DNA of 51,480 nt from an uncultured Acidimicrobiales bacterium (GTDB lineage Bacteria > Actinomycetota > Acidimicrobiia > Acidimicrobiales > CALAML01): the NCBI GenBank assembly GCA_937925845.1, contig CALAML010000023.1, positions 1-51,480 of the forward strand. The letters are read 5' to 3'. Position numbers and translations under genes: made by a program. The notes under the pieces were generated by a model. That model did not search any database. It had not been told where the DNA came from and saw only the letters and a program-made list of their open reading frames with translations. Positions 1 through 51,480 of this stretch are shown piece after piece (position 1 is the first letter of the stretch; each line of letters begins with the position of its first letter).

Positions 1-1
1 A

Positions 2-316
2 GTGCCATCAATCCCGAAAGAACACCCGGCCCGCACCTTTCCGGGCCCGATGCGCCACGCCATCATCGCCGCCGGCCGCGGCCGCTGCCACCACGCCGGC
101 TGCGACGCCCCGGTCCAATGGATACAAGCCGACCACCGCTACCCCCACAGCCTCGGCGGACCCACCAGCTTCGCCAACAGCGAAGGCCAATGCGCCTACC
201 ACAACGGCCTCAAAGGCAACTCGGTACCCGAAAACACCATGCGGCCCATACCGCTGTTCGATACCCCCGAGTCCGACAACCACCAAACCGGTCCCAGCGA
301 GCAGCGCGCCGCCTAG
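2..316 (+). CDS. HNH endonuclease C-terminal fragment (DUF222/13E12-type), left-edge partial
   Basis: The visible part carries a compact HNH-type zinc/nuclease segment: CHHAGCDAP, then QADHRYPHSLGG, then NSEGQCAYHNGLKGN. This matches the C-terminal HNH module of actinobacterial DUF222 proteins (13E12-repeat relatives), which are usually 350-500 residues long. Only about 104 residues are seen. The frame is open at the window edge, so the GTG at base 2 is probably internal. The stop codon TAG lies inside the terminal repeat of the foldback element that begins at 313, so the present C-terminus was probably set by that insertion. Many such genes are mobile or decaying. The family is fairly clear; whether the protein is functional cannot be told. 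Confidence 0.7.
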   Translation: MPSIPKEHPARTFPGPMRHAIIAAGRGRCHHAGCDAPVQWIQADHRYPHSLGGPTSFANSEGQCAYHNGLKGNSVPENTMRPIPLFDTPESDNHQTGPSEQRAA

Positions 317-477
317 TGTCCTGTCAGTGAAGTCCGTTGATGAATTCGGCGAGCTATCAGTGTCCCTCCCAAGGACGCAGAACCGCCACAACTCGCTGTT
401 ATGGCGCTTTCGAGGACGCCGGGAGGGGCGCTGAGAGCCGTCGAATTCGTGACATGACTTTGCTGACAGGACACTAG
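313..477. mobile_element. 165 bp foldback element (MITE-like) with 15 bp perfect terminal inverted repeats
   Basis: The ends are CTAGTGTCCTGTCAG (313-327) and its exact reverse complement (463-477). The inverted similarity continues inward with few mismatches: AAGTC, GAATTCG, the CTCAG/CCCTCCC block and a GCCA-AAC centre near 395. The whole element could therefore fold into one long imperfect hairpin. No open frame of note is inside. The outer CTAG on both sides may be a target duplication with the true ends beginning TGTCC, which would fit an IS481-like mobiliser that targets CTAG; alternatively only TA is duplicated. It supplies the stop codon of the HNH fragment. Confidence 0.75.
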
Positions 478-493
478 GGCAAGCGGCAGCGCC

Positions 494-703
494 TTAGCTG
501 TGGGACGCGACCAGTTCCCGGAGCGCCACGTCGGTGGGCGTCTCGACGTTGAGTTGCCCGATGGCAACCGCCAGCAACCCCACAGCCGCAAGGGTTGCCC
601 CGACGGATACCCCCAACGCCGGTATCAGCGAGAGCCCAACAGGCACCGCGGTAATACCAACAAACAGCATGAGGACGTAGATCCGCCCCGCAGTCTCAGT
701 CAT
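494..703 (-). CDS. Small two-helix membrane protein, unknown
   Basis: A 69-residue protein. After a short N-terminus (MTETAGR) it has two hydrophobic stretches, roughly residues 8-28 and 32-48, with a polar tail ending ELVASHS. The ATG is preceded by a purine-rich GGGAAGAAAG at suitable distance, which supports translation. It converges on the foldback element, 16 bases away. I do not recognise a family. Length, hydrophobicity pattern and the ribosome binding site favour a real gene, but a chance frame in GC-rich DNA cannot be excluded. Confidence 0.5.
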   Translation of the reverse strand: MTETAGRIYVLMLFVGITAVPVGLSLIPALGVSVGATLAAVGLLAVAIGQLNVETPTDVALRELVASHS

Positions 704-917
704 CGCACTTTCTTCCCTGGATCGTTTCCACTTTTGGGTCTCGACTGAGCCGGGGGGAGCTCAGCGGAGACCGGTCCGGCAGGACTCCATGGGTGGCAAC
801 CTCGCCGCCCGCCAACGGTCTAAGGGCACGACCTTAACCCACCATTAACCACAGTTTTCTCTCACTGGGAGAAACCACTTCCCGCTCGAGCCAAGCATCC
901 GATACCGTCCCTGAGCG

Positions 918-1847
918 ATGACCAACCCATTCCGCTTTTCGATACAGGCGAGCGGCGCGCCGCTTGTTACCGACTGGGCCGAGGTGGCTCGCAAGGTGGA
1001 GGGCCTGGGGTACTCGACGCTGACCGTTGCCGACCACTTCGATGGCCAGCTGGCGCCAATCCCAGCTCTGATGGCGGCCGCCGACGCCACCACCTCATTG
1101 CGGGTGGCCAGCCTGGTGCTGTGCAACGACTATCGCCATCCGGTGATTGCCGCCAAGGAAGCGGCCACCATCGACCTGTTGTCGGGCGGTCGCTTCGAAC
1201 TCGGGTTGGGTGCGGGTTGGATGACCGCCGACTACGAGGCCAGCGGCATCGCCCTCGACCCAGCCGGCGAGCGCATCGCCCGTTTGGAGGAGTCGGTCCA
1301 GATCATCAAGAGCCTGCTGGCCGGTGACCCGACCAACTTCGATGGCGAGCACTACCGCATCACCAACCTGGTGGGCACCCCAGCACCGGTGCAGCAACCG
1401 GTGCCGATCATGCTGGCCGGTGGGCGCCGCAAGGTGCTGAGCCTGGCCGGGCGTCACGCCAACATCGTGGCGCTGAACCCGGGCCTGGCCGCCGGGGTGA
1501 TCGATGCCAGAGCCGGGGCCACCGCTACCCCCGATGCGACCGATGAAAAGATCGGCTGGATCCGTGACGCCGCCGGCGACCGGTTCGATTCCCTCGAGTT
1601 CCAGACCCGGGTGCACATCGCCATGATCACCGACGACCGTCAGGCCGCCGCCGAAATGCTGGCCCCGGCCCTCGGGGTGACCCCAACCGATGCCCTCGAG
1701 TCGCCCCACGCCCTGGCCGGCACCGTCGACGAGTGCATCGAGACCGTCCAGATGTGGCGGGAGCGCTGGGGCATCAGCTACATCGGCTTGAGCTACGACG
1801 CCATCGACGCCATGGCCCCCGTGGTAGCCAAGCTGGCAGGCAGCTGA
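918..1847 (+). CDS. F420-dependent luciferase-like oxidoreductase (TIGR03621-like)
   Basis: A 309-residue luciferase-like monooxygenase-fold protein, probably using coenzyme F420 rather than flavin. Family features include FSIQASGAPLVTDW at the N-terminus, YSTLTVADHFDGQLAPI, the RFELGLGAGWM block, an R..RLEE..QI.K.L helix, and a C-terminal TVDECIETVQMWRERWGISYIGLS segment. This arrangement resembles the TIGR03621 group common in actinobacteria. The substrate is unknown. The gene stands alone on the plus strand; 70 bases downstream begins the first Tat-signal gene, with no evidence that they belong together. The ATG has no strong Shine-Dalgarno, so the exact start is slightly uncertain. Confidence 0.85.
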   Translation: MTNPFRFSIQASGAPLVTDWAEVARKVEGLGYSTLTVADHFDGQLAPIPALMAAADATTSLRVASLVLCNDYRHPVIAAKEAATIDLLSGGRFELGLGAGWMTADYEASGIALDPAGERIARLEESVQIIKSLLAGDPTNFDGEHYRITNLVGTPAPVQQPVPIMLAGGRRKVLSLAGRHANIVALNPGLAAGVIDARAGATATPDATDEKIGWIRDAAGDRFDSLEFQTRVHIAMITDDRQAAAEMLAPALGVTPTDALESPHALAGTVDECIETVQMWRERWGISYIGLSYDAIDAMAPVVAKLAGS

Positions 1848-1921
1848 CGATCGAACGCAAAATCTCAAGCTTTGCTAACCTCTTCCCTGTTCAGTGACAC
1901 ATGCTTTGGGAAGGGCCTGTT

Positions 1922-2131
1922 ATGGATCGGAACAACGACGGCGCGAAGCCGTCCCGGCGGGATGCACTTCGTAAGGGTGCCGCCATCAACTTCCTTATCA
2001 ACAGCGCAGCATTTGGTGCTCAAACCGGTGCGACCAATGGTTCATCAGTCCGAGAGTTCTTCGGACCAATCAACTCATTCATGCCCAGCGGATCCGGCAG
2101 CTATGGCGGGACCATCACCTGTTGCGACTAG
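1922..2131 (+). CDS. Short Tat-leader peptide ending Cys-Cys-Asp (family member 1)
   Basis: A 69-residue product. The ATG is chosen because GGGAAGGG sits 6-8 bases upstream, the same signal used by the two paralogues nearby. The N-terminus has PSRRDALRKGAA, a twin-arginine leader matching the 156-residue paralogue at 2990-3460 almost residue for residue. The C-terminal half, VREFFGPINSF...GTITCCD, matches that paralogue's AREFFGPVNAV...GSIACD. The piece between (the W-AP...LSLRPEYAAA signal end and about 90 residues of domain) is missing, so this looks like an internally deleted copy or a minimal peptide. It overlaps the convergent paralogue by 4 bases at the stop codons. Function unknown; export by Tat is inferred and may be lost. 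Confidence 0.65.
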   Translation: MDRNNDGAKPSRRDALRKGAAINFLINSAAFGAQTGATNGSSVREFFGPINSFMPSGSGSYGGTITCCD

Positions 2132-2139
2132 TCGCAACA
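2120..2139. repeat. 20 bp perfect palindrome at convergent stop codons
   Basis: TGTTGCGACTAGTCGCAACA is a perfect palindrome. It arises because the two convergent Tat-leader genes both end with Cys-Cys-Asp-stop using the same codons, TGT TGC GAC TAG, with stops overlapping over 2128-2131. It has no loop, so it is not a typical terminator. It may be a by-product of the conserved tail, or a recombination or protein-binding site. Confidence 0.7.
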
Positions 2140-2742
2140 AAGGCGAGCCCGCACCGTCCACGTGACATCGTCACGCTTACACCTGTCCTCAAGCCCTGAA
2201 GAAAGTAGCGCCCCTACCCCGATGGCACGGCCAAGGCCGAGCGTCGCCGGCTCGTTGGTCGGTGCGTTGAATGGACCGATTCCGAGATCTGCAGGCGAGA
2301 CCGTAACGTCCAGTGTGCATCGGTCTGCTTCGGTGACCGCCGGGCCGTTCACGAATTCAGTGGAGAAACCAGGTCCAAAAAACGCCACAGCAAACACCCC
2401 ACTGGAGAGGGACTCACAAGCGAAGTCCCTAAAGAGGCCCGCGGCCGCGCCTTGAACGCATGTCGCATCCCCATCGAGGGAGACGATCTCCCTTCGCCCG
2501 GAGCTAGAAGGATCACCAAAGAAGGTTCTCCGTATGACGGGGATGGTGACATCGAAACACTTACCGGCACACGGGCCCTCCGCCACACTTTGAGCTGCGG
2601 CGTAGTCGGGTCTTAACGACAGCCCCTCAATCCTTGGCGCCGCCCACACCACTCCGCCCGCAGTACCGAGCGCTGCGCTCTTACGAAGCATCTCCCGCCG
2701 AGACGTCCGCTTCTCTGCCCTACTTGCATCCCCGCCACTCAT
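2128..2742 (-). CDS. Tat-signal exported protein ending Cys-Cys-Asp (family member 2)
   Basis: A 204-residue protein. The ATG at 2742 is preferred over earlier frames because GGGAAGG lies just upstream, as in both paralogues. Residues 1-45 form a Tat signal: TSRREMLRKSAALG, a hydrophobic stretch with VVWAAPRIEGLSLRPDYAAAQS, and probable cleavage near AAAQS. The mature part of about 160 residues has several cysteines (GPCAGKCFD, ATCVQG, FACES, DRCTLD, DRCKRDD) and ends ARLCCD. Cysteine number and export suggest a disulfide-containing extracytoplasmic domain. There is no recognised enzymatic motif. It converges with member 1 and diverges from the relic at 2788-2910. Role unknown; a substrate for the neighbouring modifying enzymes is my inference. 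Confidence 0.75.
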   Translation of the reverse strand: MSGGDASRAEKRTSRREMLRKSAALGTAGGVVWAAPRIEGLSLRPDYAAAQSVAEGPCAGKCFDVTIPVIRRTFFGDPSSSGRREIVSLDGDATCVQGAAAGLFRDFACESLSSGVFAVAFFGPGFSTEFVNGPAVTEADRCTLDVTVSPADLGIGPFNAPTNEPATLGLGRAIGVGALLSSGLEDRCKRDDVTWTVRARLCCD

Positions 2743-2787
2743 GAGCCGCCTTCCCAAACGTCACTCAGGTACCTGACAAAACGCTAA

Positions 2788-2910
2788 CAGGCTTTCCCCG
2801 ACACCGCCGCCAAAACGCTGGCCTACCCCGTCTGCTTCGCTTTCGATGGCGAGGAGTCCGGCCTCGTTCCAGACACCTCATTCACCGGAAACGTCGTCTG
2901 CTGCGATTGA
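2788..2910 (+). pseudogene. Relic of a fourth Cys-Cys-Asp-ending protein
   Basis: A 40-codon frame opens after an in-frame TAA at 2785 and has no plausible start codon or ribosome binding site. It ends TSFTGNVVCCD-stop, closely resembling the tails of the three intact neighbours (GTITCCD, ARLCCD, GSIACD). The upstream part (AYPVCFAFDGEESGLVPD) does not align clearly with them. It overlaps a 24 bp stretch also found at the 3' end of the cupin gene. I read it as a decayed remnant left by duplication or recombination in this locus; a chance tail is possible but the five-residue match plus stop is striking. Confidence 0.45.
2843..2866. repeat. 24 bp copy of the 3' end of the cupin gene (second copy 3481-3504)
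   Basis: Bases 2843-2866 and 3481-3504 are identical at 23 of 24 positions (TCGATGGC, one mismatch, then AGGAGTCCGGCCTCG). In the second copy the minus strand encodes the last residues of the cupin protein, EAGLLAIE. The first copy preserves the same residues on its minus strand, with one extra base just before. This indicates a duplicated and decayed cupin-gene tail in the intergenic space before the third Tat-signal gene. Confidence 0.6.
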
Positions 2911-2989
2911 CCTATGGGGTCCGCTCCTGCGCCGGTTGTCATCGGTAGCGTGTGACCCGTTCAGCACTCAGGTCTCGGGAAGGGCATTT

Positions 2990-3460
2990 GTGGACCAGAA
3001 CGACGTTGGAAGAGGGCCATCCCGGCGGGATGCGCTGCGAAAGGGTTCCGCCTTCGGCCTCGCCACCGGAATCGCTTGGACGGCGCCCAAGGTTTACGGC
3101 CTTAGTCTTCGGCCCGAGTACGCCGCGGCTACATCGGCACCAAACGGACACGCCAACTTCTCCGTGCAACTGGCCGTCTCCTCAAGCTCGATGTACGCGT
3201 TCATTGCGTCTGTCACGCCATCCGATCGGGTGAGCTCCGTGACTGCCTCGGCCAATCCCGCGACATGGACCCTGACAGTCAGTGGCTCCCAAGTAGATCA
3301 GTGCGATCTGGCCACGATCACCGCGACCGGTCTCGGAGTGGCTATCGGGCCGGCTTCCGGGTCCAACCTGGGCTCGAACGCACGAGAGTTCTTTGGCCCG
3401 GTGAATGCGGTCCCACGCTTTGGAGACGCCCAAATCACCGGAAGCATCGCCTGCGACTAG
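2990..3460 (+). CDS. Tat-signal exported protein ending Cys-Asp (family member 3)
   Basis: A 156-residue protein starting at GTG, chosen for the GGGAAGGG seven bases upstream (a longer frame from 2846 has no such site and runs over the relic). The Tat leader PSRRDALRKGSAFG is followed by a hydrophobic core and IAWTAPKVYGLSLRPEYAAATS, the same layout as member 2. The mature region is Ser/Thr/Ala-rich and predicted beta-rich (FSVQLAVSSSS, WTLTVSGSQVDQCD, ATITATGLGVAIG), with NAREFFGPVNAV near the end and a terminal ITGSIACD. Only two cysteines occur, one internal and one in the terminal motif. Its stop lies 7 bases from the convergent cupin gene. Probably exported folded; function unknown. Confidence 0.75.
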   Translation: MDQNDVGRGPSRRDALRKGSAFGLATGIAWTAPKVYGLSLRPEYAAATSAPNGHANFSVQLAVSSSSMYAFIASVTPSDRVSSVTASANPATWTLTVSGSQVDQCDLATITATGLGVAIGPASGSNLGSNAREFFGPVNAVPRFGDAQITGSIACD

Positions 3461-3467
3461 GAGGACA

Positions 3468-4886
3468 CTAGGTATCGGTCTCGATGGCAAGGAGTCCGGC
3501 CTCGACCAGTTCTTCGCAGAGTTGGCCCCTCGCCTCCGGGGCATCTTCGACTTCCGGTAGGTCACCGACCCGGTGGCTTCGACAGTCGGCCAGTTCGGCG
3601 AAGAGATCGGCTACCGGGTTCGCTACTTCGATGAGTTGATCGCCGAAAGCCAGGCGAACCACCGCCGGGTCGCGGTTGATCACGTGCACGCCAGCCGGGA
3701 CTGGCATGCGCACGATCTGATCGTCCCAGTTGTCGTCGGCGACGGCGGCCCACAGGTCGTACAGGCTGGGGAACATCCGTACAGGCAGCCGGGCCCGGTA
3801 GGTGGCCACGGCAACGGCCATGAAGTCGGGTCCGATCACCTCGTCGACCACGTTGCGGAAGCTGTCAGGTTCGTCGTGGAGCGACTTGTCGTAGGCCATC
3901 GCCGGAGCATCGAGGTCATAAGCCAGATCGGCCCGCAAAATCGGCTGATGGCCACCGGCGGTGCGCAGGCGTTCCACCACGTCGGTGCCAGTGAGGCGGT
4001 TCACGCCGATGGTGTAGTGCACCGCCAGATCATCCGAGCCAGCCACCTCGTGGCCCCAGCCCCGAGGAATCACCAGCGCCATGCCGGGTTCGAGGTAGCC
4101 CTCCCAAACCGGCCTTGGGCTCACCTGAGGACCGACCCAAGGTCGCATCGGTGACAAAGCCAGCGGTTCGTACACCTTCCACAGTTTGGCCCCGGCCGCC
4201 GGCACGATGATGGTGTCGTGCTGGTCCCAGTGCTGGCCAAAGCCGAGAGCCTCGCCCCACGACAGATAGACGTTCGTATTCACCCGGCAGCCGTAGACCC
4301 GTTCGAGGTGTTCGTGCACACCGCCGATGACCGGGTCGATGTCGTCGATCCCGTTGATGATGACCGTCCAACCCTCACGCAGCGCGGAGACCAAGGGGCC
4401 GGGGCGGACCCGGTTCATCTGGGGCCGGGCGGGGTCGGTCACCCGGTCGGGGCGGAGGCCGGTTTTGCCCGGGTCGCCGTGGGAGAACCGCAACCGGTTT
4501 CCCGGCAGGTTGTGCTCCGCCAGCAGCCGCTCCACCGTTGTTATGGCGTCGAGGTGGTCAAAGAGTTCGGCGCCCAGATTGAGCACCGTGAACCGTCGGT
4601 CGTCGCAGGTCTGGGCCGCGGTGGCAAAGTCGTAGCCCGGAAACCACTTGGCCAGCGCCTCGATCGAGTCGGCTCTGGCTGTGGCGTTCTGTTCGGCCAG
4701 CCGGGCCTGCAGTGGTCCGGCGCTGGCATCGACCAGCCGCACCACCGGGGCCGGACGGGGCAATGGGCTCACTCGAACGAGCTTGCCCTGAAACGTTTGC
4801 GCCTCTACCTGGTTGGCCTTTTCACGTACTTCGGCTTGATCAGCTGGTTGCGCGCCGGCGGCTTCCCCCGCGGCATCGGTGTCCAC
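3468..4886 (-). CDS. JmjC/cupin-type Fe(II)/2-oxoglutarate oxygenase (ROXY-like)
   Basis: A 472-residue protein from a GTG with AGGGGAAG upstream. Residues 165-300 form a JmjC/Cupin_4-like core: TVIINGIDDID, then QHWDQHD with His219 and Asp221 as an HxD pair, AGAKLWKVYEP, GMALVIPRGWGHEV with His279 as the distal ligand, and LAVHYTIG. All three iron ligands are therefore present and an active hydroxylase is likely. The last 70 residues look like a winged-helix/PqqD-like tail, as in ribosomal oxygenases of the YcfD (RoxA) type. Known relatives hydroxylate protein side chains. It lies downstream of the sulfotransferase on the same strand and tail-to-tail with a Tat-signal gene, so an exported-protein substrate is plausible but unproven. 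Confidence 0.82.
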   Translation of the reverse strand: MDTDAAGEAAGAQPADQAEVREKANQVEAQTFQGKLVRVSPLPRPAPVVRLVDASAGPLQARLAEQNATARADSIEALAKWFPGYDFATAAQTCDDRRFTVLNLGAELFDHLDAITTVERLLAEHNLPGNRLRFSHGDPGKTGLRPDRVTDPARPQMNRVRPGPLVSALREGWTVIINGIDDIDPVIGGVHEHLERVYGCRVNTNVYLSWGEALGFGQHWDQHDTIIVPAAGAKLWKVYEPLALSPMRPWVGPQVSPRPVWEGYLEPGMALVIPRGWGHEVAGSDDLAVHYTIGVNRLTGTDVVERLRTAGGHQPILRADLAYDLDAPAMAYDKSLHDEPDSFRNVVDEVIGPDFMAVAVATYRARLPVRMFPSLYDLWAAVADDNWDDQIVRMPVPAGVHVINRDPAVVRLAFGDQLIEVANPVADLFAELADCRSHRVGDLPEVEDAPEARGQLCEELVEAGLLAIETDT

Positions 4887-4904
4887 GTCGCTTCCCCTTG
4901 TCGG

Positions 4905-4927
4905 GTCTTCGTTTTCCCTGCGAAGAC
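4905..4927 (-). other. 7 bp stem-loop between sulfotransferase and cupin genes
   Basis: GTCTTCG (4905-4911) pairs exactly with CGAAGAC (4921-4927) across a 9-base loop, in the 69-base gap between two minus-strand genes. It has no strong U-tract after it, so it may modulate relative expression rather than terminate fully. A small chance palindrome is also possible. Confidence 0.35.
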
Positions 4928-4955
4928 TTGCAAACCACAGTAGTTGAGCGGCGAG

Positions 4956-5969
4956 CTACAAGCCTTGCTGCGCCGCCCGCTCCGCCAGCTGAGCGGGCAG
5001 ATCGCCCACCACCCTCGCCAACTGGTCACGGCTTCGAGTGCTCAGCGGCGGATGGCGGTGGCGGCCTTCGGGCTCGAAGCGTTGGCCGTCGACCGGAGCC
5101 TTCGAGTAGTGGCCCAGCTCCCCCAGTGCGGCATCGATGTCGAGGTCGAGCTTGAGGTGTCGCTCGAGGGCGTCCAAGACTCGGCGGGGTTCGGCGGTGA
5201 CCGTGGCGTGATCAACCAAGAGCACCCGCTCGGGGTCGACTCGCAGCGCAGCATCGGCTCCTGCAGCCCAGACCGATGCGTAGATGTCTATGGCGTTAAA
5301 TGGTTGCTCGATGCGGTCAAGCCAGGGCACCCACCGCTGAAGCAGAGCTCGAGGTTGATGGATGCGTCCAGCCCATCCCGGGTGGCCGTCGAGCGAGGAC
5401 TCCACCGTCTCAATCGGGTTGCGGTACACAAACACCATCGGCGTGCCGTCCAACAACTCGCTGTGACGACCCATCGAGAAGCTCTCCCAACTCGAGTGCT
5501 TGATCACCACCCGCTGGTTGCGGCTGGCGGCAAAGCGATCGAAGGCCACCAGGGCCGCGTGCATGGCCCGCTCCACGGTGAAGGTGGGCACGAGAGCAGA
5601 GCCACCGGATTCGCGATGCAGGGCGCCGATCACGCCCGATTCCCGCAGCACCAGCCGGCTGCGGTCGTGGCCCACCATGCGGCTGATGAGCGTCGACCCG
5701 CACCGACCCACGTGAAAGATCATGCCGGTGGTCGCCGGCCTGATGCCGGTGGTGATCCGGTTGAGTTCGTCGAAGGTTACCGACACCTTCTCGAGGTCAC
5801 CGGCGGTATCAGCGGCCTCAAGTTCGGTCATGGTGTTGTGCCAGAACGGTCGATCGAAATCGAGATCGTCCGGGGGTTGGATGAACTCGATCCGCTGCTC
5901 ATGGGTGACGGCGCGATAGGGCATCAGGCCATCGAGGTCTTTGAGTTGCTGCGGTGCAGTAATGGTCAT
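4956..5969 (-). CDS. PAPS-dependent sulfotransferase family protein
   Basis: A 337-residue protein. Residues 83-98, MIFHVGRCGSTLISRM, form the 5'-phosphosulfate-binding loop of the P-loop sulfotransferase family. A second PAPS-contact region is likely at VVIKHSSWES...MVFVYRNPIETVESSLDGHPG. These enzymes transfer sulfate from PAPS to hydroxyl or amine groups of proteins, sugars or small molecules. No membrane segment or signal is seen, so it should act in the cytoplasm, before any Tat export. It starts 88 bases from the divergent kinase gene and is followed on the same strand by the cupin oxygenase. Hydroxylation followed by sulfation of the same target is an attractive but unverified reading. 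Some P-loop members of this family have other activities. Confidence 0.8.
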   Translation of the reverse strand: MTITAPQQLKDLDGLMPYRAVTHEQRIEFIQPPDDLDFDRPFWHNTMTELEAADTAGDLEKVSVTFDELNRITTGIRPATTGMIFHVGRCGSTLISRMVGHDRSRLVLRESGVIGALHRESGGSALVPTFTVERAMHAALVAFDRFAASRNQRVVIKHSSWESFSMGRHSELLDGTPMVFVYRNPIETVESSLDGHPGWAGRIHQPRALLQRWVPWLDRIEQPFNAIDIYASVWAAGADAALRVDPERVLLVDHATVTAEPRRVLDALERHLKLDLDIDAALGELGHYSKAPVDGQRFEPEGRHRHPPLSTRSRDQLARVVGDLPAQLAERAAQQGL

Positions 5970-6018
5970 GGTGGTTGCCCAGCGACGCCGCCGGGCTCTT
6001 CAGAGTGCCATTTGTTTG

Positions 6019-6051
6019 GCGCCGGGTCGATCAACTCCGGCGCGGTAGTGT
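6019..6051 (+). promoter_or_regulatory. Divergent intergenic inverted repeat with -10-like box
   Basis: GCGCCGG (6019-6025) and CCGGCGC (6037-6043) form a 7 bp inverted repeat with an 11-base spacer. Immediately after it is TAGTGT (6046-6051), a TANNNT -10-like box 6 bases before the ATG of the kinase gene. With no Shine-Dalgarno present, a leaderless mRNA is plausible, and the repeat would sit where a repressor could act. No good -35 was found. Confidence 0.35.
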
Positions 6052-6057
6052 TGTTCT

Positions 6058-7257
6058 ATGTCGGGGTATCGGGAAGGCTCCGCCGGGAATACGGCGCGGG
6101 ATCCTCGGCCGCGCCGCGCCCAGGCCACAAGACCCGAACCTCCGGATGACACCCGGTGGCACCAGGGCACCCCTCGAGCGGTTGGCCCCTTCGAGGTAAC
6201 GCCGGAGTCCAACGATCCTGAGTTGGTGGCGTTTCTTGATCGCTTGCTCGGCGACCTACCCGCTGGACGTCGGGTCGAGAATCGGGAGTCCCTCGTGCTT
6301 CGTTGGTGGAGGCGGCCTGACGAGTCGGCGCCGATCGTCGCCTGGTTTGATGGCCAACGGGCCGGGTCAAACCGCAACCCACAGCGCTTAGCGGCCACAT
6401 CGACCCGCAAGCTCAACCGGGCTCGCCTCGATCGGGAGACCGAACTCGCCCATCTGCATGCCGGTGCCGTGACCCGCGACGGGGTGACGGTGATGATTCT
6501 TGGGGCGTCGATGTCGGGCAAGTCCACCCTGACTGCGCACCTGGTGTCCGAAGGGTGGTCCTACCTCAGCGACGAACAACTGGCCGTCTCAACGGACGGA
6601 CGCATCCATCCCTATCAACGGCCGTTGACGCTGCGCTCCGAATCGTGGCCGTTGTTCGCCCACATCCCCGAGGTGCCGACCAGCAACGACACCGACCTGC
6701 CTCGCCTCGACATTCCAGCTTCGGCCTTTGGGCCCGTCTACCACGGCCCTGCGCTGATGCCGGACCTGATCGTGGCGCCGGACGTATCCGTCGCCGAAGC
6801 GACGGTTCAGCGGCTCACGACGGCCCGCACCCTCGAGGCCCTGATCGGCGACTCTCTCGATCTGGAGCGGGCCGACCAGGTGGGCCGTGATGGCCTGCTC
6901 GCCCTGGCCCAGGTCCCGAGCTACCGCATCGCCGGACAGGATCTTGCTCGAACCACCGAAGCCATCGAGGCTCTGGCGGTCGAGGGTGGTGGCGACGCAC
7001 CCCGGCCGCCGGTCTCGGTACCGGCCGGTTCCGGTGACTCGATCCGCTCGACGACGGCGATGGCTTGGCTCTTCGGTGACGGGTCAAGCCTGATCTATGA
7101 CCGGGTCAGCGGGGTGGTTGCCGTAGTCGACGCGGCCGGGTTCGAAGCGTGGCGTCGGGCCGACACCCTTGCTGTCGCCTCGGACACAACGCCGGAACAG
7201 CTCGACTTTCTCCGGACGTTGGGCAAGGCCGGTCTGCTCGATGGAGCAGGGATCTAA
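6058..7257 (+). CDS. HPr-kinase-like ATPase with C-terminal PqqD-like domain
   Basis: A 399-residue protein. Residues 131-180 are typical of HprK-related kinases: AHLHAGAV, Walker A GASMSGKST (149-157), then EGWSYLSDEQLAV. There is no HPr, PTS or typical HprK N-terminal domain, so it belongs to the HprK-related group found with peptide-modification systems rather than carbon-catabolite control. Residues about 335-399 (MAWLFGDGSSLIYDRVSGVVAVVD ... FLRTLGKAGLLDG, in pieces) resemble a PqqD-type peptide-binding winged helix. The stop and the next start overlap as TAATG, so translation is probably coupled. It is divergent from the sulfotransferase. The phosphorylated target is unknown; the PqqD-like end suggests it binds a leader peptide. 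Confidence 0.7.
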   Translation: MSGYREGSAGNTARDPRPRRAQATRPEPPDDTRWHQGTPRAVGPFEVTPESNDPELVAFLDRLLGDLPAGRRVENRESLVLRWWRRPDESAPIVAWFDGQRAGSNRNPQRLAATSTRKLNRARLDRETELAHLHAGAVTRDGVTVMILGASMSGKSTLTAHLVSEGWSYLSDEQLAVSTDGRIHPYQRPLTLRSESWPLFAHIPEVPTSNDTDLPRLDIPASAFGPVYHGPALMPDLIVAPDVSVAEATVQRLTTARTLEALIGDSLDLERADQVGRDGLLALAQVPSYRIAGQDLARTTEAIEALAVEGGGDAPRPPVSVPAGSGDSIRSTTAMAWLFGDGSSLIYDRVSGVVAVVDAAGFEAWRRADTLAVASDTTPEQLDFLRTLGKAGLLDGAGI

Positions 7258-9059
7258 TGGTTGATACCAACGACAACACGAGCGCCTCACCGCTGATCCT
7301 GAGCTGGAGCGAGCTCTCCGAACCACCGCAGCTTTTCCTCGACAGCTTTCTCCAAGAGGGTCTGGCCCGCGCCAACACGCTGGCCGCCGATGCCGCCCGG
7401 GCCCGGGTCTCCGCCGCCTTGAGCATCGATCTGACTGACCAGGCCGACCAGGCTGAAGAATCCGACTCCGGCCCTTCTCCTCGGCTTGGTGTGTTGGCGG
7501 GCTGGCAACCGCCCGAAGACATCATGGCTCTGGCTCAACAGGTGGTCGCCGGGTCGACCGCCGCGGGAAAGACCGCGGCTCGGCTGGTGTTTCCGGAGGG
7601 TTCGGCCCCACTCGGACCCGGTATCGACACTGCTGATTCCGACACTGCTGATTCCGACACTCCTGACTCCGGTGCGGCACCACGGGTGGATCTTCGCCGA
7701 CCGGCGCATCTGCTCCGCCGACTCGACCAGGGCTGGACACTCGAGGCGCAGGAACCGGTGGGTCTGGCCCCGGAGCTGAGCCATCTAGTCGGCGACCTCG
7801 AGACCGCTTTTGGACCGGTGATGGTCACCTTCAGCCTCGGGTTGCGCTCCGCCCTCGGTGCCGCGCCTTCGGCGAATCCAGGCGGCTGCCTTTTTGTGCA
7901 ACTGGCCGGGACCCGAGCACTATTGCTGCGAGGCGAAGCCGACCAGCAACAGTTCCGGGTTGGTGCCGGTCAGGTGGTGTGGGTTCCCAGCCCGTGGGTC
8001 GCCCAGCACCTGCCACTGGATGCCGACAGCGCCCATCTCACAATCGCCCTGGCCCAGTCCCCGCTCTCCACATCAGATCGTTCCGCACCAGGTGAGCCGG
8101 CGTGGTCCGACCAGACCGAAGCCGACCCCGCCATGTACCCGGCCCGAGCCAGCTACGACATGGCTGGAGCTCGGGGGTTCTTCGCCGCCGATCCGGCCGC
8201 TGGTTGGATGTTTCGCTGGGCCGCCCCCGCCGGGGCTCTAGCTGCGGCTGATCAACCGGACCCGACCAACGGTCGATCGCTGATCGTGGCCGGCGGCATC
8301 GCCCTTGAGGTGGCTTCCGATGGGCTCCGCCTCATCGAGACTCTGGCCGCTGGCGAGTGGACAACCGCGGCCGCCATCAGCGACACCACCAACCTGGATC
8401 CAGTGGCCGTGGGCGCGGCCATCGAGGAGCTGGCCACGCTGGGCCTGGTGACCCTCGCTCCGGCCCGCCGGGACCATCGGACCAACACCTTCCTCAACGG
8501 GGTGGCTCGGGGTGTGTCGATGCCAGCAGAGATGGTGGGCCAGCTCATCGCCACCATCGATGAAGCCAAGTGGCGACCACCCACACCAACCGAGGTGCGC
8601 GCTGTTGACACGAATACGGTGCAAGTCCAGTCCCTCGCTCCCGATGGTTATCCGCTTGTTGCCGAGGTGGTTCGGGCCGTGGCCATGTTGAACGCCCAGT
8701 TCTTTGGGGCCGACATCAATGGCCAACAGGAGGATGATCCACCGCTGATGGTCCGGTTGCGTGTTGGCGAATCGGGCTCACCGTTCGACCCGCTGGATTC
8801 TCTTGGCAGCGATATCGAAGGCGACAATGAGGGCCGCACCAACACCAGCCGCAAGCTCACTTGGGTGCTGTCGCTGAGCGACGCTGAGGGTTCAGCACAG
8901 GGTGGGTGGTTTGTGATGCCGGGTGGTTCCGACAAGGTTGAGCCGACTCCGGGCGAGGTCTCGGTCTTTCCCGCGTTTCGACTGTGGACGCTGGCTCCTC
9001 TCGAGGCCGGCGAGCGGCTGCTACTCCTCGGCCGCCTTCACGGTCCGGCGTTTCGCTGA
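7257..9059 (+). CDS. Fusion protein: degenerate cupin, PqqD-like and degenerate prolyl-hydroxylase-like domains
   Basis: A 600-residue protein starting at the ATG that overlaps the kinase stop. Residues about 145-270 follow the JmjC/cupin pattern (LLRRLDQGWTLEAQE, CLFVQLAGTRALLL, VGAGQVVWVPSPWVAQHLPL, SAHLTIAL), but where HxD is expected there is GAAPSANPGG. Residues about 340-405 resemble a PqqD/winged-helix module (GGIALEVASDGLRLIETLAAGEW...ELATLGLVTL). Residues about 425-600 resemble a P4H-type 2-oxoglutarate oxygenase (RLRVGESGSPF, KLTWVLSLSD, GGWFVMPGG, PGEVSVFPAFRLWTLAPLEAGERLLLLGRLHG); the HxD and the distal His are not seen, Leu-Trp-Thr replacing the latter region. Both oxygenase folds thus look non-catalytic, suggesting a scaffold or substrate-binding role. 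Residues 125-139 are a tandem repeat linker. Confidence 0.6.
   Translation: MVDTNDNTSASPLILSWSELSEPPQLFLDSFLQEGLARANTLAADAARARVSAALSIDLTDQADQAEESDSGPSPRLGVLAGWQPPEDIMALAQQVVAGSTAAGKTAARLVFPEGSAPLGPGIDTADSDTADSDTPDSGAAPRVDLRRPAHLLRRLDQGWTLEAQEPVGLAPELSHLVGDLETAFGPVMVTFSLGLRSALGAAPSANPGGCLFVQLAGTRALLLRGEADQQQFRVGAGQVVWVPSPWVAQHLPLDADSAHLTIALAQSPLSTSDRSAPGEPAWSDQTEADPAMYPARASYDMAGARGFFAADPAAGWMFRWAAPAGALAAADQPDPTNGRSLIVAGGIALEVASDGLRLIETLAAGEWTTAAAISDTTNLDPVAVGAAIEELATLGLVTLAPARRDHRTNTFLNGVARGVSMPAEMVGQLIATIDEAKWRPPTPTEVRAVDTNTVQVQSLAPDGYPLVAEVVRAVAMLNAQFFGADINGQQEDDPPLMVRLRVGESGSPFDPLDSLGSDIEGDNEGRTNTSRKLTWVLSLSDAEGSAQGGWFVMPGGSDKVEPTPGEVSVFPAFRLWTLAPLEAGERLLLLGRLHGPAFR
7626..7670 (+). repeat. 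15 bp tandem repeat, three units, in the fusion gene
   Basis: Two perfect copies of GACACTGCTGATTCC are followed by a third with two mismatches. It encodes the linker DTADS-DTADS-DTPDS between the N-terminal region and the cupin-like domain. Copy number may vary between strains; it does not disturb the frame because the unit is a multiple of three. Confidence 0.85.
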
Positions 9060-9503
9060 GCTCTTCAACTGCATCCGCAGCCGGGTGGGATCGATCGGCT
9101 CACCGGTGCGGACGTCGACCACCTGCGGGATGATCTCGTTACCGGTGACCGGGTCGACCAGCTCCACTGCGGGTCCTCGGCCTTCGGGCCACCCCCATTC
9201 GCTGCCCCAACGCCACATGGCTACCAGGACATCGAGAAAGGCAAAGCCCTTCTCCGTCATTCGGTACTCGTAACGCGGTGGGTTGTCCTGATAGGCCGTC
9301 TGACTGAGTAGCCCGTCTTCAACGAGCCGTTCCAGTCGCTTGGCCAGTGTTGCCCGGGGCACATCGAGGCGGTCCACGAAGTCGCCGAAGCGACTGGCCC
9401 CCAGGAAGGCCTCGCGCATGATGATCGGGGTCCACCAGTCCCCCATCACGTCGGTGGCCCGGGCGATCGGGCAGGGATCACGGTCGAACCGGGTGCGTTT
9501 CAC
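9021..9503 (-). CDS. HxlR-family winged-helix transcription regulator
   Basis: A 160-residue regulator with the HxlR signature: CPIARATDVMGDWWTPIIMREAFLGASRFGDF near the N-terminus, then VPRATLAKRLERLVEDGLLSQTAYQDNPPRYEYRMTEKG forming the recognition helix and wing. A C-terminal extension of about 50 residues (VDPVTGNEIIPQVVDVRTGEPI) is typical of larger HxlR members. It overlaps the upstream molybdopterin oxidoreductase gene by 4 bases, so the two are co-transcribed, and its 3' end overlaps the convergent fusion gene by 39 bases. A perfect inverted repeat before the operon (11866-11890) is the obvious candidate operator, implying autoregulation. Only one Cys (in DRDPCPI) is present, in the position used for redox sensing in some relatives. 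Confidence 0.88.
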   Translation of the reverse strand: MKRTRFDRDPCPIARATDVMGDWWTPIIMREAFLGASRFGDFVDRLDVPRATLAKRLERLVEDGLLSQTAYQDNPPRYEYRMTEKGFAFLDVLVAMWRWGSEWGWPEGRGPAVELVDPVTGNEIIPQVVDVRTGEPIDPTRLRMQLKSSAKRRTVKAAEE

Positions 9504-11851
9504 GAAACCGCGGCCGGTTCGGCGTCGGCCACCTTCTCCAGCCGGGCTCGAACGTGCTTGTGGAAGGGCGTACCGGCAAACCAGTCACGGTCTTCGGTGG
9601 AGGTGAGCTCGTTTGGGGCCACGCCGGGGGCGTCGCTGGACCCTCCGGGGCCGAGGCCGAAGCCGTTGGGCAGCGAGATGTTGCCCGGCAGCATGGTGTC
9701 GGTGATCGACACTACCGCCACCGCTTCGCCCCGCTTGGTGGTCACCCGGGCCCGGTCGCCGTCGGCCAGGCCGATCGCTTCGGCATCGGCCGGGGCTACC
9801 TTCAGCACGCCCTGTTGGTCCTTCTTGCGCCAGCCCGGGTTGCGGATGATCGTGTTGGCCGTGGATGACCTACGCTCGCCTGCTGCCAGCACCATCGGAA
9901 AGGCATCGTCGCGTGCGATCACCGTTTCCTCCGTCGCCAGTTGGTCGAACTCTTCGAGGAGTTCATCGATGACCAGGTTGACCTTGCCGTCGGCGGTGAG
10001 CACCCGCTTCATCGTCTCGTCGTAGTCGTCGGCGGAGAACTGGATACCGGACGGGTTGGCCAGGATGGCGTTAAAGAGGTCGTCGCCGAGCGAGCCTCCA
10101 CCGTCGGGGTCGCCGATGCCGGCCCGGCGGATCGAGGCATCCCAGAAGCCGGCGGCCAATTGGCTCAGCCCCCACACTGCGGCGGCGCCGCTGGCATCGG
10201 TGCCGTCGGGGGTGGTGAGGACCGGGCCGAGGGTTTCGTAGAGCACGATCGGCAACAGCTTGCCCAGTTCGGGCTTGGCCGCCATCAGTTCGAACAGGGC
10301 ACCGGCGAATTCCGAACGATCCGACGTTGCGGCGCAGGCTGCGGCTGCCTCGTGCAGTGGCGCCAGGACCTCGTCGTCGTAGGCGCCGAGAGCCCGGCAG
10401 AGCCGCGAGTGGATTTCGTATTCGGGAAGGGTGCCTTCGAGGGGTTCGAAGATGGGCTGGCGCAGGTGGAAGTAGTTGTGGGGGAATTCGAGGTTAAAGA
10501 AGGTGCATTCCCACTTCTCGAACTGTGACGCCGCCGGCAGCACGTAGTCGGCCTGGCGGGCGGTCTCGGTCATGGCCACGTCGATCACCACCGAGAAGTC
10601 GAGGGTGCGCATCGCCTCTCGCCAGCGACTGCTGTCGGCCAGCGAGTGGACCGGGTTGCCAGATTCCACCAGCAAAGCTCGGAATCGTCCGGGGTGGTCG
10701 AGGTCGCCGGCACCATCGAGTTCATCGGGAATCACGTTGCAGGGCACCAGGCCCACCACCAGGCGGTGGTCGGTCACCGGTGTGCGTCGTTCGCCACCGC
10801 TTCCACCGGCGGGCTTGGAGTTTCCGGCAGCCAGGGAGGCGAACCGGGTGTGCAGGTTCATACCGCCGGGCACACCGAAGTTGCCGGTCACCAGCATCAC
10901 CAGCTTCTCGAGGTAGCTGTTGAGGGTGGAGTGCGGGGCCATTTGGATGCCGAGATCTTCGAAGATCGATACTCCGCCGGTGGCCGTGCCGATCACTTCA
11001 GCCGTCTCGCGAACCTGGGCTTCCTCAACGCCAGCCTTGGCGCAGGAAGCGGCGATGTCGACCGACTCGAGGTGCTCAACCAGTTGGTCGAAGCCGTTGG
11101 CGTTGTCGGCCAGCCAGGACTTGGCCGCATGGCCTTCGGTCACCAGGATTTTGAGCAGCGCCGCCAGGAGGTGGGCGTCGCCGCCCGGCTTGAGCTGGAG
11201 GTGGATGTCGGCCATTTCCGCGGTTTCGGTGCGCCGCGGGTCGACCACGATCAGCTTGCGGGCATCGTCTTTGGCAATGGCCTTCAGGACACGCCGGGCC
11301 TGGGGGAAGCCGTGGGACTGCCACGGGTTCTTGCCCCAGAACACCGCCACCTCGGCGTGGTGGTAATCGCCGGTGGTGTGACAGCTGGCTTTGCCGAAGA
11401 GCTGGCCGTCCACCCAGAACTCGCCGGTCTTTTCCTGGGCCAGGGCGTTGGAGTTGAAGCGAATGCCGAGGGCGCTGCGGGTGGCGCCGCCGTAGCCGCC
11501 GCCGAGATGGTTGCCCTGGCCCCCACCGCCATAGAACATGATCTTGTCGCCGCCATGTTCGGCGATGACGTCCTGAAAGCGGGCCGCCACCTCAGCGATA
11601 GCGGTATCCCAGTCGACGGCCTCGTAGCTGCCGTCGTCTCGGCGGCGCATCGGGCTCGACAGCCGATGCGGATCGCTCTGGTAGGAGTCGAGGCGCAGAC
11701 CCTTCTCGCAGGTGTAGCCCTCGCTGGAAGGTGTGGCCTTGTCGCCCCGAACCCGGGTGATGGCCCGGTCCTCGATCTTGAGCTCAACCCCACAGTTGAT
11801 CGAACAAAGAATGCACGCGCTCTTGTGCCAGGTATCAGCGGTCTGCGACAT
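9500..11851 (-). CDS. Molybdopterin-dependent oxidoreductase (bis-MGD, DMSO-reductase superfamily)
   Basis: A 783-residue protein. Cys13, Cys16, Cys20 and Cys48 (CILCSINC...CEKG) bind an N-terminal [4Fe-4S] cluster, followed by the Molybdopterin fold with KIMFYGGGGQGNHLGGGYGG, WVDGQLFGKASCHTTGDY, AVFWGKNPWQSHGFPQ, VVDPRRTETAEMADIHLQLKPGGD and GNFGVPGGMNLH. A C-terminal molydopterin-dinucleotide-binding domain has NTIIRNPGWRKKDQQGVLKVAPADAEAIGLADGDRARVTTKRGEAVA. There is no Tat signal, so it is cytoplasmic. The substrate is unknown; a Cys/His-containing SCHTTGD segment lies near the metal-ligand region, but assigning the ligand needs an alignment. It is the first gene of an operon with the HxlR regulator, suggesting induction by a reactive or xenobiotic compound. 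Confidence 0.87.
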   Translation of the reverse strand: MSQTADTWHKSACILCSINCGVELKIEDRAITRVRGDKATPSSEGYTCEKGLRLDSYQSDPHRLSSPMRRRDDGSYEAVDWDTAIAEVAARFQDVIAEHGGDKIMFYGGGGQGNHLGGGYGGATRSALGIRFNSNALAQEKTGEFWVDGQLFGKASCHTTGDYHHAEVAVFWGKNPWQSHGFPQARRVLKAIAKDDARKLIVVDPRRTETAEMADIHLQLKPGGDAHLLAALLKILVTEGHAAKSWLADNANGFDQLVEHLESVDIAASCAKAGVEEAQVRETAEVIGTATGGVSIFEDLGIQMAPHSTLNSYLEKLVMLVTGNFGVPGGMNLHTRFASLAAGNSKPAGGSGGERRTPVTDHRLVVGLVPCNVIPDELDGAGDLDHPGRFRALLVESGNPVHSLADSSRWREAMRTLDFSVVIDVAMTETARQADYVLPAASQFEKWECTFFNLEFPHNYFHLRQPIFEPLEGTLPEYEIHSRLCRALGAYDDEVLAPLHEAAAACAATSDRSEFAGALFELMAAKPELGKLLPIVLYETLGPVLTTPDGTDASGAAAVWGLSQLAAGFWDASIRRAGIGDPDGGGSLGDDLFNAILANPSGIQFSADDYDETMKRVLTADGKVNLVIDELLEEFDQLATEETVIARDDAFPMVLAAGERRSSTANTIIRNPGWRKKDQQGVLKVAPADAEAIGLADGDRARVTTKRGEAVAVVSITDTMLPGNISLPNGFGLGPGGSSDAPGVAPNELTSTEDRDWFAGTPFHKHVRARLEKVADAEPAAVS

Positions 11852-11865
11852 AAGTCCCCCAAGAA

Positions 11866-11890
11866 AGTAAGTTCAGTATTTGAACTTACT
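11866..11890 (-). promoter_or_regulatory. Perfect 10-5-10 inverted repeat, candidate HxlR operator
   Basis: AGTAAGTTCA, a 5-base spacer GTATT, then TGAACTTACT: a perfect 10 bp inverted repeat starting 15 bases upstream of the oxidoreductase start. It is much more AT-rich than its surroundings. HxlR/YodB-type regulators bind similar palindromes with GTAA/TTAC half-sites, and the operon ends with an HxlR gene, so an autoregulated operator is likely. A hairpin in the 5' leader is the other option. Confidence 0.72.
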
Positions 11891-11908
11891 CGAATCAAGA
11901 CCGAGTGG

Positions 11909-13543
11909 CTACTCCCATTCGATGGTGCCGGGGGGTTTGGAGGTGATGTCGTAGGCGCAGCGGTTGATGCCTTCCACCTCGTTGATGATGCGGCTCGACA
12001 TCTTTTCAAGCAGGTCATAGGGCAGGCGGGCCCAGTCGGCGGTCATGACGTCTTCGCTGGTGACGGCTCGGATGATGATGGGGCGGCCGTAGGTGCGTTC
12101 GTCGCCCATCACGCCGACACTGCGGATGTCGGGGAGCACGGCAAACCCCTGCCAAATATCTCGCTCCAGCCCCGCCGCCTTGATCTCCTCTCGCACAATG
12201 GCGTCGGCGTGGCGAAGGGTTTCGAGTTTGTCGGCGGTGACCTCGCCGATGATGCGCACTCCCAGACCGGGTCCGGGGAACGGCTGGCGCCATACGATCT
12301 CGTCGGGCAGGCCAAGTTCGGAGCCGAGCTTGCGCACCTCGTCCTTAAAGAGGGCTCGCAGGGGTTCGACCAGTTCAAAGTCCATGTCGTCGGGCAGACC
12401 GCCAACGTTGTGGTGGCTTTTGATGGTGGCGGCATCGGAGGTACCCGACTCGATCACGTCGGGATAGAGGGTGCCCTGCACCAGGAACTTGGCACCAGAC
12501 ACCTGGCCCTTGGCGTCTTCGAAGACGCGGATAAAGACCTCGCCGATGGCCTTGCGCTTGGCTTCCGGTTCGGTCACGCCCCCGAGGGCGGTCAGGAAGC
12601 GCTCGGTGGCGTCGACCGAGATCAGATCCATCCCCTGGTGCTCGCGGAACGCCGCCTCCACCTGTTCGGTTTCGTTCAGCCGCATCAGCCCGTTGTCGAC
12701 ATAGACACAGGTGAGCTGGTCGCCGATGGCTCGGTGCACCAGCGCCGCCGCCACCGCCGAGTCGACTCCGCCGGAGAGCCCACAGATGGCCCGACCATCA
12801 CCGACCTGGGCCCGCACCCTCTCGATCAGCATTTCGGCGATCGACCCGGTGTTCCAGTCGCGACCGCAGGCACACACTTCGTGCAGGAAACGGTCGATCA
12901 TCTCCTGCCCGTTGGGCGTGTGGACCACCTCGGGGTGGAACTGCACCCCGTAGAAGCCCCGAGCCGCATCTTCGAAGACCGCCACCGGTGCGCTCGGCGT
13001 GCTGGCCCGCACCGACGCACCGGCCGGTGCTTTGGTGATGGCGTCGAAGTGGCTCATCCACACCTGTTGTTCGGCGGCCAGGTCGCCGGCCAGTAATACG
13101 CCCGGGTCGTCGGCCACCGCCATCTCGGCTCGGCCGTACTCGCCCTGCTCACTTCGGCCGACGGTGCCGCCGTTGCTTTGGGCCAGCAGTTGGGCGCCGT
13201 AGCAGATGCCGAGAATAGGAATGCCGGTGTCGTAGATCTCGGGGTCGATGGTCGGTGCCCCCTCCACATGGACCGACTTCGGGCCACCGCTCAAGATGAT
13301 GCCGGCCGGCTTCATAGCCACCAGGTCGGCGGCGGTGACCTTGTGGGGCACGATGGTGCTGTAGACGTTGGCCTCGCGCACCCGGCGGGCGATCAGCTGG
13401 GCGTACTGGGCGCCAAAATCGACCACCACGACGGTTTCCCGGTCAGTGGAGTCCAGGCTGGTCAGGGGCGCTGTTCCGGAGGCATCTGCGTCGGCTACCA
13501 CGATCACATCCCAAATCGGAGAATTGGGCAGTCTAAGAGCCAT
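11909..13543 (-). CDS. guaA: GMP synthase (glutamine-hydrolysing)
   Basis: It converts XMP to GMP with glutamine and ATP, the last step of guanine nucleotide synthesis. The N-terminal class I amidotransferase begins at [18 protein letters not shown], with nucleophile in [13 protein letters not shown] and the His-Glu pair in [10 protein letters not shown]. The ATP pyrophosphatase loop is [14 protein letters not shown]. The C-terminal dimerisation domain has [12 protein letters not shown] and ends [12 protein letters not shown], the family's conserved end. I chose the ATG at 13543 (544 residues); the protein would carry about 35 residues before the conserved core, and in-frame GTG codons about 40-50 bases downstream, or a TTG at 13582, are alternatives. 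It is divergent from the small gene at 13603. Confidence 0.96.
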
Positions 13544-13602
13544 CGGCGTAGCCGACAAGTGGTCCGACTCCCCAAACAGCAACGCCGCAGTACTCTGGAG
13601 CT

Positions 13603-14067
13603 ATGCCAACGCTTAGCTTCGAGGGAAAGTCACATCAGGATCTGGTCCGCCAGGTCGAGGAATGGCTGGAAACGGCCAAGGAAGAGGAAGATCTCGGACC
13701 GGTGGACCTGGTGAATCAGGGGGCCAAGCTCACCAAAGACGTGCTGGGTGTGATCGCAGCTGCGGCCCCGGATCCGGTAGCGGAAAACGAGGTAGTCAAA
13801 GCCCTCACTGAGGCCGGCTACCGGGCCACCGATCTGACCTCTGGCGCCATTATCGACACCCTCGAGCAGTTTCAGGACATGACCGGCGAAACAGTGGTCA
13901 AAGAAGTGCGCAACGAGGCCGCCAGCGCGATGTACAAGATGAATAAGGGCATCGCCAAGCAGATCATCAAAGGCTTCGCCGCTGCCGCCACCGAAGCCCA
14001 GGCGGCCAACGAAACCGCCAAAGCAGACCGAGCCAAGGCCGAGAAGAAGAAGGCTCAGGAGAGCTAG
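13603..14067 (+). CDS. Unknown 154-residue helical protein
   Basis: The product begins MPTLSFEGKSHQDLVRQVEEWL and is rich in Lys, Glu and Ala, with a final segment of charged heptads (AAATEAQAANETAKADRAKAEKKKAQES) that would form a long helix or coiled coil. A central part (ENEVVKALTEAGYRATDL) looks like a small folded helical unit. There is no signal peptide or membrane segment. It is divergent from guaA, sharing a 59-base intergenic region, and convergent with the RNA methyltransferase gene. I do not recognise the family. Confidence 0.7.
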   Translation: MPTLSFEGKSHQDLVRQVEEWLETAKEEEDLGPVDLVNQGAKLTKDVLGVIAAAAPDPVAENEVVKALTEAGYRATDLTSGAIIDTLEQFQDMTGETVVKEVRNEAASAMYKMNKGIAKQIIKGFAAAATEAQAANETAKADRAKAEKKKAQES

Positions 14068-14096
14068 AGCCAGCCCTCGCCCGAAGCAGTTTCCGA

Positions 14097-14699
14097 CTAC
14101 TGCTTGACCCACGCCTTAATCCAGTGATGCATGGCGATGCCGGAGGCCACCCCGGCGTTGATGGAGCGGGTGGAGCCGAACTGGGCGATCGAACACACCT
14201 GGCTCACCGCGGCCCGCATCGGTTCGGAGAGTCCCGGCCCTTCCTGGCCAAAGACCAGGATGCAGGCTTCGGGCAGGGTGGTTTGTTCCAGCGGCACCGA
14301 GCCGGGCAGGTTGTCGATACCGATCAGCGGTAGTTCGCCATCGGCGGCGAAGGCCACCAGGTCTTCGGGCTCAGGATGGTGACGAACGTGCTGGTACCGG
14401 TCGGTCACCATGGCGCCGCGGCGGTTCCATCGGCGGCGACCCACGATGTGGACTTCGGCGGCCAGGAAGGCGTTGGCGTTGCGGACGACGGTGCCGATAT
14501 TGAAGTCGTGTTCCCAGTTCTCGATGGCGACATGGAAGGGGTGTCGGCGGGCGTCGAGGTCGGCCACGATGGCCTCATGGCGCCAGTAGCGGTATCGATC
14601 AACGACGTTGCGCCGGTCGCCCTCGGCCAACAGTTCGGGGTCGAGCCGGTCATCGTCGGGCCACGGCTCGGGGTGCGGGCCCACCCCGACCTCGGTCAT
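14097..14699 (-). CDS. SPOUT-class RNA 2'-O-methyltransferase (TrmH/SpoU family)
   Basis: A 200-residue SPOUT-type methyltransferase using S-adenosylmethionine. Family motifs: motif 1 ENWEHDFNIGTVVRNANAF, motif 2 ILVFGQEGPGLSEPM and motif 3 IAQFGSTRSINAGVASGIAMHHW, which together build the trefoil knot and ribose-methylating site. Short length with no extra N-terminal RNA-binding domain suggests a tRNA or rRNA enzyme of the TrmL/TrmH-like size class. Its ATG overlaps the stop of the upstream Nudix gene by 4 bases. The target nucleotide cannot be read from sequence. Confidence 0.88.
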   Translation of the reverse strand: MTEVGVGPHPEPWPDDDRLDPELLAEGDRRNVVDRYRYWRHEAIVADLDARRHPFHVAIENWEHDFNIGTVVRNANAFLAAEVHIVGRRRWNRRGAMVTDRYQHVRHHPEPEDLVAFAADGELPLIGIDNLPGSVPLEQTTLPEACILVFGQEGPGLSEPMRAAVSQVCSIAQFGSTRSINAGVASGIAMHHWIKAWVKQ

Positions 14700-15412
14700 G
14701 GGGTGAGCGAAGCGGAGCCGGGGCCGGGTCCGGCGTCGACGCCGAGCACCATGGCCAGGAGTTGGCGCAGCATGCGGGCGGTGGCGCCCCAGATGGTGTC
14801 GCCGACCACCTCGTAGAAGTTGATCGACCGATCCTGGCCGTCGGGGAAACGCCAGATCTCTTCCCGGAAGTAGGCCGGTTCGGCCAGCTCGGCAAGGGTG
14901 ACTGAGAGGATGGCGTCGACCTCGCCGGGTTCGGCCACCAGTCCGGTCGGCGGTGCGTTTAACAGGCCCACCACCGGCACGATTGAAGCGCCGCTGGAGA
15001 AGGTAGCCAAGTGGTCGAGTTCGCCGATGATCTCGATGCCCGTGGTGTCGAGGTTCACTTCTTCGCGGGCTTCTCGCAGGGCGGTGGCGATGGCGTCGGC
15101 ATCCTCGGGTTCACTGCGGCCACCGGGGAACGAGACCTCACCCTTATGGGCCCGGAGGTTCTGCGAGCGTCGGGTTAGGAGCACTTCGGCCAGGCCGTTG
15201 CGCTCGTAGAGCGCGGCGAGCACCGCGGAGGTCCGACGGCCGTCGCCGGGGGGCCCGGTCCATGGTTTGGGGGGCGGGGCGTCAACAAACGCCGCCCGCA
15301 CGTCGGCCAGTGTGGGTTGGCGGGCGGAAGCTGCCAGTTCGGCCCATGGCGCGGGCTCACCCGGCCGCCACACTCTGGGTCGGGGGATAACCTGGGCGCC
15401 GCCTCGATCCAT
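14696..15412 (-). CDS. Nudix hydrolase, CoA pyrophosphatase-like (NudL type)
   Basis: A 238-residue protein from MDRGGAQVIPRPRVW. The segment EVLLTRRSQNLRAHKGEVSFPGG precedes the Nudix box GGRSEPEDADAIATALREAREEV, with the catalytic REAREE cluster. The LLTRRS..LR.HKGE.SFPGG stretch is characteristic of the UPF0035/NudL subgroup that cleaves coenzyme A to phosphopantetheine and 3',5'-ADP. The C-terminal region (INFYEVVGDTIWGATARMLRQLL) matches the family's end. Longer frames upstream lack conserved sequence and run through the small gene at 15426, so the internal ATG is preferred. Co-transcribed with the SPOUT methyltransferase. Confidence 0.85.
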   Translation of the reverse strand: MDRGGAQVIPRPRVWRPGEPAPWAELAASARQPTLADVRAAFVDAPPPKPWTGPPGDGRRTSAVLAALYERNGLAEVLLTRRSQNLRAHKGEVSFPGGRSEPEDADAIATALREAREEVNLDTTGIEIIGELDHLATFSSGASIVPVVGLLNAPPTGLVAEPGEVDAILSVTLAELAEPAYFREEIWRFPDGQDRSINFYEVVGDTIWGATARMLRQLLAMVLGVDAGPGPGSASLTP

Positions 15413-15425
15413 CAGGCGTGCCGGC

Positions 15426-15608
15426 TCACGAATCGTCAGATGCCGCCGCGGATCCTGCGGTGCTGGAATCGATGAGCGATTGGAGCAGCTCGGGCAGTCC
15501 GCCGGTTTTGAGGTTGGCCATAACTCTGCCGGGCGGGTTCTCGCCCCGCTCCCACTCTTCCCACTGGGACAACAGCTTTTCGGGGTCCGGTGCTGGTCGG
15601 TCTTCCAT
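15426..15608 (-). CDS. Small actinobacterial protein, unknown
   Basis: A 60-residue acidic product, MEDRPAPDPEKLLSQWEEWERGENPPGRV...NLKTGGLPELLQSLI. The W.EWE.G...PGR...NLKTGGL pattern is familiar to me from short hypothetical proteins of actinobacteria, though I cannot name a family. It lies between the groEL terminator and the Nudix gene, 13 bases from the latter, so it may lead that operon. Translation is plausible; function unknown. Confidence 0.6.
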   Translation of the reverse strand: MEDRPAPDPEKLLSQWEEWERGENPPGRVMANLKTGGLPELLQSLIDSSTAGSAAASDDS

Positions 15609-15644
15609 ACGCGCACGATATCGCTGAAACGCTGGAGAAAAGCA

Positions 15645-15676
15645 CAAAGACCGGACTCCGAAGAGCCCGGTCTTTG
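15645..15676 (-). terminator. Rho-independent terminator of groES-groEL
   Basis: CAAAGACCGG pairs with CCGGTCTTTG (10 bp). Inside, after one mismatch, CTC pairs with GAG around a TTCG tetraloop on the transcribed strand, the exceptionally stable cUUCGg type. A T-rich TGCTTTTCTCC follows. It lies 26 bases past the groEL stop codon. Confidence 0.88.
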
Positions 15677-15701
15677 CGAGTACTACAGCCCAAGGGCCGT
15701 C

Positions 15702-17345
<1,644 letters not shown>

Positions 17346-17633
17346 CTACTTGACGATCGCGAGCACGTCGCGAGCGTTCAGGATCAGAAGGTCTTGGCCA
17401 CCGGAAGCAATTTCGGTGCCGCCGTACTTCGAGTAGACAACGGTGTCGCCCACGGAAACGTCCATGGGGATGAGTTCACCGGCGTCCGAGCGACGGCCCG
17501 CGCCGACAGCAAGGACTTCACCCTGCTGGGGCTTCTCTTTGGCAGTGTCGGGGATAACCAGGCCGCTGGCGGTGGTTTCCTCTGACTCGCTGGGCTTAAC
17601 GACGATCCGGTCGTCGAGTGGCTGCAGGTTCAT
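17346..17633 (-). CDS. groES: 10 kDa co-chaperonin GroES
   Basis: A 95-residue lid protein of the GroEL chamber: [38 protein letters not shown] contains the mobile loop that docks on GroEL, and the rest, [18 protein letters not shown]...[13 protein letters not shown], completes the beta barrel. The ATG follows a good GGAGG. CIRCE lies 16 bases upstream of the start, so HrcA repression and heat induction are expected. Confidence 0.98.
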
Positions 17634-17649
17634 TGCGCCTCCATGGCGG

Positions 17650-17676
17650 TTAGCACTCTCGTAGGGCGAGTGCTAA
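17650..17676 (-). promoter_or_regulatory. CIRCE element (HrcA operator)
   Basis: TTAGCACTC, nine bases, GAGTGCTAA: a perfect match to the CIRCE consensus bound by the heat-shock repressor HrcA. It lies between the promoter and the groES start, overlapping the likely transcription start. Confidence 0.97.
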
Positions 17677-17705
17677 CGATACGCCCCCACGCCTGCCCGA
17701 TGCAA
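17676..17705 (-). promoter_or_regulatory. groES-groEL promoter
   Basis: On the minus strand TTGCAT (17700-17705) is followed after 18 bases by TATCGT (17676-17681). The -10 box abuts the CIRCE element, the usual arrangement for HrcA-controlled housekeeping-sigma promoters. Confidence 0.65.
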
Positions 17706-17739
17706 CCCCAGCCGAAGGGTTTCCCTGCGGCCGCCACCG

Positions 17740-18762
17740 CTATCCCAGGCTCAACCCGGGGTTGACTCCCGATGCCAGTGAGGTTGGCCCGGTTTGGCGC
17801 AGGTTGTACCACGCGACCGAGGCCACCATCGCCGCGTTGTCGGTGCACATTGAGCGGCTGGGCAGGAAGCCTCGAACACCGTCCGCCATACAGGCGTCAA
17901 GCAGGTGTTCCCGCAAAGAACTGTTGGCTGCCACTCCGCCGGCGAGACACATGGCCCGGGCTTCGATGGCCCGCGCCGCCCGGCGGGTCTTGATGATCAG
18001 CACGTCGACCACCGCCGCTTGGAAGCTGGCGGCAACATCGGCGGCATTGGCATCCGGGTTGGCTCGCAGGTAGTTGATCACCGCCGTCTTGAGGCCGGAG
18101 AACGAAAAGTCGTAGTCGCGGTCGAGCATGGCCCGGGGGAACTTGATCGCTTCAGGGTCGCCTGTCATGGCCAGCTCGTCGATGATCGGTCCACCGGGAT
18201 AGCCGAGCCCCATAAAGCGGGCCACCTTGTCGAAGGCTTCACCGGCGGCGTCATCGAGGGTTCCGCCCATCACCTCGTAGCGGCCGTGGCCGTGGACGGC
18301 CACCAACATGGTGTGACCGCCCGAAACCAGCAGCACCACTAGCGGGAACTCGAGGTCGGGCTCTTCGAGAAACGCGGCGTAGAGGTGGGATTCGAGGTGG
18401 TTCACGCCCACGTAAGGCACGCCCCATACGAGCGAGAGTGCCTTGGCCGATGCGACACCCACCAACAGCGAGCCGACGAGGCCGGGACCACAGGTGGCCG
18501 CCACCGCACCGATCTCGGATTCGTCAACGCCGGCTTCCACCAGCGCCTGGGCCACGACCGGGTTCAAGGTGTCGAGGTGACCACGGCTGGCGATTTCGGG
18601 TACTACGCCGCCGTAGCGGGCGTGAATATCGACCTGACTGTTGACCACCGACGACAACACGTTGGTGCCGCCGGTGACCACCGCAGCCGCGGTTTCGTCA
18701 CAGGAGGTTTCGATGCCGAGCACTCGGGTGGATTCGTCGACGGACCACGGGATGTCACTCAT
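17740..18762 (-). CDS. tsaD: tRNA N6-adenosine threonylcarbamoyltransferase TsaD
   Basis: A 340-residue Kae1/Qri7-family protein that transfers threonylcarbamoyl to A37 of ANN-decoding tRNAs. VLGIETSCDETAAAVV opens the protein. HLESHLYAAF holds the metal-binding histidines, VSGGHTMLV the nucleotide loop, and CLAGGVAANSSLR the C-terminal ASKHA motif. The ATG of MSDIPWSVDES is chosen because it overlaps the rimI stop by 4 bases; longer frames lack conservation. It is the last of four overlapping genes supplying TsaE, TsaB, RimI and TsaD. Confidence 0.96.
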   Translation of the reverse strand: MSDIPWSVDESTRVLGIETSCDETAAAVVTGGTNVLSSVVNSQVDIHARYGGVVPEIASRGHLDTLNPVVAQALVEAGVDESEIGAVAATCGPGLVGSLLVGVASAKALSLVWGVPYVGVNHLESHLYAAFLEEPDLEFPLVVLLVSGGHTMLVAVHGHGRYEVMGGTLDDAAGEAFDKVARFMGLGYPGGPIIDELAMTGDPEAIKFPRAMLDRDYDFSFSGLKTAVINYLRANPDANAADVAASFQAAVVDVLIIKTRRAARAIEARAMCLAGGVAANSSLREHLLDACMADGVRGFLPSRSMCTDNAAMVASVAWYNLRQTGPTSLASGVNPGLSLG

Positions 18763-19322
18763 GGGTTGGGTTCTTCCAGGCTGTCTTGGATGTGTTGGAG
18801 CCGTCGGGAGTAAGCCACGGTGTTGATGTCGTGGGCCCACATCACCACCGCGTCCTCCCCAACTTCGGCGTAGTAGTTGGGTCGGATGCCCGCTGGGGTG
18901 TAGCCGAAACGGCGGTACATCGAGATGGCGGGGTCGTTTCCGGTTCGAACTTCGAGCGACGACGAAACCATGCCTTTGTCGATTGCTGCCCGCAGCAGCG
19001 CCACCATCAGCCGGGTGCCGATTCGTTCGCCGTGGCGTTCCGGGGTGACCGAGATAGTGGTGATGTGGCCTTCGTCGAGCACATACATAATGCCGCCGAA
19101 GCCAACCACCGCATCACCGTCGCGGGCCACCAGGTAGGTGCGCTCGTTTTCCTGGGCCAGTTCCCGCACGAAGGTGGCGAGGCTCCACGGCCGGTGCAGG
19201 GCGTGAGCTTCGATGGCGAGGACCGCAGCCAGGTGGTCGCGGGTCATCGGTTCGAGGGTGATGCCGGGCGCGGTCGACCCTGGCGACGTTGGCCCGACGA
19301 TTCGATCCGGCGTCATCATCAC
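18759..19322 (-). CDS. rimI: Ribosomal protein S18-alanine N-acetyltransferase (RimI)
   Basis: A 187-residue GNAT acetyltransferase. After about 24 variable residues come LEPMTRDHLAAVLAIEAHALHRPWSLATFVREL, then VGFGGIMYVLDEGHITTISVTPERHGERIGTRLMVALL, which has the acetyl-CoA-binding R/Q-x-x-G-x-G/A-type loop (ERHGERIGTRL). The end, FGYTPAGIRPNYYAEVGEDAVVMW, is characteristic of RimI. Its position between tsaB and tsaD, with 4-base overlaps on both sides, matches many actinobacteria. Its substrate in this organism is inferred from the family. Confidence 0.92.
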   Translation of the reverse strand: MMMTPDRIVGPTSPGSTAPGITLEPMTRDHLAAVLAIEAHALHRPWSLATFVRELAQENERTYLVARDGDAVVGFGGIMYVLDEGHITTISVTPERHGERIGTRLMVALLRAAIDKGMVSSSLEVRTGNDPAISMYRRFGYTPAGIRPNYYAEVGEDAVVMWAHDINTVAYSRRLQHIQDSLEEPNP

Positions 19323-20017
19323 CAGGCGCCTCGACGTTTTCCGCTCATATCAACGTCGGGACGTCGCAGGTAGAGCGGTTCGAGCTCACGGGCGTTCACG
19401 AACTCCTCGCGCAGCGCCATCGAGTGGGCCAGCTGCACCAGCGAGCTGGCCAGCGGATGGGCCAGGCCGTCTTCGACGACCTGCATTCGGTTGAGTTCGC
19501 CGAACACGTCGGCGTAGCGGAGGGCGCCGTCGCCCACCAGCAGGCAGTCCTCGTTGCTGACCATCAGCTCCGACACCAGATCCTCCGCGGTGCACACCTG
19601 CGGTTCGGTGAGCCGTTGCACGCCCCCGGGCACCTGGCGGTACTGGGCGGAGAACACCTCGCCGCGTCGGGCGTCGACCACCGGCACGATCAGCTTGGGG
19701 CTGAACCGGACGGGAAAGGCAAGGAGATCGAGGCTGTTGATGCCAATCATCGGTACCCGCAGCGCCTGGGCGATTGACTTGGCGGTGGCGATGCCGACCC
19801 GAAGTCCGGTGAACAAGCCCGGGCCGAGGTCGACCGCGACCACCGAGATCTCCTGCATCTCGATGTGCACCTGTTCACACAGGAACTCGATGGCGGGAAC
19901 GAGGGTTTCGGCGTGGCGCTTCCCACGACAGACGTGGGCCGAGGCCAACACGCCCTCATGGCCGCCGATGGCGCAGCCCACCTGTTCGGTCGCCGACTCG
20001 ATACCCAGGATCAGCAT
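19319..20017 (-). CDS. tsaB: tRNA threonylcarbamoyladenosine biosynthesis protein TsaB
   Basis: A 232-residue ASKHA-fold partner that dimerises with TsaD and is needed for t6A synthesis. LILGIESATEQVGCAIG is the N-terminal phosphate loop. ISVVAVDLGPGLFTGLRVGIATAKSIAQALRVPMIGINSLD is the family's most conserved stretch. It lacks the metal-binding histidines of TsaD. The stop overlaps the rimI start, and its start touches the tsaE stop. Confidence 0.95.
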   Translation of the reverse strand: MLILGIESATEQVGCAIGGHEGVLASAHVCRGKRHAETLVPAIEFLCEQVHIEMQEISVVAVDLGPGLFTGLRVGIATAKSIAQALRVPMIGINSLDLLAFPVRFSPKLIVPVVDARRGEVFSAQYRQVPGGVQRLTEPQVCTAEDLVSELMVSNEDCLLVGDGALRYADVFGELNRMQVVEDGLAHPLASSLVQLAHSMALREEFVNARELEPLYLRRPDVDMSGKRRGAW

Positions 20018-20553
20018 CAGTCGTCCTTCGCTTCTTCTTCGGTTGGAGCCGGTGGAACTTCGGCTTCGGGGATGGAGCTGGCGAGGGTCTTGAGCCGGTC
20101 AACCCGCTCGATCCAGCTACGGCCCACCGGGGTGATCTCAACTCGACGGTCGTTGTCGCGATCGCCGTACTCGAGCCGGATGTCCAACAGGTCGACCGGC
20201 AGGGTGGATCGGATCCGTTCGCCCCACTCCACCACGGTCACCCCGCCACCATCGAGCAGCTCGGGTAGCCCGAGGTCGACCGCTTCTTCGATGTTTTCGA
20301 GCCGGTAGGCGTCGACGTGGTGCATCGGGATCCGACCTTCGTAGGTCTGGACCAGGATGAAGGTGGGGCTGGTGATACGCCCGGTTACCCCCAGCGCCGC
20401 GCCAAAACCCTGGGAGAAGGCGGTTTTCCCGGTCCCGAGCTCACCCGAGAGCAGGATGAGGTCGCCCCCGACCACAAACTGTGCGATGCCGCCAGCGAGG
20501 GCTTGGGTGTCGGCCGGCCCGCGGCTCATCATGGTGATCGCCAGATTGCTCAT
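20017..20553 (-). CDS. tsaE: tRNA threonylcarbamoyladenosine biosynthesis ATPase TsaE
   Basis: A 178-residue P-loop ATPase that drives turnover of the TsaBD complex. Walker A is LSGELGTGKTAFSQGFGAALGV, followed by ITSPTFILVQTYEGRIPMHHVDAYRL and the Walker-B-like VTVVEWGERI. The C-terminal 35 residues (SSIPEAEVPPAPTEEEAKDD) are an acidic unstructured addition to the usual length of about 150. One base overlaps tsaB. Confidence 0.95.
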   Translation of the reverse strand: MSNLAITMMSRGPADTQALAGGIAQFVVGGDLILLSGELGTGKTAFSQGFGAALGVTGRITSPTFILVQTYEGRIPMHHVDAYRLENIEEAVDLGLPELLDGGGVTVVEWGERIRSTLPVDLLDIRLEYGDRDNDRRVEITPVGRSWIERVDRLKTLASSIPEAEVPPAPTEEEAKDD

Positions 20554-20581
20554 GGTGGGCTCCAGCGTAGTGCCGAAAGGT

Positions 20582-21718
20582 TCAAGGTCGGTTCTCTTTC
20601 ACGACCCGGTTCACCGCGTCATCGTAGGTGTCGACCACGCGGGGCCAGGCGAATCGGGAACAGTCCTTCGCCAGCCCTGCGGTTTCGGCCCGGGCTTGAT
20701 CCAGATCGCTGAGCACTCGGGTCAGGGCTGCCGGCAACTGGTCGTCGTGGTAGAGCACCGCGTGGTGGTACTGCTCGGGAATGATCTCGGGGTAGGCCAG
20801 TCGTTTGGGGAGCAGCGGCACCGCTCCGGCCACGACGGCTTCGATCATCGAGATGCCGAAGAACTCCTGAAGCGCGGTGCTCACCACGACATCGGAGGTG
20901 GCCAGCAGCTGCTGGTATTCGGTCTGGTTGAGGTGGCCGATGTGGTCGATGCGGTCTCCGAAGTCGCGGGTGAAGGCGGTGAACTCCCGGGGGTCGGAGC
21001 GGCGGTTTTCCCCGGCCAGGGCCACGGTGAAGTCGACTCCGGCGTGGGCCAGCCGGGTGAGCACACCAAAGAACCGGCCCGGGTTCTTGTCGTGGTCCCA
21101 GCGTTGATTCCACACGATCCGGGGTGCCGCGCCGCCCGCGCCACCGCGAGTTGAGGTCCGCTGCTGTCCCAGTTCGGCGAGGGTGGTGAGGTCGAGGCCA
21201 ACGGGGACCACGGAGCTTCGGGCCTCCACCGCGGGGACCATGGCGTGATGTTGGTAGTCGGGCTTGGCTTCGAGAAATGCCGGTAGGTGGTCGAAGAAGG
21301 AGCGTCGGTGGAAGTCGGAGTTGAACCACACCTCGTCGGCGGCGAGGGCCGACAGCCAGTTAGTGATGACCGGTCCGTCCTCGGGCGTGGTGCCCGGGTC
21401 GGTGCGGTAGGTGAGCTGGTTTTCGTGGAAGTAGGCCACCACCGGCACGTCTGCCAGTTCCCGCCGGCACAGGCCCACCAGGGCCGCGATGTCGACCATC
21501 TCCGACACCACAAGCAGGTCCGGTGGTCCGTCGGCGGCGATGCGGGTGCGCACCAGTTCGGCCAGGGTGGCCGAGCCGCCCCGGAGGCGCCACCGCCAGA
21601 ACTGGGCTTCGTGGGCCACGATGTCGATGTGATGGCGCGAGTGGGCGGCCCACCCCTCGGCCCACTGCCGGTGGGAGCCGCCGAACCAGGGTTCGACCAG
21701 GAGAACCCGGTGGCTCAC
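20582..21718 (-). CDS. GT4 glycosyltransferase, DUF3524/tRNA-queuosine mannosyltransferase-like
   Basis: A 378-residue glycosyltransferase starting at GTG (VSHRVLLVEPWFGGSHRQ), whose GTGA overlaps the Rieske stop. The N-terminal EPWFGGSHRQWAEGW and PVVAYFHENQLTYR motifs, then NSDFHRRSFFDHLPAFL, VWNQRWDHDKNPGRFF and LQEFFGISMIEAVVAGAVPLLPKRLAYPEIIP, are the hallmark order of DUF3524/GTDC1, the family of animal tRNA-queuosine alpha-mannosyltransferase. EFFGISMIEAV corresponds to the GT4 E-x7-E nucleotide-sugar site. The neighbouring tsaEBD genes are tRNA-modification genes too, which fits, but the acceptor in bacteria is not settled. Much longer upstream frames run into the Rieske gene and are rejected. 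Confidence 0.82.
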   Translation of the reverse strand: MSHRVLLVEPWFGGSHRQWAEGWAAHSRHHIDIVAHEAQFWRWRLRGGSATLAELVRTRIAADGPPDLLVVSEMVDIAALVGLCRRELADVPVVAYFHENQLTYRTDPGTTPEDGPVITNWLSALAADEVWFNSDFHRRSFFDHLPAFLEAKPDYQHHAMVPAVEARSSVVPVGLDLTTLAELGQQRTSTRGGAGGAAPRIVWNQRWDHDKNPGRFFGVLTRLAHAGVDFTVALAGENRRSDPREFTAFTRDFGDRIDHIGHLNQTEYQQLLATSDVVVSTALQEFFGISMIEAVVAGAVPLLPKRLAYPEIIPEQYHHAVLYHDDQLPAALTRVLSDLDQARAETAGLAKDCSRFAWPRVVDTYDDAVNRVVKENRP

Positions 21719-22896
21719 GACGCTCCGGTCAGCCGGGTGGCCACGTAGCGGTCGAAGTCGTGCACGTTTCGTTCGAGGTAGGAAAGCGGAGCCCGGTCGA
21801 ACTGCGGGCCGTTCACACTTCGGCGCAGGCCTTCGACCACCGGCTTGTCTTCGCTGTTGACCCGGTGGACCAGGGCCATCACCTTGTTGACATAGGAGTC
21901 CGGGCCGGGTTGGTCGGGGCCGGTTTGAGCGGCCAGAGTTTCCGGGGCCACGGCCACCTGCCAGGCCACCCGAACCTGCCCGGTCCCTTCGGGGGTGATG
22001 CGCAGAAACCACAGCCAGTTGGGCTGGAGCTGGATCACGAAGCCGGGAAAAACTGCGGCCAGCACGATGGTTTTGCGCCATTCGTCGTGCAGACGGGTGT
22101 TGGTGGCGGCCGCGAGATCAGGCCCACCGTCGTGGTGCACTCGATGGTGGGCCCAATGATCGGTGCCGGGGTACATGGTGGTGTCGAGGGTGTTGTCGCC
22201 ATCGGCGGCGAAGCTGTCTTTGTGCACTTTGAAGATGTGGTAGGCGTCCATGAAGTTCTCGACCAGGAGCTTCCAGTTGGTGGCCCATACATCCACCTGT
22301 TCATGCACGGGCACATACCCGGCCATCCCGTAGCGGCCGACCACATCGGTGAGCCCGGTCAGTCGCGGTGCCAGGGGTGCGGCGTCGGCTTGCTGATTTA
22401 CGAAGATGAAGCCTTCCCAGACCTCGGTTGCCAACGCCATCAACCGGTGGGAACTGGGGTCGAAAGGCCGACCGTCAGCCTCGACCGACTCGTTCATGTA
22501 GGGCCCACCCACCAGCGAGCCGTCGAGGCGGTAGGTCCAGGCGTGGTAGGGGCAGGTGATGCGATCCTGATGCCCGCAGCCCTCGAGGAGCTGGGCGCCA
22601 CGGTGGATGCAGACGTTGTCGAAGGCTCGAATCTCGCCGTCGTCGGCTCGCACCACGATGATCGACCTGGTCCCGCCGGTGGCGATCGGGAGTTCGGCGG
22701 TGAGGTAGTCACCGGTCTCGGGCACATCCGCGGTGCGTCCGACACAGAGCCAGTCGGCGCCGAATAGGGTTTCGACCTCGGCGGCGAGCACGTCGGTTGA
22801 GCGGTAGGCCTCGACCGGCAGCATCCGAGCCTGGGCGAATGGCCGGGTGGCGAACTCGGCCAGCGCGTCAAAGGCCGGACCATCAAAGCTCGACAT
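21715..22896 (-). CDS. Rieske non-heme iron oxygenase, alpha subunit
   Basis: A 393-residue protein with a strong GGGGAGGTG ribosome binding site. The Rieske [2Fe-2S] centre is CIHRG (Cys96, His98) and CPYHAW (Cys115, His118). The catalytic domain has NWKLLVENFMDAYHIFKVHKDS, giving the Asp and two His for mononuclear iron, plus a C-terminal helix-grip fold. This is the aromatic-ring-hydroxylating type, which also includes demethylases and choline/carnitine-type monooxygenases; a substrate cannot be assigned. No ferredoxin or reductase gene is adjacent. It overlaps the preceding unknown gene by 14 bases and the glycosyltransferase by 4, so it sits inside the operon. Confidence 0.88.
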   Translation of the reverse strand: MSSFDGPAFDALAEFATRPFAQARMLPVEAYRSTDVLAAEVETLFGADWLCVGRTADVPETGDYLTAELPIATGGTRSIIVVRADDGEIRAFDNVCIHRGAQLLEGCGHQDRITCPYHAWTYRLDGSLVGGPYMNESVEADGRPFDPSSHRLMALATEVWEGFIFVNQQADAAPLAPRLTGLTDVVGRYGMAGYVPVHEQVDVWATNWKLLVENFMDAYHIFKVHKDSFAADGDNTLDTTMYPGTDHWAHHRVHHDGGPDLAAATNTRLHDEWRKTIVLAAVFPGFVIQLQPNWLWFLRITPEGTGQVRVAWQVAVAPETLAAQTGPDQPGPDSYVNKVMALVHRVNSEDKPVVEGLRRSVNGPQFDRAPLSYLERNVHDFDRYVATRLTGAS

Positions 22897-23584
22897 CAAG
22901 CACCTCCCCGGTGCGCCACGGCAGCGTCGAGCCAGTGATTACCAGGCTGTTGCCCTGGCGTTCGCCGATGGAAAATTCGCAGTCGACCAGGGCCCGGATG
23001 GCATCGAGGTCCTCCCCGGCTTCGGCAATGAGCGTGTCGAGGCGTTCGGCTCTCGGCACCGGTGTCGGCCGGTCGCGGACTACCACGGCCACGTCGCCGG
23101 CTCGGTAGAGCTCACGGCCGTCGTCGAGCACCCGGTGGGTCAGGGGCGCTTCGGTGGCCGCGATCCGGTGCCATTCCTCGACGTAGGCGCCGCTCGGGGC
23201 CCGTTCGATCATCACCGTGGCGTCGTCGTTCCATTCGAGCAGGCCCGGTTCGGGGTAGGCGGTCACCGGTTGGAAGGCCACCCCGTGGCCTCGGGTAAAC
23301 CACTCGGCGGTGGCCGTTCGCACCCCGTCGACTTCGCTGATGGCGGTGCAGGTGGTGAAGCCGCTGCTCGACTCGCTGGCCGCCAACCGCTGGAGATCGT
23401 CGAGCGAGCAGGCCGCCAGTGACCCTCTGGCCGCGAGTTCGGGTTGATCGGCGGCGAGTCGCACATCCACCATCTTGGATTCCAGCTGGAGCCAGAGCAC
23501 GGTCGAGGTGGTATCGACTACGCCGTCGTCATGTTCGATCGAGGCCCGTCGCCACCCACCCCGCAGCAGTTCAGGAACGGTCAT
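22883..23584 (-). CDS. Unknown 233-residue beta-rich protein, possibly HRI1-like
   Basis: The N-terminus, LLRGGWRRASIEHDDGVVDTTSTVLWLQLESKMVDVRL, has a GxWxRxSI...V.WLQ...VD.R pattern that reminds me of the HRI1-type beta-barrel family. The remainder alternates strands with many Trp, Thr and Val (TTCTAISEVDGVRTATAEW, NDDATVMIERAPSGAYVEEWHRI). There is no signal peptide. The ATG overlaps the nnrD stop by 4 bases and the gene overlaps the Rieske gene by 14, so it is translated with them. Function unknown; a small-ligand-binding lipocalin-like barrel is a guess. Confidence 0.6.
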   Translation of the reverse strand: MTVPELLRGGWRRASIEHDDGVVDTTSTVLWLQLESKMVDVRLAADQPELAARGSLAACSLDDLQRLAASESSSGFTTCTAISEVDGVRTATAEWFTRGHGVAFQPVTAYPEPGLLEWNDDATVMIERAPSGAYVEEWHRIAATEAPLTHRVLDDGRELYRAGDVAVVVRDRPTPVPRAERLDTLIAEAGEDLDAIRALVDCEFSIGERQGNSLVITGSTLPWRTGEVLDVEL

Positions 23585-25032
23585 GACCTACCGATGGCCT
23601 CAAGCAGGTCGCTGGCCACCATCGAGTCGGGGGCATCGAGCGCCGCCAGCTCTGCCGCCCGACCGTGCAACTCGGCTCCCAGCACTGCGGCATCGAGGGC
23701 GGAGGCACCCTGGGCCAGGAGCGCGCCGATGACGCCGGCCAACACGTCGCCGGTGCCGGCGGTGGCCAGGCGTTGGTCGCCGGCTCGGCTCAGCCGCACC
23801 TGGCCGTCGGGGTCGGCCACGACGGTGGTGGGGCCCTTGAGCAACGCCGTGGCACCGGCGGTTTGGGCCAGGGCCACGGTTTGGTCGATCCGGGCGCAGC
23901 CGGTCGGTTCGGGGTCGCCGTCCATGGGGCCCGAACTCTCCAACCAGTGGTCGAAGGCGGCCCGTTCACCGTCGTGGGGGGTGAGGATTGTGGCCCGCCC
24001 TCGGTCGCCGGACCGGCTCGACAGGGTCGAAGGCCCAGCGTGGGCCAAGGCTCGGAGGGCGTCGGCGTCGATCACGAGCGGGAGCGGCAGCTCGGCGATG
24101 ACCTGGGCGATCTGCTCCACGGTGTGGGGGTCGGTGCCAAGACCCGGCCCGATCACCGCCGCCGAGAACCGGCTGGCCTGGGCCACCGGGTCGCTGATCA
24201 GCCCGGCCCAGTTGTCGCCATGTAGGGGGTAGGCCACCGCTTCGATCGGCAGCGCGCTTTCGCCCAATGCCAGCCCCGGTGAGCTGACCCGCACGTAGCC
24301 GCTGCCGGCGCGCATGGCTGCGGCTGCGGCGAGATAGGCGGCGCCGGGCATCGGGGCTGAGCCGGCGATCACCCAGCAGGCCCGCTGCCACTTGTGGCTG
24401 TCGATCGGTCGGCGGAGCTCGCGACGGAGTCGGGTGAGGTCGGAGGCACCTGCGAGGCGGATCCGGCGGGGTTCACTCCCCCGCCCCACCTCCTCCACAT
24501 CAAGACCGATATCGGCAACCCGAACCTCGCCGCAGTACGAGGCCCCCGGTTCAAACAACAGCCCGGGCTTGAGGGCGGCGAAGGTGATGGTGCGGGTCGC
24601 CACCCACGGTCGGCCCGATACCGAGCCGTCCACCCCGGAGACACCACTTGGGATGTCGACTGCGAGCACCGGTGGCGGCTCCTGGCCCGACACTGGGGTG
24701 AGGGCCGGGGCCAGAAACTCGCCGCGAAACCCGGTGCCGTAGCCGGCGTCGATCACCAGGTCGGCGGGCGGAAGGTGAGGCGGGGGTGCAGCCGCGTCCA
24801 CCACGGTCACCCGTATCCCTCGCCGTTCAAGGCGACGGGCTGCTGCCACGCCATCGGCTCCGTTGTTGCCTTTCCCGGCCAGCACCACCACCCGGCGGCC
24901 ATAGGCTCCGCCGAGCAGGTCGAGGGCTTCGCGGGCCACGGCGGCACCGGCCCGTTCGATCAGCACGTCGATCGGCTCTGGCGCGTTGGCGTCGACTTCA
25001 GCCATTTCGGCCGGAGTGACAACCGGGGTCAC
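23581..25032 (-). CDS. nnr: Bifunctional NAD(P)H-hydrate epimerase / ADP-dependent NAD(P)H-hydrate dehydratase
   Basis: A 483-residue two-domain repair enzyme for hydrated NADH and NADPH. Residues 1-200 are the YjeF_N epimerase, with AGAAVAREAL, VVVLAGKGNNGADGVAAARRLERRG and VLAVDIPSGVSG. Residues 215-483 are the ribokinase-like dehydratase, with APMPGAAYLAAAAAMRAGSGYVRV, AVIGPGLG, PLVIDADALRAL, ILTPHDGERAAF and the catalytic TAGTGDVLAGVIGALLAQG. It starts at a GTG whose sequence overlaps the acpS stop. The acpS-nnr pairing is common in actinobacteria. Confidence 0.95.
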   Translation of the reverse strand: MTPVVTPAEMAEVDANAPEPIDVLIERAGAAVAREALDLLGGAYGRRVVVLAGKGNNGADGVAAARRLERRGIRVTVVDAAAPPPHLPPADLVIDAGYGTGFRGEFLAPALTPVSGQEPPPVLAVDIPSGVSGVDGSVSGRPWVATRTITFAALKPGLLFEPGASYCGEVRVADIGLDVEEVGRGSEPRRIRLAGASDLTRLRRELRRPIDSHKWQRACWVIAGSAPMPGAAYLAAAAAMRAGSGYVRVSSPGLALGESALPIEAVAYPLHGDNWAGLISDPVAQASRFSAAVIGPGLGTDPHTVEQIAQVIAELPLPLVIDADALRALAHAGPSTLSSRSGDRGRATILTPHDGERAAFDHWLESSGPMDGDPEPTGCARIDQTVALAQTAGATALLKGPTTVVADPDGQVRLSRAGDQRLATAGTGDVLAGVIGALLAQGASALDAAVLGAELHGRAAELAALDAPDSMVASDLLEAIGRS

Positions 25033-25421
25033 GGCGTGGGGCCCTCACCGGGGCCGACCGCCACCACAAAGGCCTGAGCGATCGATTGGGAGTGGCTGAG
25101 GCTGATGTGCCACTGGTCGATTCCGAGGCTGGCCGCCAGGGTCGAAGCCCGTCCCTCGAGGGTGAGTTCCGGGGCTCCGGACTCGGCCTTGCTGACGCTG
25201 ATCTCGGCCAGATCGGCGGCGCCAAGGCCCCGGCTCATGGCTTTGAGCACCGCTTCCTTAGCCGCGAACCGGGCCGCGTAGCCGGGCGCCGGATCGCGCC
25301 GTGGGGCCATATCGGCTTGTTCGGTTTCGGAGAACACCCGGCCGATGATCGACGGTGTGCGCTCCATGGTTTCACGGAAGCGGTCGATCTCGACCACGTC
25401 GACACCGATGCCGATCAGCAC
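25029..25421 (-). CDS. acpS: Holo-[acyl-carrier-protein] synthase
   Basis: A 130-residue phosphopantetheinyl transferase that activates acyl carrier protein. LIGIGVDVVEIDRFRETMERTP contains the magnesium-binding Asp, and YAARFAAKEAVLKAMSRGLG the Glu and Lys of the WxxKEA-like motif. It ends with WHISLSHSQSIAQAFVVA. It starts at GTG, 13 bases after the end of the large GlmS-like gene. Confidence 0.94.
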   Translation of the reverse strand: MLIGIGVDVVEIDRFRETMERTPSIIGRVFSETEQADMAPRRDPAPGYAARFAAKEAVLKAMSRGLGAADLAEISVSKAESGAPELTLEGRASTLAASLGIDQWHISLSHSQSIAQAFVVAVGPGEGPTP

Positions 25422-25434
25422 CCGGCTCGTGTCC

Positions 25435-28400
25435 CTAGTTCTTTGGCTGGCGCCAGCGTTGGGCCAGGCTGGAAATGGGCTGGGTCAGCAGGTCGATCGG
25501 GGCCACGGTTTCGAGGAGGTCGTCCCGGAAGACCGGTTCGGTTTCGGTGACCATGTCGCGAAGCTGGTCGTAGCGCCGGCGGTAGCCGCTGAGCACCGAG
25601 CGAGCGGTGGCGACGGTGAGCTCATCACTGAGGCTCACGTGCAGGAGGGTGATGCCGGTGGTCTCGTTGTCTTTGACCTCCGGGATCAACACGATGGTGC
25701 GGTCGTCGCTCGCGCCTCGGGTCACGAGCACCCGACGGTCGCTGGCCACCCGGCGTTTGGTACCTCGGAGCTGGGGGTCGGTTTCGGTGCGGGACTTGAG
25801 CCGCAGCGAAACACCGCCACGGTCGATGATGACCGAGCGGGCCGGTTCGCCGTTGTCTTCGGATTCGAGGCGGTAGCGAGTGAAGCCGACCACTTCGCCC
25901 ACAGCCGGATCGAGGGCGGCCAGGGTCTTGAGGGTGGCGTAGCTGAGGCGGTCGCGGGAGGTACCGGCGTCGATCACGTCGCGGACCAGGTCGACCTGCA
26001 TCAGGCTCTCGTCGGAGCGGGAGATGCCAACGGTCACGGTCTTGGCCTGGTGCTTGATGGCGTCGATCGGGCGGGTGAGTTCTTCGGTGGCCCGGATCAG
26101 CGCCTTGGTGAAGTCTTCGATCACCACCGACGGCGTCCCGACCTTGCCGAACTCGGCCTGATAGGCGTCGAGTCGGGCCGTGCCCAGTACGTAGCGGTAC
26201 AGCGACGAGAGCGAGAAGGCGGTTCCCGCCTCGAGGTGGCCGTTGTATTCGCCGGCTCGGAGGCCGTCGAGGAATCGGGCGGCCGGGTTGGCGACTTCCT
26301 GGCGCAGCTCCTGAAGTAGCGCTTCATCGCTCACATCGCCACGCGACAGCAGGCCTTCGACCGCCATTGAAGCCTGACGCAGGGGGACGGCTTGGGCATC
26401 GATGGCCAGGGCTGCTTCGTAGCCGAAGAGGTGGCCGACCATGGCCGAGAGAATAAAGGCCAGGTTTGGGGTTACCCACGGCACCGTGATCACCGAGAGG
26501 GCGGCTCCGAAGTGTTCGTCGCCGCGGCTGGCGATCACGATCGGCGCCGCTTTGTGGGCCCGGTAGATCGCCACTTCCTTGGCCACATCGGTGGCGGTGG
26601 AGCCGGAGAGGCCGGTGGCGCACACCAGGATCATCGGCTCCGACGACAGGTCGATGTGCTTTTTGTCTTCGGTGACGTCGGCGGCGATCGACTTGTAGCA
26701 GAGCTCGGAGAGTTTGATACGAACTTCCTGGGCGGTGATGCGGTTGAGTCCGTTGCCCACGATGGCCCAGTAACGGCGGGAGGGGGCAAACTTTGAGGCC
26801 GCAGCCGCGATGTCACCGCGGAGCTCGAGGGTTTCTCGCATCGCCGCGGGAAGGTCACGGAGTCCGGCGAGCAGTTCCTGGCGGGCCGAGTCGTCGGGGT
26901 CCGCGCCGAGCTCCACGGCGATGGCTTCGGCCAACAGGAACCCGGCCGCCACCTGGCTGTAGAAGGCTTTGGTGGAGGCCACGCTCATCTCCACGTCGCG
27001 ACCGTCGGAGGTGTAGAGCACCCCGTCGGACTTGTCGGTGAGGTCGCTGCCGCGGCGGTTGACGATGCTGACCACCTTGGCGCCGCGACCGCGCACCAGG
27101 TCGACGGTGCGGTTGGTGTCGGTGGTGGTGCCGCTCTGGCTGATGGCGATGATCAGCGTGTCCGACATGTCGGCTCGCATCTCGAAGCCGGAGAGTTCGG
27201 TGGCGCATTTGGCCTCGACTTGAAGTGCGGTTTCGGCGGTGGCCAACCGAAGGGCTCGCGCCGCGCTTTCTCCGGCAACCGCCGCGGTGCCCTGGCCAAT
27301 CACGATGGCTCGGGTGATGGCGCCGGAACGGAGGTCGTCACGAATCGCCCTCGGGAGGTTGTCTTCGCCGAGCACCACCCGAAGGTTGCCGTCGGTTTCG
27401 ATCAGCCGGCCTCGGAGCGTTTTGTGGAACGATCCAGGGGCTTCGTTGATCTCTTTGAGGAGGAAGTGGGGATAGTCGCCCCGGTCGATGTCGCGGGTGG
27501 TGATTTGGGCGCTGGCAACGTCATCCTCGGTCACGGCGATGGTGGTGCCGTCGTAACTCACCCGTGAGATGCCTTCGATGGTGCCGGCCTTGGTCATGTC
27601 GAGGGCCAGGATCTGGCCTCGGCTGGCAACCGGGTTGTCGAGGTCGGCGGGGGTTTCGCCGTCCATCCGCACATAGTCGGGGGTTTCTTCGATCACGCCG
27701 TAGGGTTCGCTGGCCACGATGAAGCAGTCGTCGGCCAAGCCCACGTACAGCGCCTGACCGCTGCCCCGCAGGGCCAGCAGCAGCTGTTCCGGGTAGCCGG
27801 CGGCGTGTGAAGCAATGGCCACCGAGCCTTCGAGTTCGCGCACGGTGCAGCGGAAGGCTTCAACCACGTCCTGGCCCTCAGCCAGTTGGCGGGCCATGAG
27901 GGTGGGGATCACCTTGGCGTCGGTGGAGATCTCGGGGGCAATGTCGAGGTTGTTCGCCGCGATCAGATCGGCGAAGTTGTCGACGTCGCCGTTGAGCACC
28001 CCGAGCACGTCCGGGTTGTCGACGCCGATGCCCTGCACTTCGCAGCTGTTGAGCGGGTGGGCGTTGGGTTCGGAGATGATGCCGACGCTGGCCCAGCGGG
28101 TGTGGCCGATCACCACCACCTGGGCTTCATCGTTACGCAGGGCCATGGCCAGCAGTTCGTCGGAGGCGATGGCGGCTCGAATAGCTGCGGTGTTGTCACC
28201 GAGTTCGCCGATGGCGGCCGCCGCCTTGTACACAAAGCTGAGCTGGCCTCCTTCGACCAGGTTGACCGCTCCGGAGCGGTGGAGCTGGTCCTGGTTGCGC
28301 TCGGCAAAGAGTTGGGAGGCCGGGCCGGTGGTGACATCGAGGCCGTGGTCGGCGACCACCAGGCTGAGGCCGGCCGAGTCGCGGCCGCGCACTTCGAGAC

Positions 28401-28878
28401 GATCGAGGGCCGAAAGAGCTTGCTGCACCGAGGTGAAGGCCCGAACCGCAGCGAGGCCGGGTTCTGCACCCACGAGTTCTCGAACCCGACGGGCGCTACC
28501 GACCCGGTCGTTGCGAATGGCCCAGACCAGGTCTTTGGCCCGGATCAGTTCGGCGTTGAGCTCCTCAACCGCTCCGCTGGCCAGGGCCTCACCGTTGGCG
28601 TCGACCAGGTTGCCGGCATCAAGCTGGGACTCGCGTTCGCTGATGTAGGCCTGAGCAGCATCGATATCGACCCCGTCGAGGCGGGCCGCGACCTCCGGGT
28701 GGTCGATCAGAAACCGGACCCCAGGTACGCCCCGCAGAAGCTGATCCAGGGTTTCGAGCGAGGACACCATCTGGCTCAGATCACCACCAAAGGCGTTGGT
28801 GATGAGCTCGGTGACGTCCTCAACGGCGGGGACCGGTCGGGTCTCCACCCGCCGCAGGACTGCAATGATGCCGCACAT
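25435..28878 (-). CDS. Enlarged glucosamine-6-phosphate synthase (GlmS-like), 1147 residues
   Basis: GlmS makes glucosamine-6-phosphate from fructose-6-phosphate and glutamine and is normally about 610 residues; this protein is nearly twice that. MCGIIAV supplies the N-terminal amidotransferase cysteine. About 150 residues later comes LDRLEVRGRDSAGLS, so a helical insertion of some 130 residues splits the usual MCGI...LEYRGYDSAG spacing. HTRWASVGIISEPNAHPL and VLNGDVDNFADL follow. The first SIS domain has ISQSGTTTDTNRTVDLVRGRG and EMSVASTKAFYSQV; a second SIS domain has WAIVGNGLNRITAQE and CATGLSGSTATDVAKE. Roughly 330 further residues match no domain I know, and the canonical C-terminal LAKSVTVE is absent. 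With glmM nearby, a role in UDP-GlcNAc supply is likely. Confidence 0.75.
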   Translation of the reverse strand: MCGIIAVLRRVETRPVPAVEDVTELITNAFGGDLSQMVSSLETLDQLLRGVPGVRFLIDHPEVAARLDGVDIDAAQAYISERESQLDAGNLVDANGEALASGAVEELNAELIRAKDLVWAIRNDRVGSARRVRELVGAEPGLAAVRAFTSVQQALSALDRLEVRGRDSAGLSLVVADHGLDVTTGPASQLFAERNQDQLHRSGAVNLVEGGQLSFVYKAAAAIGELGDNTAAIRAAIASDELLAMALRNDEAQVVVIGHTRWASVGIISEPNAHPLNSCEVQGIGVDNPDVLGVLNGDVDNFADLIAANNLDIAPEISTDAKVIPTLMARQLAEGQDVVEAFRCTVRELEGSVAIASHAAGYPEQLLLALRGSGQALYVGLADDCFIVASEPYGVIEETPDYVRMDGETPADLDNPVASRGQILALDMTKAGTIEGISRVSYDGTTIAVTEDDVASAQITTRDIDRGDYPHFLLKEINEAPGSFHKTLRGRLIETDGNLRVVLGEDNLPRAIRDDLRSGAITRAIVIGQGTAAVAGESAARALRLATAETALQVEAKCATELSGFEMRADMSDTLIIAISQSGTTTDTNRTVDLVRGRGAKVVSIVNRRGSDLTDKSDGVLYTSDGRDVEMSVASTKAFYSQVAAGFLLAEAIAVELGADPDDSARQELLAGLRDLPAAMRETLELRGDIAAAASKFAPSRRYWAIVGNGLNRITAQEVRIKLSELCYKSIAADVTEDKKHIDLSSEPMILVCATGLSGSTATDVAKEVAIYRAHKAAPIVIASRGDEHFGAALSVITVPWVTPNLAFILSAMVGHLFGYEAALAIDAQAVPLRQASMAVEGLLSRGDVSDEALLQELRQEVANPAARFLDGLRAGEYNGHLEAGTAFSLSSLYRYVLGTARLDAYQAEFGKVGTPSVVIEDFTKALIRATEELTRPIDAIKHQAKTVTVGISRSDESLMQVDLVRDVIDAGTSRDRLSYATLKTLAALDPAVGEVVGFTRYRLESEDNGEPARSVIIDRGGVSLRLKSRTETDPQLRGTKRRVASDRRVLVTRGASDDRTIVLIPEVKDNETTGITLLHVSLSDELTVATARSVLSGYRRRYDQLRDMVTETEPVFRDDLLETVAPIDLLTQPISSLAQRWRQPKN

Positions 28879-28903
28879 AAACGCTTCCGACTCCGATCGG
28901 TCT

Positions 28904-28929
28904 CGGTTCCCGATCGAGAACGGGAACCG
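28904..28929 (-). promoter_or_regulatory. 9 bp inverted repeat upstream of the GlmS-like gene
   Basis: CGGTTCCCG (28904-28912) and CGGGAACCG (28921-28929) are exact inverted repeats with an 8-base spacer, 25 bases before the start codon. As RNA it is a 9 bp hairpin in the leader; as DNA it is an operator-like dyad. It is not like the glmS ribozyme, which is a much larger structure. Confidence 0.5.
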
Positions 28930-29003
28930 GGACCTTCCACTCTACGGACAGATGGCGTTCTGTCGGCGTCACTGCAGTGGAATTGAGCGAAGTTCGGCCG
29001 GGC

Positions 29004-30260
29004 TCAGGCGCCACACTCCAGGACCAACTGAGGCTCGATGGTGCCCGGTGTTTCCTCGAGGCTCGACAGGTCGTAGACATAGGTGCTCCACGACTCATAT
29101 GCCTGGCCGGTCACGATGAGCTCCATCGAGCCGTCGCCGTTCAGATCGATGGCATCGTTGAACGTGCGTCGCTCGATCACCTTGAGATAGGTGCCATTGA
29201 AGCTGGTCTTGTTTTGGGTGAGGTCGTCGGTTTCGACGGTGGCGTCGACGTGAAGCACGCTGGCAACCGCCTCGCCGGTCCCATTTGGCACCTGAAGCAC
29301 GAGCGTCACCGCAAAGTCGCCGAGCTCGGATCCAAGCAGGTCGTCGGGGCCACGCCAGGCCTGCACCAGCAGTTCATCGAAACCGTCACCGTCGAAGTCG
29401 ATCCGTCGGACCTCGATCTGGGCGTCGCCAAGGTCTCTGGTGAGCTCATCGGGCACGCCAGCGTTCGCCAAAGCCATCTGGACCGCCGCTACGTGGGTCT
29501 CGTTCCGGCCGTTCTCGATTTCGGTTCGGGGTCGCAGCTCCCAGGTGGGGTCCGTCAGTGAAACACCTTCTGCCAGGGCGGTGCCGTCGACGTCAGTGAA
29601 GCGTTCGGCCATGCGGTCGCCGGTCCAGCACAGCTCGAAAGGGCTGTGGTTGAGCGGCGCGGTCTCCGCGGTGCCATTGGTGAGGGTCTGAGCATCGAGT
29701 GCTTCGTCGGGTCCGAGCGTGGCCGGAACCCATTCAGTGCCGGTCCACTCGCCAAACAGCACGCCATCCGACAACACGAAATGGCGATCAGAAGACGGGG
29801 CCACCGGCGAAGGTGCGGGGTCGGTGTCGCCGTCGGTGTCACCCTCGGCGGACGGATCATCGGGCTGGGGTTCGGGCTCGTCGTTGTTGTCGTCGACTTC
29901 TCCCTCGCCTTCCGATTCGGTGTCGGCGGTCACGCCGAGATCGGGGTTGGCGTCGTCGCTGGCCCGGTTGGCGAGCAGGAAGCCTCCGATGCCGACGACC
30001 AACAAAATGGCGGCGGCAAGCGAGGCGATCAGTGGGGTGGGGTTTCTTCGTGGTTCCATGTCCATGAGACGGACCACCTGCAGATCGGTATCCCGACTTT
30101 TTGTTTCCGACTCCTCCGCCGACGCCACGTCATAGTGATCCTGGGTCGCGGCCGCTTCGAGGGTGTTGTCGATGCGGTCCCAGTAGTCGCCTCCCGGAGC
30201 GGGAATCATGGCGCGGAGCTCAGCGCCGAGGTCGGTTTCAGGCTTGTCGTTGTTGTTCAT
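29004..30260 (-). CDS. Single-pass membrane protein, putative ECF anti-sigma or sensor partner
   Basis: A 418-residue protein whose ATG overlaps the sigma factor stop by 4 bases, suggesting a regulatory partner. Residues 1-70 are cytoplasmic and charged; no zinc-binding anti-sigma HxxxCxxC is present. TPLIASLAAAILLVVGIGGF (about 73-92) is the one membrane helix. An Asp/Glu/Pro-rich linker (about 100-155) follows, then an extracytoplasmic domain with paired EF-hand-like calcium loops, DFDGDGFDELLV and DLNGDGSMELIV, as in FG-GAP/VCBS-type repeats, plus three cysteines. It could sense the cell surface and hold the sigma factor; that is inference from context and topology. Confidence 0.65.
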   Translation of the reverse strand: MNNNDKPETDLGAELRAMIPAPGGDYWDRIDNTLEAAATQDHYDVASAEESETKSRDTDLQVVRLMDMEPRRNPTPLIASLAAAILLVVGIGGFLLANRASDDANPDLGVTADTESEGEGEVDDNNDEPEPQPDDPSAEGDTDGDTDPAPSPVAPSSDRHFVLSDGVLFGEWTGTEWVPATLGPDEALDAQTLTNGTAETAPLNHSPFELCWTGDRMAERFTDVDGTALAEGVSLTDPTWELRPRTEIENGRNETHVAAVQMALANAGVPDELTRDLGDAQIEVRRIDFDGDGFDELLVQAWRGPDDLLGSELGDFAVTLVLQVPNGTGEAVASVLHVDATVETDDLTQNKTSFNGTYLKVIERRTFNDAIDLNGDGSMELIVTGQAYESWSTYVYDLSSLEETPGTIEPQLVLECGA

Positions 30261-30883
30261 CGTTCCACCTGTTGTTGGAGCCGGGCCCGGGCTCGGCTCA
30301 CTCGGGATGCCACCGTGCCGCGGGGGAGCCCCACGACTTCGGCGGTTTCTTCGTAACTCAGGCCGAGGCCGGCGGTGAGCATGACCAGCACTCGAGCCTC
30401 GGTCTCCAGGGTTTCGAAGAGTTCACTCAATTCGGTCTTGTCGAGCGCGGCGTCGGAGGTGGAGGCCGTCGAGGCCACCGCTACCAACGACTCGACATCG
30501 TCATGTTTCCGGCGACCTTCGTAGCGCACGTGGTCGATTGCGGTTCGGTACACGATCGAGTGCAGCCACGTCTTGATCGAGGCTCGACCATCGAAGGTGG
30601 CTCCGGACCGCCCGGCAAGGGCCAGAAAGGCCCGCTCGTAGGCCGTCTGCATCACGTCGTCGGTTTCGGTTGAACTTCGCACCACCGCCCAAGCCACTCC
30701 TCGAAGGTCATGGTCAAAGCGGCGGACCAACGCCCCGAACGCGGTCGGGTTCCCGTCCCGAGCCTGAGTTTCGAGTTCGCTCAGGGTTTGCGGCTGAAGG
30801 CTGGATTGGCCACGCCGGCGCGGCGGGTCGTGCTGTTTTTCCAGCCGCTGACGACGCAAAAAGGGCATAGTTGTGGTGCTCAC
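30257..30883 (-). CDS. ECF-family RNA polymerase sigma factor (sigma-70 region 2 and 4)
   Basis: A 208-residue ECF sigma factor. After about 35 variable residues, region 2 reads AFGALVRRFDHDLRGVAWAVV...DDVMQTAYERAFLAL...IKTWLHSIVYRTAIDHVR. Region 4 reads LFETLETEARVLVMLTAGLGLSYEETAEVVGLPRGTVASRVSRARARLQ, the helix-turn-helix that reads the -35 box. It starts at GTG; an in-frame ATG five codons later is possible. It overlaps the membrane partner gene and lies between glmM and the GlmS-like gene, raising the possibility of envelope-stress control over amino-sugar synthesis. Confidence 0.92.
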   Translation of the reverse strand: MSTTTMPFLRRQRLEKQHDPPRRRGQSSLQPQTLSELETQARDGNPTAFGALVRRFDHDLRGVAWAVVRSSTETDDVMQTAYERAFLALAGRSGATFDGRASIKTWLHSIVYRTAIDHVRYEGRRKHDDVESLVAVASTASTSDAALDKTELSELFETLETEARVLVMLTAGLGLSYEETAEVVGLPRGTVASRVSRARARLQQQVER

Positions 30884-30945
30884 TGTACGTTCGACGTCCA
30901 GCTACGTGGGCCGTATCCCGATTTCTTGCTCGATTCTTTGGTGCT

Positions 30946-32274
30946 CTACGCGAGCGCGGCCACAATCTGATCGACGGCCTGCTGGGCGGCATCGGTGCTA
31001 CGGGCTTCGGCCATCACCCGGATCAGCGGTTCGGTGCCGCTGGGGCGCACCAGCAGGCGGCCGTCGTCGCCGAGTCCCGCACTGACGCTCGCCATCTCGT
31101 CGGTGATGGTGCCCAGAAGGGCTTTGGCATCACCCTCGACCCTCACGTTTACCAGCACCTGGGGCAGCCGCTCCATGGCCGCCGCCGCCAGATCGGCGAG
31201 AGGGGTCTCGGCCCGTCCGAGCAGGTCCAGCAGTTGGACTGCGGTGAGAAGCCCGTCTCCGGTGGTCGCGAGTTCGGGGAGAATGATGTGGCCCGACTGT
31301 TCACCGCCGAGGCTGAAGTTTCCCTCGGCCAGGGCTTCGAGTACGTGGCGGTCCCCTACCGGCGTCTCCACCACGTTGATGTTGTGGTCCCGCATGGCCA
31401 GTCGGAAGCCGAGGTTGGTCATCACCGTGACCACCACGGAGTCGGCTCGGAGTTGGCCCCGGTTGCGAAGGTCGATGGCCATCATGGCCATGATCTGGTC
31501 GCCGTCGATCCGGTCGCCGGTGCTGGTCACCGCCAGCACCCGGTCGGCGTCGCCGTCGAGGGCCAGCCCGAGATCGGCCTGGTGTTCGGCTACGGCCGCG
31601 GCCACGGTTTCGAGGTGGGTGGAGCCGCACCGGTCGTTGATGTTGAGCCCGGTCGGGGCGTTGTGGATAACGACGGCGTCGAGGCCGAGCCGTTCCACGA
31701 TGGGCGCCGCGAACTCGCTGGCCGCGCCGTTGGCGCAGTCGATCACCACCTGGCGGCCGGATTGGATCGAACCGCCGGCGACCGATGCCACCACGGCATC
31801 GATATAGGCCTCACCACCACCGGTACGAACCGAAATCTCGCCCACGTCGGCACCGGTGGGTGGTTCGGGAGCGGGCTCGCTGCTGTCGCCGGTTTCGACC
31901 GCTACTGCGGCTTCCACTTCGGCCTGGATGTCGTCGGACAGCTTGCGCCCTCCGGCAGCAAAGAGCTTGATGCCGTTGTCGGCCGCCGGGTTGTGTGACG
32001 CCGAGATCATGGCCGCGGGCACATCTTCTGCCGCCGACAGCTTGGCCAACGCCGGGGTGGGCATCACCCCGACCAGCTCGACGTCGACCCCGCCCGACGC
32101 CATGCCGGCGGCGAGGGCGCTTTCGACCATGGCGCCGGAGCGCCGCGGGTCTTTGGCTATGAGGAAGCGGTCACCAGGTAGGGTCCGCGACGCGGCGCGG
32201 CCAATGGCGACTGCAAGTTCCGGTGTGATTGCGGCATTGGCCAGCCCGCGAACGCCGTCGGTTCCGAACCGCAT
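30946..32274 (-). CDS. glmM: Phosphoglucosamine mutase
   Basis: A 442-residue enzyme interconverting glucosamine-6-phosphate and glucosamine-1-phosphate for UDP-GlcNAc. It begins MRFGTDGVRGLANAAITPELA, the conserved family start, which rules out longer frames. MISASHNPAADNGIKLF carries the phosphorylated serine (about residue 93). LGLALDGDADRVLAV is the magnesium loop, GGEQSGHIIL the sugar-binding loop, and LVRPSGTEPLIRVM the phosphate-binding loop of domain 4. It lies 28 bases after rpsI, a standard actinobacterial order. Confidence 0.97.
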   Translation of the reverse strand: MRFGTDGVRGLANAAITPELAVAIGRAASRTLPGDRFLIAKDPRRSGAMVESALAAGMASGGVDVELVGVMPTPALAKLSAAEDVPAAMISASHNPAADNGIKLFAAGGRKLSDDIQAEVEAAVAVETGDSSEPAPEPPTGADVGEISVRTGGGEAYIDAVVASVAGGSIQSGRQVVIDCANGAASEFAAPIVERLGLDAVVIHNAPTGLNINDRCGSTHLETVAAAVAEHQADLGLALDGDADRVLAVTSTGDRIDGDQIMAMMAIDLRNRGQLRADSVVVTVMTNLGFRLAMRDHNINVVETPVGDRHVLEALAEGNFSLGGEQSGHIILPELATTGDGLLTAVQLLDLLGRAETPLADLAAAAMERLPQVLVNVRVEGDAKALLGTITDEMASVSAGLGDDGRLLVRPSGTEPLIRVMAEARSTDAAQQAVDQIVAALA

Positions 32275-32302
32275 GGCCAAGTTGGTGCTGCTGCCTAAGG
32301 GA

Positions 32303-32695
32303 CTAGCGCTTGGAGTACTGCGAAGCCTTACGGGCCTTCTTGAGGCCGTACTTCTTCGATTCCTTCTTGCGGTCGTCGCGAGAAAGAAGGCCAGCTCGCT
32401 TGAGCGGGGGCCGCAGTTCGGGGTCGAGCTCGATGAGTGCTCGGGCGATACCGAGGCGAACCGCACCGGCCTGGCCGGTCACGCCGCCGCCGTGCAGGGT
32501 GGCGTCGATGTCGTAGGTCTCGGCCGTTTCGGTGAGGCGGAGGGGTTCGACGGCGATCATCCGGTGGGTGTCGTTCGGGAAGTAGTCCTCGAACGGACGG
32601 TTGTTGATGGTGATGGCGCCGCTGCCGTCGCGAAGACGGACACGGGCAACGGCACGCTTACGGCGACCGGTGGTTTGCACAAGTGGGTTAGACAT
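32303..32695 (-). CDS. rpsI: 30S ribosomal protein S9
   Basis: A 130-residue protein. [29 protein letters not shown] is the conserved N-terminal block. [29 protein letters not shown] follows, and the basic tail ends [12 protein letters not shown], which reaches the P-site tRNA. It follows rplM by 18 bases, the universal rplM-rpsI pair. Confidence 0.98.
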
Positions 32696-32713
32696 CTCTA
32701 CTGGCCTCCAGGC

Positions 32714-33169
32714 CTAAGCGCGAATACGAGCGACGGCCTGGGGCAGGTCGAGCTGCACCGGGTTCTGGGCTCCGTGGGGGTGGGTCTCACCGGCGTACAC
32801 CTTGAGCTTGGTGAGCATCTGGGCGCCGAGGCGGTTCTTGGGCAGCATGCCCTTCACCGTGCGCCGCACTGCTTCGGCCGGCTTACGCTCAAGCGCTTCG
32901 GCATAGCTCTGGGCCCGAAGACCGCCGGGAAAACCGGAGTGGTCATACACCATCTTCTTCTCGGCCTTGCCCGAGGTGAGGACCACCTTGGAGGCGTTGA
33001 TGATGATGACGTGGTCACCCATGTCGGTGTTCGGGGTGAAGGTCGGCTTGTGCTTACCCCGCAGCAGGCGGGCGACTTCGGTGGCGAGTCGACCGAGGAC
33101 CAGGCCTTCGGCGTCGACGACATGCCACTGCCGATCGATTTCGCTTGCTTTCGGGGTGTAAGTAGTCAC
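32714..33169 (-). CDS. rplM: 50S ribosomal protein L13
   Basis: A 151-residue protein from a GTG. RQWHVVDAEGLVLGRLATEVARLLRGKHKPTFTPNTDMGDHVIIINASKVVLT is the family core, followed by RTVKGMLPKNRLG. It lies 57 bases downstream of truA and pairs with rpsI. Confidence 0.97.
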   Translation of the reverse strand: MTTYTPKASEIDRQWHVVDAEGLVLGRLATEVARLLRGKHKPTFTPNTDMGDHVIIINASKVVLTSGKAEKKMVYDHSGFPGGLRAQSYAEALERKPAEAVRRTVKGMLPKNRLGAQMLTKLKVYAGETHPHGAQNPVQLDLPQAVARIRA

Positions 33170-33226
33170 AGCCCAACAGCATAACGAGATTCGCGGTTCG
33201 AAACCCCACTTGGCGCGAGTATTCGG

Positions 33227-34042
33227 TCACAAATTTTCGGGGTATGTCACGCTCCAGAACACCAGTCCGTGGGCCGGGGCCACCCGACCGGCCACCGAGC
33301 GGTCCCGGGCCTCAAGGATCGCCTTCATTTGCCCCGCTTTGCGCCAGCCGCGACCGATGTCGACCATGGTTCCTACGATTGCTCGAACCATCTGGTGGCA
33401 GAACGCCTTGGCTTCGATTTCGAAGAACATCGGCACATCTTCGGTCGCCCGGTGCCAGCTGCATCGATTGACCCGCCGCATCATGGTTGGCGGGTGGGGG
33501 GCGCCGGGCACCGGTTCGGGTCGGCGACAAAACGAGGTGAAGTCGTGGAGCCCGATGATGGCATCGCTGGCCAGGCGCATCGTCTCGATCCGTAGTTCGG
33601 AATCGATATGCCAGCTGCGGTCGCGCCACAGCGGGTCGGCCACCGGTTCGTTCCAGACGAAGTAGCGGTAGGTGCGCGAGAGCGCCGAGAACCTGGCGTC
33701 GAAGGTGTCAGGCACCACGGCCACGTCCATCACCCGCACGGTCGGCGGCAGGCTGGCGTTGATGCGGTTGACCATCGACAGACGCGATTTTGGGTCCTGG
33801 GCCCGCAACCCAGCGACGCGTCCGACCAAACCTTCGGCATCTTCGGCGACGTCGAAGGTCACGACCTGGCCACGGCCATGCACGCCGGCATCGGTTCGAC
33901 CGGAGCAGGTGATGTCGATGTCAGCCTTGAACATGTCGCTCAAGGCGTTGATCAGTACTCCGCCGACGGTCTCCACCCCGGCGTTGGGCCAAAAGCCTCG
34001 AAACGGGGCGCCGTCGTAGCGGACATCGAGCCGCAATCGCAT
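33227..34042 (-). CDS. truA: tRNA pseudouridine(38-40) synthase TruA
   Basis: A 271-residue enzyme that isomerises uridines in the anticodon stem-loop. The start MRLRLDVRYDGAPFRGFWPN matches the family N-terminus, so the longer upstream frame is rejected. CSGRTDAGVHGRGQVVTFD contains the catalytic Asp in GRTDAGVHG. RTYRYFVWNEP, GLHDFTSFCRR and FCHQMVRAIVGTMVDIGRG are further conserved segments. Its place after rplQ and before rplM is common in Gram-positive bacteria. Confidence 0.96.
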   Translation of the reverse strand: MRLRLDVRYDGAPFRGFWPNAGVETVGGVLINALSDMFKADIDITCSGRTDAGVHGRGQVVTFDVAEDAEGLVGRVAGLRAQDPKSRLSMVNRINASLPPTVRVMDVAVVPDTFDARFSALSRTYRYFVWNEPVADPLWRDRSWHIDSELRIETMRLASDAIIGLHDFTSFCRRPEPVPGAPHPPTMMRRVNRCSWHRATEDVPMFFEIEAKAFCHQMVRAIVGTMVDIGRGWRKAGQMKAILEARDRSVAGRVAPAHGLVFWSVTYPENL

Positions 34043-34100
34043 GGTGTTGCTATCGGTACCGGGGCCCCGAAACGAAGCGTGGCGGCCGGGCCAAGAAGAA

Positions 34101-34454
34101 TCAGACCAGTTCGATACGCGCCATCGGCGCTTTGTCACCGGTACGCGGTCCAAGCTTGAGGATGCGGGTGTAGCCACCGGGGCGATCGGCGTAGCGGGGG
34201 CCAACCTCATCAAAGAGCTTGGAGGCCACTTCGCGGTCACGGAGGAACTTCACCACTTCGCGGTGGTTGTGAACCCCGCCCTTGCGGGCCTTGGTGATCA
34301 GCTTCTCGGCCACCGGGCGCATGGCCTTGGCCTTGGCCTCGGTGGTCACGATTCCCTCAGCCGCAATCAGCGACGCGCACAGGTTTGCCATCATGGCCTT
34401 CTGGTGGGATGCGCTACCGCCGAACCGGCGGCCTTTTTTCGGTGTTGCTGGCAT
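34101..34454 (-). CDS. rplQ: 50S ribosomal protein L17
   Basis: A 117-residue protein. [54 protein letters not shown] is the conserved core, ending APMARIELV. It lies 67 bases after rpoA, the normal pairing. Confidence 0.97.
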
Positions 34455-34521
34455 GGGAACTCTCTGCTTCGTTCAGGTGCTTCAGGGAGGAACAGGGGTG
34501 CGAGGATTCGGGGTGGATGAA

Positions 34522-35463
34522 TCAGTCCCGCATCGACAGGCTGAGGCCGCGCTCGTCGAGCTTTTCGATGACCTCGTCGAGGGACTTCTGGCCGAAGTTA
34601 GTGATGGCCAACAGGTCGTCTTCGCTCTTTTCGAGCAGTTCGCCGATGGTGTTGACGTGGGCTCGCTTGAGACAGTTGCGGGGCCGTTCCGACAGGTCGA
34701 GATCTTCGATCGGAAGGTCAAGGTCGGGTGAACCGGTTGCCGCGGGGGCAACTTCGCCGAGTTCGAGGCCCTGGGGCTCTTCGCTCATGTCGGCCACAAG
34801 ACCCATCAGGGATCGCATGGTGTCACCGGCCGAAGCCAGCGAATCGCGGGCTTCGATCGAGCCGTCGGTCTCGATCTCGATCACCAAGCGGTCGAAGTCG
34901 GTCGACATCTCGACTCGGGTTGGCTCCACGGTGAACGACACCCGGCGCACCGGCGAGTAGATGGCGTCGATCGGGATGACGCCGATCGGGTCGTCCTCAC
35001 CCTTGTTGAGCTCTGCGGTGCGATAGCCGCGGCCGCGCTCGATGGTGAGGTCGATACCCAGGCGGGCCTGCGAGTTGAGCTCGGCGATGTGCAGACCCTT
35101 GTTGAGGATCTCCACGTCGGGCGGGCACACGATGTCGGCCGCGGTCGCCGCACCAGGACCGGAGGAGTCGAGGCGCACCATGATGGGCTCCTCGCTCTCG
35201 GAGGTCAGCACCACATCTTTGATGTTGAGGATGATCTCGGCGACATCTTCGGTAACACCTTTGATGGTGTCGAATTCGTGCAGAGCGTCATCGAAGCGGA
35301 CTCGGGTGATCGCCGCGCCGGGAATCGACGACAGCAGGGTCCGGCGCAGTGAGTTGCCGATCGTGTGACCGAAGCCGGGCTCGAGCGGTCCGATGGCGAA
35401 GCTCTGCCGGTTGTTTTCCGGCTCTTCGAGGGCTTCGACAGTGGGACGCTGAATAACCAGCAT
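34522..35463 (-). CDS. rpoA: RNA polymerase alpha subunit
   Basis: A 313-residue subunit. The N-terminal domain has FAIGPLEPGFGHTIGNSLRRTLLSSIPGAAIT, the dimerisation and assembly region. After an acidic linker, the C-terminal domain has IEDLDLSERPRNCLKRAHVNTIGELLEKSEDDLLAITNFGQKSLDEVIEKL, the UP-element and activator-binding helix-hairpin-helix unit. It ends GLSLSMRD. Confidence 0.98.
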   Translation of the reverse strand: MLVIQRPTVEALEEPENNRQSFAIGPLEPGFGHTIGNSLRRTLLSSIPGAAITRVRFDDALHEFDTIKGVTEDVAEIILNIKDVVLTSESEEPIMVRLDSSGPGAATAADIVCPPDVEILNKGLHIAELNSQARLGIDLTIERGRGYRTAELNKGEDDPIGVIPIDAIYSPVRRVSFTVEPTRVEMSTDFDRLVIEIETDGSIEARDSLASAGDTMRSLMGLVADMSEEPQGLELGEVAPAATGSPDLDLPIEDLDLSERPRNCLKRAHVNTIGELLEKSEDDLLAITNFGQKSLDEVIEKLDERGLSLSMRD

Positions 35464-35560
35464 GAATGCTCCCTAGGGGTTCTAGCAGTGCTGTTGGAAC
35501 GGGCGGATGCGGTGGTGCGGTGTGAATGAGTGGGCTGGGCGGGTTGAGCTAGGCGCTCGA

Positions 35561-36178
35561 TTACTTGCTGTAGAGCTCGACGATCAGCTGTTCGCGAACC
35601 GGGATATCGATCTGTTCGCGCAGCGGGAGGTCTCGAACCGTGACCTGTTGGCCGCCGTCGCCGGAGTCCATCCAGGCTGGCGGGGTGCGGTCGAGAACTT
35701 CGAGGTTGTGGCGGACCACGATCAGGTCGCGGGCCTTGGGGCGGAGTTCAACCACGTCGCCCTTGCGGAGGCGGTAGCTGGGCACGTTCACTCGGCGACC
35801 GTTCACGTTGATGTGGCCGTGGGAGGTGAACTGGCGAGCCTGCGGGCGGGTGGCCGCCCAGCCGGCCCGGTAGACCACGTTGTCGAGACGCAGCTCCAGG
35901 AACTGGAGCATGTTCTCGCCAGTCACGCCGGTGCGACGGTTGGCTTCTTCGTAAAGGTTGCGGAACTGGCGCTCGGAGAGGCCGTAGCTGAAGCGGGCCT
36001 TTTGCTTCTCCTGGAGCTGAAGCAGGTACTCGCTGACGTTGCCGCGGCGGCGGGTGCGGCCGTGGTCGCCTGGCGGGTAGGGCCGACGGTCGAGAGCGAT
36101 GGTCTCACCGTTGGTGCCCCAGATGTTGACGCCGAGACGGCGCGAGACGCGGGCTTTGGGTCCGATGTAACGAGCCAT
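35561..36178 (-). CDS. rpsD: 30S ribosomal protein S4
   Basis: A 205-residue 16S rRNA-binding protein that nucleates the 30S body. [15 protein letters not shown] opens it. It has the S4 RNA-binding domain [50 protein letters not shown] and ends [13 protein letters not shown]. The zinc-type Cys cluster seen in some S4 proteins is absent. It lies 97 bases upstream of rpoA. Confidence 0.98.
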
Positions 36179-36181
36179 GGG

Positions 36182-36580
36182 TCAGATCCTCCGACGCTTG
36201 GAGGGCTTGCACCCGTTGTGAGGGGTGGGGGTGACGTCTTTGATGCCGGTGACTTCAATGCCGGTGTTCTGTAGCGAACGGATCGCAGTCTCACGGCCGG
36301 AGCCGGGACCCTTCACCACAACGTCGACCTTGCGGACGCCGTGCTCCATCGCTCGACGGGCCGCTTGTTCGGCTGCCATCTGCGCCGCGTACGGCGTGGA
36401 CTTCCGTGAACCCTTAAACCCGACGTTGCCGGCCGAAGCCCAGGCCAGGACGTTGCCGCCCTGATCGGTGATGGAGATGATCGTGTTGTTGAACGAGCTC
36501 TTGATGTGAGCGACGCCATAGGAGACGTTCTTGCGTTCCTTCTTCTTTGGGCGGCGACCGCCAGCGGCTGGCTTTGCCAT
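36182..36580 (-). CDS. rpsK: 30S ribosomal protein S11
   Basis: A 132-residue platform protein. [54 protein letters not shown] is the core, with [13 protein letters not shown] at the end. Its ATG overlaps the rpsM stop by one base. Confidence 0.98.
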
Positions 36581-36957
36581 TACTTCATGACCTTCTTCTT
36601 GCCGGCGATAGCTTTCTTCGGGCCCTTACGGGTCCGGGCGTTGGTGTGGGTGCGCTGGCCCCGAACCGGGAGGCCGCGGCGATGGCGGATGCCCTGGTAG
36701 CAGCCGATCTCCTTCTTGCGGGAGATGTCCTGGGACACCTCACGGCGCAGGTCACCCTCGACTCGAAGGTTGCCTTCGATGTGGGTTCGGATCTTGGCGA
36801 TCTCTTCGTCGGTGAGATCCCGCACCCGGGTGTTGGGGTCGATGCCCAACTCGGCCAGCGTCTGCTGCGAGGTGGTTCGACCGATGCCGAAGATGTAGGT
36901 GAGCGACACTTCAACCCGCTTCTCGCGGGGGATGTCGACTCCGGAAATACGTGCCAT
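36580..36957 (-). CDS. rpsM: 30S ribosomal protein S13
   Basis: A 125-residue head protein: [38 protein letters not shown], then [17 protein letters not shown], and [27 protein letters not shown] before a basic tail that contacts P-site tRNA. Confidence 0.98.
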
Positions 36958-36994
36958 GAATTACCTTCCGCCCCTCAGGGCATTCCAGTGGGGT

Positions 36995-37108
36995 TCAGCC
37001 CTGCCGTTGTTTGTGTCGGGGGTTGGTGCAGATGATCTGGACGCGGCCGTGGCGGCGAATGACCTTGCACTTCTCACACATTTTTTTGACGCTTGGACGG
37101 ACCTTCAT
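36995..37108 (-). CDS. rpmJ: 50S ribosomal protein L36 (zinc-binding type)
   Basis: A 37-residue protein. [19 protein letters not shown], then [18 protein letters not shown], with Cys11, Cys14, Cys27 and His32 forming a zinc ribbon. The ATG has GGAGG-type sequence upstream. It lies between infA and rpsM, its usual place. The zinc-containing form is normal; some actinobacteria also have a zinc-free paralogue elsewhere. Confidence 0.97.
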
Positions 37109-37144
37109 GGGTCCTCCCTCTTCTCTTGCTGGGGTTCTTGGGTG

Positions 37145-37369
37145 TTACTTGTAGCGGTACGTGATGCGACCTCGACTGAGGTCATACGGCGTGAGCTCGA
37201 CCTGCACACGGTCTCCGGGAAGGATTCGGATGTAGTGCATCCGCATCTTTCCGGAGATGTGAGCCAGGACGGTATGTCCGTTTTCAAGCTCCACTCGGAA
37301 CATGGCGTTCGGAAGTGGTTCGACCACTTCACCTTCTAAAACAATCGCATCTTCTTTTGATTTCGCCAG
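37145..37369 (-). CDS. infA: Translation initiation factor IF-1, apparent CTG start
   Basis: A 74-residue OB-fold factor that binds the ribosomal A site. Core: [50 protein letters not shown], ending [13 protein letters not shown]. The usual N-terminus M-A-K lines up with CTG GCG AAA here. Upstream, in the same frame, there is no ATG, GTG or TTG at a conserved position before unconserved sequence. GGAGG lies 9 bases before the CTG, so I take CTG as the start. The frame itself is open for another 50 codons upstream, which do not resemble IF-1. Confidence 0.9.
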
Positions 37370-37451
37370 TGTTCCAAACCTCCAGTAACACCCAGCCGGT
37401 GCATCGGAGTTGCCCACAACACAGGGTTGCAGGCCGCGAAACACAGGAAGC

Positions 37452-37470
37452 CGCGCCAAATCAAGGCGCG
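37452..37470 (-). other. Stem-loop in the infA leader
   Basis: CGCGCC (37452-37457) and GGCGCG (37465-37470) form a 6 bp GC stem with a 7-base loop, between the proposed infA promoter and the CTG start. It could influence initiation or attenuation. Short GC stems are common in such DNA. Confidence 0.3.
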
Positions 37471-37485
37471 CTGGGCCGAAGAAAC

Positions 37486-37514
37486 ACACTAACGCCAACG
37501 CACACAAAGACCAA
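37486..37514 (-). promoter_or_regulatory. Candidate promoter for infA-rpmJ-rpsM-rpsK-rpsD-rpoA-rplQ
   Basis: On the minus strand TTGGTC (37509-37514) is separated by 17 bases from TAGTGT (37486-37491). It lies in the 208-base gap between infA and the divergent degV gene and would give a leader of about 110 bases. This is the only break before this ribosomal operon. Confidence 0.5.
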
Positions 37515-37577
37515 CCCCCCACATTAAGCAGTCTCTTTGCTGAACTCTCCGGTGTTGTTGTGCCTTAGGGGGTACCG

Positions 37578-38429
37578 ATGCTCCACCATGGTGACATGTT
37601 CGGGCTCGTAATCGATTCCAGCAGCCAAATTCCGTCCGATTTGGCGGATGTACTGGGCGTGGACGTGGTACCAATTTCGGTGACGATCGACGGCGTCGCC
37701 TACCGGGAGGGCGTTGACCTAACGGCAGAACGGTTTTATGGCCTGGTCGACGATCCCCTACCGGAGATCGCCACCTCCCAACCCAGCCCTGGCGAGTTCC
37801 TTGAGGTGTTTGAGGCTGCGGCGAAGCGGGGATGCACCGAAATCCTGTGTGTCACGGTGGGGTCGAGCCATTCGGGCACCTTCAACAGCGCCCGCGTCGC
37901 GGCCGAGATGGCGCCGATTCCGGTGCGCCTGGTGGATTCGGGAACCTTGTCGTTCGGCATCACCGCATGTCTGTGGGAGGCCGCGGCCGCCGTTGATGCC
38001 GGCGCCACTCTCGACGAGGCCGAAGCAAGGGCGGTTCAGTTGGCCCCGGAGATCACCAGCACATTCCTGCTTGCCAGCCTTGAACAGGTGCGCAAGATGG
38101 GTCGGGTCGACCTTGATCATCTGCAACCGGACCAGGCCGACGAAACGCCGATCTACCTCACGCGCGGCGAACACTTCGAAACGGTGGGCTCGGCGGCCAC
38201 GATCGACGAACTGTGCGCCCTGATGGTGGCTCCCCTGCCCACCGATGTCCCGATTCGGGTCGGCGTGTGTTTTGCCGCCCCCGACACCCTCCCCTACACC
38301 GAAGGCATCGAAGCCCTATTGGCCCACCGACCGAACATCGTCGGCCTGACCCGCTACCGGGTGGGGCCAAGCGTCGCCGCCCACACCGGCCCAGGCACCG
38401 CCGGCCTGTTCTTCTGGCCGGCCACCTAA
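37578..38429 (+). CDS. DegV family fatty-acid-binding protein
   Basis: A 283-residue DegV protein; relatives bind fatty acids, and some (FakB) present them to a fatty acid kinase. LVIDSSSQIPSDLADVLGVDVVPISVTIDGVAYREGVDL opens the fold, TSQPSPGEFLEVFEAAAKRG and VTVGSSHSGTFNSARVAAE form the lipid-head contacts, and VRLVDSGTLSFG follows. The ATG at 37578 has GGGGG five bases upstream; a start six codons later is possible. No FakA gene is nearby. It is the only plus-strand gene in the right half of the window, between infA and map. Confidence 0.9.
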   Translation: MLHHGDMFGLVIDSSSQIPSDLADVLGVDVVPISVTIDGVAYREGVDLTAERFYGLVDDPLPEIATSQPSPGEFLEVFEAAAKRGCTEILCVTVGSSHSGTFNSARVAAEMAPIPVRLVDSGTLSFGITACLWEAAAAVDAGATLDEAEARAVQLAPEITSTFLLASLEQVRKMGRVDLDHLQPDQADETPIYLTRGEHFETVGSAATIDELCALMVAPLPTDVPIRVGVCFAAPDTLPYTEGIEALLAHRPNIVGLTRYRVGPSVAAHTGPGTAGLFFWPAT

Positions 38430-38521
38430 CGTGAGCTCGGTGGCGACGGAGTCGTCCCGAGCGGGGGCGCGTCAGGCGTGCGTATGAGCGAAGCGAGCCC
38501 TGCGAGCGGAGCGAACTAGCA

Positions 38522-39280
38522 CTAAAGAGTCAGTATCTCTGGGCCGTTGTCGGTGATGGCGATGGTGTGTTCTACGTGGGCGGCGAGGCTGGCGTCGGTG
38601 GTGCGGACGGTCCAACCGTCGTCGTCGACGTCGGTGTCGGGCGAGCCGATGGTGACCATGGGTTCAACGCACAGGGTTGAGCCGGCGGTGAGTTTGGGGC
38701 CTTTGCCGGGTTTGCCGAAGTTGGGTACGTCGGGTGACTCGTGCATAGCGGTGCCGATGCCGTGCCCGACGTATTCGCGAACCACGCCGAGCCCGGCGCC
38801 TTCAACCAGGGTTTGCACCGCGTTGCCGATGTCGGAGAGCCGGCCGCCATCGACCATGGTGGCGATCGCCGCGGCCAGAGAGGCGTCGGCGACGTCGATC
38901 AACCGTTGCGCTTCAGCGTCGATGGTGCCGACCGCGGCGGTGAAGGCGGCGTCACCGTGCCAGCCTTCGATAACCGCACCGCAGTCGATGGAGATGATGT
39001 CGCCGTCTTCGAGGGGGGTGTCGTTGGGGATGCCGTGGACCACCACGTCGTTGGGTGAGGCGCAGATCACCGCCGGGAACCCGTGATAGCCGAGGAAGTT
39101 GCTGGTGGCGCCGCGTCGTTCGATCACTTCACGTGCCAACCGGTCGAGCTCGGCGGTGGTGACACCCGCTCGCAGGTTCTCGCGGATGACCGAGTGCATC
39201 TCGGCCACCACTTTGCCGGCACGGCGCATCAGCGCAAGCTCGGCCGCGGATCGAACCGGCAGCGATCGGTTCAGCATCAT
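38522..39280 (-). CDS. map: Methionine aminopeptidase, type I
   Basis: A 252-residue cobalt/manganese/iron-type peptidase removing initiator Met. Metal ligands lie in DIISIDCGAVIEGWHGDAAFTAAVG (Asp, Asp), GHGIGTAMHESPDVPN (His), CVEPMVTIG (Glu) and HVEHTIAITDNGPEILT (Glu). Two adjacent ATGs begin it. It lies 9 bases downstream of adk in the secY-adk-map order. Confidence 0.97.
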   Translation of the reverse strand: MMLNRSLPVRSAAELALMRRAGKVVAEMHSVIRENLRAGVTTAELDRLAREVIERRGATSNFLGYHGFPAVICASPNDVVVHGIPNDTPLEDGDIISIDCGAVIEGWHGDAAFTAAVGTIDAEAQRLIDVADASLAAAIATMVDGGRLSDIGNAVQTLVEGAGLGVVREYVGHGIGTAMHESPDVPNFGKPGKGPKLTAGSTLCVEPMVTIGSPDTDVDDDGWTVRTTDASLAAHVEHTIAITDNGPEILTL

Positions 39281-39289
39281 TGTGCGGTT

Positions 39290-39868
39290 CTAGGAACCGG
39301 CGATGGCCTGGTCGATCGATGCGATGAGTCGGGCCGAGATGTCCTCGACTTCGCCGAACCCGTCGCACACCAACAGCAGGCCGCGGTTGTCGAAGAAGTC
39401 GAACAGCGGTGCCGTTTCCTGGGCGTAGAGCTCGAGGCGGCGATCGATCGCTTCCGGGGTGTCGTCTTCGCGGCCCCGCGCCATCATCCGCTCGCGCACC
39501 ACCGACTCTTCAACGTCGAGGTTCACACAGGCGTGGAGCCCAGCGGGCTCCATCATGGCAACCAGCGCTTCGGCCTGGCCGACGTTGCGGGGGAAGCCGT
39601 CGAGCAGAAACCCGGCGGCGGCGTGTTCGCCACCGACCCGGCTGGCCACGATGTCGGTGATGAGTTCGTCGGGCACCAGGTCGCCGGCATCCATAAAGCC
39701 TTTGGCTTTCACCCCGAGCTCACTGCCTTCGGCGACTGCAGCTCGCAGAACGTCTCCGGTGGAGAGATGGTCGATGCCGTAGTGAGCCGATAGCAGCTCG
39801 CATTGCGTGCCTTTGCCAGCTCCCTGGCGTCCCATGATCACCAAACGGGGTCGAACTGCCTCGCTCAT
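39290..39868 (-). CDS. adk: Adenylate kinase
   Basis: A 192-residue nucleoside monophosphate kinase. P-loop: LVIMGRQGAGKGTQCELLSAHYGIDHLSTGDVLRAAV. The AMP-binding segment is FLLDGFPRNVGQAEAL. The LID is the short form (RGREDDTPEAIDRRLELY) without the zinc-binding Cys domain. The loop reads GRQGAGKGT where GxPGAGKGT is usual, an Arg-Gln variant. Confidence 0.96.
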   Translation of the reverse strand: MSEAVRPRLVIMGRQGAGKGTQCELLSAHYGIDHLSTGDVLRAAVAEGSELGVKAKGFMDAGDLVPDELITDIVASRVGGEHAAAGFLLDGFPRNVGQAEALVAMMEPAGLHACVNLDVEESVVRERMMARGREDDTPEAIDRRLELYAQETAPLFDFFDNRGLLLVCDGFGEVEDISARLIASIDQAIAGS

Positions 39869-39935
39869 CTACCGATTCTCGTTTCTGCCGCTGGCCGACA
39901 CGCGTTGTGCACCGTTGCGCTTTGTTCAGATGTGA

Positions 39936-41270
39936 CTACTTGAGGAAGCCCTCATAGTTACGCATCATCAGCTGCGAATCGATCTGCTTCATCGTTTCGA
40001 GGGCTACGCCCACGGCGATCAGGATCGAGATGCCTCCGAAGGAGACGATCGCAGCTTGGTTCCGCGGCAAGATGTTACCGATATAAATGGCGGGCACCAA
40101 AGCGACGGCGGCGATAAAGAGTGCACCGGGCAGGGTGATCCGGGACAGGATCTTGCCGAGGTAGCGCTCGGTTTGTGGTCCGGGGCGAATACCGGGGATG
40201 AAGCCACCCTGCTTACGGATGGTCTCGGCTTGTTTGGCCGGGTCGAAGGAGATGGCGGTGTAGAAGTAGGCGAACCCGACGATCATCAGGCCAAACACGG
40301 TGAGGTACACCACGCTGGTCGGGTTGAGCAGGTTATCGTCCATCCAGCGTTGCACCGAGGCTCCCCATCCGTCGGAGGGCACCAGGGTGGCCATGAGCTG
40401 GGGCAGGTACAGCACCGAGCTGGCGAAGATGATCGGGATCACGCCGGACTGGTTGACCTTGAGCGGGATGTAGGTGCTCTGGCCGCCGTACATGCGTCGA
40501 CCGACGACTCGTTTGGCGAACTGCACCGGGATCCGGCGCTGGCCCTGTTCGATGAAGACGATGGCGACCAGCAGAGCGATCAGGATCACGATCAGGAAGG
40601 CGAGGTGACCCCAGCCAGCGGCGCTGTGAACCAGTACGCCCTGGAAGGGAATCGAGGCGACCACCGAGGCGAAGATCAGCAGCGACATTCCGTTGCCGAT
40701 GCCGCGCTGGGTGATGAGCTCGCCCATCCACATGAGCAGGGCCATACCACCGGTGAGGGTGAGCACGATCAGCGCCACGATGTGGATGCTGGAGTCGGGA
40801 ACCAGCACGTAGTTGTTGGCGCCGGTACCGGCGGCGTGACCGAAACCGCCACCGCCGCTCTGGAACAGGAACACAAAGCCGGTGGCCTGCAGCACGGCAA
40901 TGGCGACGGTCATGTACCGGGTCCACTGGGTGATCTTGCGTTGGCCGACCGCACCCTGGTTTTGCCATTCCTCCAGCTTGGGAATGACCACCGTGAGGAT
41001 CTGCATGATGATCGATGCGGTGATGTAGGGCATGATGCCCAGGGCAAAGATGGCCGAGTTGGTCAGGGCGCCACCGGAGAACAGCGACATGAACGACAGC
41101 GCGTTGCTGCCTTCACGGGCTTGTTCCTTCAGGGCATCGATCGCTTCGAGATCGATCCCGGGAGCGGGAATGAATGCTCCGAGCCGGTAGATGGCGATCA
41201 TGGCCAGCGTGAACAGGATCTTGTTGCGAAGATCCGGAATTCGAAACACGTTGCTCAGGCTGTTTAACAC
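39936..41270 (-). CDS. secY: Preprotein translocase subunit SecY
   Basis: A 444-residue protein with ten predicted membrane helices. KILFTLAMIAIYRLGAFIPAPGID opens helix 1, ALGIMPYITASIIMQILTVVIPKLEEWQNQGAVGQRKITQWTRY forms helix 2 and the cytosolic loop, and GQRRIPVQFAKRVVGRRMYGGQSTYIPLKVNQSGVIPIIFA and GGFIPGIRPG follow. It starts at GTG. It forms the channel for unfolded exports, separate from the Tat route used by the proteins near the left end. Confidence 0.98.
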   Translation of the reverse strand: MLNSLSNVFRIPDLRNKILFTLAMIAIYRLGAFIPAPGIDLEAIDALKEQAREGSNALSFMSLFSGGALTNSAIFALGIMPYITASIIMQILTVVIPKLEEWQNQGAVGQRKITQWTRYMTVAIAVLQATGFVFLFQSGGGGFGHAAGTGANNYVLVPDSSIHIVALIVLTLTGGMALLMWMGELITQRGIGNGMSLLIFASVVASIPFQGVLVHSAAGWGHLAFLIVILIALLVAIVFIEQGQRRIPVQFAKRVVGRRMYGGQSTYIPLKVNQSGVIPIIFASSVLYLPQLMATLVPSDGWGASVQRWMDDNLLNPTSVVYLTVFGLMIVGFAYFYTAISFDPAKQAETIRKQGGFIPGIRPGPQTERYLGKILSRITLPGALFIAAVALVPAIYIGNILPRNQAAIVSFGGISILIAVGVALETMKQIDSQLMMRNYEGFLK

Positions 41271-41312
41271 CCAGACTCCTCAGTTGTTTCCCAAGCCAGG
41301 GCCGGTGTGGCC

Positions 41313-41798
41313 TTAGCGGTTGGTCAGCGCATTTCCCTGGGCCGGTGGACGGCCTTGGAAGGGAAGATCAACCTTCACTACCGTACCTCCTGCGCCGGTG
41401 ATCGCTGCTTCAGCGCTCGCCGAGAAGGCATGGGCCGACACGGTGACCGCTCGGGTGAGCTCACCGCGACCGAGCACCTTTACGAGTGCACCCTTGCTCA
41501 CCAAACCGGCGTTGAGCAGTGATTCCGGGGTTACATCGTCGAGGCCACTGGCTTCGATGGTGTCGAGGTTGACCGCTTGGTAGTCGATACGGAAAGGGTT
41601 GTTAAATCCTCGAAGCTTTGGCACACGCTGCTGCATTGGCAGCTGGCCACCTTCGAAACCGACCCGCACGGTGTTACGGGCGCGTTGACCCTTGGTACCG
41701 CGGCCTGCGGTCTTGCCGCCTTTGCCGCCGATGCCGCGACCGACGCGCTTGCGTCGACGGTTGGAGCCCGCTGGGGGCTTCAGATCATGAATCTTCAT
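41313..41798 (-). CDS. rplO: 50S ribosomal protein L15
   Basis: A 161-residue protein: MKIHDLKPPAGSNRRRKRVGRGIGGKGGKTAGRGTKGQRAR is the glycine/arginine-rich extension, followed by FEGGQLPMQQRVPKLRGF. It overlaps the rpmD 3' end by 14 bases and lies 42 bases before secY. Confidence 0.97.
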   Translation of the reverse strand: MKIHDLKPPAGSNRRRKRVGRGIGGKGGKTAGRGTKGQRARNTVRVGFEGGQLPMQQRVPKLRGFNNPFRIDYQAVNLDTIEASGLDDVTPESLLNAGLVSKGALVKVLGRGELTRAVTVSAHAFSASAEAAITGAGGTVVKVDLPFQGRPPAQGNALTNR

Positions 41799-42150
41799 CG
41801 GAATCCTCGCTTGCGTCGGCCTCGTCGCCAGACCACTTGATCGGTGACCCTTCAGCGTCGTCGGCCGTGTCTTCGACAGCCTCGTCAGCTGTGGCTTCTT
41901 CTGCCGGGGCTTCCTCAGCTACCTCTTCCGCTGATGGCGCCGGAGCCGGGGCCGCCTTGGCCGGGGCATCCGATTCGCCTTCGATTTCCACCAGGTGGGG
42001 TACCCGGTCGAGCATGCCACGGATCTCCGGGCGGTCAGGCAGAGTATTGGTCTTGCCAATTTTGCCCAGGCCGAGGGCCCGCAGCGTTCCCCGCTGCTTG
42101 GGCTTGGAGCCGATGGCGGAGCGAACTTGGGTGACGGTCAGTTCTGCCAT
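41785..42150 (-). CDS. rpmD: 50S ribosomal protein L30 with acidic C-terminal extension
   Basis: A 121-residue protein, twice the usual length of about 60. Residues 1-60 are L30: LTVTQVRSAIGSKPKQRGTLRALGLGKIGKTNTLPDRPEIRGMLDRVPHLVEI. Residues 61-121 are an Ala/Glu/Asp/Pro-rich low-complexity tail ([20 protein letters not shown], ending DASEDSDEDS), probably disordered. Similar tails appear on L3, L4, L22 and S17 of this same cluster. Confidence 0.93.
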   Translation of the reverse strand: MAELTVTQVRSAIGSKPKQRGTLRALGLGKIGKTNTLPDRPEIRGMLDRVPHLVEIEGESDAPAKAAPAPAPSAEEVAEEAPAEEATADEAVEDTADDAEGSPIKWSGDEADASEDSDEDS

Positions 42151-42152
42151 GG

Positions 42153-42713
42153 TTAGTCGACCTCAGTCCTGGTCGGGGCCGGGGCCCGCTCCGATGCCTT
42201 GTAGGCGTTGAGCAGTCCGGCGGGCACAAAGTCCTCGGCGTCGAGGCCGCGGAGCTTGGCGATCTTGTCGGGGCGCTTGATGTCTTTGAGGCCCTGGATG
42301 GTGGCCCGGGCCACGTTGATGTGGTTGGCCGAGCCGAGCGACTTGCACAACACGTCGGCGATGCCGGCCTCTTCAAGAATCTGACGGGCGGCGCCGCCGG
42401 CGATCACACCGGTACCGGGAGCGGCGGGGCGGAGCATGACTCGCCCGGCGCCCCAGATTCCAGTGATGGGATGCACGATGGTTGAGCCGGCCATGGGCAC
42501 AGCAAAGATGTTGCGCTTGGCTTCTTCGGTGCCCTTCTGAATGGCGAGGGGTACCTCTTTGGCTTTTCCGTAGCCGAGGCCGACATGGCCAGCCCCGTCT
42601 CCGATCACCACGAGCGCGGTGAACGAAAAGCGCCGGCCACCCTTGACCACCTTGGCCACTCGGTTGATGTGGATAACCCGGGAGTCCCGGAGAAGTCCTT
42701 CGTCGACGGCCAT
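42153..42713 (-). CDS. rpsE: 30S ribosomal protein S5
   Basis: A 186-residue accuracy protein. [50 protein letters not shown] is the double-stranded-RNA-binding core; [26 protein letters not shown] follows. Confidence 0.98.
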
Positions 42714-43081
42714 TAGAGTTCCAATCCTGCTTCTCGGGCGGCTTCGGCGACCGCAGCCACTCTTCCGTGGTACTGATATCCGCCGCGGTCGAACACCACC
42801 GAGGTGATGCCTTGAGCTTTGGCTCGTTCGGCTACTGCAGCACCGACGGCCTTGGCCGCATCGATGTTGCTGGTGCCGCCGCTGGAGACCATCTCGGATT
42901 CAACCGTGGAGGCTGAAGCGAGGGTGTGGCCGGCGACGTCGTCGATCACCTGGGCGCTGATGTGTCGGTTGGAGCGGTACACCGCGAGGCGGGGCCGCGC
43001 TGGGGTGCCGCTGACCTTTTTGCGGACCCTCGAGTGGCGGCGCAGGCGGCTGTGGTAACGGATCTTCGCCTTGTCAGCCAT
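42713..43081 (-). CDS. rplR: 50S ribosomal protein L18
   Basis: A 122-residue 5S-rRNA-binding protein: [46 protein letters not shown], ending [27 protein letters not shown]. One base overlaps at each end with rplF and rpsE. Confidence 0.98.
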
Positions 43082-43620
43082 TACTTCGCCTGCTTTCCGG
43101 CCTTGCGGGCCACATATTCTCCGACGTAACGCACGCCCTTGCCTTTGTAAGGCTCCGGCTTGCGCAGTTCGCGAATGTTGGCTGCAACCTGGCCGACGAG
43201 CTGCTTGTCGATCCCGATCACGCTGATCTGGGTCGGGCTCGGCACATCGAAGGTCACCCCGCTGGGGGCTTCGACGTCGATGGTGTGGCTGTAGCCCAGC
43301 GACATCTCGAGCTTCTCTTTGCCCTTGGCCACGGCGCGGTAACCAACGCCGACGATCTCAAGTTCCTTGGTGAAGCCTTCGGTGACGCCGTGGATCATGT
43401 TGGCGACCAGGGATCGAACCAGACCGTGGAGCGACTTGTTCTTACGTTCGTCGTCGATGCGCTCGACGACAAGCTCTTCGCCGTCTTGGCGAACGCTGAC
43501 GCCCTTGGGGATCGTCTGGTTCAGTTCGCCCTTCGGGCCCTTAACCGCGATCTCGGTTTCGGTGATGCTGACCGTGACGCCACTGGGGACGGCGATCGGC
43601 TCTTTACCAATACGTGACAT
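43081..43620 (-). CDS. rplF: 50S ribosomal protein L6
   Basis: A 179-residue two-domain protein: [32 protein letters not shown] at the start, [24 protein letters not shown] at the end, the conserved motif that binds 23S rRNA near the factor site. Confidence 0.98.
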
Positions 43621-43629
43621 GGTGGCGGC

Positions 43630-44034
43630 CTACCAGACGTAACAGAGGACTTCGCCACCCATTTTGCGGCGGCGGGCCTCACGGTCGGACATCAGGCCTC
43701 GGCTGGTCGACACCACGGCCACACCAAGCCCGCCGTAGACACGGGGGACTTCGTTGGACTTGGCGTAGACCCGCAGGCCTGGCTTGGAGATGCGCTTGAT
43801 TCCCGAGATCACTCGTTCGCGTTCCGGGGAGTACTTCATCTTGATCGTCATCGAGCGACCGGGACGGCTGGGATCGTCTTCGGCCTGGTAGTCCACGATG
43901 TAACCCTCGGTCTTGAGAAGATCAGCGAGGGACTCTTTGAACTTTGACGACGGCATGGTGACTTCATCGTGCAATGCGGTGTTGGCATTGCGGATGCGGG
44001 TCAACATGTCTGCTACTGGATCAGTCATTGTCAT
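43630..44034 (-). CDS. rpsH: 30S ribosomal protein S8
   Basis: A 134-residue protein beginning [20 protein letters not shown], with the second ATG two codons on as an alternative. The C-terminal [40 protein letters not shown]...GGEVLCYVW binds helix 21 of 16S rRNA. In other bacteria S8 represses the spc operon; no leader site is obvious here. Confidence 0.98.
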
Positions 44035-44046
44035 GTTTGTGCCTCC

Positions 44047-44232
44047 TCACCAACTCGACTTGGTCACGCCGGGGATCTCACCCGCATGGGCCAGGTCCCG
44101 TAGACAGATACGACAGAGTCCGAACTTGCGGTACACCGAACGAGGGCGACCGCACTTCCGACACCGGGTGTAGCCCCGCACCTTGAACTTCGGGGTGCGC
44201 TTTTGCTTTTCGATCAGAGCTTTTTTCGCCAT
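44047..44232 (-). CDS. rpsN: 30S ribosomal protein S14, zinc type
   Basis: A 61-residue S14, [21 protein letters not shown], with zinc ligands CRKCGRP and [22 protein letters not shown]. The start at 44232 matches the standard 61-residue form; the longer frame upstream is unconserved. Confidence 0.97.
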
Positions 44233-44233
44233 G

Positions 44234-44815
44234 TCAGGAACCCTCCTGGCGGAATGGGAAGGAGAACGCTTCAAGCAGCGCCCGGCCCTCGTCATCGGTG
44301 CGGGCGGTGGTCACGATGGTGATGTCCATGCCTCGTAGAACGTCGACGCTGTCGTAGTCGATCTCCGGAAAGATCAGCTGCTCGGTGACGCCGAAGGTGT
44401 AGTTGCCCCGTCCATCAAACGATTTGGGGTTGAGACCGCGGAAGTCTCGGATTCGGGGGATGGCCAGGCTGATTAGCCGGTCGAAGAACTCCCACATCTT
44501 GGCGCCCCGAAGTGTGGCCTTGCAGCCGATCGGGTTACCTTCGCGGAGTTTGAACCCGGCGATCGATTTGGTGGCTCGGGTGATCTGGGCCTGCTGGCCG
44601 ACGATGAGCGACATGTCGGTCACCGCGTTGTCGAGCAGTTTGGCCTGGGCAACGGCGTCGCCCACACCCATGTTGCAAACGATCTTTTCGAGCGCCGGCA
44701 CTTCCATGATGTTGCCAAGCCCAAGGGTGTCCTTGAGCTGGGCCCGCAGGACCGTGTCGTATTCGGTCTTGAGCCGGGGCACGATCACTGAAGGTGGCGC
44801 AGCGGTATCAGCCAT
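44234..44815 (-). CDS. rplE: 50S ribosomal protein L5
   Basis: A 193-residue 5S-rRNA-binding protein. [42 protein letters not shown], then [69 protein letters not shown] is the chosen start, overlapping rplX by 8 bases; a further 22 codons upstream are unconserved. Confidence 0.97.
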
Positions 44816-45128
44816 CGATATCAACTCCGGTGCGCTTGCAGATTCGAACCTTGGTGCCGTCGGCCTCGAAGCGGTAGCCAACGCGGGTGGCTTTGCCGTC
44901 CTTGGGGCTCACGACCGCGATCGACGACAGCGAGATCGGCATGTCCTTGTCGATGATGCCGCCCTGCATGGTGGCCCGGGTCGGCTTCTGGTGCTTGCGG
45001 GCGACGTTGATGCCGTCGACCAGCGCGGTGCCCTTGTCGGGAAACACCTTGGATACTTCACCCTCGGCGCCGCGGTCTTTGCCCTGAAGCACAACCACTT
45101 TGTCGCCTTTGCGGATGCGAACTCCCAT
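44808..45128 (-). CDS. rplX: 50S ribosomal protein L24
   Basis: A 106-residue protein. [47 protein letters not shown] is the KOW-containing core that initiates 50S assembly. Confidence 0.97.
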
Positions 45129-45496
45129 CAGAGCACCTCCGGTGCCAGTGAAACGATGCGCATGAACTTCTTGTCTCGCAGTTCTCGGCCTACAGGGCCA
45201 AAGATGCGGGTTCCACGGGGCTGTTGGGCCTCGTTGATCAGCACGGCTGCGTTTTCGTCGAACCGGATGTAGGAGCCGTCGGGGCGACGGTGTTCCTTGG
45301 TGGTGCGCACCACAACACAGCGCACGACCTCACCCTTCTTGACTGCGGCGCCGGGGATGGCGTCTTTGACGGTGGCGACAAAGATGTCGCCGATGCGTGC
45401 GTACCGACGCTTCGATCCGCCCAACACCTTGATGCAAAGGACCTCTTTGGCCCCTGAGTTATCTGCCACCCGCAGGCGGCTTTCCTGTTGAATCAT
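45128..45496 (-). CDS. rplN: 50S ribosomal protein L14
   Basis: A 122-residue protein: [65 protein letters not shown], ending [22 protein letters not shown]. The sequence is entirely typical. Confidence 0.98.
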
Positions 45497-45534
45497 GCGG
45501 CTACTCTCTCGTTCGTCTGGGCCGGAACACCGGC

Positions 45535-45939
45535 TCAGCGGGCCCGTTCGATGACTTCGACCAGGCGCCAGCGCTTGGTCTTTGACAGCGGACGGGTTTC
45601 CATGACCCGGACAATGTCGCCGAGTTTCAGGGTGTCGGTCTCGTCGTGGACGGCCAGCTTCTTTGAGCGCTGCACCGTCTTGTTGTAGCGGGGGTGGCGC
45701 ACCCGATCGGTCACCAGCACCACCGCGGTCTTGTTCATGGCGTTGGAAACGACTTTGCCCTCGCGCACCTTGCGGACGGCGCGGCCGGGATCAACCTCTT
45801 CAGCTGGCTCGCTGGCCGGCGCCGCCGCTGCGGGGGCGGCCACTTCTTCTGCCGGGGCCTCAACCACTTCTTCGGTGGCTTCGGCTTCGGGAGCGTCGGT
45901 GGCTTCGGTTTCTTCTTCGGTGGATTCGGTATCGCTCAT
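45535..45939 (-). CDS. rpsQ: 30S ribosomal protein S17 with acidic N-terminal extension
   Basis: A 134-residue S17, compared with about 85 usually. Residues 1-50 are Glu/Ala/Thr-rich low complexity ([20 protein letters not shown] onward). The S17 core follows: [45 protein letters not shown], then [23 protein letters not shown]. The ATG of MSDTE is chosen; it lies one base past rpmC and longer frames read through rpmC. Confidence 0.93.
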
Positions 45940-45940
45940 A

Positions 45941-46165
45941 TCAGTTTCCCTCAGCGGCGAGTGCCTCGGCCGCTTCGATCTCGCGAGCGCGAAGCTCGGT
46001 ATGGATGCGTGCGATCTCTTTGCGGACCTGGCCAAGCCGGCGGTAGTTGCTCAGCTGCCCGGTCACATTCTGGAAGCGAAGGTTGAACAGCTCTTCGCGC
46101 GCGGTGTCCAGCGCGGCGACGAGTTCAGCGTCGGTCGACTCGGAGAGGGCTTTGGTCTTGGCCAT
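45941..46165 (-). CDS. rpmC: 50S ribosomal protein L29
   Basis: A 74-residue two-helix protein near the exit tunnel: [50 protein letters not shown]. It ends in a short acidic Ala/Glu tail. It abuts rplP. Confidence 0.96.
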
Positions 46166-46581
<416 letters not shown>

Positions 46582-46582
<1 letters not shown>

Positions 46583-47529
46583 CAGTCAGCATCTCCGGGA
46601 CGGAAGTTGGGCGTCTCGTGGCTTTCGCGGGTTTGACGCTCGATCTCTTCTTCTTCAGCAAGCAGGCGTTCGAACTCGGGATCGGCTTTGCCGACCAGCG
46701 GTGCCGGTTCCGCGGTGGGGTCGGTCTCGGGTGCCGGCACCGATGCGGTGACGTAGCTCTCTTCGGCTTCGCTGCCATCAACCGGTGCGGTCTCGGCTCG
46801 CTGAGCACCGCCGGAGGAAACCACCGGGCGGGGCTTGGGGGCACCGGCGACATCGCCGATCTGCGCCGTTTCGGTCTTTTCTTCGATGCGGGCCTTGTAG
46901 GGCAGGATGTCGCCCTTGTAGATCCACACTTTTACGCCGATGCGGCCGTAGGTGGTCTTGGCCTCGCGGAAGCCGTAGTCGATGTCGGCACGCAGTGTGT
47001 GCAGCGGCACCCGGCCTTCGCGGTACCACTCGCGGCGGGCCATCTCGGAGCCGCCGAGGCGACCTGAGCACTGGACCCGGATGCCGAGGGCCCCGGCCTT
47101 CTGGGCGTTCTGAACCGCACGCTTCATGGCTCGACGGAAGGCGACTCGACCAGCGAGCTGGTCGGCAACGCCCTGCGCGATCAGGGCCGCATCGAGCTCC
47201 GGCTGCTTGATCTCCTGGATGTTGAGCATGACCTTCGGGTTGCCCGAAATCTTGGTCAGGCCGGCCCGGAGCCGGTCGGCTTCGCTGCCGCGGCGACCAA
47301 TGACAATGCCGGGGCGGGCGGTGTGAACGTCGACCCGAAGCTTGTCCCGGGTGCGTTCCACTTCGACACGACTGATGGCTGCATGCGGCAGCTCGGTCAT
47401 GAGGAAGTCACGGATCTTCCAGTCTTCGATCAGGTAGTCGCTGTAGGTCTCGCGAGTAGCGAACCAGCGGGACTTCCAGTCGGTGGTGACACCGAGGCGG
47501 AAGCCGTAGGGGTTGACTTTGTGACCCAT
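46582..47529 (-). CDS. rpsC: 30S ribosomal protein S3 with acidic C-terminal extension
   Basis: A 315-residue S3; the core of about 215 residues starts [23 protein letters not shown], with the KH domain [24 protein letters not shown], then [41 protein letters not shown] and [14 protein letters not shown]. About 90 further residues are Glu/Pro/Ala-rich ([32 protein letters not shown]). Some actinobacterial S3 proteins are extended, so this is less unusual than the other tails. Confidence 0.96.
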
Positions 47530-48194
47530 CAGTCCTCGTCTCCGTCGTCGGCTTCATCGGCGCTCTCGGCCTCAACCGCTTCGGTTTCCTCTTCGGCCGC
47601 CGCTTCTTCGACTGCCATTTCTTCGGTCTCGACAACCTCTTCGGTCTCTTCGATCTCTGCCGCCTCGTCGCCAGCAGCTTCGTCGCCGGTCGACTCTTCA
47701 GCCGCCTGCGACTTTGCTACCCGACGCCGACGGTTTTCCTTGCTGGCGCCGGAGTCTTCACTGGCGGCTGCGGCGGAGCCACGGCCGGTGTAGGCCCCGG
47801 CCTGCTTGGCTCGGAGTCGGTCGAGGGCGTCGCCTTCGAGGCGGCCCACGATGATCGTGATGTGGCAGGTGCGCTTGCGAATGCGGGTGGCCCGACCGCG
47901 GGCCCGGGGCCGCCAACGCTTGAGGGTTGGGCCTTCATCGGCGTAGCAGGCCGACACAAAGAGTTCTTCGGGCGGGGCCGAGTCGTTGTGACCGGCGTTG
48001 GCCACTGCCGACTGGAGGCATTTCAAGATGACGTCAGCGGCGCCACGGTCGGTGTGCAGCAGGATGTCTTCGGCGGCGGCCACATCGAGGCCCCGGATCA
48101 GGTCGAGCACGACGCGGGCCTTGTAGGCCGACATCCGCACGTAGCGGACCTGGGCCCGCGTACCCGGACGCTCGTTGGTCTTGGTGGCGGTCAT
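47529..48194 (-). CDS. rplV: 50S ribosomal protein L22 with long acidic C-terminal tail
   Basis: A 221-residue L22, normally 110-130. Residues 1-125 are the core: [32 protein letters not shown], then [26 protein letters not shown], whose hairpin lines the exit tunnel. After a basic segment ([12 protein letters not shown]), the last 55 residues are Glu-rich ([29 protein letters not shown]). Confidence 0.95.
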
Positions 48195-48469
48195 CGCCGC
48201 ACTCCCCGCTCTTGACCGGCATGGAAGCGGAAGGTTCGGGTGGGAGCGAACTCACCCAGCTTGTGACCGACCATCGACTCGGTGATGTACACCGGCACGT
48301 GCTTGCGGCCGTCGTGAACGGCAACGGTGTGGCCAATCATCTCGGGGATGATGGTGGACCGCCGCGACCACGACTTGATGACCTGCTTTTCCTTCTTGGC
48401 GTTGAGTGCGTCGATCTTCTTCAAGAGATGATCGTCGACAAACGCGCCCTTTTTCAGACTGCGTGGCAT
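48191..48469 (-). CDS. rpsS: 30S ribosomal protein S19
   Basis: A 92-residue protein: [62 protein letters not shown], then [19 protein letters not shown] much longer frame upstream lies inside rplB and is rejected. The last 4 bases overlap the rplV start. Confidence 0.98.
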
Positions 48470-48474
48470 ACCGG

Positions 48475-49311
48475 TTACCTCCGCGAGCCGCGGGTGCGGC
48501 GCCGACGAACGATGAGCTTCTGGGATGGTTTGGTTTTGTCTCGGGTTCGGCCTTCGGGCTTGCCCCATGGCGACACCGGATGGCGACCACCTGAGGTTTT
48601 TCCCTCGCCACCACCGTGGGGGTGGTCGACCGGGTTCATGGCGACACCGCGAGTCTGGGGGCGCTTGCCCTTCCAGCGGTTGCGGCCGGCCTTGCCGATC
48701 TTGACCAGTTCGGCTTCGGCGTTGCCGACCGAGCCGACGGTGGCCCGACAGTCGATCGGGACCCGGCGCATTTCGGTGCTGGGGAGCCGCAGGGTGGCGA
48801 AGTCGCCTTCCTTGGCTACCAGCTGGGTGGCGCCGCCGGCGCTGCGGCACATTTTGGCGCCGCCGCCGGGCTGAAGTTCGATGTTGTGCACCACGGTACC
48901 GACCGGGATGTAGCGCAGCGGAAGGGCGTTGCCGGGGCGGATTTCAGAACCCTGGCCGCTCATCAGTATTTCGCCAACACCGACGCCGTCGGGGGCGATG
49001 ATGTAGGACTTGGCTCCGTCGTGGTAGTGCAGAAGCAGGATGCGGGCGTTGCGGTTTGGGTCGTATTCGACCGCGGCAACCTTGGCCGGCACGCCGTCCT
49101 TGTTCCGTCGGAAGTCGATCTTGCGGTACTGCTGCTTGTGGCCGCCACCGCGGTGACGTGAGGTCTTGCGGCCGTAGTTGTTGCGACCACCGGTCTTGGG
49201 CTTGGGAGCCACCAGCGCCTTTTCCGGCGTGGTCTTGGTGATCTCGGAGAAGTCGTGCGACGTCTGGAACCGACGTCCGGGACTGGTTGGCTTGCGCTTG
49301 CGGAGCGTCAT
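48475..49311 (-). CDS. rplB: 50S ribosomal protein L2
   Basis: A 278-residue protein from [65 protein letters not shown] and the peptidyl-transferase-proximal [32 protein letters not shown] are fully conserved, including the essential His in NPVDHPHGG. Confidence 0.98.
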
Positions 49312-49315
49312 GGAA

Positions 49316-49606
49316 TCAGGCCTCGAACAGATCGATCGAGTCACCCTCGGCCAGGGTGACGATGGCTCGCTTGACGTCGGGGCGCTTGCCCCAGGTGCCG
49401 TTGCGACGGTTCTGCTTACGCTTTCCCTTGCGGTTGAGCGTGTTCACCTTGCGGACCTTGACACCGAAGATCTCTTCGATGGCGTCCTTGATCTGCGGCT
49501 TGGTCGCACTCTTGGCGACGTTGAAGGTGTAGGCGTTCTGGTCGATGAGCGCATAGGACTTCTCGCTCACGACAGGCTCACGGATGATGTCGCGTGGGTG
49601 GGTCAT
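49316..49606 (-). CDS. rplW: 50S ribosomal protein L23
   Basis: A 96-residue protein at the tunnel exit that docks trigger factor and [65 protein letters not shown]. Conserved throughout. Confidence 0.98.
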
Positions 49607-50361
49607 CAGCTTTCCTCGCCGTCAGCATCGGCTTCTGCAACTTCTTCAGCCGGTTCTTCGACCGGCTCCACAGTGTCTTCCACCTCTTCAACCTGGGCGG
49701 CTGGCGGTGCCGATGGCGCAGCTGGCGCCGCCTCCCGCTTGGAGACTGGACCGGCGACATCGCCGACAGAGTCGGAGGTGAACACCAGGTAGTCGGCGCA
49801 CAGGATGTCGTAGGTGTTGAGCTGGCTCACGTCGATGACGTGCACCGAGGGAACGTTGCGCAGGCTCTTGGCCGCCACTTCGTCTTCGGCGCCAAGCACG
49901 ACCAGCGAGCGACCCTCGACGCCGAGGGCGTCAAGCACCGCCAGCGCGTCTTTGGTCTTGGGGGCGTCGAGGCCCCAGCTTTCGACCACTCGAATCTTGT
50001 CGTCGCGGGCCCGATCCGACAGTGCGGAGTGCAGGGCCAGGCGGATCATCTTCTTTGGTGTCTTCTGGGCGTAACTGCGGGGCTTGGGGCCGAGAGCCAC
50101 ACCACCGCCAACCCACTGGGGTGAGCGGGTAGAGCCCTGTCGAGCTCGGCCGGTGCCCTTCTGGCGCCATGGTTTGGCGCCGCCACCGCTGACCTCGGCT
50201 CGGGTCTTGGTGCTTTGGGTTCCACTGCGGCGGTTGGCCAGCTGGGCCGTTACCACCTGGTGCATCACTGCGGTGTGGGGGTCGATGTCGAAGACTGCGT
50301 CATCGAGTTCGACGGTGCCGGCGGATCCTCCGCTGGCGCTATGTACCGGTACGGCAACCAT
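49606..50361 (-). CDS. rplD: 50S ribosomal protein L4 with acidic C-terminal extension
   Basis: A 251-residue L4, compared with 200-220 usually. Core: [78 protein letters not shown] covers the tunnel loop; [21 protein letters not shown] closes the domain. The last 45 residues are Ala/Pro/Glu-rich ([20 protein letters not shown]). Confidence 0.96.
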
Positions 50362-51227
50362 CAGGCGTCGCCCTCGCTTTCGTCTTCAGCCGGTGCGTCC
50401 TCGGCCGCTGCTTCTTCGGCAGGGGCTTCTTCAGCCGCAGGCTCTTCAGCTGGTGCTTCTTCAGCCGCAGCTTCTTCTACCGGCGCTTCTTCCACCGGGG
50501 CCGCCTCGGCTACTTCTTCAACGACCTCTTCAGCCGGTGCTTCTGGTTCCGGTTCGGGCTCCGGGGTGGAGAAGTCGGGTGCTTCAACCTCGGGACCCTT
50601 GCTGGCGTTGCGCAACAGCACCACGCCGCCCTTGGGGCCAGGGACGGAGCCCTTGACCAAGATGACGTCTTGATCGGCGTCGGCGGCCACAACTTCGAGG
50701 TTCTGGGTGGTCACTTTGCGGCCACCCATCCGGCCGGCCATGCGCTGACCCTTAAAGACTCGGGCCGGGGTAGCGCAGGCGCCGACAGCACCGGGCTTGC
50801 GATGCACCTTGTGGGCACCGTGGGAGGCCCGCTGACCGGCGAAGCCATGGCGCTTCATCACACCGGCGAAGCCCTTACCTTTGGATACGCCGGTGACGTC
50901 GACCAGTTCTCCGGCGTTCATCACGCTGGCGGTGATCTCCATCCCGACCGAGTAGGCGCTGACATCGTCGAGGCGGAGCTCCACCAGCCGAACGCCCGGG
51001 GCCACTCCCCCTTTGGCGAAGTGTCCGGCCTTCGGCTTGGTCAGCTTGCGGGCGTCTTTGGTGCCGTAGGTCACCTGCACCGCGCTGTAGCCGTCGGTCT
51101 CCGGGGTCTTGATCTGCACCACCCGACAGGGCGAAACCTTGACCATCGTGACGGGCACGATGCGATTGTCATCGTCCCATACCTGTGTCATGCCGACTTT
51201 CTCGCCGACGAGTGCCTTGGTGGCCAT
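50361..51227 (-). CDS. rplC: 50S ribosomal protein L3 with long acidic C-terminal tail
   Basis: A 288-residue L3, compared with about 210. The start [29 protein letters not shown] matches the family; a GTG 15 bases upstream is possible. The glutamine methylation region is [51 protein letters not shown]. The final 75 residues are a repetitive acidic tail built on [20 protein letters not shown], the longest in the cluster. It is first in the operon as seen here; rpsJ is not directly upstream. Confidence 0.96.
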
Positions 51228-51254
51228 GCCTTGGGTCTTTCTGTTCCACACAAA

Positions 51255-51280
51255 TGCTCCGCCCATGGTTGAGCGGAGCA
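51255..51280 (-). other. Perfect 8 bp stem-loop in the rplC leader
   Basis: TGCTCCGC (51255-51262) pairs exactly with GCGGAGCA (51273-51280) over a 10-base loop. It starts 28 bases upstream of the rplC ATG and includes a GGAG that could serve an alternative GTG start. No T-tract follows. It may be a ribosomal-protein or attenuation signal. Confidence 0.5.
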
Positions 51281-51386
51281 GTGTTGATGGGGGTTGCTCT
51301 GCGGTTCCGGGCCCAAGAGTTGGGTGCCGGCCTACAAAGACCTGGGTTTATTCAGCCGCGCGCCAGCGCGAACAACTGAGCGTCGA

Positions 51387-51392
51387 AGTATA
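51387..51392 (-). promoter_or_regulatory. -10-like box for the rplC operon
   Basis: TATACT on the minus strand matches the -10 consensus at five of six bases in GC-rich surroundings, and would give a leader of about 150 bases. The best -35 candidate, TTGGTG, is 21 bases away, too far for a standard promoter. Confidence 0.4.
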
Positions 51393-51480
51393 ACCACGCC
51401 CCGAGCTTTTCCCCACCAAGTCCTAACAATCCAAAAACCCCAGCCGAAGCGCTCCCAAAACTCACTGGAGCCGCTCTTTC

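Follow-up and report, generated by a model that had tools for sequence, protein, structure and literature searches.

Do the small Tat-signal proteins and the enzymes encoded between 1.9 and 9.1 kb of this DNA belong to one system, and if so, what do the enzymes act on? The window analysed here (51,480 nt) is the entire contig C23 of a draft Acidimicrobiales genome of 5.1 Mb, and this region of it encodes Tat-signal proteins, a JmjC oxygenase, a sulfotransferase, an HprK-like kinase and a fusion protein of 600 aa. Judged from sequence comparison, the locus is probably a cassette dedicated to modifying small Tat-exported proteins, in which the leader would dock the enzymes and the marks would be made before export.

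Organization of the locus

All genes given in a preliminary description of this DNA were recovered at their positions, and the gene set is confirmed. The sulfotransferase gene (4956-5969) and the JmjC gene (3468-4886) form a leftward unit on the minus strand, the former lying 69 bp upstream of the latter. The rightward unit consists of the HprK gene (6058-7257) and the fusion gene (7257-9059) on the plus strand, and the ATG of the fusion at 7257 overlaps the HprK stop (TAATG).

The Tat-signal proteins and their leader

P2 (2128-2742, minus strand; 204 aa) has the leader RREMLRKSAALGTAGGVVWAAPRIEGLSLRPDYAAA and ends in CCD, and P3 (2990-3460, plus strand; 156 aa, GTG start) has the leader RRDALRKGSAFGLATGIAWTAPKVYGLSLRPEYAAA and ends in ACD. 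Both leaders show a twin-arginine motif, a weakly hydrophobic stretch and an AxA site, and the two proteins are predicted to be exported as Tat substrates. The Tat profile scores P2, one of its seed members, at 87 bits. P1 (1922-2131, plus strand; 69 aa, ending in TCCD) has the RR motif and resembles P3 at both termini, the middle being deleted. A relic of one more Tat paralogue, comprising its C-terminal end, lies at about 2788-2910 on the plus strand (ending GLVPDTSFTGNVVCCD / VPDTSFTGNVVCCD, then stop). The locus had been described as holding three Tat paralogues and a relic; P2 and P3 are indeed full-length and the relic was found, but P1 is too short for an ordinary paralogue.

The Tat proteins of the cassette have the leader motif RRxxL..W.AP+[VI].G[LF]S..P.YA.A in common, of which the part P+[VI]xG[LF]SxxPxYAxA comes after the hydrophobic stretch. 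Among the Tat proteins of the cluster members, identity is 60% in the leader and 28% in the mature part, which at the level of sequence is the reverse of the pattern usual for signal peptides. Since conservation would not be expected to centre on an ordinary signal peptide, we read the Tat leader as a putative docking element. The leader contains conserved Ser, Pro and Tyr, and also Arg in the window and in the loci G264 and L216; marks placed there would be lost, because the leader is normally removed at the AxA site.

The mature parts are diverse and 109-253 aa long, and no shared residue stands out as an acceptor when they are compared. On inspection, the mature P2 sequence has neither Tyr nor His, so that Tyr sulfation and NO66-type His hydroxylation of mature P2 were both rejected. 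The CCD ending, previously offered as the mark of these proteins, was dropped as well: the endings seen are CCD, ACD, CV, CT, CS, C, TTT and CNA, and what recurs instead is a near-terminal or penultimate Cys.

The HprK-like kinase

The window kinase matches HprK_rel_A (E 2e-16, below the cut-off). Its core His, Walker A and DE residues (H134, G154, K155, D172 and E173) are invariant across its relatives, and its structure model matches HprK/P and PEPCK in a Foldseek search, in line with the earlier naming of an HPr-kinase-like ATPase. TIGR00679, the curated model for HPr kinase/phosphorylase, gives 16.5 bits against a cut-off of 240. The best match to the core is TIGR04352, the kinase of the HPr-rel-A system, of which TIGR04353 is the PqqD protein. 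In this the cassette resembles that system; the difference is that the cassette kinases all score well short of the 200 bits that TIGR04352 has as its cut-off (window, 59.9 bits; relatives, 55-82 bits). No paper naming either model was found in the open-access literature searched.

At the C-terminal end (residues ~334-390), the kinase model shows the order strand-strand-strand-helix-helix-helix, with a pLDDT of 72-86 over most of the domain. This beta3-alpha3 order is the one that defines RREs (PMC12710340). The domain is shortened in the window kinase, and a Pfam search of its own genome gave no match to the PqqD domain; the relatives match PqqD profiles at the equivalent place, and one of them reaches the TIGR04353 cut-off. 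From the model and the relatives, the end of the window kinase is a candidate PqqD/RRE-like domain. A genome scan with the window HprK as single query gave 224 pattern matches, none of which was confirmed.

The oxygenases and the sulfotransferase

The window JmjC protein matches PF08007 with an E value of 1.5e-16. Its HxD...H residues, H219, D221 and H279, are invariant within its clade, which bears out the intact motif noticed before. The nearest solved structures for the clade are NO66/MINA and the L16 hydroxylase, and the clade profile has its best sequence match in the PDB in NO66 (E 3.5e-25). Scores of the JmjC profile are bimodal, Tat-associated loci scoring 357-526 bits and all others 131-224 bits; ten of the 13 clade members are seeds of the profile, the non-seed members being L163, L216 and G319. 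The tree unites the Tat-associated members with G319 in one monophyletic group (support 0.967). By tree and score, the Tat-associated clade is separate from generic ROX homologues. In a search of 397 genomes of the phylum, the window was the sole clade member, the best other match scoring 174 bits.

The sulfotransferase scores 20.6 bits with Pfam Sulfotransfer_3, below the cut-off of 27, and two close relatives reach 31 bits. The PAPS loop (FHVGRCGSTL in the window) is kept as RCGSTL or RSGSTL in all four sulfotransferases compared, so the assignment as a PAPS-loop sulfotransferase holds at the level of motif and relatives. A model of the subfamily gives 423-491 bits at cassette loci only, these top three matches being its own seed members, and at most 90 bits elsewhere (278 genomes).

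The 600-residue fusion had been described as a coupled pseudo-oxygenase, and this is supported by the TAATG overlap and by its composition of a pseudo-JmjC domain, a winged helix and a pseudo-P4H domain. By hhalign, the N-terminal part is a homologue of the JmjC clade (97.2%, E 4e-11, for the window protein alone; 98.6% for the family), and the best Foldseek match of the C-terminal part is the P4H of P. putida. The fusion model has a pLDDT of 54.6, so only its C-terminal domain was used and the pseudo-JmjC assignment comes from hhalign. Metal ligands are absent from both oxygenase folds, and the HxD...H of P4H-type enzymes is not found. With the fusion as query, relatives were found via the P4H-like end only, in three genomes of one family with two loci each. 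In these relatives the pseudo-JmjC and the pseudo-P4H are separate genes beside active copies, and most of their loci have Tat proteins, JmjC, pseudo-JmjC, P4H pairs and HprK, while some also have sulfotransferases.

Conservation of the cassette

The JmjC profile added the loci G311, G315, G264 and G319, and a scan of 84,980 species (one genome each) added L163 and L216. The preliminary description had asked whether homologues of the enzymes occur mostly without such Tat proteins. A motif Tat protein was found at 11 of the 13 JmjC-clade loci, and no Tat-profile or HprK match at about 100 generic JmjC loci, most of them with 10-kb flanks; one of these generic loci has a weak sulfotransferase match (24 bits). 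The link to Tat is not circular, because the loci came from oxygenase searches and the Tat profile was built later. L163 and L216, which lie outside the seed set, both have Tat and HprK. The clade locus of G315 is cut by the contig end and has HprK, and a motif Tat protein lies beside another HprK in G315. The exception is G319, in which a clade JmjC gene occurs without Tat or HprK on a 10-kb contig.

The same four genes, for Tat protein, HprK, sulfotransferase and JmjC, are present in the window, G264 and L216. They are all on one strand in G264, and in L216, a groundwater actinobacterial MAG, they form a compact operon in which two gaps measure 37 and 26 bp and one pair of genes overlaps. 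By this co-occurrence, the cassette is a conserved system rather than a chance neighbourhood, and a functional association of its genes is strongly supported. L216 and G264 encode a membrane protein downstream of JmjC; it was considered as a core part and rejected, since it is absent from the window's own genome and 13 others.

The wider pairing of Tat proteins with HprK

Weaker matches of the Tat-leader profile in 397 genomes repeatedly adjoin HprK-like genes. As an unbiased test, 40 loci from the HprK search were scanned for the Tat W..P signature alongside control loci; a first, more permissive Tat pattern had given too many false matches and was abandoned. Within 2 kb of HprK, 17 signatures were found against 1.1 expected (Poisson p ~1e-14), spread over 15 of the 40 loci; two of these signatures (at L138 and L152) look false by eye. 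Only two signatures lie farther than 2 kb at the HprK loci, and the control loci gave eight in 1.63 Mb. One end of several near-pair kinases carries a PqqD domain; next to such pairs there are also free-standing PqqD proteins (PF05402, 1e-14) and a nucleotidyltransferase of PF14907. In G093, the full leader motif occurs with HprK, and a clade JmjC is absent from the matches listed. As far as these neighbourhoods indicate, the kinase-Tat pair is the wider core, and the JmjC oxygenase, the sulfotransferase and the pseudo-oxygenases are additions.

The setting of some loci could be read differently. The Microthrixaceae loci L008-L015 lie among glycosyltransferases, chain-length regulators and sugar dehydratases, some of them within exopolysaccharide clusters, and HprK_rel and nucleotidyltransferase genes also occur at Microthrixaceae loci. 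The genes might accordingly serve surface-polysaccharide or envelope assembly, with the Tat proteins as structural or accessory components and HprK, PqqD and sulfotransferase acting on the polysaccharide or on another protein. We consider this unlikely for the cassette, as such genes are absent near the window, G264 and L216 loci, the ROX-type JmjC enzymes of known activity among the nearest structures act on proteins, and polysaccharide assembly gives no reason for the conservation of the leader.

Relation to known modification systems

The closest parallel is the tailoring of lasso peptides such as paeninodin and pseudomycoidin, in which HprK homologues phosphorylate the precursor, a nucleotidyltransferase adds sugar onto the phosphate, and sulfotransferase genes accompany the set (PMC8498205). 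The likeness lies in an HprK homologue, a putative PqqD-type leader binder, a nucleotidyltransferase and sulfotransferase genes in one neighbourhood, and in a presumed substrate that is ribosomally made with a leader (PMC8498205). In contrast to lasso peptides, the cassette substrates would be proteins exported by Tat, having a mature part of 109-253 aa and no conserved C-terminal Ser, and JmjC and dead oxygenases are added. The lasso Asn-synthetase-like cyclase and B2 protease had no match among ten window proteins or in the compact L216 and G264 sets. This parallel, with its RRE-like domains and HprK tailoring, together with the recurrent near-terminal Cys, would suit a RiPP-like pathway that uses the Tat protein as a mere carrier, part of its modified C-terminus being released after export as a small product or its Cys-rich terminus bearing the mark. 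Such a pathway seems rather improbable to us, because the conserved set has no protease, peptide transporter or cyclase gene and the mature parts, long and diverse, are unlike core peptides. Biphenomycin-like RiPPs likewise pair an RRE protein with a JmjC-type hydroxylase that works on a ribosomally made precursor, as is proposed here; their precursors are short, MNIO and B12-radical SAM enzymes take part, and neither Tat export nor a kinase is described (PMC12257519).

With the ROX-type enzymes NO66, MINA53 and YcfD, the cassette JmjC shares the JmjC fold and HxD...H, a relation seen by sequence; it differs in forming a separate, Tat-tied clade with an accompanying dead copy. That it is nonetheless an ordinary ribosomal oxygenase, and that the sulfotransferase serves ordinary metabolism, both adjoining by chance a Tat-HprK pair that alone is functional, accords with the NO66/MINA and L16 hydroxylase structures and with Tat-HprK pairs lacking JmjC, but is very improbable given the score gap between the clade and generic ROX, its near confinement to these loci, and a sulfotransferase subfamily that scores highly only here, its top three matches being seeds.

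Proposed function

ATP, PAPS and 2-oxoglutarate/Fe(II) are available in the cytoplasm, and the proteins that Tat carries are already folded; modification before export is therefore sensible. The likeliest course is that cytoplasmic modification of the Tat proteins by these enzymes precedes export. We infer this step and its chemistry, as well as the role of the Tat proteins as substrates, how they are docked, which marks they receive and in what order. This view, put forward in the preliminary description, is partly supported: the co-occurrence of the JmjC clade with Tat proteins, the leader conservation and the putative PqqD-like kinase end fit it, and two of the candidate marks are limited by the lack of Tyr and His in mature P2, His being the target residue of NO66/MINA. 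The conserved leader would play a dual role in Tat targeting and docking: the kinase, through its PqqD/RRE-like end, and JmjC and pseudo-JmjC, through their winged helices, may bind it. Inside the cell, side chains would be phosphorylated by the kinase, hydroxylated by JmjC and sulfated by the sulfotransferase, with Ser/Thr or a freshly formed hydroxyl as likelier acceptors than Tyr. The dead oxygenase fusion may serve as a substrate-holding or partner subunit, and the folded, decorated protein would then leave via Tat.

A broader reading, possible rather than probable, is that of a new class of exported-protein maturation, in which Tat signal peptides also act as RiPP-style leaders and, before export, direct an RRE-bearing kinase, a JmjC hydroxylase, a sulfotransferase and dead-fold partners to whole folded proteins, with a simpler Tat-plus-kinase form widespread in Acidimicrobiia. 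Consistent with the earlier impression, no description of this gene combination was found in the open-access literature searched, outside which most subscription journals lie. If true, it would be the export signal itself that organises how bacterial surface proteins are phosphorylated, hydroxylated and sulfated, and RiPP-style leader recognition would be linked to the Tat pathway, a link undescribed in the literature searched. The uncharacterised HprK/PqqD gene sets would also gain a substrate class. Of 148 genomes sampled within the order, 35 have such sets, this and other order-wide counts being samples of draft genomes. A further family, A7, appears by eye to be HprK-like without Walker A.

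Further Tat proteins in the genome of the window

Elsewhere in this genome, five additional Tat proteins carry the leader motif of the cassette loci (RRxxL..W.AP+[VI].G[LF]S..P.YA.A) in a weaker form, with no HprK gene nearby. They are found at L106 (contig C308), L107 (C139), L108 (C77), L109 (C24) and L110 (C112), and the C-terminal ends of two of the five are CP and CD. These proteins may represent further substrates, served in trans.

Variation in gene content among related loci

At two Microthrixaceae loci, L013 (5191-7527) and L015 (2949-5141), an HprK-like kinase and a further domain are found in one protein. The added domain of the L015 kinase reads like a PF14907-type nucleotidyltransferase, and this fusion recalls the tailoring of lasso peptides by a kinase and a nucleotidyltransferase. 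In addition, proteins of the A7 family (about 185-260 aa) adjoin PqqD and HprK genes at L112, L113, L011 and L007; judged from sequence, A7 looks like an HprK without the Walker A motif, i.e. a candidate pseudokinase.

A peroxiredoxin (AhpC/TSA) joins the cassette at the Microthrixaceae and Acidimicrobiales loci L008, L009 and L163, where the other added genes read like Rieske and PhyH-type oxygenases. In two relatives sharing the window's four genes, L216 (11181-12515) and genome G264 (five matches), the cassette is followed by an exported protein family with a single membrane span. Members of this family lie at L054 (14525-15859 and 15872-17308), and the genome of the window contains none. 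At the extreme start of the contig, an HNH-like ORF (window 2-316; PF14279 match below cut-off) is present.

Follow-up and report, generated by a model that had tools for sequence, protein, structure and literature searches.

A fusion of ROX-type JmjC-like and P4H-like folds with degenerate iron sites in an uncultured Acidimicrobiales bacterium

To our knowledge, most described cases of dead 2OG oxygenases are eukaryotic second domains or paralogues. The protein described here is bacterial. The architecture of the ROX proteins, to which YcfD/RoxA, NO66 and MINA53 belong, was summarised in PMC6006756. OGFOD1/Tpa1 has a non-catalytic second barrel, assigned by its authors to substrate or partner binding (PMC4396695). 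A literature search on pseudo-oxygenases and on HprK-related kinase A retrieved nothing relevant. The gene of interest, at positions 7257-9059 (+) of the window (the whole stretch of 51,480 nucleotides analysed), encodes a fusion protein of 600 aa, in which a ROX-type JmjC-like part, a winged helix and a P4H-like part follow one another and both iron sites are degenerate.

The fusion gene and its surroundings

The region was filled by one ATG-started open reading frame of 600 codons with an intact frame, and it is a genuine gene. Its GC content by codon position was coding-like, with a GC3 somewhat below that of the housekeeping genes. The ATG overlaps the stop codon of the gene directly upstream as TAATG. 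That upstream gene (6058-7257, +) encodes an HprK-related kinase with the Walker A motif GASMSGKST, which matched TIGR04352 with an E value of 2e-16, a match far below the cut-off of that model. Pfam analysis of the fusion returned two matches below cut-off, MarR_2 at residues 363-408 (E 9e-4) and 2OG-FeII_Oxy_3 (PF13640) at residues 527-576 (E 0.23), and an NCBIfam search returned no match.

Further upstream, a ROX-type JmjC hydroxylase with the intact HWD...H ligand set in the alignment (3468-4886, −; PF08007, E 1.5e-16) is the probable catalytic partner. It is accompanied by a sulfotransferase-like protein (4956-5969, −; PF13469, E 6e-4, below cut-off) and by two Tat-signal proteins with a common leader, protein 1 (2128-2757, −) and protein 2 (2846-3460, +), both candidate substrates. 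A short third protein with a Tat-leader-like sequence is encoded at 1898-2131 (+) and has the REFFGPxN end in common with Tat-signal protein 2. An active P4H and a small 2OG partner enzyme were not found in this genome (87% complete), which leaves the P4H-like half of the fusion with no known live partner.

Only one genome is known to carry the fusion, and it carries a single copy. No full-length relatives were detected in the genome contigs searched or in plasmids, and no fused copies in the sampled genomes of the order and class; for the order and class the scoring was limited to about three candidates in each genome, so this absence is soft and other copies may exist. Matches in two genomes (G420 and G579; L010 and L009) were discarded as wrong-frame noise, and the larger reading frames around other P4H matches (L062, L026, L029 and L066) were rejected as fusions because they were wrong-frame extensions.

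Folds and iron sites of the two barrels

The N-terminal part (residues ~30-266, with the barrel at 188-266; 7344-8054, +) was assigned to the ROX-type JmjC family by profile and by structure. In hhalign comparison with 29 intact JmjC proteins it reached a probability of 96.6% (E 5e-10), the maximum over 30 shuffles of the same sequence being 0.5%. AlphaFold2 models were built on alignments of proteins from the window and the related loci, with the N- and C-terminal halves modelled separately, and were of fair to good quality. For the N-terminal half, mean pLDDT was 77 and pTM 0.78. In this predicted model, residues ~45-402 adopt the ribosomal-oxygenase JmjC hydroxylase fold of YcfD, NO66 and MINA53. 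Its best Foldseek match was 4csw (E 1.6e-10), with which 292 residues were aligned at a VIA Z score of 16.8. Foldseek matches comprised a Rhodothermus YcfD-like protein, E. coli YcfD, NO66 and MINA53; across these, VIA aligned about 280-310 residues at Z scores of 15-17 and covered residues 41-406 of the fusion. By hhalign, AlphaFold2, Foldseek and VIA alike, the fusion has a JmjC barrel with a C-terminal winged helix.

All three conserved iron ligands of this barrel are lost. The preliminary description of the locus, made from the DNA letters, had pointed to an alteration at the HWD pair of a cupin-like part, and this was borne out: the fusion reads SALGAAPSANPGGCLFVQLAGTR where its intact neighbour reads ALGFGQHWDQHDTIIVPAAGAK. 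In the JmjC alignment, the H-x-D columns are occupied by S205-A-N207 (7869-7877, +) and the distal iron-binding His column by A249 (8001-8003, +), so that the His, Asp and His present in 29/29 intact relatives are replaced by Ser205, Asn207 and Ala249. At the conserved Lys column (Lys in all 29) the fusion has another basic residue, R220. His251, two positions away from the column of the lost distal His, has no partner ligands.

Between the barrel and the winged helix, where ROX enzymes have their dimerization domain, the fusion has a shortened, low-confidence link of about 50 residues (267-316; 8055-8204, +), with pLDDT below 50 at residues 272-303; several active JmjC members of the clusters are also short here. 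The winged helix that follows (residues 317-402; 8205-8462, +) was identified from the AlphaFold2 model, VIA and the sub-threshold MarR_2 match. It lies inside the ROX structural match and is in register with the winged helix of the neighbouring JmjC protein in the alignment. A PqqD-like core had been proposed for this region, an interpretation that found no profile support: hhalign of the middle part against seven PqqD-like cluster sequences, a limited set, gave 0.2-2.4%, and Pfam yielded no PqqD match in the fusion. The middle part corresponds to the winged helix found in ROX-type JmjC proteins.

The C-terminal part (residues 421-600; 8517-9056, +) is P4H/PHD-like. A profile of six intact P4Hs from the related clusters matched the C-terminus of the fusion with an E value of 2.9e-22, its sole match in the genome. 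The AlphaFold2 model (mean pLDDT 83, pTM 0.81) resembled viral collagen P4H, PHD2 and Pseudomonas P4H, with Z scores of 13-15. The H-x-D columns, conserved in 35/35 intact relatives, are occupied by P512-L-D514 (8790-8798, +), and the distal His column, equally conserved, by W577 (8985-8987, +); the His, Asp and His of the relatives are thus Pro512, Asp514 and Trp577 here. The LWTLAP segment does lie where the distal His had been expected, with W577 in that very column. The reported loss of HxD held for the His only, as the Asp is kept. Also kept is R587 (9015-9017, +) at the 2OG-binding Arg column, Arg in 35/35.

Taken together, the presence of two oxygenase-like folds in one protein was confirmed by both profiles, with a shuffle control for the JmjC part. 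The claim that both folds had lost their iron ligands needed qualification, since all three ligands are gone from the JmjC part and two of three from the P4H part, which retains Asp514. As had been anticipated, the fold is retained around the lost ligands: both barrels still match their families, also in the structural comparisons with JmjC and P4H proteins (AlphaFold2, Foldseek and VIA), and R587 is kept. Neither a mismatch of fold nor substitute ligands were seen by sequence alignment and Foldseek/VIA. No His or Cys occupies the ligand columns of either barrel, and the entire protein contains six His and one Cys. Judged from the alignments, metal-ligand loss in both barrels is firm, and iron binding in either appears very unlikely because no His occupies any ligand column.

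Related clusters with separate dead paralogues

Seven related clusters (L011-L017, L114) were found in genomes of one family (f20), of which one member (G372; L022) is a Microthrixaceae MAG. These clusters encode a Tat protein, an intact JmjC, a small 2OG enzyme, an intact P4H, a dead P4H, a dead JmjC and a kinase, gene content being judged within the fetched stretches, where some clusters lack individual genes. The dead P4H directly follows the active P4H in 6/7 clusters, and four clusters (L012, L013, L014 and L017) encode a dead JmjC. Unlike in the fusion, the two are encoded as separate proteins. A minimal cluster of JmjC, Tat protein and kinase was found in a genome of another family (G264, f53), so that Tat protein, JmjC and HprK form a core that recurs in both families.

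A profile of the dead JmjC group scored 98.6% (E 7e-16) against that of the live JmjC proteins; single members scored lower, one only 42%. In the alignments, the Lys is missing from the four separate dead JmjC proteins, as is the Arg from the six dead P4Hs. The six dead P4Hs formed a clade of their own in the P4H tree (support 100/98), and the fusion fell outside it on a long branch. Its placement as sister of that clade had a support of only 79/89, at which one and two ligand losses are not distinguishable. The dead paralogues are kept in several genera.

Some further features of these and other loci were observed. Four clusters contain or adjoin transposase or IS-like genes (L013, 16594-18998; L014, 6001-7473; L015, 5285-6283; L016, 12581-13846), which suggests rearrangement or mobility. 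At L011 (11387-12761, −), the dead P4H gene is followed by genes for two more proteins; the product of the first (12036-12761) matched 2OG-FeII_Oxy_5 weakly (E 2e-4, below cut-off). Tandem JmjC_2 domains occur at L113 (9043-12230, −; G043), where several barrels may be present in neighbouring or fused genes. At L077 (3-1508, −, and 1592-2983, −), a Tat-signal protein adjoins a protein that unites a P4H-like domain with another 2OG domain, and an HprK-like kinase adjoins the pair. This Tat-signal protein, whose N-terminus is PqqD-like, carries long APTSAP repeats and is a candidate substrate for proline hydroxylation.

Proposed role and comparison with known systems

We propose, with about even confidence for and against, that the fusion is a non-catalytic accessory subunit or adaptor for the hydroxylation of exported Tat proteins. 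We infer this role as adaptor or binding platform from its position among an active JmjC, an HprK-like kinase and Tat-signal proteins, and from the dead paralogues beside active enzymes in the related clusters. The fusion would bind the Tat-signal proteins encoded nearby, or dock on the active JmjC enzyme, and would present or select the substrate for hydroxylation, possibly also for phosphorylation or sulfation, before Tat export. It might in addition serve as an adaptor for the kinase acting on the Tat-signal proteins. The shortening of the dimerization domain to roughly 50 residues of low confidence makes docking through the usual ROX dimer doubtful, and the failure to find an active P4H or the small 2OG enzyme in this 87%-complete genome also counts against the adaptor reading. 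In the related clusters, the separate dead JmjC and dead P4H would serve an equivalent role. More tentatively, the loci may represent a system for Tat-protein modification with matched live/dead pairs of JmjC and P4H, whose dead partners were fused into one adaptor in this genome.

Other readings were weighed against the adaptor role. The clusters might serve another purpose, such as RiPP-like tailoring or cell-surface assembly, the Tat proteins not being substrates. Nearby HprK-like kinase, PqqD-like and sulfotransferase-like genes, and the glycosyltransferase and exopolysaccharide-like genes adjoining related clusters, are in line with this, but Tat protein, JmjC and HprK recur as a core even in the minimal cluster of the other family, and we regard this purpose as somewhat unlikely. 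A sensor function is unlikely as well. Here, one or both barrels would retain iron-independent binding of 2-oxoglutarate or a similar acid, and the winged helix would mediate regulation of the cluster, as the kept R587, the basic R220 and the presence of that helix would allow; yet changes affect Tyr501 and the Asn/Tyr columns of the JmjC part (T191, S193), and the separate dead proteins lack the corresponding Lys (four JmjC) or Arg (six P4H). Moreover, we know of no ROX winged helix that acts as a DNA sensor.

Decay of a catalytically dead remnant that derives from an ancestral JmjC-P4H pair and now has no function would fit the occurrence in one genome only, the long branch in the P4H tree and the slightly lowered GC3. 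It is quite improbable in view of the intact 600-codon frame, coding-like codon positions and the start overlapping the kinase stop; the fold core and R587 are also retained, and dead paralogues have themselves been kept in several genera. Some cupins function without the usual ligands, and D514 is kept while H251 and H260 lie near lost ligand columns in the sequence, so that one barrel could be enzymatically active, with a different chemistry or with different metal ligands. With ligand columns devoid of His, and so few His and Cys residues in the whole chain, we consider such activity highly improbable.

If the adaptor role holds, this bacterial fusion, which unites dead folds of two different oxygenase families in a type of cluster where dead copies repeatedly adjoin live ones, would offer a testable example of pseudoenzymes serving as fixed hydroxylase partners. 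The fusion and the clusters point to a not yet described system that modifies Tat-exported proteins.

Compared with described systems, the barrel and winged helix (residues ~45-402) find their best fold match in the ROX proteins (JmjC_2, PF08007). The fusion differs from these in lacking the HxD...H triad, in its shortened dimerization region, in the added P4H-like domain and in its clustering with Tat-signal proteins and a kinase. Its C-terminal part resembles P4H/PHD2 (2OG-FeII_Oxy_3, PF13640) in fold, in the STRKL-like and R587 motifs and in the GPAFR end, but has lost two of three iron ligands and matches the Pfam model only below cut-off. The separate dead P4H and dead JmjC proteins (L011-L017) likewise combine two folds without ligands in a matching cluster context, whereas they are encoded by separate genes and the fusion stands outside their dead-P4H clade. 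With OGFOD1/Tpa1/Ofd1 it shares two DSBH barrels in one chain, a non-catalytic barrel among them; one barrel is active there, whereas both barrels of the fusion are dead and derive from two oxygenase families.
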